Source: a virus
Virus record (IMG/VR): IMGVR_UViG_3300037333_000117
Location: 1-33,515 of that record
Length of the DNA: 33,515 nucleotides
Direction: 5' to 3' (one strand)
The notes under the pieces were generated by a model. It saw only the letters and a program-made list of their open reading frames with translations. It did no database searches and was not told where the DNA came from. Positions within the stretch are counted from its first letter, which is position 1. Every line of letters starts with the position of its first letter. Below, piece after piece: positions 1-33,515 of this stretch. Position numbers and translations under genes: made by a program.

Positions 1-193
1 TTTTACGAACTGAAAGCAAGGTTAATTGATAAAGCGCTTGCACGTGTCCATGGTGAGGTAATGAAGGTTTTGGCTGAAAAAATACGCAAGGGAAATACCC
101 GGGCAATAGAGCTTTATCTAAAGACAACTGGGCGGATAACTGAAAGACTGGAACTAAATGGAAGTCTTAACCTTGACGTTCAAAACAGGTTGC
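1..193. repeat. Terminal direct repeat, left copy
   Basis: Bases 1-193 are repeated at 33323-33515. The only difference seen is base 128 (C) against base 33450 (G), which changes a Thr codon to Ser in the small terminase. The reading frame of that gene continues across the junction, so the window is a circularly closed or terminally redundant genome. A true DTR and an assembly overlap of a circularly permuted genome cannot be told apart from sequence alone. Confidence 0.95.
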
Positions 194-234
194 TTGAAGT
201 TAAAAAGCGTTTAGAAGAAGACTCTAACAAATAA
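1..234 (+). CDS. terS: Terminase small subunit, 3' part (start lies at 33164)
   Basis: Frame 1 is open from the first base and ends with TAA at 232-234. It is the C-terminal 77 residues of the gene that starts at 33164. It is helical, with a region (GRITERLELNGSLNLDVQN) typical of small terminases just before the C-terminus, which is thought to contact the large subunit. The codon at 127-129 reads Thr here and Ser in the right-hand copy. Confidence 0.85.
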   Translation, partial: FYELKARLIDKALARVHGEVMKVLAEKIRKGNTRAIELYLKTTGRITERLELNGSLNLDVQNRLLEVKKRLEEDSNK

Positions 235-254
235 TAATTTGTTGTGGTGAGGAT

Positions 255-1712
255 TTGGCGAGAAGAAGAAAACTAAAGAGTGAACAACTTTTTGAGTTAT
301 ATGCCAACGTCCTAAGGCGGGCAAAATCCAGCCTGCCCGCCTTTTATCGTGCCTTTCTATCTGACGACACTCAATGGATTAAGCCCGCCGATTTTCATTA
401 TCAGATTTCTGATATTCTTCTTTACAGTAAGAAAAACTTTGCGGTGGAAGCCTTTAGGGAATCGGGAAAAAGCGAATATGTCTGCAAGGCTTTTCCGCTT
501 TATCGCCTTATGTTTCCGTCTTTAGAGTCGCTTTATATCGTTCTTATCTTGCGCAACCAGCGAAATGCAACTAAAAAACTGAAAGAAATTGCTGCCATTC
601 ACCAATCCGACCCTCTCTTTCAAATCAATGTTGCAAAAGTTGTTGAGCAGTCCGCTGAAGCATATGAAGTGGAGCTGAAAGATTGGGAAGGCTGTAAGGT
701 TCGGATTGAGGCTTATGGTAAAGGTGCAACGTTGAGAGGTATCAATTGGAACGGACGTCGCCCCGATATAATCATTATGGATGACGTTCAAGATTTTGAA
801 GATGCCCAAAGTGAGACTGTTTTAGAGAAGGATTGGGAATGGTTTTTGAGCGATGTTAAGCCTCTTGGAAAGCGCAGTAGGATTTTTATTATTGGGAATA
901 ATCTTGGTGAAAAATGCTTGATTGAGAGGATTTTTGAGCATGCAAAGGAATTGGAATTTGAGACCCTCAGGATTCCAGCGATAGACGAGAACGGTAATCC
1001 AACTTGGGCTGAGAAATTCAGCCTTGAATACCTTGAGAAGGAAAAAGAGGCTTACAGAAAGGCTGGCAAACTTGAGATTTGGTATCGTGAGCGTTTATGT
1101 CAGGCAATAGCTGGCGAAACACAGGTTTTTAGGCGTGAGTATTTCCACTACTATTCACCGAATGAAATTCCTCGTCTTATCCAAAATTGCAATGTTTATA
1201 TAACCGTTGACCTTGCGATTTCTGAAAAGGAAACGGCTGACTATACCGCCATCTGTGTTGTGGCGGTTGACAGCGAAAACAGATGGTATGTCTTAGATGT
1301 GATATATGGGCGATTCAATCCTTCCGAAACAATTGACAAAATTTTCTGGGCAGTCCAAAAATACCATCCAGTTTGTGTTGGGATAGAGAAGGTTCAATAT
1401 CAGGCGGCGCTTCAGCATTTCCTTGAAAAAGAGATGAGGCGAAGAAATGTATTCTTCCGCATAGAAGAGTTAAAGGCGCAAAAACAAAAAGAAATTCGCA
1501 TCAAAGCACTACAACCACGCTTTCAGCAGGGGCTTGTTTTGTTCCCAGATATTGCCGACTGGCTTGCGGAAATGGAAAGCGAATTACTTACTTTTCCAAA
1601 AGGGAAGCACGACGACCTAATTGACGCTTTAGCCTATACTGAACAAATCGCACAGCCGCCAGCATCAAGTATTAAGCAGAAAAAACCGATTCCATCTTGG
1701 AGGGCATTATGA
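255..1712 (+). CDS. terL: Terminase large subunit
   Basis: The motor and nuclease that packages DNA into the prohead through the portal. At 485 aa it has the usual two-domain layout. The N-terminal ATPase has a Walker A-like AFRESGKS at about 66-73 and a Walker B DIIIMDD at 171-177. The C-terminal RNase H-like nuclease has an acidic TVDLA (D319) and GKHDDLIDALAY near 450-461 (D453/D454). The start is a TTG at 255 behind GGTGAGG; no ATG lies near the N-terminus and the next Met comes after the Walker A motif. The stop overlaps the next gene as ATGA, so translation is probably coupled. Confidence 0.95.
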   Translation: MARRRKLKSEQLFELYANVLRRAKSSLPAFYRAFLSDDTQWIKPADFHYQISDILLYSKKNFAVEAFRESGKSEYVCKAFPLYRLMFPSLESLYIVLILRNQRNATKKLKEIAAIHQSDPLFQINVAKVVEQSAEAYEVELKDWEGCKVRIEAYGKGATLRGINWNGRRPDIIIMDDVQDFEDAQSETVLEKDWEWFLSDVKPLGKRSRIFIIGNNLGEKCLIERIFEHAKELEFETLRIPAIDENGNPTWAEKFSLEYLEKEKEAYRKAGKLEIWYRERLCQAIAGETQVFRREYFHYYSPNEIPRLIQNCNVYITVDLAISEKETADYTAICVVAVDSENRWYVLDVIYGRFNPSETIDKIFWAVQKYHPVCVGIEKVQYQAALQHFLEKEMRRRNVFFRIEELKAQKQKEIRIKALQPRFQQGLVLFPDIADWLAEMESELLTFPKGKHDDLIDALAYTEQIAQPPASSIKQKKPIPSWRAL

Positions 1713-2005
1713 AGGATTTCGAAAAGATTGCAGAAAAAATCAAAGAATTTGAGGCACTTGCAGAACAAGACGAGAAAGAACTTGAGCAAAAGCTCATGCG
1801 GGAAATAGAAAAAGCTGAGCACCACGACTGGAAAGCGTTTTTGGGATTTATCGCTATGGTCGTTTTGTTCGTAGCAGCATACATGTTTGAAGAATTTGGG
1901 CATATATTTGGCTCTGGCGTTTTGGCAGGTTGGGGATTTTTGGCATTTTTATTTGCTTTCGTTTCAATCATCAGAGAGGTGAAGGAGCGTAACGATGAGG
2001 ATTAA
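1709..2005 (+). CDS. Small membrane protein between terL and portal
   Basis: About 98 aa; family not recognised. Residues 1-40 are highly charged and helical, likely a coiled coil. They are followed by two hydrophobic segments (WKAFLGFIAMVVLFVAAYMF and one about 10 residues later), then a basic/acidic tail. A TTG lies in frame 12 bases upstream, but the ATG at 1709 has GGAGGG at the right distance and forms an ATGA overlap with the terL stop. It overlaps the portal start by 11 bases. Its place in the head operon suggests late expression; the membrane role is unknown. Confidence 0.75.
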   Translation: MKDFEKIAEKIKEFEALAEQDEKELEQKLMREIEKAEHHDWKAFLGFIAMVVLFVAAYMFEEFGHIFGSGVLAGWGFLAFLFAFVSIIREVKERNDED

Positions 2006-3881
2006 TCAAGAGGCAATTCTCTCAAAAGTTCAACAGGACATTCAGCAAGCTGAGGCTTATTATCAGTCTTACATAGAGCCGAAAGTTTTAGAGCGTTACC
2101 AACTTTATAACGCCGACAAAGAATACTACAAGCAAAAATTTCCAAAACTTTCTAACCGTTCAAGCGTAACTTCAACCGATATTGCCGACACGATAGAATG
2201 GGCATTGCCTTCACTAATCCGCATATTCTTCGGCTCTGAGGACGTTGTTAGTATTAAGGGGCGGACGGCTGAGGATGATAGACAAGCTGAAGTAATGCAG
2301 AAGCTAATTAATTTTCAGATTCAGCGCCTTAATCCTGGTTTTATGATTTTCTACCGCTGGTTTAAGGACGCAATGATAACGGGATTGGGAATCGTAAAAT
2401 GCTACTGGGATAGGGATATTGAGGAAGATGTAAAAGAGGACTACTTTAGCGCTGAGGGCTTACAAATCCTTTCACAAGACCCAAGAATTGAGGTTTTGAG
2501 TGCTGAGCTTGAGGGCGCTTATTATCGTGTGAAATACAAAATTAAACGTTTGAAAAAGAATCAGCCTGTTTTAGAGAACGTCCCGACTTCTGAGTTTATC
2601 TTTAATCCCAACGCCTTGAATATTAAAGATTCACCTTTCGTTGCCCATCGCAAATTAGTAACTGCCGACTACTTGAGGCGCAAAGCCAAAGAAGGCTGGT
2701 ATGACAAAGAGGCGGTTGAGAAAGCAATAGAAGGTGGTGGTAACGAGAAATACACCGATAGCGTAGAAACCTACCTAAAGCCGTTTAAAACTGAATTCAC
2801 CAATCCGCCTGATAGCGCAAGGCGTCAATTTTTGCTTTATGAGTGTTATACGCAGTATGACATCAACGGTGACGGCTTGCTTGAAAACGTAATTATTACT
2901 GTTTGTAATGGACAAATTTTAAGGATTGTGGAAAACATATACGGCAGACCGCCGTTTTTTGTAATAAGCCCGATTTTAGAACCTTACCAAATTTGGGGCA
3001 AGTCTTTCGCCGATATCCTTCAGGATATTCAGGATATTAAGACTGCACTTATCCGTCAATTAATTGTGAATATCGGGCTTAACAATGACCCCAAGATGTT
3101 TATTGATGAAAAAGTCGTAAACATAGACGACTTGCTTAATGATGCTGCTTTTGTAAGAGTTGAGGGCAACCCAGGTGCAGCAGTTGTGCCGTTTCCAATC
3201 CGCCCATTAGCACCGTGGACGTATAACTTTTTGGAATATTGGGAGGAGTTAAAGCAGAATAGGACAGGAATAACCAAGTATACGCAAGGACTTGATTCCA
3301 AGGCGCTCAACCATACAGCAACCGGAATTCAACTTATAATGAATGCTTCTAACCAACGCCTTGAACTTATTGCCCGCATTTTTGCCGAAACAGGTATAAA
3401 AGACCTGTTTGACTTCCTTGTTTACCTCAATCAGCGATTTATTGACCAAGAAACCGTTGTTAGACTTACAAATGAAGACCTAATTATTCATCCTGACGAC
3501 CTTAAGGGTGAGTTTGACCTAATTGTTAATGCTGGTGTTGGAGCGGGAGTAAAAGAAACAACACTTCAAAACCTTCAGACCTTGCTTTCTATGTATCCGC
3601 AACTTATTCAGCTTGGTATTGTTACACCGAAAAACGTTTACAATGCGATGAAGAAATATATTGAAACACTTGGATTTAAGAATGTTGACGACTTTATTAC
3701 GCCACCTAATACTGGAGGGATGAATGCAGGAGAAGTTAGTGCAGGAATACCTCAGGGGATTGCGGGCGCAGGAGCAGTTACAGGACTTCCGCAATCTTCT
3801 GGAAGCGTGCAGGCAGGAGATATACAAGGAATGGCAGAACAGCAACCCGGAAGAATGGGAATACCTGAGGGCGGAACTTAA
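1995..3881 (+). CDS. Portal protein (P22/SU10-like head-to-tail connector)
   Basis: Forms the dodecameric channel at one capsid vertex through which DNA is packaged and ejected. At 628 aa it fits podovirus portals of the P22 type. It sits after terL and before the scaffold, the standard order. Visible landmarks are the N-terminal helical region with TDIADTIEWALPSLIRIFFG (residues about 61-80) and a long central region with NKTGITKYTQ-like text (RTGITKYTQGLDSKALNHTA at about 422-441), typical of this family. The last 50 residues are Gly/Gln rich and are also read in another frame by the next gene. RBS GAGAGGTGAAGGAG precedes the ATG. Confidence 0.88.
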   Translation: MRINQEAILSKVQQDIQQAEAYYQSYIEPKVLERYQLYNADKEYYKQKFPKLSNRSSVTSTDIADTIEWALPSLIRIFFGSEDVVSIKGRTAEDDRQAEVMQKLINFQIQRLNPGFMIFYRWFKDAMITGLGIVKCYWDRDIEEDVKEDYFSAEGLQILSQDPRIEVLSAELEGAYYRVKYKIKRLKKNQPVLENVPTSEFIFNPNALNIKDSPFVAHRKLVTADYLRRKAKEGWYDKEAVEKAIEGGGNEKYTDSVETYLKPFKTEFTNPPDSARRQFLLYECYTQYDINGDGLLENVIITVCNGQILRIVENIYGRPPFFVISPILEPYQIWGKSFADILQDIQDIKTALIRQLIVNIGLNNDPKMFIDEKVVNIDDLLNDAAFVRVEGNPGAAVVPFPIRPLAPWTYNFLEYWEELKQNRTGITKYTQGLDSKALNHTATGIQLIMNASNQRLELIARIFAETGIKDLFDFLVYLNQRFIDQETVVRLTNEDLIIHPDDLKGEFDLIVNAGVGAGVKETTLQNLQTLLSMYPQLIQLGIVTPKNVYNAMKKYIETLGFKNVDDFITPPNTGGMNAGEVSAGIPQGIAGAGAVTGLPQSSGSVQAGDIQGMAEQQPGRMGIPEGGT

Positions 3882-3978
3882 TGTTTTGAGTAAATTAGAG
3901 AGGATTTTTAACAAATGGATTGCTGACGGTAAGGTTGTAAAAGAGAGGATAGAAAAAGAGGCTGGTTCACAAAAATGA
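3724..3978 (+). CDS. Small helical protein overlapping the portal 3' end
   Basis: 84 aa, function unknown. The protein is charged and helical (WEYLRAELNVLSKLERIFNK near the middle) and looks like the short proteins many phages carry between portal and scaffold. The ATG at 3724 has GGAGGG 4 bases upstream. The first 158 bases are shared with the portal gene in a different frame, so this stretch codes twice. A later start (TTG near 3889) would avoid the overlap but would lose the helical N-terminal half. It is probably a head-assembly accessory. Confidence 0.6.
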   Translation: MQEKLVQEYLRGLRAQEQLQDFRNLLEACRQEIYKEWQNSNPEEWEYLRAELNVLSKLERIFNKWIADGKVVKERIEKEAGSQK

Positions 3979-4030
3979 GATTGACTTTTAAGGAAAATTG
4001 TTTAAAGATAAAGGCTAAAGGAGGAAGAAG

Positions 4031-5053
4031 ATGGAAGAAATGAAAAACGGGACTCTTGCGGCAGAGCAGGAGCAACCCGTAGAGACGCAACAAACAGCAG
4101 AAACACAAGCAGAACCACAGTTTAGGCTCACAGAAGACGGCTCTATTGACGGCGATTTTTCTGATTGGGGACTCACCGAAGGCGAAAAGCCCGAGAGTGA
4201 GCAACCCAAACAGGAAGAAGAACAGCCGAAGTATTACACCAAAGAGGAAATTGAGCAATTAGGCATTGACAAACTTGACCCCAATCGCATTCCGCCTGAG
4301 CTTTTGCCGTTTTACAAGTCAATGCAGGCGGATTATACACGCAAAACACAGGCTTTAGCGGAGGAAAGAAAGGCAGTTGAAAGGCTTCTGGACAAGGCTT
4401 TAAGCCACCCAGAGCTTGCAAAAGAGTTTATGGGCGACCCCGAACTTGTCCAGCTTGCACAAAAGCACCCCGAATTGGGGCAAAAATTGCAGGCTGTAAG
4501 CCAAATGGCACAGCCAGAGCAACCTAAAAACCAGTTTGAACTAATTGCTGAGCAAGCTAAAAGGGCAGTTGAGCAAGAATTGGGCGAGGAATTCGATGAA
4601 TTTAACCCTACTCATATGGCTGCACTTGCCGTAAAAGTGCAGGAAATTCAACAGCAATTTGCAAGACAGCAAGCGGTTCACCAAAAACTTGCAGAATTAC
4701 AGGCTTCTGAGCCACATTTTGCCGAAATTGACCGATATGCTGAACAAAAATTAAGCCAGATGCCTTACGCTGAGGCAGTAAAAATCTTAAATGCAATGCA
4801 AACTGGTGATATTGACACACTTTTGAACTTCTGGAACCAATGCCGTCAAGAGTGGTATAACCAGAATCTTGGGCAGAAACAGGAAACTCAACCACAACCC
4901 CAGCCTCAAAAACTTCAAGTTGCTACACCACCACCTGTTGAAAGCGCTGGAAAAGGTGAAGTTGAGACAAAACCAGCTATAACACCGCACGATTTTGCTT
5001 ATATGAGCGACGACGAGAAAGCTCAAGCGTTAATTAAATTAGGACTTGTTTAA
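4031..5053 (+). CDS. Scaffolding protein
   Basis: 340 aa, very rich in Gln and Glu, with disordered N-terminal and Pro/Gln-rich C-terminal linkers around a long helical middle (about 95-265). It ends in a short predicted helix (DDEKAQALIKLGLV). This composition and its position directly before the major capsid gene fit an internal scaffold that guides prohead assembly and leaves before or during packaging. AGGAGG lies 7 bases before the ATG. The identification rests on context and composition, not on catalytic motifs. No protease is seen nearby. Confidence 0.8.
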   Translation: MEEMKNGTLAAEQEQPVETQQTAETQAEPQFRLTEDGSIDGDFSDWGLTEGEKPESEQPKQEEEQPKYYTKEEIEQLGIDKLDPNRIPPELLPFYKSMQADYTRKTQALAEERKAVERLLDKALSHPELAKEFMGDPELVQLAQKHPELGQKLQAVSQMAQPEQPKNQFELIAEQAKRAVEQELGEEFDEFNPTHMAALAVKVQEIQQQFARQQAVHQKLAELQASEPHFAEIDRYAEQKLSQMPYAEAVKILNAMQTGDIDTLLNFWNQCRQEWYNQNLGQKQETQPQPQPQKLQVATPPPVESAGKGEVETKPAITPHDFAYMSDDEKAQALIKLGLV

Positions 5054-5064
5054 GGAGGTAAACG

Positions 5065-5943
5065 ATGGCATACGAAACAACTTATACTGCCGTTGGAAAT
5101 AGAGAAGACTTATCCGATATAATCACTAACATTTCCCCAACCCAAACACCTATTTACTCTTTAATTGGCAGAACTGTCGCAAAAGCTACTTATCACGAGT
5201 GGCTTGAAGATGAGCTTGCTGCTCCGGGTGCTAACGCACAGGTAGAAGGAGCTGATTTCTCTGGTATTATTCAAGCACCAACAGCAAGGGTTAGAAAAGG
5301 AAACTACACTCAAATCTTCAGCAAGGGTTACGGTGTTTCTGGAACTCAAGAGGTTGTTCTCAAGGCTGGTATTAAGTCTGAAATTGCCTACCAGATGGCT
5401 AAGGCAATGAAGGAAATTGCCAGAGACGTTGAATATGCAATTATTACAAACGCTGCTGCGGTTGCTGGTGATGCTACAACCGCAAGGCAGATGGGCGGAA
5501 TTCCTGCCTTCGTAACAACCAACGTGACCGATGCTGGTGGAGTTGCTCTAACTGAGGATATGCTTAACGATGCTATTCAGGCATCTTGGAAAGCTGGCGG
5601 TGAGCCTGACACAGTAGTTGTTTCAGGTAAGAACAAGAGGGCGATTTCTGGCTTTACTGCTGGCGTAACAAAAACTGTTTCTGCTGACGATAAGAGACTT
5701 ATAGCAGCAGTTGATGTTTATGAGTCTGATTTTGGAATGGTTAAGATAATTGCTGACAGATGGATGCCTGACACTGACCTCTTTGTGCTTGATAAGTCTT
5801 ACCTCAAGGTTGCTTACCTTAGACCATTCAAGCAAGAAGAAGTTGCTAAGACTGGTGATAGAACTGAGAAGGTTATTGTTGGTGAACTTACTCTTGAGGT
5901 TAGGGCAGAGAAAGCACAAGCAAGGATTACAAACCTTGGCTAA
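5065..5943 (+). CDS. Major capsid protein (SU10/DUF5309-like, HK97 fold expected)
   Basis: 292 aa shell protein. The N-terminus has the ISPTQTPIYSLIG pattern of the SU10-type capsid family, followed by a DVEYAIITNAA spine-helix-like segment near 125-135 and VVVSGKNKRAISGF near 183-196, both usual for this group. It has one of the strongest ribosome binding sites in the window (AAGGAGGTAAACG), as expected for the most abundant virion protein, and codon use is slightly biased towards GCT/GTT. It follows the scaffold by 11 bases. Confidence 0.9.
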   Translation: MAYETTYTAVGNREDLSDIITNISPTQTPIYSLIGRTVAKATYHEWLEDELAAPGANAQVEGADFSGIIQAPTARVRKGNYTQIFSKGYGVSGTQEVVLKAGIKSEIAYQMAKAMKEIARDVEYAIITNAAAVAGDATTARQMGGIPAFVTTNVTDAGGVALTEDMLNDAIQASWKAGGEPDTVVVSGKNKRAISGFTAGVTKTVSADDKRLIAAVDVYESDFGMVKIIADRWMPDTDLFVLDKSYLKVAYLRPFKQEEVAKTGDRTEKVIVGELTLEVRAEKAQARITNLG

Positions 5944-5958
5944 TTGATGGGGTGAACA

Positions 5959-6198
5959 ATGGCTAAAGCTAACGTAATAGCACAAAATTCAATGACCCAG
6001 AAGCCGAATGCTTATATATCCGGGCTTATAGGCTACGACTCTGCTGACTACGGCGGAGGTTTTCTCAATTATACACCGCCGACACCTGACGGCGATTTTG
6101 ACATCAGAATTGCAATTGACACAAACGCCACGACTCCCGGAAAACGCCTCTATGTTTACGCAGGCGGAAGCTGGCATTACGTTGACTTGACGGGGTAG
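5959..6198 (+). CDS. Small structural protein after the capsid gene, unknown
   Basis: 79 aa, not recognised. It is rich in Gly, Tyr, Asp and Thr with a C-terminal RLYVYAGGSWHYVDLTG, a beta-type ending common in phage surface or head-decoration proteins. GGGGTGAAC precedes the ATG. It sits between the capsid gene and head-completion genes, so a capsid-associated role is an inference from place only. Confidence 0.65.
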   Translation: MAKANVIAQNSMTQKPNAYISGLIGYDSADYGGGFLNYTPPTPDGDFDIRIAIDTNATTPGKRLYVYAGGSWHYVDLTG

Positions 6199-6201
6199 TT
6201 G

Positions 6202-6471
6202 ATGCTTAAAGGGTTTGTTTTTGATTATGACACAAAAACTGGAAAAGTAGAACTAAGGCGGACGGTTGACCTGTCCGCCTTTCTTTATTCTAACTACCAA
6301 GAGCGTAAATTAATTGGTAGGGGTTTTTCTAAAGGTGGCAATCTAAGAAAAATCGGTTCTATCCCCGTTGATGTTTTGATAAAGCACGGTATAGATATTC
6401 ATGACGACAACGCAATCAGAAAGTTTTTAAGAGAGCATCCTGAATATAGATGTTCTGAGGGGGCAATATAA
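6202..6471 (+). CDS. Conserved-looking head-region protein, unknown
   Basis: 89 aa. The C-terminal half (IPVDVLIKHGIDIHDD then FLREHPEYR) looks like a motif seen in proteins encoded after capsid genes in several phage groups; I know no function. A TTG directly precedes the chosen ATG and a weak GGGG lies upstream. It begins 4 bases after the previous stop and its own TAA overlaps the next ATG by one base, so it is translated as part of the head operon. Confidence 0.7.
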   Translation: MLKGFVFDYDTKTGKVELRRTVDLSAFLYSNYQERKLIGRGFSKGGNLRKIGSIPVDVLIKHGIDIHDDNAIRKFLREHPEYRCSEGAI

Positions 6472-6764
6472 TGGAAGTTTTTATACCGCAGAGAATTGTT
6501 AAAACTTACTCTATTGCTGCAGCTGGAAGTATATCCGACACAATTGATGTTAATTTTGAAGTTTCAAAAGTTAATGTTACCGCTGGTGCAGATGTTACGG
6601 CGACACTAACTTTTGGCGGCAAGGATTATGCTACATCTTTTGATGTGGTATCTGACTTTGGGAAACCTTGTAGAGGTGATATTTCTGTTTCTGCTTCTAA
6701 TGCAGGGGCTGCGGCGGAAACCTTGACAATTGAGATTTTAGGTTGCTTACAGGAGCGCAGGTAA
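6471..6764 (+). CDS. Beta-rich small structural protein
   Basis: 97 aa, dominated by Val, Thr, Ala and Gly with alternating hydrophobic residues (KVNVTAGADVTATLTFGG), so probably a small beta sandwich. No known family was recognised; an Ig-like or decoration-type capsid accessory is possible. It overlaps its neighbours by one base on each side (TAATG), with GAGGGGG upstream of its start. Confidence 0.65.
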   Translation: MEVFIPQRIVKTYSIAAAGSISDTIDVNFEVSKVNVTAGADVTATLTFGGKDYATSFDVVSDFGKPCRGDISVSASNAGAAAETLTIEILGCLQERR

Positions 6765-7081
6765 TGCTAATGAAAAAACCCGAAAATTTAAAAACTGCAC
6801 ATTTTGTTTGCGGAATCAATGTTTTAAACAAAGATGTTGTTAATATTCCAGAGCACCTTGTTAATATCTTTAAAAACCTTGGTTTTAAAGAGGTGAACAA
6901 TGGCACAGAAATGGATTCAGGAAATAGAGATAAAGAAGGGAGCGTTACACAGGCAATTGGGAATTCCAAAAGACCAGCCGATTCCGATGAGCTTGCTGGA
7001 CAAAATACTCTTATCAAAACCAGGCGACGTGATAACTTACGTCGTAAACGGAGAAAAGAAAAAAATAAAAGTAACTCCTAA
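6764..7081 (+). CDS. Small head-region protein whose tail overlaps the next gene
   Basis: 105 aa if read to its stop. The first 46 residues look like a genuine small protein (INVLNKDVVNIPEHLVNIFK then LGFKEV) and are preceded by AGGAGCG. From 6900 the frame runs through the next gene and gives a low-complexity, Arg/Lys-rich tail (RRRDNLRRKRRKEK) that looks like a by-product of the other frame. The stop at 7081 may be secondary, with the ancestral stop lost. Function unknown. Confidence 0.5.
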   Translation: MLMKKPENLKTAHFVCGINVLNKDVVNIPEHLVNIFKNLGFKEVNNGTEMDSGNRDKEGSVTQAIGNSKRPADSDELAGQNTLIKTRRRDNLRRKRRKEKNKSNS

Positions 7082-7133
7082 ACTTTTAAAACGTGCAAGG
7101 CTTGCAAAAACATTTAAGGAAATGAATAAATGA
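6900..7133 (+). CDS. Small conserved phage protein, basic
   Basis: 77 aa. The pattern IEIKKGALHRQLGIPKDQPI followed by a Lys-rich C-terminus (KVTPKLLKRARLAKTFKEMN) resembles a small protein found in many phage head regions; role unknown, perhaps DNA or capsid binding given its basic charge. GAGGTGAAC lies before the ATG at 6900, which supports independent initiation. The first 182 bases are also open in the frame of the preceding gene. The stop overlaps the next ATG as ATGA. Confidence 0.75.
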   Translation: MAQKWIQEIEIKKGALHRQLGIPKDQPIPMSLLDKILLSKPGDVITYVVNGEKKKIKVTPKLLKRARLAKTFKEMNK

Positions 7134-7708
7134 CAGTAGGCGAGCTTTTAGACCAAATCAGGTATATGATTAACGATAGAGATAAACTTGAATATACGGA
7201 TAACGAGCTTATTAACTATCTTAACCAAGCACAGGACTATATAGCCAACACCTGTATAAACCACCAATATAAAGGCTTTCTAAAAACTACAACTTTAACG
7301 CTAACTGATGGCGTTGCGACGTTGCCAGATGATTTTGTTGTAGAAAGTGCTTTATATGCTGGTGACCCACCAAGAAATCTTTTGCCGATAGCACCAGGAA
7401 CACCAATAGAAGCAAATAGCTATGTTTACAGAATAACTGGCAACCAGTTAGAAAGCGACCAAGATACGATAACACTTGTTTATTACAGCTATCCTCAACA
7501 ATACTTTAATACAACTGACACAATAAACCTACCGCCTCAATTCATAAACCTCTTGCGTGAAATAACAGTTTTCCTTGCCCTTAATAGGAATGAGTTTAAT
7601 ACTTCGGTTGAGCAACAGCTTTCTGTTTTGTATGAGCAAAAACTCTTGAAGCTAATTAGCAACTATGGGCTTGCTACCGTGCCTTTAAACCTACCTTTTT
7701 GGGTGTAA
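7130..7708 (+). CDS. Head-tail adaptor / connector protein
   Basis: 192 aa. An N-terminal helical start (TVGELLDQIRYMINDRDK) and a YTDNELINYLNQAQDYIAN segment are typical of phage adaptor proteins of the P22 gp4 / T7 gp11 type, which dock under the portal ring and receive the tail hub. A beta-rich middle (TTTLTLTDGVATLPDDFV) and a helical C-terminus follow. It is placed between the head genes and the large tail hub gene, as in other podoviruses. Translation is coupled to the previous gene by ATGA. Confidence 0.75.
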   Translation: MTVGELLDQIRYMINDRDKLEYTDNELINYLNQAQDYIANTCINHQYKGFLKTTTLTLTDGVATLPDDFVVESALYAGDPPRNLLPIAPGTPIEANSYVYRITGNQLESDQDTITLVYYSYPQQYFNTTDTINLPPQFINLLREITVFLALNRNEFNTSVEQQLSVLYEQKLLKLISNYGLATVPLNLPFWV

Positions 7709-7711
7709 TGA

Positions 7712-9184
7712 ATGAGAAGTTCTACCAAGTTACCGTTTAAAAGTTTGGTGATTTCGGACTTCACGGGCGGGCTTAATAACGAACAAAGTCCTTATATCAT
7801 AAAATTTAATGAAGCAAGCGTTTTAGAGAATTTTATTGTTGGGTTAAACGGCATAGAAAGGCGGAAAGGTTTTGTTTTTACATCTGCCAAGTTTGGTAAA
7901 ACAATCCAAAACGGTTTTGCCTATCAACCTGGCAAATGGGTTTTTGTTGATGAGGATTGGAATGTTATTTTATATGACCATCAATCTCAAGGATTTAGTG
8001 TTGTTGGGCAAATTACAGGAACGTTAACACCTAAATTTGCCTTCTTTGCTCCGTATATCTGTATTGCAACTGGTGGCTCTCTCTGGCTTTTAGACACAAG
8101 CTCTAACACTTTGACCCTTTCGACAAGCCCAACCGCCAATGACGTTGTTGTTAAAGATGGAAGAGTCTGGATTGGTGGGGGTGACGAACTTTGGGCTTCG
8201 AGAGTGGGCGACCCCACTGATTGGACGAATGTTGCAACAGATGCAAGTTCTGCCCAATTCTTTCAGGTTGGATATAAAGATGGTGGAAGTATAGTTGGCT
8301 TAACATTGCTTTACAATGACATAATTATCTTTAAAACAACAGGAACTTATAGATTTGTTGGTTCTGCTAATGACGCTGCGATTTCAATAGTTTCTCATAA
8401 TAGGACAGCCTTAAATAACACCTCTTACGTTTCTTTTTTTGGTGATGTAATAGTTTACGATAGCCAAGGGGCTTATAGAATATCAACTGTAATGAGATAC
8501 GGCGATTTAAAGATTGACGGCATTGACATAAAGGTTTTAACGTTTTTAAGACAAAATTACGCTGGAAGGATTTTTTATTTACCGTCTCTTGAGGCGGTTG
8601 CTTTCAAACTAAACAAAGGCTTTTTGGTTTACTTTTACAGGTTTAACGCCTGGGGCGTGTGGATAACAGCTAATAATATTAACCTGCTTTTTGATGACGG
8701 TGTTGACTTAATAGGTGTAACTTCAAGGGTTTATTCTTATTCTGGGCTTTGTGATAATGTTGGATTTATAGCCGATGAAAACGGAACCATATATGAAGCA
8801 ACTAATTACATAGCCGATTATCAAGGGGCTTTAGATTATTTTTATGCAACATATAAGGGCAAAAAGATAAACAACGGTTATGACTATTTTGTCAAAAGAA
8901 TTGGCTTTGGTTATGAGGCTGGTAGTGACGGCGATGCTTTTTTGCAAGTTGGGGATGTCGTTTTAAATTTAAACATATCTGTTGGCGTTTCACCGTTTAT
9001 TTATGATGAACAGGATGTTTATATTGCAGACGCTTCTGACAACATAAATACAACCCAATTGGCAAAAGGCTTTGTTCAAAAAAGGCAGGTTAAGCGTTCT
9101 GGCGAAATTGAGGTTATATTTAAGACAAATACTGATTTGAAACTTAATCAAATTGTTGTTGACTATGCAAACTTTGTAAGGTAG
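7712..9184 (+). CDS. Tail hub / nozzle protein (P22 gp10 or T7 gp12-like)
   Basis: 490 aa, almost entirely beta structure. Repeated blade-like segments (for example VVVKDGRVWIGGGDELWASR near 147-166 and LTLLYNDIIIFKTTGTYRFV further on) fit the beta-propeller tail hub that closes the short tail of podoviruses and holds the DNA until ejection. The N-terminal DFTGGLNNEQSPYII is a common opening in this group. No Shine-Dalgarno stronger than GGGTG is seen; the start lies 3 bases after the previous stop. Confidence 0.8.
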   Translation: MRSSTKLPFKSLVISDFTGGLNNEQSPYIIKFNEASVLENFIVGLNGIERRKGFVFTSAKFGKTIQNGFAYQPGKWVFVDEDWNVILYDHQSQGFSVVGQITGTLTPKFAFFAPYICIATGGSLWLLDTSSNTLTLSTSPTANDVVVKDGRVWIGGGDELWASRVGDPTDWTNVATDASSAQFFQVGYKDGGSIVGLTLLYNDIIIFKTTGTYRFVGSANDAAISIVSHNRTALNNTSYVSFFGDVIVYDSQGAYRISTVMRYGDLKIDGIDIKVLTFLRQNYAGRIFYLPSLEAVAFKLNKGFLVYFYRFNAWGVWITANNINLLFDDGVDLIGVTSRVYSYSGLCDNVGFIADENGTIYEATNYIADYQGALDYFYATYKGKKINNGYDYFVKRIGFGYEAGSDGDAFLQVGDVVLNLNISVGVSPFIYDEQDVYIADASDNINTTQLAKGFVQKRQVKRSGEIEVIFKTNTDLKLNQIVVDYANFVR

Positions 9185-9195
9185 GAGGACAAAAG

Positions 9196-9828
9196 ATGGC
9201 GTTATGGAATAAGCAGTATCCTGTTGATACTACGGCTGGTGGTGATACAATATATGACGGATTTGTGAAAGCTGAGAGTGAGTTTGATAACGTTTACGAT
9301 AAACTTAATCAGTTAAGAATCGCAAGAGCAGGAACAACGCCGCCTGCTGATGCAGAAGTTAATGAATTGTGGCTTGACACTTCCGTTACGCCGCCGATTT
9401 TAAAAAGGTATGACGGAACAAGTTGGGTTGATGTAGAGCCAGCAGATTTGATTCTCTCTAAGATTTTAACAGTTGATGGTGAAGGAAGTGGGCTTGATGC
9501 TGATTTGATAAGGGGGTTGCCAGGGGATTTTACAAACAGTATAGTGAGTTCAGGTTATCAAAAGTTACCAAGCGGATTAATTATTCAATGGGGTCAAGTT
9601 ACTAACGATGGAACAGGTTTGCTTTCTGTTACATTTCCAATCGCTTTTCCAAATGCTTGTTTTAGTGTTACTTATTCAGACACTGTTGGTATTGTCCCGA
9701 GTGCGGCACATACAACTTATATTAATAATATAACAACGACTGGTATGCAGGTTGATATAAATAATAGTGATGGAGCTGCTAATACAGATACTGGCATTGT
9801 GGTTAGTTGGATAGCAATAGGTTATTAA
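9196..9828 (+). CDS. Tail fibre protein, gp53-like C-terminal receptor-binding domain
   Basis: 210 aa. Residues 1-100 hold a short virion-attachment region with a typical fibre segment (NELWLDTSVTPPILKRYDG). The C-terminal domain from about 118 (GYQKLPSGLIIQWGQ ... WIAIGY) matches the phage gp53-like fibre tip that ends in an IGY tail and trimerises. It probably contacts the host surface. It is followed by a fibre-assembly-type gene. RBS TAGGAGGAC. Short for a fibre, so it may be a tip or short tail spike. Confidence 0.8.
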   Translation: MALWNKQYPVDTTAGGDTIYDGFVKAESEFDNVYDKLNQLRIARAGTTPPADAEVNELWLDTSVTPPILKRYDGTSWVDVEPADLILSKILTVDGEGSGLDADLIRGLPGDFTNSIVSSGYQKLPSGLIIQWGQVTNDGTGLLSVTFPIAFPNACFSVTYSDTVGIVPSAAHTTYINNITTTGMQVDINNSDGAANTDTGIVVSWIAIGY

Positions 9829-9838
9829 GGAGGTAAAC

Positions 9839-10315
9839 ATGAAATATGCTCTTTTTGATGAGAATGGTTTACCAAAAGCGTTTTATGATAAAGACATTCA
9901 CGGCGACAAAGTTCCACAGGAAGTAATAGAAATTACGGACGAACAGTGGCTTGAGTTTATAAACAATCAAGGCAGAAGAAGGTGGGATTTTGAAAACAAG
10001 CAAGTTGTGCCCTATGAGCCACCTAAACCGAGTTTAGAGGAATTTAGAAATATTGTCAACGACCTTAGAAAAAGGAAGGTTGCCTCTCTTCTCTCAAAAA
10101 CAGATTACGTTATAATCAAGTTGCAGGAAGCTAAAACGCTTGGGGATGATGATTTATACAACGAGCTTTTGCAAAAATATCAGCAAGTTCTTCAAGAGCG
10201 TGAAGAGATAAGACAATGGAACGACGGCATTAAACAAAAAATATTTAGTGCCGCAACGGTTGAAGAGCTTGAGGAAATCAAAAAGGAGATAGAGAGTTAC
10301 AAGAATGATACCTAA
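9839..10315 (+). CDS. Tail fibre assembly-type protein
   Basis: 158 aa. The N-terminal MKYALFDENGLPKAFYDKDI and ITDEQWLEFINNQGRRRWD are typical of tail fibre assembly or accessory proteins encoded directly after fibre genes. The C-terminus (about 60-158) is a long charged helical region with the TDYVIIKLQEAK pattern also usual there. It probably acts as a chaperone or as a small fibre cap. RBS AAGGAGGTAAAC. It overlaps the next gene by 11 bases. Confidence 0.75.
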   Translation: MKYALFDENGLPKAFYDKDIHGDKVPQEVIEITDEQWLEFINNQGRRRWDFENKQVVPYEPPKPSLEEFRNIVNDLRKRKVASLLSKTDYVIIKLQEAKTLGDDDLYNELLQKYQQVLQEREEIRQWNDGIKQKIFSAATVEELEEIKKEIESYKNDT

Positions 10316-10637
10316 AGAATGGCTTGAGGACTACTTTAAAAAATCAGGCGACACAGAAATAGATAAAAGTGGCAATCTTGTTGTTCTTCCATTCGGTTTC
10401 TGTGTGTGGACTATAAACGAAAATGGCGATTTATTACTTCTTCAAGTTTATGTTACCAAAGGGCAGGGTAACGGCAGAAAAATGGATGCTTTCACGATAG
10501 AACTTGCGAAAAGGATTAGTGCTAAAAAGATAGTGTTTGCTACCAAAAGAAATCCAAAGGGTTTTATACGAAAATACGGCTATAACCTTGTCGGATATAT
10601 CCTTGAAAAAGAGGTGAAAAATGAGCAGTGTTGTTAA
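10305..10637 (+). CDS. GNAT-like protein in the ejection cluster
   Basis: 110 aa. The text VTKGQGNGRKMDAFTIELAK followed by KKIVFATKRNPKGFIRKYGY resembles the core of GNAT acyltransferases: an acyl-CoA loop of the QGxGRG type (here GQGNGRK, imperfect) and the terminal RN..F..K.GY block. T7 gp13, an internal virion protein, is also GNAT-like and sits in the same relative place, so a virion role is reasonable. It overlaps the next gene by 17 bases. Catalytic activity is uncertain. Confidence 0.6.
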   Translation: MIPKEWLEDYFKKSGDTEIDKSGNLVVLPFGFCVWTINENGDLLLLQVYVTKGQGNGRKMDAFTIELAKRISAKKIVFATKRNPKGFIRKYGYNLVGYILEKEVKNEQCC

Positions 10638-11205
10638 GGGCGTTAAAAAACTATTTTTTGGTGAATCACCGAAATTAGAGACATATTACCCCTCTGTGCC
10701 AGCGCCATCTGCCACAGAAAAGTGGTTGAGCGACCAAATTAAAAGCCAATATGAAGGTTTGCTGCCAAACATAAATCTTGGAACTGCATTTTCTAATGCG
10801 AAAACAGCCCTTTCTTCCATTGCTGCTGGTGAATTGCCACAAAGTTACCAGGACGCTTTAAATTCTTTTATTAAAACCCAGATGGGCGGCTTGCTTTCTA
10901 ATTACGCAAGGCGTGGTATTTTAAATTCTTCACTAACAGAAAAAGCCATTTCCGATACCCTTATGCGTGCTAACGATTTAAGAGCTAACTACCTATCGCA
11001 AGCAGCAAACCTCGCAATGCAACCCTATCAACTTTCCGCAAGTGCATTACAAATGCCTTATGACTGGTATAGAACACTTATGTCCGCAAGATATAGCTTG
11101 CGTTCACAGCCTTACGTAAGTGGTGGAAGTTCAGGACTGTTAGGTGGGCTTGTCGGTGGTTTGGGTAGGGCTGCTGGTGGTTGGCTTGCTGGTAAAATCT
11201 TTTAA
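10621..11205 (+). CDS. Virion ejection protein with glycine-rich C-terminal membrane segment
   Basis: 194 aa. A helical middle (NYARRGILNSSLTEKAISDT at about 96-115) is typical of phage internal or injection proteins. The C-terminal 25 residues are a Gly-rich, amphipathic stretch (GLLGGLVGGLGRAAGG) that could insert into a membrane. I read it as an ejection protein delivered with the DNA. RBS AGAGGTGAAAA; the start lies inside the previous gene. No enzyme motifs were seen. Confidence 0.65.
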   Translation: MSSVVKGVKKLFFGESPKLETYYPSVPAPSATEKWLSDQIKSQYEGLLPNINLGTAFSNAKTALSSIAAGELPQSYQDALNSFIKTQMGGLLSNYARRGILNSSLTEKAISDTLMRANDLRANYLSQAANLAMQPYQLSASALQMPYDWYRTLMSARYSLRSQPYVSGGSSGLLGGLVGGLGRAAGGWLAGKIF

Positions 11206-11217
11206 TTCGGGGGCATA

Positions 11218-12294
11218 ATGTTTGTTTTACAGGATAAATACGGAATGTGGGCAAATGCCTTTAATCAGGGGTTGCTTCAAGGGTTGCAAGATGCCTACAA
11301 AAGAAAATTAATGGAATACCAAAATCAGCTTGCGGAAGAAAGAGCAAAGCAGGCTTTTAATATATGGAAACAACAAAGGGATTACTTGCTCCAGCAGGAA
11401 GAACAGAAAAGGCAACAACTTCTTAATCATATTTTAGGGCAGCAAGTTGACGTTCCGCAACTTACAGAGCCGAAGTCAGAACCATTAAGCAGGCAGTTTG
11501 ACGTTTCTTTTACACAGCCAAAAACCCTAACTGAAACTCTTGCTAAAAACGTTTCTCTAACTGGCCAACCGCAGCAGCTATTTAGCGATTTAAAACTTGG
11601 TGACGTTACCACCAAAAGAGAATATGTGGGCGGGTTGTTAAGCGACCTTGTCAACAAAAATCCGATGCTTGCGGATATGATAAAGGCAGAAGTTTATGGA
11701 ATACAGATACCTTACGTGAGACCAAAGGTTGCTGGCTTTAAGGTTTTGGATACTGGTGAAAAACTAATTCCGACCGTGATTATGAGTGATGGACGGGTTA
11801 TTATTCCAGGCGAATTTGTTAAGTCTTTATCGCCTAAAGATAGGGAATGGCTTAAAACAAAGAGAAAAGAGCTTGGTGTTAAAATCCAGATGCTTAAAAA
11901 CAAAGAAGCCTTAAATGCGTTTAACACTTGGTATAAACAACAAATGCTTAACCTAAATAAACAAAGGGTTAAGGCTGAACAGGAAAGAGTAAATATCCTA
12001 AAGCAAAAAACACAGAGAACAAACGCAAAACAACCAACACCTGACACACTCTGGCAAAAAGCAGTTAGGCTTGTTAAAACAAAATACGGCATTGAGCCAG
12101 TTAAAGATATAACAGGCGAAATAGTAATCAAGAATCTCTACACAGGCGAAACGTTAGACCCTCAAACATATCAACAAATGGTTGAGCAGGCTTATAGGGA
12201 AATAACTGGGCAAGAACCACCCAAACAACCCCAACAACCAATCCAAACCCCTCAATCAGTTGAGAGATTCTTATCCAACTGGGGGATTAAATAA
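11218..12294 (+). CDS. Internal virion / ejection protein, coiled coil
   Basis: 358 aa, rich in Gln and Lys. Residues about 20-75 and 205-265 are long coiled-coil helices, with a small beta-type region between (IQIPYVRPKVAGFKVLD) and a Pro/Gln-rich linker before the end. It has no catalytic motif. Its place between two ejection-type genes and its one-base overlap (TAATG) with the 1233-aa gene make a T7 gp14/15-like internal core protein the best reading. The start follows GGGGG at 11208-11213. Confidence 0.6.
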   Translation: MFVLQDKYGMWANAFNQGLLQGLQDAYKRKLMEYQNQLAEERAKQAFNIWKQQRDYLLQQEEQKRQQLLNHILGQQVDVPQLTEPKSEPLSRQFDVSFTQPKTLTETLAKNVSLTGQPQQLFSDLKLGDVTTKREYVGGLLSDLVNKNPMLADMIKAEVYGIQIPYVRPKVAGFKVLDTGEKLIPTVIMSDGRVIIPGEFVKSLSPKDREWLKTKRKELGVKIQMLKNKEALNAFNTWYKQQMLNLNKQRVKAEQERVNILKQKTQRTNAKQPTPDTLWQKAVRLVKTKYGIEPVKDITGEIVIKNLYTGETLDPQTYQQMVEQAYREITGQEPPKQPQQPIQTPQSVERFLSNWGIK

Positions 12295-15200
12295 TGGGAA
12301 TTCTTGATATATTTGACGAGGGTAAGCAAGTTAAAGATACACAAGAGCAATTAAGAAATTTTATCATAGATGCCTCTAACCAAATTCCAGAGCTTAAACC
12401 TTATGCCGATAAAATAGCGCAAAAAGTTCAGAGTTTGCACGGCGACCAGCTTTTAATGTTTCTTGACGATATGGTAAAAAATACGCCTTCATTAAAACCT
12501 TATGCCAATAAAATTATTTCCAAGTTTGCTGGTGCTGGTGGTATAACCGAATCTAACATTCAGCCCGAAACTGCAGTTGCTGGCGGGCTTGTTGGTGGCG
12601 CAAGTGCTGGCGGTGTTATTGGTGCTATAAAGGGTGCTGCTTCTGCGCTTGCCACAGAACCAATTTGGGGTGAGGCTTATACCGCTTATGAAAATGTTGT
12701 TAGGAAAAAACTACCCGATTGGCTTAAAGTGCCTGCCGATGTTGCAGTTAATTTCCTAATCGGTCATCTTGTTGGCAAGCTGGGGCAGAAGGGTGAGGAA
12801 ATAACACAAAAGGTTGTATCTAAAATACCAAAAGAAAAGCCAATATCAATTGATGATGTTCATAATATTCTCAAAGAAGTAGAGCAAGAAGCTACCAAAA
12901 CAGGGGACAAGGAAACCGCAAAAGCCATTCAGCAGGCTAAACAGGAGATAACGCCTGAGCAATGGCAAAGGGTGGTTAGGGATATAACGCAGAAAGTTAG
13001 AGAGAAACAACCGCCGAAGCAGTCAATTGAAGATGTTGTTGATGATGTTTCGGACATAAGACCACCAGAGCCGACGCCGAAAGAGAAAATAACCAAGCAG
13101 ATAAAAGATGTGATGCGAAAACAAACTGAGGATGTGCCAAATTCGCCAGGGGTTTATAAACCAACATATACGGTAAAGTCTTCTCAAGAAGAAGGCAATA
13201 TAGTATTCAAACAAATAAAAGATTTAACGAGCAGAATAAAAAGAACAACAAAGACACCGGTTGTTAGGTTGTCGGCTGAATATGAAATTGAAGGTAAACC
13301 TGTAACATTGCATATATACAGAAGTAAACGCATTTCTACAATTGAGTTAGAAGGTAATACACTTCCGATAAAAGAAAAGCTAAAAGAACTTGGTTTTAAA
13401 TGGGACGGTAATAGATGGGTTAAAGAGACAACCTTTGAGGATATTGGTAAAGCGTTAGAGAATGTTGAAAAAATAGGGTTTAAAAATCTTAAACAGGTTG
13501 TAGAAAAAGTTACCGACGATGCACAGTCTGGAATAACTTATTCAACATTAAATAGAGTCCAAGACAATATTAAGCAGTTTACAAAAAAACATCCTGAAAT
13601 AAAACTTTACTCTGGCATCAACCCCCTAAAAGCCTTTGACGCCTTCCATTCTATAATCCGAAGCCTTGACGAAAAATACGGCGACAACAAAGTCCTTTAT
13701 GCAATCCGCCAATTTGCCCGTAAATACTTGGGCGCTGATAAATACGGCTTGCCTTTTCTATCTGAAGAAAGAGAAAATCAACTGATAGATTCTCTTTACG
13801 GCAAAGCAAGACCAATTTACGCTTCCAACATCGAAAAAGGAAAGACTTATGTTGACGCCATTAAAAACTGGATAGGACATAAAAACATAACAGATGGTTT
13901 TGTAATTGAATATCTGGAATCGCCAGAATTTAGGCAGAAGGTTAGAATTGCCTCACAGAAAAACCCTATCTTAAAAGAAATAGCCGATAAGCTGGACGTT
14001 GTTAATAAGCATATAGACGACCTTTCCGAAGAATACTATCAGCGTGGGTTTATAGGCAAAAAGCAGAGAGACAAATGGCAGGGCAGATATCTATCAAGAA
14101 TTTACGATATAGACGAAAAGGCTGGAATTGACAGCCTTGCCAGATTTAGACAGGCTGAAATAAAGAGCGGTAGAAAAATTGAAAACATAATGGCGTTGCC
14201 TGAAGAAGAAAGACGTAAACTTGGATACGTTGAAGATGCTCCTCTTGCCGTTTTAGACACCATTTCTAAAGCCGCCAAAAACATTGCCCTTGATGAGTGG
14301 TATAGAGATATAATCAAAATGCCTGAGCTTGTTCATCAGGATTTTGTTGTTAAGATACCAGAAGAGATTAGAAAAATTAAACCCAAACTTCCCGAATATG
14401 CATCGCCTTATTGGGTTAAAAACAGGCTGATTAAAAACTTACACCAAGAGGGTATAAGCAATGAGCTTTTGCGTAAGTTGGCGAAAGAGGCAAGAGAAAA
14501 GATAAAGGCAATTGAACAAAACGAAGAAGCACTTAAAAAAGCTGGTTGGGCTTCTTTGGGCGACAAACAAAAACTGCGTTACGGGATTCTTTCTGGTTTG
14601 CCTGTTAAAGATAAATTTGCTGGTTGGTTGAAAGGTTTCACAAGCATTACAGACGACCCCGAAGGCGTTTTTAACGCACTTGATAAAGCAATGACAACGT
14701 GGATTTCTTTGTTTAAAACCGCCAAAGTGCCTCTTAACGTTCAGGCGCTTCCACGCAACTGGGTTTCTAACATCTTTCAATGGTATTACTCAGGGGCTAA
14801 TCGTCCATTAAGTTACTTTATGAGGGCGTTAAAAGAGATAAAGACAAACGGCAAATTTTATCAGCTTGCAAAAGAAAATGGACTATTCCACACAAACTTT
14901 ACAGACGAAGAAATAATGAGAGTTTTAAATGAGTTGCACAGCAAAAGTAAAAACAAATTCATCAAGGCGATTACATCAATCTACAAGGCAAAGACTATTG
15001 ATTCCATGATAAAACTCTATTCTGCCGTTGATGATGTTTGGAAACTTGCCAGAATGATTTATGCTTTAGAGCGTGAGAAAAAAGGAATAACCCAGGCAAT
15101 AAGAACTGCACAAGACGCTCATTTTGATTATTCGCTTGTTGGCAATATTATAAGGGCTATGAGAGACCCGAACATAAAGCACGGAACGGCATTAAAGCTA

Positions 15201-15995
15201 ATTGCCCCTCTATTCCCAACTTATATGCAAAAGTCTTGGGCTTATCTAATAGAGTCTTTAACCAAGAGACCATTCCAGACATCGCTTGTTTTGGCAGCAC
15301 CAATTTTATTGGCTCACAAAATAAAACAAATACTTGAGGAAAAATATGGCAAGGACACAGTAGAAAAGGCCTACAAATATATGCCAGAATACTTACCGAA
15401 AGATACAACGATTGTTTGGTCAAAAGACGGAAAAAATTGGTTCTACATTCCAATAACCTACATTTTGCCTCACGGCTGGCTTGTTGAAACTGCCGAGGAT
15501 TTAGCAAGCGGTGATTTGACGGAAGCTGGCAAAGATATCGGTGCAATGGGATTACCGATTTACACGTTGGTTGATATTATGAAAAACCAAGATAGACTTG
15601 GACGTCCGATTTACAAAGATTACGATGCCACCCTTGCTAAAATGGGCGATTGGAAAGCAAAAGGTGAAGTTGCCAAAGATGTTTTAGGCTACATTTGGCA
15701 ACAAACTCTTGAGCCTGGAACTTTAACAAACTTGAGGCATTTAAGAGAAACCAAACATCCTGTTTTGCCCCGTCTTGCAGGACAGCCAGTTTATGAGTAT
15801 AATATATCGGAACTTGAGCGTTGGAAAGCATTAGAACTTAAACAAAAAATCAATGAGATTAAGAAAGATATGGTGAGAATTCAAGGGCAGTATAAAAAAG
15901 GACAAATAACAAAAGAGGAAAGAAATAAAGCTCTCAAAGAACTCAAACAAAAAATCAGAGAACTTGTTGAAGGGTATAAAAATGAATTGCGTTAG
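12294..15995 (+). CDS. Large internal virion / ejection protein
   Basis: 1233 aa, the longest gene. Residues 31-42 and 64-75 repeat a PxLKPYAxKI motif. Residues 95-121 form a Gly/Ala zipper (AVAGGLVGGASAGGVIGAIK) that could span a membrane. Near 363-379 there is a LKELGFKWDGNRW segment seen in diverse mobile-element proteins. The second half is helical, with PLNVQALPRNWVSNIFQW near 812-830, typical of large phage internal proteins, and a coiled-coil C-terminus. It probably enters the host to form a conduit, as T7 gp16 does. No transglycosylase catalytic motif was found in it. Confidence 0.7.
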   Translation: MGILDIFDEGKQVKDTQEQLRNFIIDASNQIPELKPYADKIAQKVQSLHGDQLLMFLDDMVKNTPSLKPYANKIISKFAGAGGITESNIQPETAVAGGLVGGASAGGVIGAIKGAASALATEPIWGEAYTAYENVVRKKLPDWLKVPADVAVNFLIGHLVGKLGQKGEEITQKVVSKIPKEKPISIDDVHNILKEVEQEATKTGDKETAKAIQQAKQEITPEQWQRVVRDITQKVREKQPPKQSIEDVVDDVSDIRPPEPTPKEKITKQIKDVMRKQTEDVPNSPGVYKPTYTVKSSQEEGNIVFKQIKDLTSRIKRTTKTPVVRLSAEYEIEGKPVTLHIYRSKRISTIELEGNTLPIKEKLKELGFKWDGNRWVKETTFEDIGKALENVEKIGFKNLKQVVEKVTDDAQSGITYSTLNRVQDNIKQFTKKHPEIKLYSGINPLKAFDAFHSIIRSLDEKYGDNKVLYAIRQFARKYLGADKYGLPFLSEERENQLIDSLYGKARPIYASNIEKGKTYVDAIKNWIGHKNITDGFVIEYLESPEFRQKVRIASQKNPILKEIADKLDVVNKHIDDLSEEYYQRGFIGKKQRDKWQGRYLSRIYDIDEKAGIDSLARFRQAEIKSGRKIENIMALPEEERRKLGYVEDAPLAVLDTISKAAKNIALDEWYRDIIKMPELVHQDFVVKIPEEIRKIKPKLPEYASPYWVKNRLIKNLHQEGISNELLRKLAKEAREKIKAIEQNEEALKKAGWASLGDKQKLRYGILSGLPVKDKFAGWLKGFTSITDDPEGVFNALDKAMTTWISLFKTAKVPLNVQALPRNWVSNIFQWYYSGANRPLSYFMRALKEIKTNGKFYQLAKENGLFHTNFTDEEIMRVLNELHSKSKNKFIKAITSIYKAKTIDSMIKLYSAVDDVWKLARMIYALEREKKGITQAIRTAQDAHFDYSLVGNIIRAMRDPNIKHGTALKLIAPLFPTYMQKSWAYLIESLTKRPFQTSLVLAAPILLAHKIKQILEEKYGKDTVEKAYKYMPEYLPKDTTIVWSKDGKNWFYIPITYILPHGWLVETAEDLASGDLTEAGKDIGAMGLPIYTLVDIMKNQDRLGRPIYKDYDATLAKMGDWKAKGEVAKDVLGYIWQQTLEPGTLTNLRHLRETKHPVLPRLAGQPVYEYNISELERWKALELKQKINEIKKDMVRIQGQYKKGQITKEERNKALKELKQKIRELVEGYKNELR

Positions 15996-16542
15996 CGGAT
16001 TATTTTGGCTTATAGGCAGGGGATTTTTAACTATTCCTAAAAAGCTGTTTTCTTTTTTACTCTTCCCCCTTGTCTATCCTTTCAGAAATAAAATCTGGCG
16101 AAGCACTAACGCCTACTCTCAAACAAGATGGGAAATAAATAAGGTTTTAAAGAAAAACAAAGGCTGGAAGTTTCTTGTTTGGTGCTTCTTTGATGACAGC
16201 ATCTATTCAGATTTCCAAAAAGACTACCATCCTTATAAACATAAAAGTAAAGTAGTGGAATTTCTTTGCTCTAAGGTGGGTTTTTGTGATTTCCTCAGAA
16301 GCTGGTATTGGGCGGGTTTGAGGAACACATCAAACAATTTGAGCCACTACTTAGCCTGGAAGGTTGGGGAATTTCAAAAAGTTATTAAAACTTGTGTTGA
16401 AAACAAGCACATTGTTTATGTGATTAAACAATTTTCCAATTGCCAGCGTCCCTACCTTGAAATAAAAATTGGTGGACTTGTTTTAAATATCGGGTGGCTA
16501 AATAACGGAAAGTTTGAAGGACCGAAAATTAGAAGGGGTTAG
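15982..16542 (+). CDS. Membrane-associated phage protein, DUF7338-like
   Basis: 186 aa. The N-terminus is hydrophobic (GLFWLIGRGFLTIPKKLFSF) and could anchor to the membrane. The middle has DDSIYSDFQKDYHP and SWYWAGLRNTSNNLSHYLAW, a W..LRN..NN pattern I associate with a widespread uncharacterised phage family (tentatively DUF7338). It overlaps the large virion gene by 14 bases; an in-frame TTG 18 bases upstream is less likely than the ATG behind GAAGGG. The nearby lysis genes hint at an envelope role, unproven. Confidence 0.6.
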   Translation: MNCVSGLFWLIGRGFLTIPKKLFSFLLFPLVYPFRNKIWRSTNAYSQTRWEINKVLKKNKGWKFLVWCFFDDSIYSDFQKDYHPYKHKSKVVEFLCSKVGFCDFLRSWYWAGLRNTSNNLSHYLAWKVGEFQKVIKTCVENKHIVYVIKQFSNCQRPYLEIKIGGLVLNIGWLNNGKFEGPKIRRG

Positions 16543-16544
16543 TT

Positions 16545-16961
16545 ATGGGCTTAATAGACTTCTCTCTTGGCGACATAGGACAGCTTTTTAAAGACATAAG
16601 AGAAGCCATAACGGGTAAGGGAATAGAGGACCCAAACAAGCGTGCAGAAATTGAATATAAACTTTCGCAATTAGAATTTGCTCTCAAACAAGGGCAAATT
16701 GAGATAAATAAAGCCGAAGCCTCTAATCCAAACTGGTTTGTTGCAGGCTGGCGTCCATTCATCGGCTGGATAGGTGGTTTTGCCCTTGGTTATCAATTTA
16801 TATTCCAACCACTTATAATTTGGGGAACAAAAATAGCTGGTTATAACATACAACCACCATCTCTTGAAACTGGAATGCTCTTTAACCTCATTCTTGCAAT
16901 GCTGGGACTTGGTGGGTTCAGAACCCTTGAAAAAATGAAAGGTGTTCAGGATAGACATTAG
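16545..16961 (+). CDS. Holin, 3TM superfamily type
   Basis: 138 aa. A charged N-terminal half is followed by ASNPNWFVAGWRPFIGWIGG (about 63-82), a hallmark of the 3TM holin family also found in gene transfer agents. Two to three hydrophobic segments follow (FALGYQFIFQPLIIWG and MLFNLILAMLGLGGF), ending in a short charged tail. It would form the inner-membrane lesion that lets the endolysin reach the peptidoglycan. It is upstream of an XhlA-like gene and a GH108 endolysin, completing a lysis cassette. RBS AGAAGGGG. Confidence 0.85.
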   Translation: MGLIDFSLGDIGQLFKDIREAITGKGIEDPNKRAEIEYKLSQLEFALKQGQIEINKAEASNPNWFVAGWRPFIGWIGGFALGYQFIFQPLIIWGTKIAGYNIQPPSLETGMLFNLILAMLGLGGFRTLEKMKGVQDRH

Positions 16962-16971
16962 GGGGTTCACG

Positions 16972-17202
16972 ATGGCAATTGACACAGAAAAACTACTACT
17001 TGAAATTTATGGAACTGTGCAGGAAATAAAGGCAAGGCTTGACAGTATGGAAAACGAACAGAACAAGCACAGGGCTGGAATGAATGATTTTGAAGTGAGA
17101 CTTTCTAAACTTGAAAGAATAGTTTATGCAGGTATTGCTATTGTTGCAATAATTGAGCCAATTGTTTTTGAGATAATTAAACATTATATCAGTAGGTTGT
17201 AA
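16972..17202 (+). CDS. XhlA-like lysis accessory protein
   Basis: 76 aa. An N-terminal coiled coil (TVQEIKARLDSMENEQNKHR) is followed by a single C-terminal transmembrane segment (VYAGIAIVAIIEPIVF) and a short tail, the layout of XhlA-type membrane proteins that work with holins. An in-frame GTG 30 bases upstream lies inside the holin gene, but the ATG has TAGGGGG at a good distance. It lies between holin and endolysin. An alternative is a divergent holin partner or spanin-like protein. Confidence 0.7.
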   Translation: MAIDTEKLLLEIYGTVQEIKARLDSMENEQNKHRAGMNDFEVRLSKLERIVYAGIAIVAIIEPIVFEIIKHYISRL

Positions 17203-17204
17203 AA

Positions 17205-17753
17205 ATGGATGCTTTTGAACGGGCATTTGAGCTTGTATTAAAGTTTGAAGGTGGTTATGTCAACGACCCAGATGACCCAGGCAAGGCTACCAAATTTGGG
17301 ATTTCACAAAGACAATTTCCCAACTTAGACATCAAAAACCTAACAATTGAGCAAGCTAAAGAAATCTACTATAAAAACTACTGGCTTCCCGCCAAATGCG
17401 ATAAAGTTGCCGACATCAATATATATCTTGCTATTCTTCTATTTGATACTACCGTAAACATCGGAATTAAAACGGCAGTCAAAATTTTACAAAAAGCAAT
17501 TAATAAATATGGTTTCGCAATTAAAGAAGACGGCATAATTGGAGAAATAACCCTACAACATATAAAAGCCTGCAACGTTGAGTGTCTTATAAGGGATTTT
17601 TGTTTAGAAAGGATACGATATTATGTGGAAATAAGCAAAAAGAAAAACCTGCGTAAGTTTCTAAGAGGCTGGATTTTCCGAGTTCTGGAGGGATTTGATG
17701 AAGTTTATTTCGGTAAAAGAAAAAGCGGAAGTAGAGTTAATTCCTCTGGCTGA
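17205..17753 (+). CDS. Endolysin, GH108-type muramidase
   Basis: 182 aa. Residues 13-33 (KFEGGYVNDPDDPGKATKFG) match the GH108 lysozyme family, with catalytic Glu15 in the EGGY motif, and AKEIYYKNYW follows. The C-terminal half (about 90-165; INKYGFAIKEDGIIGEITLQ) fits the peptidoglycan-binding module (PG_binding_3) usual in these enzymes. No signal peptide is seen, so holin-dependent release is expected. The stop lies 56 bases inside the following phosphoesterase gene. Confidence 0.9.
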   Translation: MDAFERAFELVLKFEGGYVNDPDDPGKATKFGISQRQFPNLDIKNLTIEQAKEIYYKNYWLPAKCDKVADINIYLAILLFDTTVNIGIKTAVKILQKAINKYGFAIKEDGIIGEITLQHIKACNVECLIRDFCLERIRYYVEISKKKNLRKFLRGWIFRVLEGFDEVYFGKRKSGSRVNSSG

Positions 17754-19410
17754 CCTTCATTTAGGCTCTGAAAATTGTAATCTCAGACTAATTCATCAAA
17801 CAATTGAATACATAAAAGAAAACCCAAAGGCAAGGGTGGTAATTCTGGGGGATGTCTTAGAAACCGCAATAATCGGCAGTAAAGGAAATCCTTATTTTGC
17901 TAAATCTCTTGAAGAAGAAGTTAAATTAGCCGTAGATGTATTAAAGCCTATAAAAGATAAGGTTTTAGGCGTGATAAATGGAAATCACGAATGTGTTGAA
18001 GCGTTTAAAACAGAAATACTAACGGCTAATGGGTGGAAAATAGCGAACGAAATTACTGAAAAAGATAAGATTGCACAGTTTGATATGGAAACAGGAGAAA
18101 TTTCCTTTTCTCGCCCCCTAAAGGTGTCTTTTTATTATGTGGATAAAATTGTTAAAGTAAAAACAAACCAAGGAGAAGAACTTGTTACATTAAACCACTG
18201 TTTGGTTGTCAATGGCAAAAGGGTAAGGGTTGATAAATTAATGCAAGAGGGTCTAAACCAAAAAGACCAAAGGTTTGCGGGAAAATATAAGCACGGCAAA
18301 AAAGTTAACCTTTCCCCAGACCAAGTGAGGCTAATAACTTGGCTTGTTACAGACGGAACTTGGGTCTCTTGTTCAAGAGGAAAGAAAAGGTTGCAATGGA
18401 AACTTTCCAAAGAAAGAAAGATTAAAGAATTAACGTCTTTGCTTGAAAAATTAGGAATTCCCTATACTTTTAGGCTTGCCACCAAGTGTGGTTGCAACAA
18501 ACTTCAGCCTTATTTAATTAGAGTTTATGGCAAATGGGCAAGGATTATTTATCGTTATTTAAGGGGTAAAAAACAATTTCCTGAATGGTTTAAATACTTA
18601 AACAAAGAACAACTTTTAGCTTTACTTGAAACTTTAGCTATCACGGATGGGAATTATAGCTATAACCATATCGTTTGGATTTCCACCAATAAACACAATG
18701 TAGACACCATTCAGTTGGCTTGTATTTATAATGACATTCCCTGTAAATATACTCTTAACAAGAAAAGGTCAGGTTTTAAAACGGGGAAACCACAATACCA
18801 CGTTTCCATCTATCCCAACGGGATTCATTATAAGTGGGCTTCTTTCGAAGTTATTCAAGGTAAATTCAAGGTGGCAGCAATTGCAATGCCAAAACAAACT
18901 TTAATAACAAGAGTAAGTGGCAGGGTTAACTTTACTGGAAATAGTAGAATTTCTAAAGCAATAGGGCTTGATATTTTGGGGCTAATCTGCCGCAAATTAG
19001 GCATAGGCGACAAATATTCCCCCGGTTTTCTTGTTATTAGGCTTTCACTTCCCAAAACGGCTTGGTATATAGTCCTGCATCACGGTTATGGTGGCGGACG
19101 CCTAAAGGGTGGGAAGATTAATAATTTGCAGAGGTTGGGCAACTTATTCCCAAATGCTGACTTTATTCTGATGGGACACACGCACGATTTTATTATGACT
19201 ACGGACAAAAAATTTATCATAGACAAAAAACACAACCTAATTAAAGAACATACCACTTATTTTATAAACGTGCCATCGTTTTTAAACTACGGGGGATATG
19301 CAGAGCAATACGCATACCCCCTGCAAAGTTCAGGCGTGGTAAAAATAACGTTGCCGAACGTGTTAAACTTCTACAAAAACAGCATCAAGATAGAGCCGTT
19401 GTTTCAATAG
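17698..19410 (+). CDS. Metallophosphoesterase precursor with an in-frame intein
   Basis: 570 aa precursor of a calcineurin-like phosphoesterase. Host-protein motifs are D19-L-H21 (motif I), GD at 51-52, GNHE at 95-98, HHGYGGG at 461-467 and GHTH at 493-496: a complete metal site once residues 99-415 are removed, leaving about 253 aa. The intein (see separate entry) sits right after GNHE, so the unspliced protein has its metal ligands split by 317 residues and should be inactive. The ATG at 17698 has TGGAGGGA upstream and lies inside the endolysin gene. Substrate unknown; such enzymes act on nucleic acids, nucleotides or phosphoproteins. Last gene of the + late operon. Confidence 0.92.
   Translation: MKFISVKEKAEVELIPLADLHLGSENCNLRLIHQTIEYIKENPKARVVILGDVLETAIIGSKGNPYFAKSLEEEVKLAVDVLKPIKDKVLGVINGNHECVEAFKTEILTANGWKIANEITEKDKIAQFDMETGEISFSRPLKVSFYYVDKIVKVKTNQGEELVTLNHCLVVNGKRVRVDKLMQEGLNQKDQRFAGKYKHGKKVNLSPDQVRLITWLVTDGTWVSCSRGKKRLQWKLSKERKIKELTSLLEKLGIPYTFRLATKCGCNKLQPYLIRVYGKWARIIYRYLRGKKQFPEWFKYLNKEQLLALLETLAITDGNYSYNHIVWISTNKHNVDTIQLACIYNDIPCKYTLNKKRSGFKTGKPQYHVSIYPNGIHYKWASFEVIQGKFKVAAIAMPKQTLITRVSGRVNFTGNSRISKAIGLDILGLICRKLGIGDKYSPGFLVIRLSLPKTAWYIVLHHGYGGGRLKGGKINNLQRLGNLFPNADFILMGHTHDFIMTTDKKFIIDKKHNLIKEHTTYFINVPSFLNYGGYAEQYAYPLQSSGVVKITLPNVLNFYKNSIKIEPLFQ
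17992..18942 (+). mobile_element. Intein with LAGLIDADG-type homing endonuclease domain
   Basis: 317 residues inserted in frame. It starts with Cys99 followed by an EILTANGWKIANEI block typical of splicing block A. A TLNHCLVV block (TxxH, block B) follows near 159-166. The endonuclease core has two LAGLIDADG-like motifs: LITWLVTDGT at 212-221 and LETLAITDGN near 310-319. The C-terminal end is VNFTGN with Asn415, followed by Ser416 as the +1 nucleophile. The penultimate residue is Gly rather than the usual His, a known variation. DOD acidic residues (the D of each TDG) are present, so homing activity may be intact. Confidence 0.9.
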
Positions 19411-19438
19411 GTTGGGTCATTAATTATTTTCGTCTGCT

Positions 19439-19894
19439 TTAATTTTGAGGTATTACAGCACCTTCGGTTTGATACAGGCGAAATATATCAACGTTTTGAG
19501 CGGTTAATAGAACCTTAAAGGCATATCTCTTTGCCTGTTTCCCATTTCCATTATACCTTTCAACCGCCTCTGCCCAACTTCCAGTTTGGTTGTAGTAATA
19601 TTTTAAGATTTCTGCTCCAGCTAAAGCATTTGCATAGCAGTCAAACAAGAAATCTGGATAATCAAATCTCCAAACTTTCGGGTTGATTTGCATCAACCCG
19701 ATTTCTCCATATCTACCTACGGCATCGCACTTAAACCTGCTTTCTGTATATGCAACGGCGGTTAAAATATCAAGAGGCACACCCGTGCGTTGGTGTGCCA
19801 CGTAAAGCGCAGAAGCAGGAATTTGGGCTTGTTGGACTGGCATTTCTGTGAGGTGGGTAATGATTAAGGTTAGTAAAATTATTACCTTATTCAT
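19439..19894 (-). CDS. Secreted lytic transglycosylase, SLT type
   Basis: 151 aa. The N-terminal KVIILLTLIITHLTEMP is a signal peptide or anchor. The catalytic domain follows: AVAYTESRF with Glu51, GEIGLMQI at 63-70, and NALAGAEIL and ERYNGNG further on, the normal order of SLT muramidases. It would cut peptidoglycan from the periplasmic side. It is the last gene of the - early operon, not part of the late lysis cassette. The start at 19894 has GAGAGAGGAAG upstream and overlaps the previous gene by 8 bases. Perhaps it acts in wall remodelling or host exclusion. Confidence 0.85.
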   Translation of the reverse strand: MNKVIILLTLIITHLTEMPVQQAQIPASALYVAHQRTGVPLDILTAVAYTESRFKCDAVGRYGEIGLMQINPKVWRFDYPDFLFDCYANALAGAEILKYYYNQTGSWAEAVERYNGNGKQAKRYAFKVLLTAQNVDIFRLYQTEGAVIPQN

Positions 19895-20084
19895 CTTCCT
19901 CTCTCCCTTCACTTGCTTCCATCTCACTATCACATAAAATATTTTCACAAGTCAATTCTTTTCCTATATAAATTGCATGCTCTAATCTTTTGGCTAATTC
20001 ATGTGACTTACAAAATTGGTAGTAACTTTGTATAGCGACAACTCTTTGTAAATACTCTTGTTCACTTTCCAAGAAAGACATCAT
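19887..20084 (-). CDS. Small hypothetical protein
   Basis: 65 aa, no recognised family. Mostly helical with several Cys and Glu (EYLQRVVAIQSYYQFCKSHE, then a very acidic end). The start is the first of two adjacent ATG codons, behind AGGAGGTTA; a longer frame upstream lacks a ribosome binding site. The stop overlaps the transglycosylase start by 8 bases. It is a normal member of the early operon. Confidence 0.65.
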   Translation of the reverse strand: MMSFLESEQEYLQRVVAIQSYYQFCKSHELAKRLEHAIYIGKELTCENILCDSEMEASEGREEDE

Positions 20085-20132
20085 TAACCTCCTCAATCTA
20101 AGTTTTACCATCTATCAATTAACATATTTTGT

Positions 20133-20474
20133 TTATAGGCTTTCTCCATACTCAACCTCCGCCAGAATTTCAAGGTAATGTTTCGCCTTCCTTAAATCTT
20201 CAATTCCACCCTTCCTTCTGTGACGGCAAACATACTTGATGATGTTTCCTTCACAGAAAGAAAGTTTGTTCTTTTCTATGAATTCAACGGGTTGGATAGT
20301 AAGATCTTTATAATGATTGCCACCCTCCTGTTTGTTTAATGATGATTCCGAAAATGCTTCTTTTACCCAAGATTTGAAGTCTTCTATTTCTTCTTCATAG
20401 CGAACCTTAGCTAAATTCTTTCGGAAATTCTCAATGGCTTGCTCAAATATTTCTTTTGCTTTCTTGTTGTTCAT
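20133..20474 (-). CDS. DUF3310 protein, possible nucleotide kinase relative
   Basis: 113 aa. The C-terminal part carries GGNHYKDLTIQPVEFIEKN then IIKYVCRHRRKGGIEDLRKA, the defining block of the DUF3310 family of phage proteins. T7 gp1.7, a nucleotide kinase, has been placed close to this family, so a nucleotide role is plausible beside thyX, though no P-loop is visible. The first 50 residues are a separate helical stretch. The start overlaps the previous gene as ATGA. Confidence 0.8.
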   Translation of the reverse strand: MNNKKAKEIFEQAIENFRKNLAKVRYEEEIEDFKSWVKEAFSESSLNKQEGGNHYKDLTIQPVEFIEKNKLSFCEGNIIKYVCRHRRKGGIEDLRKAKHYLEILAEVEYGESL

Positions 20475-20686
20475 ATCAAACCCTCCTTACGAAGAATTCC
20501 CTCAAATAAATTTCTGGCATTCTCAAGATTAGTTTCGCCAATATATAGCTCCATATCTGGTATTTTAAACAACAAATCCTTAACAACCCCACAACGACGG
20601 CAATATTTATACTCTATTGAATATCCTGCCTTCTTGTTTTCCTCTTTATAGGTTGACCATTTATGCAATCCCATTTTACACAACAT
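20471..20686 (-). CDS. Small zinc-finger protein, DUF1660-like
   Basis: 71 aa. An N-terminal MLCKMGLHKW followed by YKYCRRCG makes a Cys-x4-His ... Cys-x2-Cys arrangement like the short prophage proteins of DUF1660, which probably bind one zinc ion. The remainder is helical and acidic. The ATG at 20686 has GGGAGGAG 4-5 bases upstream. It overlaps the DUF3310 gene by 4 bases. Function unknown; a nucleic-acid or protein-binding adaptor is plausible. Confidence 0.65.
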   Translation of the reverse strand: MLCKMGLHKWSTYKEENKKAGYSIEYKYCRRCGVVKDLLFKIPDMELYIGETNLENARNLFEGILRKEGLI

Positions 20687-20702
20687 CACTCCTCCCACCA
20701 AT

Positions 20703-20804
20703 TTATTTTTCTCTCTCCAGACAAACCAAGTAGCCGAACAGATAACCGATGCAAGCGAAAAAGACTATAAGCCCAAAAACAGCCGCTTCGTCATAGTTCA
20801 TCAT
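20703..20804 (-). CDS. 33-aa single-pass membrane protein
   Basis: A very short frame between thyX and the zinc-finger gene. It starts with two ATG codons, the first overlapping the thyX stop as ATGA, with GAGGA upstream. The product is acidic at the N-terminus, then has one hydrophobic helix (VFGLIVFFACIGYLFGYLVC) and a charged C-terminus (LEREK). Start coupling, a plausible topology and the absence of other coding potential support it. It could regulate a membrane enzyme or be a small toxin-like protein; no evidence for either. Confidence 0.55.
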   Translation of the reverse strand: MMNYDEAAVFGLIVFFACIGYLFGYLVCLEREK

Positions 20805-21661
20805 TCCTCTAAGTATTCTTTTTTAAACCACTCTGCCCTTTTCTTGCGGGCTGGAGTAAAGATTGGGTTGCAGTCTTGTGTCCAATTATCAAGGCAATCT
20901 GACATTGTTTGCACAATTTCAGGCTGATGCTCTTTAAGCATGCTCCACATCGCCTTTGCTACAAGCCTCGTTTCTTCCTGTGCCTCTGGATGCAGGCGGT
21001 GAATAAAGAAGTTTAGCCAGGCGTCATAACCTCCTTGCATCCAGAATTGGGTGTAGAGGCCAAGCGGTAAGATTGTGCGAGCTTGTTCAGGCTTATAGTG
21101 TAAACTTACCATAAACCCATACTCACCTACCATATATTCGTAAGTTGGTATATAAAACCACCCAGGCGGAGTTTCGGTTGGAGGAAACCAAAATTCAAAC
21201 TTTACCTTATCTCCCTTCACATACCGCCTGCTCATCTCCATATAGGAGAATGAGCGGTGGCGTTGAATCTGGCGGGCGACGAAGATGGGAACTTTGAGTT
21301 TGAAGGTGGCGATATGTTGTATGTTCTCTTCTATGTCCCACTTGTTTTTATCGAATGAGAAAGAAATACGCTCATTTCTAAAATCTTCAACATATCCAGC
21401 AACCCTAACGTCTGCTCTTCTCACAAACTCAAACGGACTCTCGTGCCCTCTTTCTATAAGTAAATTCCACAGCTTTTCTGGGTCTTTACAAAACTCATTC
21501 CCATAGCTGATAGAAGCCACAAGGCAAACCGCCTCTTTACGGGCTTCATTATTTTCGTTGGCTCTACTAAAGTCCCATAACTCTACCTTGCAAATCGGCA
21601 GGTTTTCGTATTTATAAGGGAAGGTTTCGGCTACTTTACAAATGTATTTAAGCTCTCTCAT
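20801..21661 (-). CDS. thyX: Flavin-dependent thymidylate synthase ThyX
   Basis: 286 aa. Methylates dUMP to dTMP using methylene-tetrahydrofolate, FAD and NADPH. The signature RHR(x7)S is at 134-144, GHESPFEF at 72-79, and the SRRYV segment follows. Its length is on the long side for the family. It works with the phage dUTPase, which supplies dUMP. The ATG at 21661 lies behind GGAGGTG; an in-frame TTG 12 bases upstream overlaps that site and is unlikely. A terminator-like hairpin lies just upstream, so expression is probably attenuated. Confidence 0.95.
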   Translation of the reverse strand: MRELKYICKVAETFPYKYENLPICKVELWDFSRANENNEARKEAVCLVASISYGNEFCKDPEKLWNLLIERGHESPFEFVRRADVRVAGYVEDFRNERISFSFDKNKWDIEENIQHIATFKLKVPIFVARQIQRHRSFSYMEMSRRYVKGDKVKFEFWFPPTETPPGWFYIPTYEYMVGEYGFMVSLHYKPEQARTILPLGLYTQFWMQGGYDAWLNFFIHRLHPEAQEETRLVAKAMWSMLKEHQPEIVQTMSDCLDNWTQDCNPIFTPARKKRAEWFKKEYLEE

Positions 21662-21687
21662 TTTCACCTCCAATTAGTTTTTAAAAC

Positions 21688-21705
21688 GGGGCTAACAACA
21701 GCCCC
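21688..21705 (-). terminator. Hairpin with short U tract just upstream of thyX
   Basis: On the - strand GGGGCT pairs with AGCCCC across a 6-nt loop, followed by GTTTTAAAA. A second GGGCTGTT lies about 18 bases upstream (+ coordinates 21716-21723), so the same AGCCCC could pair with either copy. It would end transcription before thyX unless antitermination occurs. The + strand also shows an A-rich flank. Confidence 0.6.
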
Positions 21706-21760
21706 AAAAATCAAAACAGCCCTTTGCTAAGCGTTACGCTACCAAACTTCGCTATACCAG

Positions 21761-21782
21761 AACGTTACCTGACATTACCAGG
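21761..21782. repeat. Imperfect direct repeat, copy 1
   Basis: AACGTTACCTGACATTACCA here and AACGCTACCCGACATTACCA at 21881 differ at two bases and lie exactly 120 bp apart. They are the best-preserved pair within the pentamer array and contain two NGTAR units each on the - strand. Confidence 0.75.
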
Positions 21783-21880
21783 TCGCTACTTAACCGTTGC
21801 CCTACTCTATGCTACTTTACTCTACCGCAACAACACAACACCCCAACCAAACAAGACCGGACGCAACAACTCAGAACCGA

Positions 21881-21902
21881 AACGCTACCCGACATTACCA
21901 GA
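21881..21902. repeat. Imperfect direct repeat, copy 2
   Basis: Second copy of the 21-bp element of 21761, two mismatches, offset 120 bp. Flanking bases are not conserved. Confidence 0.75.
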
Positions 21903-21941
21903 CTCAACCTTGACAGTGCGACACATTACTTGACTTTACCA

Positions 21942-22706
21942 TCACTCAATATTTTCCACTTCCACAACTTCAAATGCTCCATAATACCCCGTATTACGCC
22001 AAGGGCTAATGCCGTTTGTGATTCCGTATTCTCTCATTAAGATTTCTAAAATATCCCAAGTTACTTCTTTGTTTTTATATAGCCACAATTCAAACTGAAT
22101 TACTTTGTCTCTCTTTGAATAAATGATTTCCGACCTTGATATGCTTACCTTAACCCCTTGAGGTGTGCTTGCTTTGAGCGGTCTATCTAAAATTCCGTCA
22201 ACATCATCAACGATATTTTCGGGAGCAACATAATCCTGGTAAATGTAAAGGTCATAAGGCATAACCCGGACATAACGGGAAATTTTTTCTCTCAAGCCCT
22301 TGATGCCTAAAGCGTCTTTAAAGTTGTAACCAGCCTCTTTTAAAAAGCCTAACACTTGATGTCCTCTTATAACAGGCACATCAAAATCCTCGTATTTGGC
22401 ACGGTAAAAAACCATAATTTTGCCAAGCTCAGATTCTTTAATGTCTGGCAGGTTGGCAAGCTGATTTTCTAAATCTTCCTTCTTATTTAGAAGGATTAGA
22501 CGTTCGTGATAATCTTTTGTTTGCTCTATTTTTCGCTCCAGCTTATCAATTTCTTTGTTTAACTTGGTTAGTAGAAAATTGTTATATAACTCCTTGCTTG
22601 CTGGCGCAGAACCCAAAATCGGATTGATAAACCGAATTGTTACACGCTTTTTGCACTCTATCAGCGATAAACCCTTTTTAGACTTCACCTTAACTTTTAC
22701 CGCCAC
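21942..22706 (-). CDS. Phage protein with RAMP-like features, unknown function
   Basis: 254 aa. A Lys-rich start (VKVKVKSKKG) leads into a beta strand block; residues about 45-85 are a coiled coil; VIRGHQVLGFLKEAGYNF and DRPLKASTPQGVKVSISRSE follow; and the C-terminus has GISPWRNTGYYGAFEVVEVE, a Gly/aromatic loop between beta strands like that ending RAMP/Cas5-Cas6-type ferredoxin folds. I recall similar unannotated proteins in many Firmicutes and actinobacterial phages near SSB and Sak4. The start is GTG behind AAGGAGGTG. It is probably an RNA- or DNA-binding recombination accessory; unproven. Confidence 0.6.
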   Translation of the reverse strand: MAVKVKVKSKKGLSLIECKKRVTIRFINPILGSAPASKELYNNFLLTKLNKEIDKLERKIEQTKDYHERLILLNKKEDLENQLANLPDIKESELGKIMVFYRAKYEDFDVPVIRGHQVLGFLKEAGYNFKDALGIKGLREKISRYVRVMPYDLYIYQDYVAPENIVDDVDGILDRPLKASTPQGVKVSISRSEIIYSKRDKVIQFELWLYKNKEVTWDILEILMREYGITNGISPWRNTGYYGAFEVVEVENIE

Positions 22707-22707
22707 C

Positions 22708-22908
22708 TTACACCTCCTTTACATCTTGCCCAAAAATCAGTTTTATCATTGGCTTAGGAAAATCATCGGGGATTGTGTAAATAAAATGCTTTGCTATGTC
22801 GTTATACTCTGTCTTAACCTCAAAAATTCTCTCAATACCGTCAATCAACATTTTAATCGGCTTAATAAAAGTAAACGGCGCTTGTTTCCAATAAACCATC
22901 AATCTCAC
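22708..22908 (-). CDS. Small hypothetical protein
   Basis: 66 aa, no recognised family. Alternating hydrophobic and basic residues (FTFIKPIKMLIDGIERIFEV) suggest a small alpha/beta protein. The start is GTG at 22908 behind GGGGTGAG; an internal ATG at 22899 is an alternative and would remove three residues. Only one base separates its stop from the next gene's GTG, so the two are translated together. Confidence 0.6.
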   Translation of the reverse strand: MRLMVYWKQAPFTFIKPIKMLIDGIERIFEVKTEYNDIAKHFIYTIPDDFPKPMIKLIFGQDVKEV

Positions 22909-22919
22909 AACTCACCCCC

Positions 22920-23285
22920 TTACCATTCAATATCTGCCTCCTCCTCTTGCTTTTCTGGCTGAGATAAAACGCTTACTTTGTTAGCTACAACTTCAATCTT
23001 TGAACGCTTCTCTCCACTTTCTGTTTCCCAATTAGACTGGCGCAACCGTCCTTCAACTAACACTTGTGTCGCTTTTGATAGCTTCTGCACAAGTGTGTCG
23101 GCATAATCGCCCCAAACAACTACGTCTATAAACACCGTGTCATCTTGCCAATCGCCATTTTTGTCCTTGTAGGGATTATTAACGGCGATTCTAAAACGTA
23201 TATAAGGCGTCCCGCCCTGCGTGTGGGAAAGTTCAGGGTCAGCAACAAGGCGTCCGATTAAAAAGACTTTGTTTAAGTTAGCCAT
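22920..23285 (-). CDS. ssb: Single-stranded DNA-binding protein
   Basis: 121 aa. A full OB fold is seen from NLNKVFLIGRLVADPELSHT through YIRFRIAVNNP, FIDVVVWGDYA and VLVEGRLRQSNW to VVANKVSVL, all standard SSB blocks. The C-terminal tail EEEADIEW is acidic but lacks the usual DDxPF tip, so contacts with host partners may differ. It coats ssDNA for the recombination and replication enzymes encoded beside it. RBS AGGAGGAC; the start overlaps the previous gene by 8 bases. Confidence 0.93.
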   Translation of the reverse strand: MANLNKVFLIGRLVADPELSHTQGGTPYIRFRIAVNNPYKDKNGDWQDDTVFIDVVVWGDYADTLVQKLSKATQVLVEGRLRQSNWETESGEKRSKIEVVANKVSVLSQPEKQEEEADIEW

Positions 23286-23457
23286 TATTGTCCTCCTTGT
23301 ATTGTTGCATTAAATAAATTGCCTTCCTTAATGCCTCAATATGTGTCTCACCAAAATCTGACTCTATCTCTCCTTGTAATTTGACACGTGCAACATAACC
23401 CTTAATCCACCAAATAATATCTTGAATGGCATAAATATCCTCAGCTATAATTTTCAT
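23278..23457 (-). CDS. Small hypothetical protein between nuclease and ssb
   Basis: 59 aa. Helical, with DIYAIQDIIWWIKGYVARVK and a second helix ending in Gln and Lys. A longer frame starts inside the nuclease gene but lacks a binding site; the ATG at 23457 has GGAGGTTA. No family recognised. Its stop is 8 bases inside ssb. Its place suggests a helper of the recombination set. Confidence 0.6.
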   Translation of the reverse strand: MKIIAEDIYAIQDIIWWIKGYVARVKLQGEIESDFGETHIEALRKAIYLMQQYKEDNNG

Positions 23458-23458
23458 A

Positions 23459-24109
23459 TTAACCTCCAATATACTCTTCGCAATAATCTTTATAAAAGCA
23501 CCACCTACACCCATTCCAACTCGGCGGAAAACAGCATTCTTCTCGGCAGGCTTTTATCATTTTGACTGCCGTGAGAAGTTCGTTAAGGCGTTGGTGAATG
23601 AGTAGGTCGCTGACTGGAACATATTCAATGTGCAGTTTTTTGAAAGCCCTTGTTTGTCTATCAATCTCAAAAAGTAAATAAACGGGCTTAATATCCTTGG
23701 GCTTCAGGTAGTAAGAATAAAGGGCAAGCTGGTAAGAAATTTTTGAGCGGAAATTGTCGGGATTAGTGGTTATCTTGTATTCAAGGGCAACACTATTATC
23801 ACAGATGGCGTCTATCACCCCTTTAAACGCCTGCCCTTTAACTACAACTTTAAATTCGTGTTCTACCGCTTTTATTCTTGCTCCTTCTCCTCTAAGCCAA
23901 TCAGCAAGAGCAGTAACAAAAGGAACGGCATCAGAATGTATATTATCATCGCCTCTTCCCCATTTTTCCAATTCTTTATGCACCCAACTGCCGAATTCAA
24001 TAGCAGGGCTTACCTTTGCTGGTAAGCCCGCAATGTAAGAAAGGTAATAAGCACGGGGGCAATTGAGAAATGTTTCTATTGAGCTAACCGATTCGTAGTC
24101 TCTTGCCAT
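23459..24109 (-). CDS. Cas4/RecB-like PD-(D/E)XK nuclease with Fe-S cysteines
   Basis: 216 aa. Nuclease motifs in order: H44 in VHKELE, D100 in FKGVIDAI, E110 and K112 in ALEYKIT, and YQLALY. One cysteine near the N-terminus (C17 in NCPRAYYL) and three near the end (C201, C204, C210) match the Cas4/AddB-type [4Fe-4S] clamp. It would resect or process DNA ends for the Sak4/SSB pathway. There is no CRISPR array, so an adaptation role in this genome is not supported. RBS GGAG within the end of the previous gene. Confidence 0.85.
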   Translation of the reverse strand: MARDYESVSSIETFLNCPRAYYLSYIAGLPAKVSPAIEFGSWVHKELEKWGRGDDNIHSDAVPFVTALADWLRGEGARIKAVEHEFKVVVKGQAFKGVIDAICDNSVALEYKITTNPDNFRSKISYQLALYSYYLKPKDIKPVYLLFEIDRQTRAFKKLHIEYVPVSDLLIHQRLNELLTAVKMIKACREECCFPPSWNGCRWCFYKDYCEEYIGG

Positions 24110-24111
24110 TT

Positions 24112-25110
24112 CTATTCTCCACTTAGGAGCTTGCCTGTAAACTCTTTGGCTTCTTTGTAGGTTATTTTAGCTAACGCCTTGTTTAATGCATTAACCGGAT
24201 TATGCCCGATTTCGTTTAATTGGTTATACCAAACTTTTTTGGCTTCCTCTATAACTTTAAGCGCTTCCTCTTTTGTTAGCTCTTTAGAACTGGACTTCCC
24301 GAATTCTTCCTTGATAAACGCCTTATAATCCCAATCAGTCAGTCCAGCCCAAGCGTGAATGCCCTTAATGTACTTCTCTTCTAACTGCCCAGTTTTGCTG
24401 CTATTACTGGACTGGCTATTAGTAGGGCTATTAGGAGTAGAAGAAACCAATCCTCCATTTTCGCCTCTGATTAGGTTAAGGATTTTGGAAAAATCGGGGG
24501 TGATATCATCTGGCAGTTTACCCGAGCGGTCTTTTGCATACCATTTGGCAGTTGGTTTAACCGACACGACTCTTGAGCCATCCTTTAGAACTCTCATATA
24601 GCCCACAATATCGACGATGGCAGGAATAGCAACTTTTAACTGACCAGGAACGGCGGGACGCTTAACTAAACTATCCTCGTCTTTTTCCTCAGTTTCAAGA
24701 GCAACAAAAATCGTGTTTATGTTTTTGGCTTGTAAGTGCCAGATGAGCTTTTTGATTCGCTTAACAACCTCGCCCCAATCTTGAATACGAGCTGTTTCTC
24801 GCTTATTCTCTCTTAATATTTCGTCCATTAATAGTTCGGCATATCTTGTGATAGAGTCAATCACAACTGTTTGATAACCATTATTAAGAGCATATTTAAC
24901 TGCTTCCCGTGCATCGGCAAGAGTATCAACTTGGGCAATATCAACATTCTTTCCTAAAAGAGAAAGACTGCCATTTTCAAGGTCTATAATGAGCGGTTTA
25001 GGGGCGGTTGACGCAAAAGTTGTTTTACCAACCCCTGGTGGTCCGTAAACCAACATATTGACTGTAATCTGTTTTTGTAAGTCAGATGCTTTAAGTATTT
25101 TGAAACCCAT
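24112..25110 (-). CDS. Sak4-type RecA-like ATPase (AAA_24 family)
   Basis: 332 aa. Walker A GPPGVGKTT at 23-31 and Walker B TVVIDSIT near 80-87 are clear, with RIQDWGEVVKRIKKLIWHLQ and IFVALETEEK following as in Sak4-type phage proteins. A Ser/Asn-rich linker at about 228-245 joins a helical C-terminal domain (250-332) that may bind partners. These proteins bind ssDNA and pair strands with the help of SSB. It overlaps dut by one base; RBS AGGAGGTGAAT. Confidence 0.88.
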   Translation of the reverse strand: MGFKILKASDLQKQITVNMLVYGPPGVGKTTFASTAPKPLIIDLENGSLSLLGKNVDIAQVDTLADAREAVKYALNNGYQTVVIDSITRYAELLMDEILRENKRETARIQDWGEVVKRIKKLIWHLQAKNINTIFVALETEEKDEDSLVKRPAVPGQLKVAIPAIVDIVGYMRVLKDGSRVVSVKPTAKWYAKDRSGKLPDDITPDFSKILNLIRGENGGLVSSTPNSPTNSQSSNSSKTGQLEEKYIKGIHAWAGLTDWDYKAFIKEEFGKSSSKELTKEEALKVIEEAKKVWYNQLNEIGHNPVNALNKALAKITYKEAKEFTGKLLSGE

Positions 25111-25655
25111 TATTCACCTCCTTTTGCGTATTCCCAACTTCCACACTTAGGGCACTTCCCATTCCACCCAGGAAATGGATACCAGGTATGCCCACAATCT
25201 TTACATCTATAAGGTCCATCATCCTCATCACTACTCCCAAAACCGCCATCACCTCTGTTTGTTTTGGTTAACTCATCAGATTCCACAACTGGCATTCCCA
25301 AAATGGGAATCGGCACTAATTGAGCAATTTTTTCGCCTGCCTTAATTTGTTGAACCTTACCGCTATGATTTTCAAGGCAAACGATAATCTCGCCCCTGTA
25401 ATCGGGGTCAATTACTCCTGCCACACAAACTAATCTACGCTTGGTGGCAATACTTGAGCGGTCTTTGATAAACGCCCCCCACATTGGTGGCAGTTCAATC
25501 GCAATTCCCGTTCTAACCTTTGCCATCCCTATTCCGCCGTTCTCGTCAACAGCAGGAATGGTAACGTCTTCTAAGGCATAAAGGTCATAGCCAAGCGCCT
25601 CGTTATACGCCCTTGTTGGTAGTTTTGCGTTAGGATGAAGCCTTTTAACCCTCAT
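25110..25655 (-). CDS. dut: dUTPase fused to a C-terminal zinc ribbon
   Basis: 181 aa. All five trimeric dUTPase motifs are present: GYDLYA (22-27), KDRSSIA (64-70), GVIDPDYRGE (80-89), AGEKIAQLVPIP, and NRGDGGFGSSD (133-143, with Phe139 for uracil stacking). It hydrolyses dUTP to dUMP, feeding ThyX. After an acidic linker, residues 149-176 add a zinc ribbon with Cys151, Cys154, Cys168 and Cys171. The extra domain is unusual and may bind DNA or a protein partner. RBS AGGAGGTAT; it overlaps the gene before it by 11 bases. Confidence 0.93.
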   Translation of the reverse strand: MRVKRLHPNAKLPTRAYNEALGYDLYALEDVTIPAVDENGGIGMAKVRTGIAIELPPMWGAFIKDRSSIATKRRLVCVAGVIDPDYRGEIIVCLENHSGKVQQIKAGEKIAQLVPIPILGMPVVESDELTKTNRGDGGFGSSDEDDGPYRCKDCGHTWYPFPGWNGKCPKCGSWEYAKGGE

Positions 25656-25881
25656 TTAATACCTCCTTCGCTTTTTGTATTAACTCTCTTGCATCTTGCG
25701 TTCTGCCTTGTTTGAGTGCTAATTCGGCTAATTCAAGCAAATCTAACGCCTCAGCTTGTTCATCGGTCAGCTCAACAAATTCCTCGTGCATTGGCTTGCT
25801 TCCGTAAAAACCAACGCATTCTTCGTAAGTTTCGGCATCTTCATAAATTTGTTCTTTTAGTTTCTCTATTTCGGCTAACAT
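25645..25881 (-). CDS. Small acidic helical protein
   Basis: 78 aa, no family recognised. An N-terminal helix (EIEKLKEQIYEDAETYEECV) is followed by a segment resembling a TPR-like helical hairpin (ALDLLELAELALKQGRTQDA). Very acidic. It overlaps the preceding gene by 7 and dut by 11 bases. Weak ribosome binding site (GGGGG), so probably coupled translation. Confidence 0.6.
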   Translation of the reverse strand: MLAEIEKLKEQIYEDAETYEECVGFYGSKPMHEEFVELTDEQAEALDLLELAELALKQGRTQDARELIQKAKEVLNEG

Positions 25882-26048
25882 TTTAGCCCCCGTATAATGT
25901 TGTCAATTTTTGATTTCATACTATAAAGCTCTTGGACTATCTTAAACTTACTCTGCTTAGTAGCTTCGTCTAAAGCAACCTGAATTGCTGACTTTACCTG
26001 GTTTAACTGAGCCTTCAAAAGGTGGTTTTTTAAAATATCATCACTCAT
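25875..26048 (-). CDS. Small hypothetical helical protein
   Basis: 57 aa. Helical with regular Lys, Gln and Leu (NHLLKAQLNQVKSAIQVALD), perhaps a coiled-coil dimer. The ATG at 26048 has GGAGGTGG upstream and overlaps the previous gene by 8 bases; a longer open frame upstream lies inside that gene and lacks its own binding site. Function unknown. Confidence 0.6.
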   Translation of the reverse strand: MSDDILKNHLLKAQLNQVKSAIQVALDEATKQSKFKIVQELYSMKSKIDNIIRGLKC

Positions 26049-26250
26049 TACCACCTCCCAAATACCGCTCAATTGTTTTAGATAAAGACAAAAGAAAGTT
26101 CTTTGCTTTTTCTTCGCTTTCATATTTCCCAACAACCCACTCATCTCCGCTGTCTGTTTTTACTATAACTCTGTTTTCACCATCTATCCATATCGCCTCT
26201 ATTTTGCTTGCAATTATCATACCTCTGCCAGAAACAGTTTTAATCCACAT
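26041..26250 (-). CDS. Small hypothetical protein, beta-type
   Basis: 69 aa. A single compact beta domain is suggested by KIEAIWIDGENRVIVKTDSG and EWVVGKYESEEKAKNFLLS, similar in flavour to small phage host-takeover proteins, but no family is recognised. The ATG lies behind AAGGAGGTGCAAC, whose GGAGGTGCAA core recurs before three other - strand ATGs. It overlaps the next gene upstream by 11 bases. Confidence 0.65.
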   Translation of the reverse strand: MWIKTVSGRGMIIASKIEAIWIDGENRVIVKTDSGDEWVVGKYESEEKAKNFLLSLSKTIERYLGGGNE

Positions 26251-26548
26251 GTTGCACCTCCTTAAGGTATTTTTTTGAATCTTGCTCAAATTCTTTTAGT
26301 AGAACTTCATCTAAACAATTAATTACATTGAATTGCTTATGTTTTGTCAAACAATATTTAGAAGAATATTTTTCAACTATATTTTGAGGTAAATCATACA
26401 CATACACATTGCCAACAATGTATTTGCCATAAAAACCGACGTGACCGCCAGGTGTTAATTTTTCATAAAATTGACCTGGAAGAACTAAAATCGTTAAATG
26501 CGTTCCGTCATAAGAGCCATAAAATAAATGTGCCAATTTTACCAGCAT
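26240..26548 (-). CDS. First gene of the main early operon, unknown
   Basis: 102 aa, no family recognised. A beta-rich first half (AHLFYGSYDGTHLTILVLPG) with Tyr, Gly and Val, then YKYIVGNVYVYDLPQ-like text (YIVGNVYVYDLP) and a helical Lys/Glu-rich end. Being the first gene after a strong promoter and a 155-nt structured leader, it is expected to be the earliest product and could be a takeover or antitermination factor; that is inference from place. RBS CGGAGGTGCAAA; longer frames upstream run through the leader and are not supported. Confidence 0.6.
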   Translation of the reverse strand: MLVKLAHLFYGSYDGTHLTILVLPGQFYEKLTPGGHVGFYGKYIVGNVYVYDLPQNIVEKYSSKYCLTKHKQFNVINCLDEVLLKEFEQDSKKYLKEVQHVD

Positions 26549-26703
26549 TTTGCACCTCCGATTTCTTGTCTTCCCACCCCAAAGCAGTCCACTTCCCAGG
26601 GCTTGGTAACCCTCCGCAGGGGGCAACCCTACGGCGGACTTCGGGCTCTTAACCCTACTCGCTCTGGCGTCCGCCCTTATTCAACTGTCAAAGAACGTTT
26701 ACG
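26549..26703 (-). promoter_or_regulatory. GC-rich structured 5' leader with boxA-like element
   Basis: From the predicted start near 26703 the leader begins almost at once with GTTCTTTGACA (- strand; + 26686-26696), matching 9 of 11 positions of the E. coli rrn boxA GCTCTTTAACA. GGCGGAC then pairs with GTCCGCC downstream (7 bp), and CCGTAGGG pairs with CCCTGCGG (8 bp with one GU; + 26614-26634). The stretch is markedly more GC-rich than its surroundings and codes for nothing convincing. A nut- or put-like antitermination leader is the best reading; this is inference. Confidence 0.55.
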
Positions 26704-26709
26704 TTGGTA

Positions 26710-26738
26710 AATATAGAACATCAATTTTTGTTTGTCAA
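26710..26738 (-). promoter_or_regulatory. Early promoter for the 26548-19439 operon
   Basis: TTGACA (26738-26733), a 17-bp spacer, then TATATT (26715-26710): a near-consensus sigma-70 promoter pointing left. The -35 box is one half of the palindrome at 26733-26746, so a repressor bound there would block it. Predicted start near 26703. Confidence 0.85.
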
Positions 26739-26746
26739 GGTTGACA
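26733..26746. promoter_or_regulatory. Palindromic operator between repressor and early operon
   Basis: TGTCAA GG TTGACA is a perfect 14-bp inverted repeat lying between the divergent repressor gene and early operon. The left half is the -35 box of the early promoter; the right half is TTGACA pointing to the repressor gene and could serve its promoter, although no good -10 follows. A half-site GTTGACT lies 17 bp further right. It is the likely binding site of the 62-aa repressor. Confidence 0.75.
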
Positions 26747-26799
26747 GGCTAAAAAAGTTGACTAATTTAGTTAGATAAAGAAAGATAAGGAGGTAAATA

Positions 26800-26988
26800 A
26801 TGAAACTAAAAGAGTGGTTAGATAAACAATTGGGCACAAAAAAAGAGTTTGCGGAAAAAATTGGTGTTAGTAGATATACGTTATACAAATATCTCAACGG
26901 TGAGGCTACGCCTCGTTTAGAAATAGCACTAAGGATACAAAAGGTCACAAATGGTGAGGTAAGGGTTGAAGATTTGATTAAAACGTGA
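26800..26988 (+). CDS. Cro/CI-like helix-turn-helix regulator
   Basis: 62 aa, one XRE-type DNA-binding domain. The helix-turn-helix covers about 14-33 (KKEFAEKIGVSRYTLYKYLN) with the usual NGEATPRLE that follows. There is no C-terminal oligomerisation domain, so it resembles Cro or a minimal repressor. It is divergent from the main early operon and separated from it by the TGTCAA-TTGACA palindrome. AAGGAGGTAAAT precedes the ATG. It would repress the early promoter and probably itself. No integrase is present, so it need not mean lysogeny. Confidence 0.92.
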   Translation: MKLKEWLDKQLGTKKEFAEKIGVSRYTLYKYLNGEATPRLEIALRIQKVTNGEVRVEDLIKT

Positions 26989-26994
26989 TATAAT
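26966..26994 (+). promoter_or_regulatory. Promoter at the 3' end of the repressor gene
   Basis: TTGAAG (26966-26971), a 17-bp spacer and a perfect TATAAT (26989-26994) with an extended TGA before it. It points right and starts just after the repressor stop codon. A strong terminator follows only about 50-75 bases later, so its product would be a short RNA. Confidence 0.65.
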
Positions 26995-27000
26995 TTTTCA

Positions 27001-27072
27001 TAGTTCCCCATACTTGCACCTCCTATGCTGGGACTCTCCCTGAGAAGCCCCTCATTTAGAGGGGCTTGTTTT
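27001..27072 (+). ncRNA. Candidate 70-nt small RNA with an anti-Shine-Dalgarno loop
   Basis: Bounded by the TTGAAG-N17-TATAAT promoter and a perfect terminator hairpin. The RNA contains UUGCACCUCCU near position 13-23, predicted unpaired, between the start and a small GGGA/UCCC hairpin. Its complement AGGAGGTGCAA is the ribosome binding site of the genes starting at 26250 and 32585, and GGAGGTGCAA that of 26548, giving 10-12 contiguous pairs. It could repress these messages. The same bases can instead be read as the binding site of a - strand ATG at 27011. Confidence 0.4.
27045..27072 (+). terminator. Rho-independent terminator after the repressor
   Basis: AAGCCCCTC (27045-27053) pairs perfectly with GAGGGGCTT (27059-27067) around ATTTA, followed by GTTTT. 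It ends transcripts from the repressor gene and any small RNA, and lies exactly where the opposing early operon ends. The - strand lacks a T tract after the stem. Confidence 0.85.
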
Positions 27073-27856
27073 AAAATAATTTCAGTTGTGCTTTTTGAAA
27101 TTCAAATTTTTGTTTTGCTTGCTTAATAATATCAGTCAGTTCGGCGTCTATATGAAATTTGCCATCGACGTCTTTGTCTAAATCCACCATTTGTTTTACT
27201 CTATTTTTTGCAAAAGTATCACCCTCAAAAGCCATACACAGGACATCTATTATATCTTTTTTACTAATAAAGCAGGGAAAACAACCGACACGTTTGAAAC
27301 CTCTTTCGTAGAGTGGATTAATCGGAATGTTTCTATTTTTGAGTTCTTTAAAAACCTCTCTTTCAGTTAAATCTTTAATTGGATACCGAAAGAAAATGTC
27401 AAAAGGATATTTCTCGCCAAATCTTGTTTTTTGTCCAACTTTTAGAAGAAAATCCTTTGTATTCCTTCGTGCAACGCTTTCTTCCTTTCTAATCCCAATC
27501 CAGACTTCTGCTAATTTAAATGGAAAAGAAAAGTAAAAACTTTCATAAAATTTTCTTTGAATTTCCGTTTTTAAAATCTGTGTGCAATATCGCCTTCGGG
27601 GAGAGGGAAATATTGTTTTCTTCCTTATTAGAGCAGGGAGACCACCTTCAAATCCACAAATCCTGTAAATCTTAATCCCGAAGAACGTTTCTAATTGCTT
27701 AAGATAGCGATAAGTAGCTGGATGCTCCCAGTTTGTGTCAGCAAACACAGCAACAACCGGAATATCAGTTCCTTTGTATTTTTCAAGAGCAAGGGCAAGG
27801 GTAAGTGTTGAGTCCTTACCTCCGCTTACAGAAACAAAACAGACTTTTTCTATCAT
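27071..27856 (-). CDS. PAPS-reductase-like PP-loop enzyme
   Basis: 261 aa of the adenine nucleotide alpha-hydrolase fold. The PP-loop SVSGGKDST is at 9-17; the SPRRRYCTQILK block, GIRKEESVARR, and YERGFKRVGCFPC (Cys-x2-Cys near the end) follow in the usual order. Relatives reduce PAPS, activate sulfate, or, as DndC, take part in DNA phosphorothioation. No other sulfur or dnd genes are here, so the substrate is open. It is the last gene of the second early operon and overlaps a 43-aa gene as ATGA. Confidence 0.88.
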   Translation of the reverse strand: MIEKVCFVSVSGGKDSTLTLALALEKYKGTDIPVVAVFADTNWEHPATYRYLKQLETFFGIKIYRICGFEGGLPALIRKKTIFPSPRRRYCTQILKTEIQRKFYESFYFSFPFKLAEVWIGIRKEESVARRNTKDFLLKVGQKTRFGEKYPFDIFFRYPIKDLTEREVFKELKNRNIPINPLYERGFKRVGCFPCFISKKDIIDVLCMAFEGDTFAKNRVKQMVDLDKDVDGKFHIDAELTDIIKQAKQKFEFQKAQLKLF

Positions 27857-27984
27857 AGCTCTACCCCCTCAATATCTCCATTTTCTTCTATCTCTTTATC
27901 TTCAGGTAAGACAAAAACATAAACCTTTCTTCTATCCCCGTTGACACTTATTGTTGTTCTATTCCTATCAGCGTGCTTTTCCAT
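27853..27984 (-). CDS. 43-aa protein in the primase operon
   Basis: A short frame filling the gap between a 71-aa gene and the PAPS-like gene. Its ATG overlaps the preceding stop (TAATG) and its TGA overlaps the next ATG (ATGA). The product begins MEKHADRNRTTISVNGDRRK and ends in an acidic tail (EIEENGDIEGVEL). Perfect spacing on both sides supports it. No family recognised. Confidence 0.7.
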   Translation of the reverse strand: MEKHADRNRTTISVNGDRRKVYVFVLPEDKEIEENGDIEGVEL

Positions 27985-28199
27985 TATTCCTGCTTATCCT
28001 TAAATAGTTCCGGTATATTCTTTTTCAACCACTCATAAGCCTCTTCTCTTGTTTCAAACCATCCTACCCCCTTTACTTCTTCTTCACCTATTTGGAACCA
28101 CCAAGCATATTTATCCAATTCATCATCCCAATCAAGAAAAATTCTTTTCACCTGTGCAAGGTTAATCCAATCATCTCTTCTTCTTTTTATCCACCTCAT
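27984..28199 (-). CDS. Small hypothetical protein
   Basis: 71 aa. A beta-rich start (DDWINLAQVKRIFLDWDDEL) and a helical WFETREEAYEWLKKNIPELF at the end; Trp-rich. No family recognised; the general layout is like small host-interaction proteins of phages. RBS AAAGGGGGC before the ATG at 28199, just after the primase-helicase stop. Confidence 0.65.
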   Translation of the reverse strand: MRWIKRRRDDWINLAQVKRIFLDWDDELDKYAWWFQIGEEEVKGVGWFETREEAYEWLKKNIPELFKDKQE

Positions 28200-28211
28200 T
28201 TTTGCCCCCTT

Positions 28212-30206
28212 TTAAAGATTTATATCTTCTATACCACAATCTTGTTCATTAGGTTGAACGGAAGATTCATACCATCCCGTAATTTCTGGAATAACCTCCC
28301 CTTTTTCGGGTGGTCTTGTTGGTTCGTTTGTTTTAATAACCACACAATACCTTGCTTTTTCTGACTTTACGATTGCCTCAACATATCTTGCAGAATCAAT
28401 AATGGCAGAAGCGCCCCTTACGGAAGACATTAACTTCTGAATATCGTTTATCCTAACAAGCCCATCGTCTTCCCTAATTACATTCTTTTCTTCTATTTTG
28501 GCGTCTTTAATTGCAGCTTTATTAAAATGATGGATAAAAATTACAGCTTTTTTCTTTTTAGAATACTTCTCTTTTGACAAAATTACGTGTATTTCGTCAA
28601 AAACCTTACGAACCAACATATTATCGTTTTCATCGCCACTTACAAAAGAAAGTAAAGGGTCAAGGAAAATTACATCGTATTCATCAAGAAGCTCCTCTAA
28701 AATATCAAAAGCCCGCCTATTGAGTCTCTTTTTATCAAGAGAAACAAAAGGTTCAGGAGCACCAATCATAAACTCAACTCTTTCTTCTTTCTCTATTTCC
28801 CAAAATTCTGACATAAAAGACATATATTTAATTTTTCGCAATAAGCTCCTCTTATCGTGTTCGGTTGTCCAGAACAAAACTTTTAAATCCTCTTGTCTTG
28901 CTATACGATAAGCCGTCATAAGCGCAAAAGTCGTTTTTCCCTGCCCGCCGAACCCAGCAATGACGCTAATTTTACCAACAGGAAACCTACCTATAATCGG
29001 CGGTTTCCAATCGTCATCATTCTGTTTAAAAAGCTCTGGTGTAGATATTATATAACGAGAGCTCCTATCCAACCCCACAAACCCAGAATACACGTCTGCC
29101 AGTGCAGGGAAGGTTTCATTTATGCTCTTCGCTTTCTCAAAATATTTTCTCTTTTTAAATTCGCTCCATTGCTCTTGAAAAATCAGAGCAGCTTTAGATA
29201 ATTCCTCTATTTTGCCAGAAGTTAAAATATCAAAAACAGTTATTCCGTGTTTTGCTATCGCCTCATTAATGTCCTTTCCGCCACTATAGATGTTTTCATC
29301 AACTAAAACCGATATATACTCACTCACTTTTCTTTTGCGAGACTCTCTATAAAGGCTAACAACCGCCTGCCGTCCAGCCCCCATACTGGTAAGTGTCATT
29401 TCGTCAAAGTCTGGGAGTATTACCGGGAAGAAATTAAATTGACTAACTTTATCTTCAAGCAAGAAGGTGTAATTATTTGCTGACCCCACAGATAGGGCGG
29501 GAAGTAATGAGTCTGCATAAACACTTATTGCGTCTGTTTCTCCTTCTGTTACAAAAACTGGATAAACCCAACCGTCCTGCTGTTTTATATAATCCTGTAA
29601 AAAACCAAGTCCACCAAAGTAACAAGGCATTTTTTTATCAACTACTTTATAAACTCTTGAACTTCGGGAGCTACTTTCAATATTCCGGAATTTAATCGCC
29701 ACAAGATGACCACTTAAAGAGTAGTAAGGAAAAACAAGCCACCCAATTTTTGTGCTTATTTTTATTTTTTCTTCAAGACGCTTAATAAGAGGGTTATTAA
29801 AATCAAGCAAAGATTCGGTTATAAGCCCAATTCTAAAAAACTTTATTGCTCCCTCAAGGTTGTCTCTACCTGTTTTGTGCGGGAGCAAGGTTGTGGTATA
29901 ATTGCTTAACATTTCTTTATTGGCTTGCTCAACAAAAGAAACAGCCTCTTTATAAAAGCCCTGCTCTTTGCGGGGCTTTCCATCTATTATTCCCAATTTT
30001 TGTTTTATATCCCAAATAGTTCCAGATTCACCACAGGCAAAGCACTTATAAAACAAACTATCGCCAATCTGGTAAATATTAAACGAGTGATGTTTTTCTT
30101 CGTGAAAAGGACAAAGTCCCATCCAGCGATTTGGATACGGCTTCCAGTTAAAATCATGTTTTGGGAATAGTTCTTCAAACAGCTGAGCAAATTCTTCAAG
30201 AGTCAT
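28212..30206 (-). CDS. Bifunctional primase-helicase
   Basis: 664 aa, two enzymes in one chain. The N-terminus has a CHC2-type zinc finger (Cys32, His35, Cys55, Cys58). A TOPRIM domain with FVTEGETDAISVYA lies near 218-231 and acidic LPDFDE after it. The C-terminal motor has Walker A GFGGQGKTT near 424, Walker B DVIFLDPLLS and a FIHHFNKA sensor-type strand, closer to RepA/Sak4-type hexamers than to DnaB. It would prime and unwind phage DNA for a host polymerase, since none is encoded. RBS AAGGAGGAAT. Confidence 0.93.
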   Translation of the reverse strand: MTLEEFAQLFEELFPKHDFNWKPYPNRWMGLCPFHEEKHHSFNIYQIGDSLFYKCFACGESGTIWDIKQKLGIIDGKPRKEQGFYKEAVSFVEQANKEMLSNYTTTLLPHKTGRDNLEGAIKFFRIGLITESLLDFNNPLIKRLEEKIKISTKIGWLVFPYYSLSGHLVAIKFRNIESSSRSSRVYKVVDKKMPCYFGGLGFLQDYIKQQDGWVYPVFVTEGETDAISVYADSLLPALSVGSANNYTFLLEDKVSQFNFFPVILPDFDEMTLTSMGAGRQAVVSLYRESRKRKVSEYISVLVDENIYSGGKDINEAIAKHGITVFDILTSGKIEELSKAALIFQEQWSEFKKRKYFEKAKSINETFPALADVYSGFVGLDRSSRYIISTPELFKQNDDDWKPPIIGRFPVGKISVIAGFGGQGKTTFALMTAYRIARQEDLKVLFWTTEHDKRSLLRKIKYMSFMSEFWEIEKEERVEFMIGAPEPFVSLDKKRLNRRAFDILEELLDEYDVIFLDPLLSFVSGDENDNMLVRKVFDEIHVILSKEKYSKKKKAVIFIHHFNKAAIKDAKIEEKNVIREDDGLVRINDIQKLMSSVRGASAIIDSARYVEAIVKSEKARYCVVIKTNEPTRPPEKGEVIPEITGWYESSVQPNEQDCGIEDINL

Positions 30207-30881
30207 TTATTCCTCCTTAAATTCAAGAATTTCAAACCATTTAACTGTATATTTGCCGACTGGGATGCGGGTTTCTGTGTAATTAAATTTTACACCCAAA
30301 CGCAAAGAAGCTCTCAAAACTCCATTCCAAGTCCTTGTTATTCTTTGTTTATAATTGAGTGCCAATTTATCGTCTTTTACATTATCAAGAGCAGACGTAG
30401 ATATACCAAGAAAGTAAACGGCAAGAAAGTCACAATAATTCTTCTTCTGGGGTCGCTTAGATAAAAGAAGCAATAACAAATCAATCGGTGTATTGTTGCT
30501 TGTTTTTGTAAGCTCTTTTTCGTCTAAAAATATGTTTTTGTCGTTTTGAAACAGATTATCAAACTCCTTATTCACATCAAACTCAATCCGTCTTTGTCTA
30601 CCAAAAGGCTTAATTTCCGAAACCTCAAACAAATTTCGGTTGTTACACAAACAAAAACGTAGCTCTGTTATAACCTTTGGAAAAACAAGAGTTGTGGGGG
30701 TTTTGGTAAGCTTAGATATTGTTTCACTTGTTATTCTTTTTGTTTGCCAAGAAAGTAAAACCGCCTTTAAAGCCAAGGGCGAGAGTTGATTTTGGATAAT
30801 AAGGTCGCCAGAACGACGCTTGCTTTGAATAATACCACCAGTTAAAGGATGGTCGGCGAAAAACATCGGCACATACATCAT
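30207..30881 (-). CDS. First gene of the replication operon, possible initiator
   Basis: 224 aa, no family recognised. Residues about 35-80 (LALKAVLLSWQTKRITSETI, then SKLTKTPTTLVFPKVI) look like a winged-helix DNA-binding part. A Lys/Asn-rich middle and a C-terminal beta part (KFNYTETRIPVGKYTVKWFE) follow. Its stop directly abuts the primase start. Being upstream of the primase-helicase and next to an inverted-repeat-rich gap, it may be a replication initiator or loader; inference from place. The start is the first of two ATG codons behind AAGGAGGTA. Confidence 0.6.
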   Translation of the reverse strand: MMYVPMFFADHPLTGGIIQSKRRSGDLIIQNQLSPLALKAVLLSWQTKRITSETISKLTKTPTTLVFPKVITELRFCLCNNRNLFEVSEIKPFGRQRRIEFDVNKEFDNLFQNDKNIFLDEKELTKTSNNTPIDLLLLLLSKRPQKKNYCDFLAVYFLGISTSALDNVKDDKLALNYKQRITRTWNGVLRASLRLGVKFNYTETRIPVGKYTVKWFEILEFKEE

Positions 30882-30903
30882 TACCTCCTTAATCGTTTCT
30901 TTA

Positions 30904-30932
30904 ATTATAGGACAAATTTTTACACTTTGCAA
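30904..30932 (-). promoter_or_regulatory. Promoter for the replication operon
   Basis: TTGCAA (30932-30927), a 17-bp spacer, then a perfect TATAAT (30909-30904), pointing left. The leader is only about 15-25 bases and contains the AAGGAGGTA of the first gene. No TGTCAA operator is seen, so it may be regulated separately from the other two - strand promoters. Confidence 0.8.
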
Positions 30933-31106
30933 CCTCTAATTTATATTTTCGCATTTTTATTTGTCGATAGGTTATCTTTTGCTTTTTAACTATTTTCTTT
31001 TTACCTCTCAATATGTTTGTTTTATAAAAGCAAAACGTTGCTTTTAATAACCCGTAAAATTAAGGCATTCAAGCCGTTGTGTCGCAAACACTTTACTCCC
31101 TTAAAA

Positions 31107-31131
31107 ATTTAAATTCTTTAAGAATTTAAAT
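31107..31131. repeat. 25-bp AT palindrome
   Basis: ATTTAAATTCTT (31107-31118) and AAGAATTTAAAT (31120-31131) are perfect complements around a single T. Twelve perfect pairs with a one-base centre is a protein-binding or duplex-melting type of signal rather than a terminator. Confidence 0.8.
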
Positions 31132-31133
31132 AA

Positions 31134-31158
31134 GGGGGTGGCTGTAAAAGCCACCCCC
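31134..31158. repeat. GC-rich perfect hairpin
   Basis: GGGGGTGGCT (31134-31143) pairs with AGCCACCCCC (31149-31158) around GTAAA. No T tract follows on the + strand; on the - strand TTATTTAAATT follows, so it might stop leftward transcripts coming from the 32932 unit. It may instead be part of an origin. Confidence 0.7.
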
Positions 31159-31178
31159 TCGTAAATAAAAGGAAGGAA

Positions 31179-31247
31179 ATGAGGAGTATATATGTGGCGA
31201 GACAACGATGTGTCGTTCTGTGGTATAATTTATCCAACCACTTCTGA
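31179..31247 (+). CDS. Possible 22-aa leader peptide before ruvC-like gene
   Basis: ATG behind AAAGGAAGGAA opens 22 codons (MRSIYVARQRCVVLWYNLSN then HF) ending with TGA 8 bases before the RuvC-like start. The TATAAT at 31224 lies inside it, so if that promoter is used the peptide is not made. Both readings rest on short signals. Confidence 0.25.
   Translation: MRSIYVARQRCVVLWYNLSNHF
31224..31229 (+). promoter_or_regulatory. Extended -10 promoter for the RuvC-like gene
   Basis: TGGTATAAT is a perfect extended -10 element 25 bases before the RuvC-like ATG. The -35 region (GACAAC at 31201-31206) is poor, as extended -10 promoters allow. Confidence 0.6.
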
Positions 31248-31254
31248 GGCTTAA

Positions 31255-31713
31255 ATGCTTATTTGCGGAATTGACCCTGGAAAAACAGGTGGCGTGGCTT
31301 TCGTGAGTTTACAAGGTAGCGACGCTGAGGTTTTTGATATGCCAGCCCTGCCTGACCTTGTTTCCATTCTTAAAGAACGGCAGTCCTCTATTCTCCGTGT
31401 TTTTATTGAAAAGCAGCAGGTTTTTAAAGGGCAGGGAATAGTTTCCTCTGGCAACTTAATGAAACATTACGGCGAAATTCTTGGCGTCCTAACCGCCCTT
31501 TCCATTCCGTTTGAAGAAATCCCACCTAAACGCTGGCAGGCGGTTATTCACGGCGGGAAGCATTCAAAGAAGAGTAGGAAAGAGAAAAAGCAGGCGAGTA
31601 TTCAAAAGGCTAAGCAGATGTTTCCAGAGCTTGAGATAGGAAAGAAGGATGGAAGAGCTGAGGCATTGTTAATCGCTGAATATGGCAGGAGGCTGTTATG
31701 TTTTGCAGGGTAG
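31255..31713 (+). CDS. RuvC-like Holliday junction resolvase
   Basis: 152 aa. RNase H-fold motifs: GIDPGKTGG with Asp7, VFIEKQQ with Glu52, and KKDGRAEALLIAEYG with Asp132 and Glu136 near the end. The spacing is that of phage and bacterial RuvC-type enzymes. It would resolve recombination or replication branches before packaging. It is divergent from the replication operon; the binding site is a short TGAGG. It overlaps a 49-aa gene by 16 bases. Confidence 0.9.
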   Translation: MLICGIDPGKTGGVAFVSLQGSDAEVFDMPALPDLVSILKERQSSILRVFIEKQQVFKGQGIVSSGNLMKHYGEILGVLTALSIPFEEIPPKRWQAVIHGGKHSKKSRKEKKQASIQKAKQMFPELEIGKKDGRAEALLIAEYGRRLLCFAG

Positions 31714-31847
31714 AAATTAAGGTTTACGATGAAGGCGAAGGACTTTATGAGGTAGCGGTTTATATTAACGGGCAGTTCTTTGAAAGCAAAATAATGGATG
31801 AGGATGAGCTGGCTGCCTACGGGCTTCAGGATGAAGAGCGGATTTGA
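31698..31847 (+). CDS. 49-aa protein downstream of the resolvase
   Basis: A short frame with CAGGAGG 7 bases before its ATG, starting inside the resolvase gene. The product (VEIKVYDEGEGLYEVAVYIN and an acidic end DEDELAAYGLQDEE) is a small acidic beta-hairpin-type protein of sensible composition. No family recognised. Overlap and a good binding site support it. Confidence 0.65.
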   Translation: MFCRVEIKVYDEGEGLYEVAVYINGQFFESKIMDEDELAAYGLQDEERI

Positions 31848-31850
31848 GGG

Positions 31851-31907
31851 TTCGGAAATTTTCCCGAAACGTTGATATATTCGCCGAATTTCGTTTTGGA
31901 GTATAAT
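31851..31907 (+). promoter_or_regulatory. Promoter region with two palindromes before the HTH gene
   Basis: A perfect TATAAT lies at 31902-31907 but no good -35 is found. Upstream are two dyads: TTCGG (31851-31855) with CCGAA (31864-31868), and ATTCG C CGAAT (31879-31889). The second sits about where the -35 box should be, suggesting an activator or repressor site. The following gene encodes an HTH protein that might bind here. Confidence 0.5.
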
Positions 31908-31960
31908 TACATATCTGATGAGTGGAAAATTGAATAGAGAGCAAATTATAGGGGTCAGAG

Positions 31961-32185
31961 GTGAAATTAGGGGATGATGTGAAGGGTAGATTAGAGGCGG
32001 TGAGAAACAAATATGAGTTTGAGAGGTTGCTTACTCCTTCTGATGTTGCTTGGGTTTTAAAAGTGAGTAAGCGTTACGTCATTCGCCTGTGGGAGTTTGG
32101 AAAATTACGGGGCGTGAAGGTTGGTAGGTTTGTGAGGTTTGAGGCAGAGGAAGTAAAGAGGTTTATTGAAAACAATCGGGAGTAA
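31961..32185 (+). CDS. Excisionase/MerR-type helix-turn-helix protein
   Basis: 74 aa. TPSDVAWVLKVSKRYVIRLW (about 25-44) followed by GKLRGVKVGRFVRFEAEEVK is the winged HTH_17 fold of excisionases and small MerR-like regulators. With no integrase in the genome, a transcription role is more likely than excision. GTG start behind AGGGGTCAGAG. Direct repeats containing CGAACCTG begin 3 bases after its stop and are candidate binding sites. Confidence 0.85.
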   Translation: MKLGDDVKGRLEAVRNKYEFERLLTPSDVAWVLKVSKRYVIRLWEFGKLRGVKVGRFVRFEAEEVKRFIENNRE

Positions 32186-32187
32186 GG

Positions 32188-32231
32188 GCGAACCTGCTAA
32201 GTGTTTTGTGGTTTGGTGCGAACCTGCTAAG
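32188..32231. repeat. Direct repeats GCGAACCTGCTAAG
   Basis: Two exact 14-bp copies at 32188-32201 and 32218-32231, offset 30 bp (about three helical turns). A shorter CGAACCTG recurs at 32285 inside the inverted repeat at 32282-32315. Iteron- or operator-like. Confidence 0.85.
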
Positions 32232-32281
32232 CGATAGATGGGTTTGGAATAACTTGTTGCAACGACGATAAATAAAATGAA

Positions 32282-32315
32282 GCCCGAACCTGTTGGGTGA
32301 AGGGTAGGTTCGGGC
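32282..32315. repeat. Inverted repeat GCCCGAACCT / AGGTTCGGGC
   Basis: Perfect 10-bp arms (32282-32291 and 32306-32315) with a 14-base loop. The arms contain the same CGAACCT core as the direct repeats just upstream. It is directly followed by a terminator hairpin. Confidence 0.8.
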
Positions 32316-32318
32316 GGG

Positions 32319-32349
32319 ATAGCCCGCACGGGCGGGCTATAAGTTTTTT
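32319..32349 (+). terminator. Rho-independent terminator after the HTH gene
   Basis: ATAGCCCGC (32319-32327) pairs with GCGGGCTAT (32332-32340) around ACGG, followed by AAGTTTTTT. Strong + strand terminator. The stop codon of the convergent winged-helix gene lies in the right arm. Confidence 0.9.
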
Positions 32350-32585
32350 CCTTTTTCTGTAAGTTCTACCCAGGTTTCCCGATGTTTTCCAACATTTTTC
32401 AAGATGCGCACCAATCCTTTCTCCTCGAGTTGGTGCGACACCCTTGCCGTTGCTGCCGTGTGTGTTGGTCCTGCATATTTCCAATGGATTCTTGGGGTAA
32501 TAAGTAAGTCGTGATAAAGCCTGCCCTTGCCACCAAGCTCGCCCAGCTTTTGCAACATTTCTTTTTGCCTTTTGGTCAGTCTCAT
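32337..32585 (-). CDS. Winged-helix (MarR-like) DNA-binding protein
   Basis: 82 aa. A helical start (RLTKRQKEMLQKLGELGGKG) leads to a winged helix with AATARVSHQLEEKGLVRIL and the wing TWVELTEKGK. Probably a transcription regulator. RBS AGAGGAGGTGCAAG, sharing the GGAGGTGCAA core of early genes at 26250 and 26548. It is the second gene of a two-gene - strand unit and its stop lies in the terminator stem of the convergent + unit. Confidence 0.8.
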   Translation of the reverse strand: MRLTKRQKEMLQKLGELGGKGRLYHDLLITPRIHWKYAGPTHTAATARVSHQLEEKGLVRILKNVGKHRETWVELTEKGKNL

Positions 32586-32611
32586 CTTGCACCTCCTCTT
32601 TAATCTGGTTT

Positions 32612-32932
32612 TTAAGGATTCTCTGATTCTAATTTTATAATTTTTTCAATTAGATAGTAGAAGGTTTTTGAATAAACCCTTCTACCATCTATTTTTATAT
32701 GCTTTCTAAGTCTCCAGCCCCTGAAATCTCTACAGGGGCTGGTTTTTATGTCGACTGTGTGATTTTTAATTTTCCCTTTTATCACTTCTATACTAAAATA
32801 ATCTTTGAGGCGCTCTCGCGCCTCTTTAGATTTATTAAAATTGAATGCAAAATCGACATCATCGATAAATAAAATCTGATGTATTTTTTTTACTTCTTCT
32901 TTACTTAGTCTCCTGTTTTTTACTCTTATCAT
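32612..32932 (-). CDS. Hypothetical basic protein under an operator-controlled promoter
   Basis: 106 aa, no family recognised. A Lys/Arg-rich protein with a helical N-terminus (RLSKEEVKKIHQILFIDDVD) and a beta/helical C-terminus (KIDGRRVYSKTFYYLIEKII). First gene after a near-consensus promoter, so probably early. RBS AGGAGGTAAAAG. It might be a DNA-binding or takeover protein; not shown. Confidence 0.65.
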   Translation of the reverse strand: MIRVKNRRLSKEEVKKIHQILFIDDVDFAFNFNKSKEARERLKDYFSIEVIKGKIKNHTVDIKTSPCRDFRGWRLRKHIKIDGRRVYSKTFYYLIEKIIKLESENP

Positions 32933-32963
32933 CTTTTACCTCCTTAGTTTTCGTTTTACTGCT

Positions 32964-32992
32964 AATATACAACCGTCAACCTGATTTGTCAA
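32964..32992 (-). promoter_or_regulatory. Early promoter for the 32932-32337 unit
   Basis: TTGACA (32992-32987), 17-bp spacer, TATATT (32969-32964), pointing left. Both boxes and the spacer length are identical to the promoter of the main early operon at 26738-26710. Confidence 0.85.
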
Positions 32993-33004
32993 CCCTTATT
33001 GACA
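32987..33004. promoter_or_regulatory. Second operator, TGTCAA-N6-TTGACA
   Basis: TGTCAA (32987-32992) and TTGACA (32999-33004) repeat the half-sites of the operator at 26733-26746, with a 6-base rather than 2-base gap. The left half is the -35 box of the leftward promoter. Another GTCAACC lies at 32976. Probably bound by the same repressor. Confidence 0.6.
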
Positions 33005-33061
33005 CAAAAAGTGTTATATTTAGAAGTGAAGTATTGATTTGCAAAGGTTTTCTTTTAAAAC

Positions 33062-33097
33062 ATTAGGCGGTAAATAATTTTGTTAGGATTGCCTAAT
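33062..33097. repeat. Inverted repeat upstream of terS
   Basis: ATTAGGC (33062-33068) and GCCTAAT (33091-33097) are complementary arms 22 bases apart in the gap before the small terminase gene. The rest of 33005-33163 holds no gene I can support. It may be a regulatory site of the late operon or part of the packaging site; no clear late promoter was found. Confidence 0.5.
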
Positions 33098-33163
33098 TGT
33101 TCTCAAAAATGGGGTTGAAAAGTGCGGGAAGTGTGATAGAGTGGTAACCAAGGGGTATACAAA

Positions 33164-33515
33164 ATGCTTGAATTTGATAGCCTTCCACGTTCTTTAAAGA
33201 AGTTGTTGATGGTTTGGACTGAACCCGACAATTGGGGTTTAAACCTTAGGCAGGCTTGTGAACTTGCAGGCGTAAAATATTCCACGGCAAGGCAACTTAT
33301 TAGGCGTGTTGGGACTAATGATTTTTACGAACTGAAAGCAAGGTTAATTGATAAAGCGCTTGCACGTGTCCATGGTGAGGTAATGAAGGTTTTGGCTGAA
33401 AAAATACGCAAGGGAAATACCCGGGCAATAGAGCTTTATCTAAAGACAAGTGGGCGGATAACTGAAAGACTGGAACTAAATGGAAGTCTTAACCTTGACG
33501 TTCAAAACAGGTTGC
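33164..33515 (+). CDS. terS: Terminase small subunit, 5' part (continues at base 1)
   Basis: The small terminase recognises phage DNA for packaging and recruits the large subunit. The ATG at 33164 opens a frame that runs off the window end and continues in frame at base 1; joined through the repeat it gives about 130 aa, a normal TerS size. Residues about 25-45 (LRQACELAGVKYSTARQLIR) form a helix-turn-helix, expected for pac/cos binding. The ribosome binding site is weak (AAGGGG about 6 bases upstream). The next gene is the large terminase, which supports the call. Family level is confident; the DNA site it binds is not visible. Confidence 0.85.
   Translation, partial: MLEFDSLPRSLKKLLMVWTEPDNWGLNLRQACELAGVKYSTARQLIRRVGTNDFYELKARLIDKALARVHGEVMKVLAEKIRKGNTRAIELYLKTSGRITERLELNGSLNLDVQNRL
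33323..33515. repeat. Terminal direct repeat, right copy
   Basis: Second copy of the 193-bp terminal repeat, matching bases 1-193 except for G at 33450. It lies wholly inside the small terminase coding region. Removing it gives a unit genome of 33,322 bp. Confidence 0.95.

Follow-up and report, generated by a model that had tools for sequence, protein, structure and literature searches.

In the window (the whole 33,515-base stretch of a tailed phage genome that was analysed, from an IMG/VR virus record), the insert within the 570-aa open reading frame at 17698-19410 (+ strand) is very probably a class 1 intein, mobile and carrying a LAGLIDADG homing endonuclease that appears intact. It lies directly after GNHE, the metal/catalytic motif of a host that belongs to the calcineurin-like metallophosphoesterases (PHROG 7339), and is predicted, from the sequence and a structural model, to be spliced out to give a 253-aa enzyme.

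The tailed-phage genes of the window encode an SU10-type portal, a terminase, a major head protein, a holin and a GH108 endolysin (17205-17753). The ATG of the precursor at 17698 lies within the 3' end of the endolysin gene, and a Shine-Dalgarno sequence (GGAGG) was seen by eye a few bases 5' of it. The placement of the phosphoesterase gene next to the endolysin in a preliminary description of this DNA was supported. The position is not peculiar, since the intein-free phosphoesterase homologue of Marinitoga phage MPV1 also adjoins lysis genes. A transglycosylase SLT gene at 19439-19948 lies on the other strand and points towards the phosphoesterase gene; counting the GH108 endolysin, this small phage has two enzymes that act on the cell wall. 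In addition, a 1233-aa protein is encoded downstream of the structural genes (12294-15995); it matched nothing in PHROG at E<0.01, and none of its Pfam matches exceeded the curated cut-off.

The N-extein (17698-17991, 98 aa) contains the phosphoesterase motifs DxH (D19, H21), GD (51-52) and GNHE (95-98), and the C-extein (18943-19410, 155 aa from Ser+1) contains the remaining motifs HHGYGGG and GHTH. Between them, the insert (17992-18942, 317 aa) begins with TGT (Cys1) at 17992 and ends with AAT (Asn317) at 18940-18942, followed by AGT (Ser+1). Within the insert, block B (T66-L-N-H69) is encoded at 18187-18198, the first LAGLIDADG-type motif (LITWLVTDG, residues 114-122, with Asp121) at 18331-18357, the second (LLETLAITDG, residues 211-220, with Asp219) at 18622-18651, and blocks F and G at 18874-18942, all on the + strand. 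Blocks F and G read AAIAMPKQTLITRVSGRVNFTGN, where Ala296 is position F:4, Gly316 is G:6 and Asn317 is G:7. The boundaries proposed earlier (17992-18942, residues 99-415, joined host of 253 aa) were exact when counted from the ATG at 17698, and the Cys1, block B, two LAGLIDADG-type motifs (D121, D219), terminal Gly-Asn and phosphoesterase motifs on both sides of the insert were all present as described.

By sequence comparison, the host of the insert is predicted to be a phage calcineurin-like metallophosphoesterase of PHROG 7339. The unspliced ORF matched this family ('DNA repair exonuclease') with E=3e-39, the joined extein matched PF00149 with 25.7 bits, above the cut-off, and the full motif set of calcineurin-like phosphoesterases (D-H, GD, GNH(E/D), H and GHxH) was found in the joined extein. 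The joined 253-aa extein matched 26 phage records, each covering 80% or more of it and with at most 34% identity. Of these 26, 13 intein-free homologues aligned with it end to end, straight through GNHE|SRIS; in these 13, the join reads GNH(E/D/T)xR and the phosphoesterase motifs are in register.

In the single-sequence domain search, the insert scored under the curated cut-offs both with TIGR01445 (intein_Nterm, E=0.0012) and with PF14528 (LAGLIDADG_3, E=0.0025); these matches are weak but name the correct domains. Such scores are all that was found in favour of an ordinary accessory domain of the phosphoesterase family in place of an intein. Homologues carrying the segment as a conserved domain had been named in advance as evidence against an intein, and the 13 full-length homologues lack the segment, which already contradicts the accessory-domain reading; intein profile and fold matches also speak against it, and it can be given almost no credence.

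The window insert matched the same-motif insert of Rheinheimera phages with 36.5% identity over 99% (E=3e-55), and a profile of 24 same-site inserts matched solved inteins with E=2e-17. The AlphaFold2 model of the insert had a pLDDT of 91.4, and its best PDB matches were inteins and I-DmoI, with Foldseek hits to the TliVMA intein (E=8e-15) and also to PI-SceI and I-DmoI. The model of the whole precursor was moderate only (pLDDT 76, pTM 0.61), and nearly every PDB match listed for it was an intein or endonuclease structure, with no phosphoesterase structure among them. Residues C1, T7, T11, H69, P197, G316 and N317 were invariant among 24 aligned same-site inteins. The Cys1 nucleophile, T66/H69, Asn317 followed by Ser+1, absence of the insertion from homologues and the splicing-domain fold indicate a class 1 intein, and two helices with catalytic Asp residues (D121 and D219) and the I-DmoI fold match indicate a LAGLIDADG endonuclease. 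From sequence and insert model together, the insert is assigned as a class 1 intein with a two-motif LAGLIDADG endonuclease, and the earlier proposal that a phage metallophosphoesterase is interrupted by an intein at its GNHE motif was upheld by the homologue alignment, the PHROG match and the intein profile and fold matches.

The precursor would be translated whole, intein included, and Cys1, Ser+1 and Asn317 would then allow the insert to be excised and GNHE to be joined to SRIS in the 253-aa enzyme. We infer that the window copy splices and that its endonuclease cuts. Within the calcineurin-like superfamily, the GNH(E/D) codons probably rank with the most conserved stretches and would offer the endonuclease many hosts, and imprecise loss of the intein would destroy the enzyme, so that the site would persist.

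The penultimate Gly in place of His had been taken as a possible cause of slow or conditional splicing, which was not supported. This Gly is invariant across the same-site set, and the RDF intein (Bethlehem gp51), with a penultimate Gly, spliced completely, whereas its G316H variant was slow and accumulated precursor (PMC5050341). Because its endonuclease was linked to toxicity, that intein was examined with the endonuclease inactivated by mutation (PMC5050341). Gly for His was accordingly rejected as a sign of slow splicing.

The loss of the F:4 residue, overlooked earlier, is a better reason than the Gly to ask about splicing speed. F:4 is Ala296 in the window intein, which belongs to a seven-member clade (support 92/96); F:4 is A, G or S in all members of this clade and in no others, and it is Cys or Asp in the remaining same-site inteins (26/26). 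Positions F:4, F:13 and G:6 are listed as residues assisting the C-terminal splicing steps (PMC4031507), and the window intein lacks the Asp/Cys at F:4, the His at F:13 and the His at G:6 (Gly316). With Ala at F:4 and His missing from both F:13 and G:6, the intein could be inactive or splice slowly. The missing residues, common in class 1 inteins without strictly defining them, do not decide class 1 membership, since F:4 and F:13 are termed less conserved and splicing without the penultimate His is cited (PMC4031507).

It is unlikely that these absences retard the C-terminal steps or make them depend on conditions, and so gate the phosphoesterase during infection. The confinement of A/G/S to the seven-member clade, the assisting role of the three positions and the insertion at a catalytic motif are consistent with such slow or conditional splicing, but in the RDF intein a penultimate Gly by itself allows full splicing, and the F:4-less clade retains Cys1, block B, Asn and Ser/Cys at +1 in diverse phages, which suggests selection for splicing. 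For this clade as a whole, window included, a tentative and less likely reading is that every listed C-terminal assist residue (F:4, F:13, G:6) has been lost and that splicing is completed with a different assist, or is tuned to a condition and so gates the host enzyme. The F:4 loss is a ground for measuring splicing speed, not evidence of regulation. A dead intein, with splicing lost and the enzyme either lost or keeping the insert as an inactive domain, would also fit three missing assist residues, but it is highly improbable given that the reading frame is open on both sides of the insert, all nucleophiles and both endonuclease Asp residues are retained, and the joined extein keeps every phosphoesterase motif.

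Complete inteins at the same GNH(E/D) motif numbered 33 including the window (32 elsewhere), and the set comprised IMG/VR loci found by DNA pattern, Barba18A, Stenotrophomonas BUCTxx99, Klebsiella fENko-Kae01 and mycobacteriophage RDF. Two junction DNA patterns (GNH..C..TxVLT), which demand Cys1 and TxVLT and are therefore intein-selective by design, gave 31 IMG/VR loci, 30 of them with inteins at this motif; L047 was a chance pattern match, and L043 and L046 are truncated where the locus ends. By tblastn, 83 Rheinheimera phage records had an insert about 37% identical, placed at GNH|C in a small phosphoesterase that differs from the window host. Barba18A carries this related insert, and the Barba19A host is uninterrupted, 79% identical and reads GNHD, a natural empty site. 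When the complete ORF, the joined extein or a two-row intein alignment served as query, viral_contigs and genome_contigs yielded nothing except one RNR intein. An IMG/VR phage ribonucleotide reductase (L002, 4485-7748) apparently holds two separate inteins.

By BLAST, with links at E<1e-5, the joined exteins of the same-site inteins separate into at least seven groups. In a Pfam scan of 10 further hosts, Metallophos was found at E<0.01 in L021, L030, L032, L040, L044 and L045, the unspliced RDF ORF had a weak match (0.024), and there was no Metallophos match for L028, L039 or the unspliced BUCTxx99 ORF. Host identity for L028 and L039 rests on motifs seen by eye, and that for BUCTxx99 on annotated metallophosphoesterase relatives that are 42-48% identical. 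The inteins of RDF adjoin a conserved motif of the metallophosphoesterase domain and were published in 2016 (PMC5050341). With at least seven extein groups occupied and this precedent, the view that such a late-operon host is uncommon was not supported. In the open-access literature search, only PMC5050341 was relevant to inteins and calcineurin-like phosphoesterases, and the breadth of the site may already be published elsewhere; the annotations of Barba gp070 and fENko ENKO_296 do not mention an intein.

Variation among the same-site inteins was also observed. In the Barba phages (L001 6010-6954; L050 1501-2049), the intein allele joins to GNHC and the intein-free sister reads GNHD, so the required Cys+1 seems to have taken the place of the acidic residue of the motif; the GNH|C arrangement also occurs in L044, L045, L048, L049 and fENko-Kae01. 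L029 (2159-2839) is a same-site mini-intein of 227 aa with most of the endonuclease gone, and in its relatives BUCTxx99 and L026 the length is kept and the catalytic Asp residues are lost. L030 (3791-4750) is a same-site intein within a 1378-aa ORF with a confirmed Metallophos domain, and its host resembles, by eye, RNA repair enzymes of the kinase-phosphatase-ligase type.

Tree building with 40 rows paired the window intein with that of L021 (100/99; 54% identity), and the pair was nested in a clade of 20 same-site inteins (99/97). The L021 host is closest to the L022 host (E=6e-28) and only 34% identical to the window host over 74 aa (E=3e-5). Since the closest intein sits in a distantly related phosphoesterase, the intein has moved between phosphoesterase host families. 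Likewise, the L027 host is about 40% identical to the L019 and L020 hosts, yet its intein belongs to the other intein group. Although the best tree calls for three host-label changes, the data did not reject one common origin for all the same-site inteins (AU p=0.12), and for this reason no number of invasions is claimed.

One four-residue metal-site motif, shared across the superfamily, is thus a recurrent intein home in unrelated phage enzymes. With closely related inteins in distantly related hosts, the jumping of inteins from one paralogous gene to another can be tested directly. Isolated intein-plus and intein-minus sister phages exist (Rheinheimera Barba), and the F:4-less clade offers a natural way to learn which assist residues are required for protein splicing.

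Among known systems, SargentShorty9 gp54 (L054), which served as the RDF comparison sequence (the splicing data are for Bethlehem gp51, PMC5050341), also has a calcineurin-like phosphoesterase host with the insertion directly after GNHD, and its intein shares with that of the window the length of 317 aa, Cys1, Gly316, Ser+1 and both LAGLIDADG Asp residues. However, it is only 21% identical to the window intein, belongs to a different intein group and host family, and has Cys at F:4 where the window has Ala. The L021 intein (IMG/VR contig 3300026512_000033), the sister of the window intein, shares the site and the F:4 loss, but its host is in another phosphoesterase group. The Rheinheimera Barba intein (NC_048189 gp070, annotated as phosphoesterase only) comes from an isolated phage with an intein-free sister strain and resembles the window intein in its motif, its F:4 loss and 37% identity; it differs in lying after GNH rather than GNHE, with Cys+1 filling the acidic position, and in its host, a small phosphoesterase that belongs to another group. 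The TliVMA and PI-SceI inteins (PDB 7qsu, 1vde) have the same architecture of a splicing domain with a nested LAGLIDADG endonuclease, but their identity to the window intein is about 10-13% and their hosts are ATPases.
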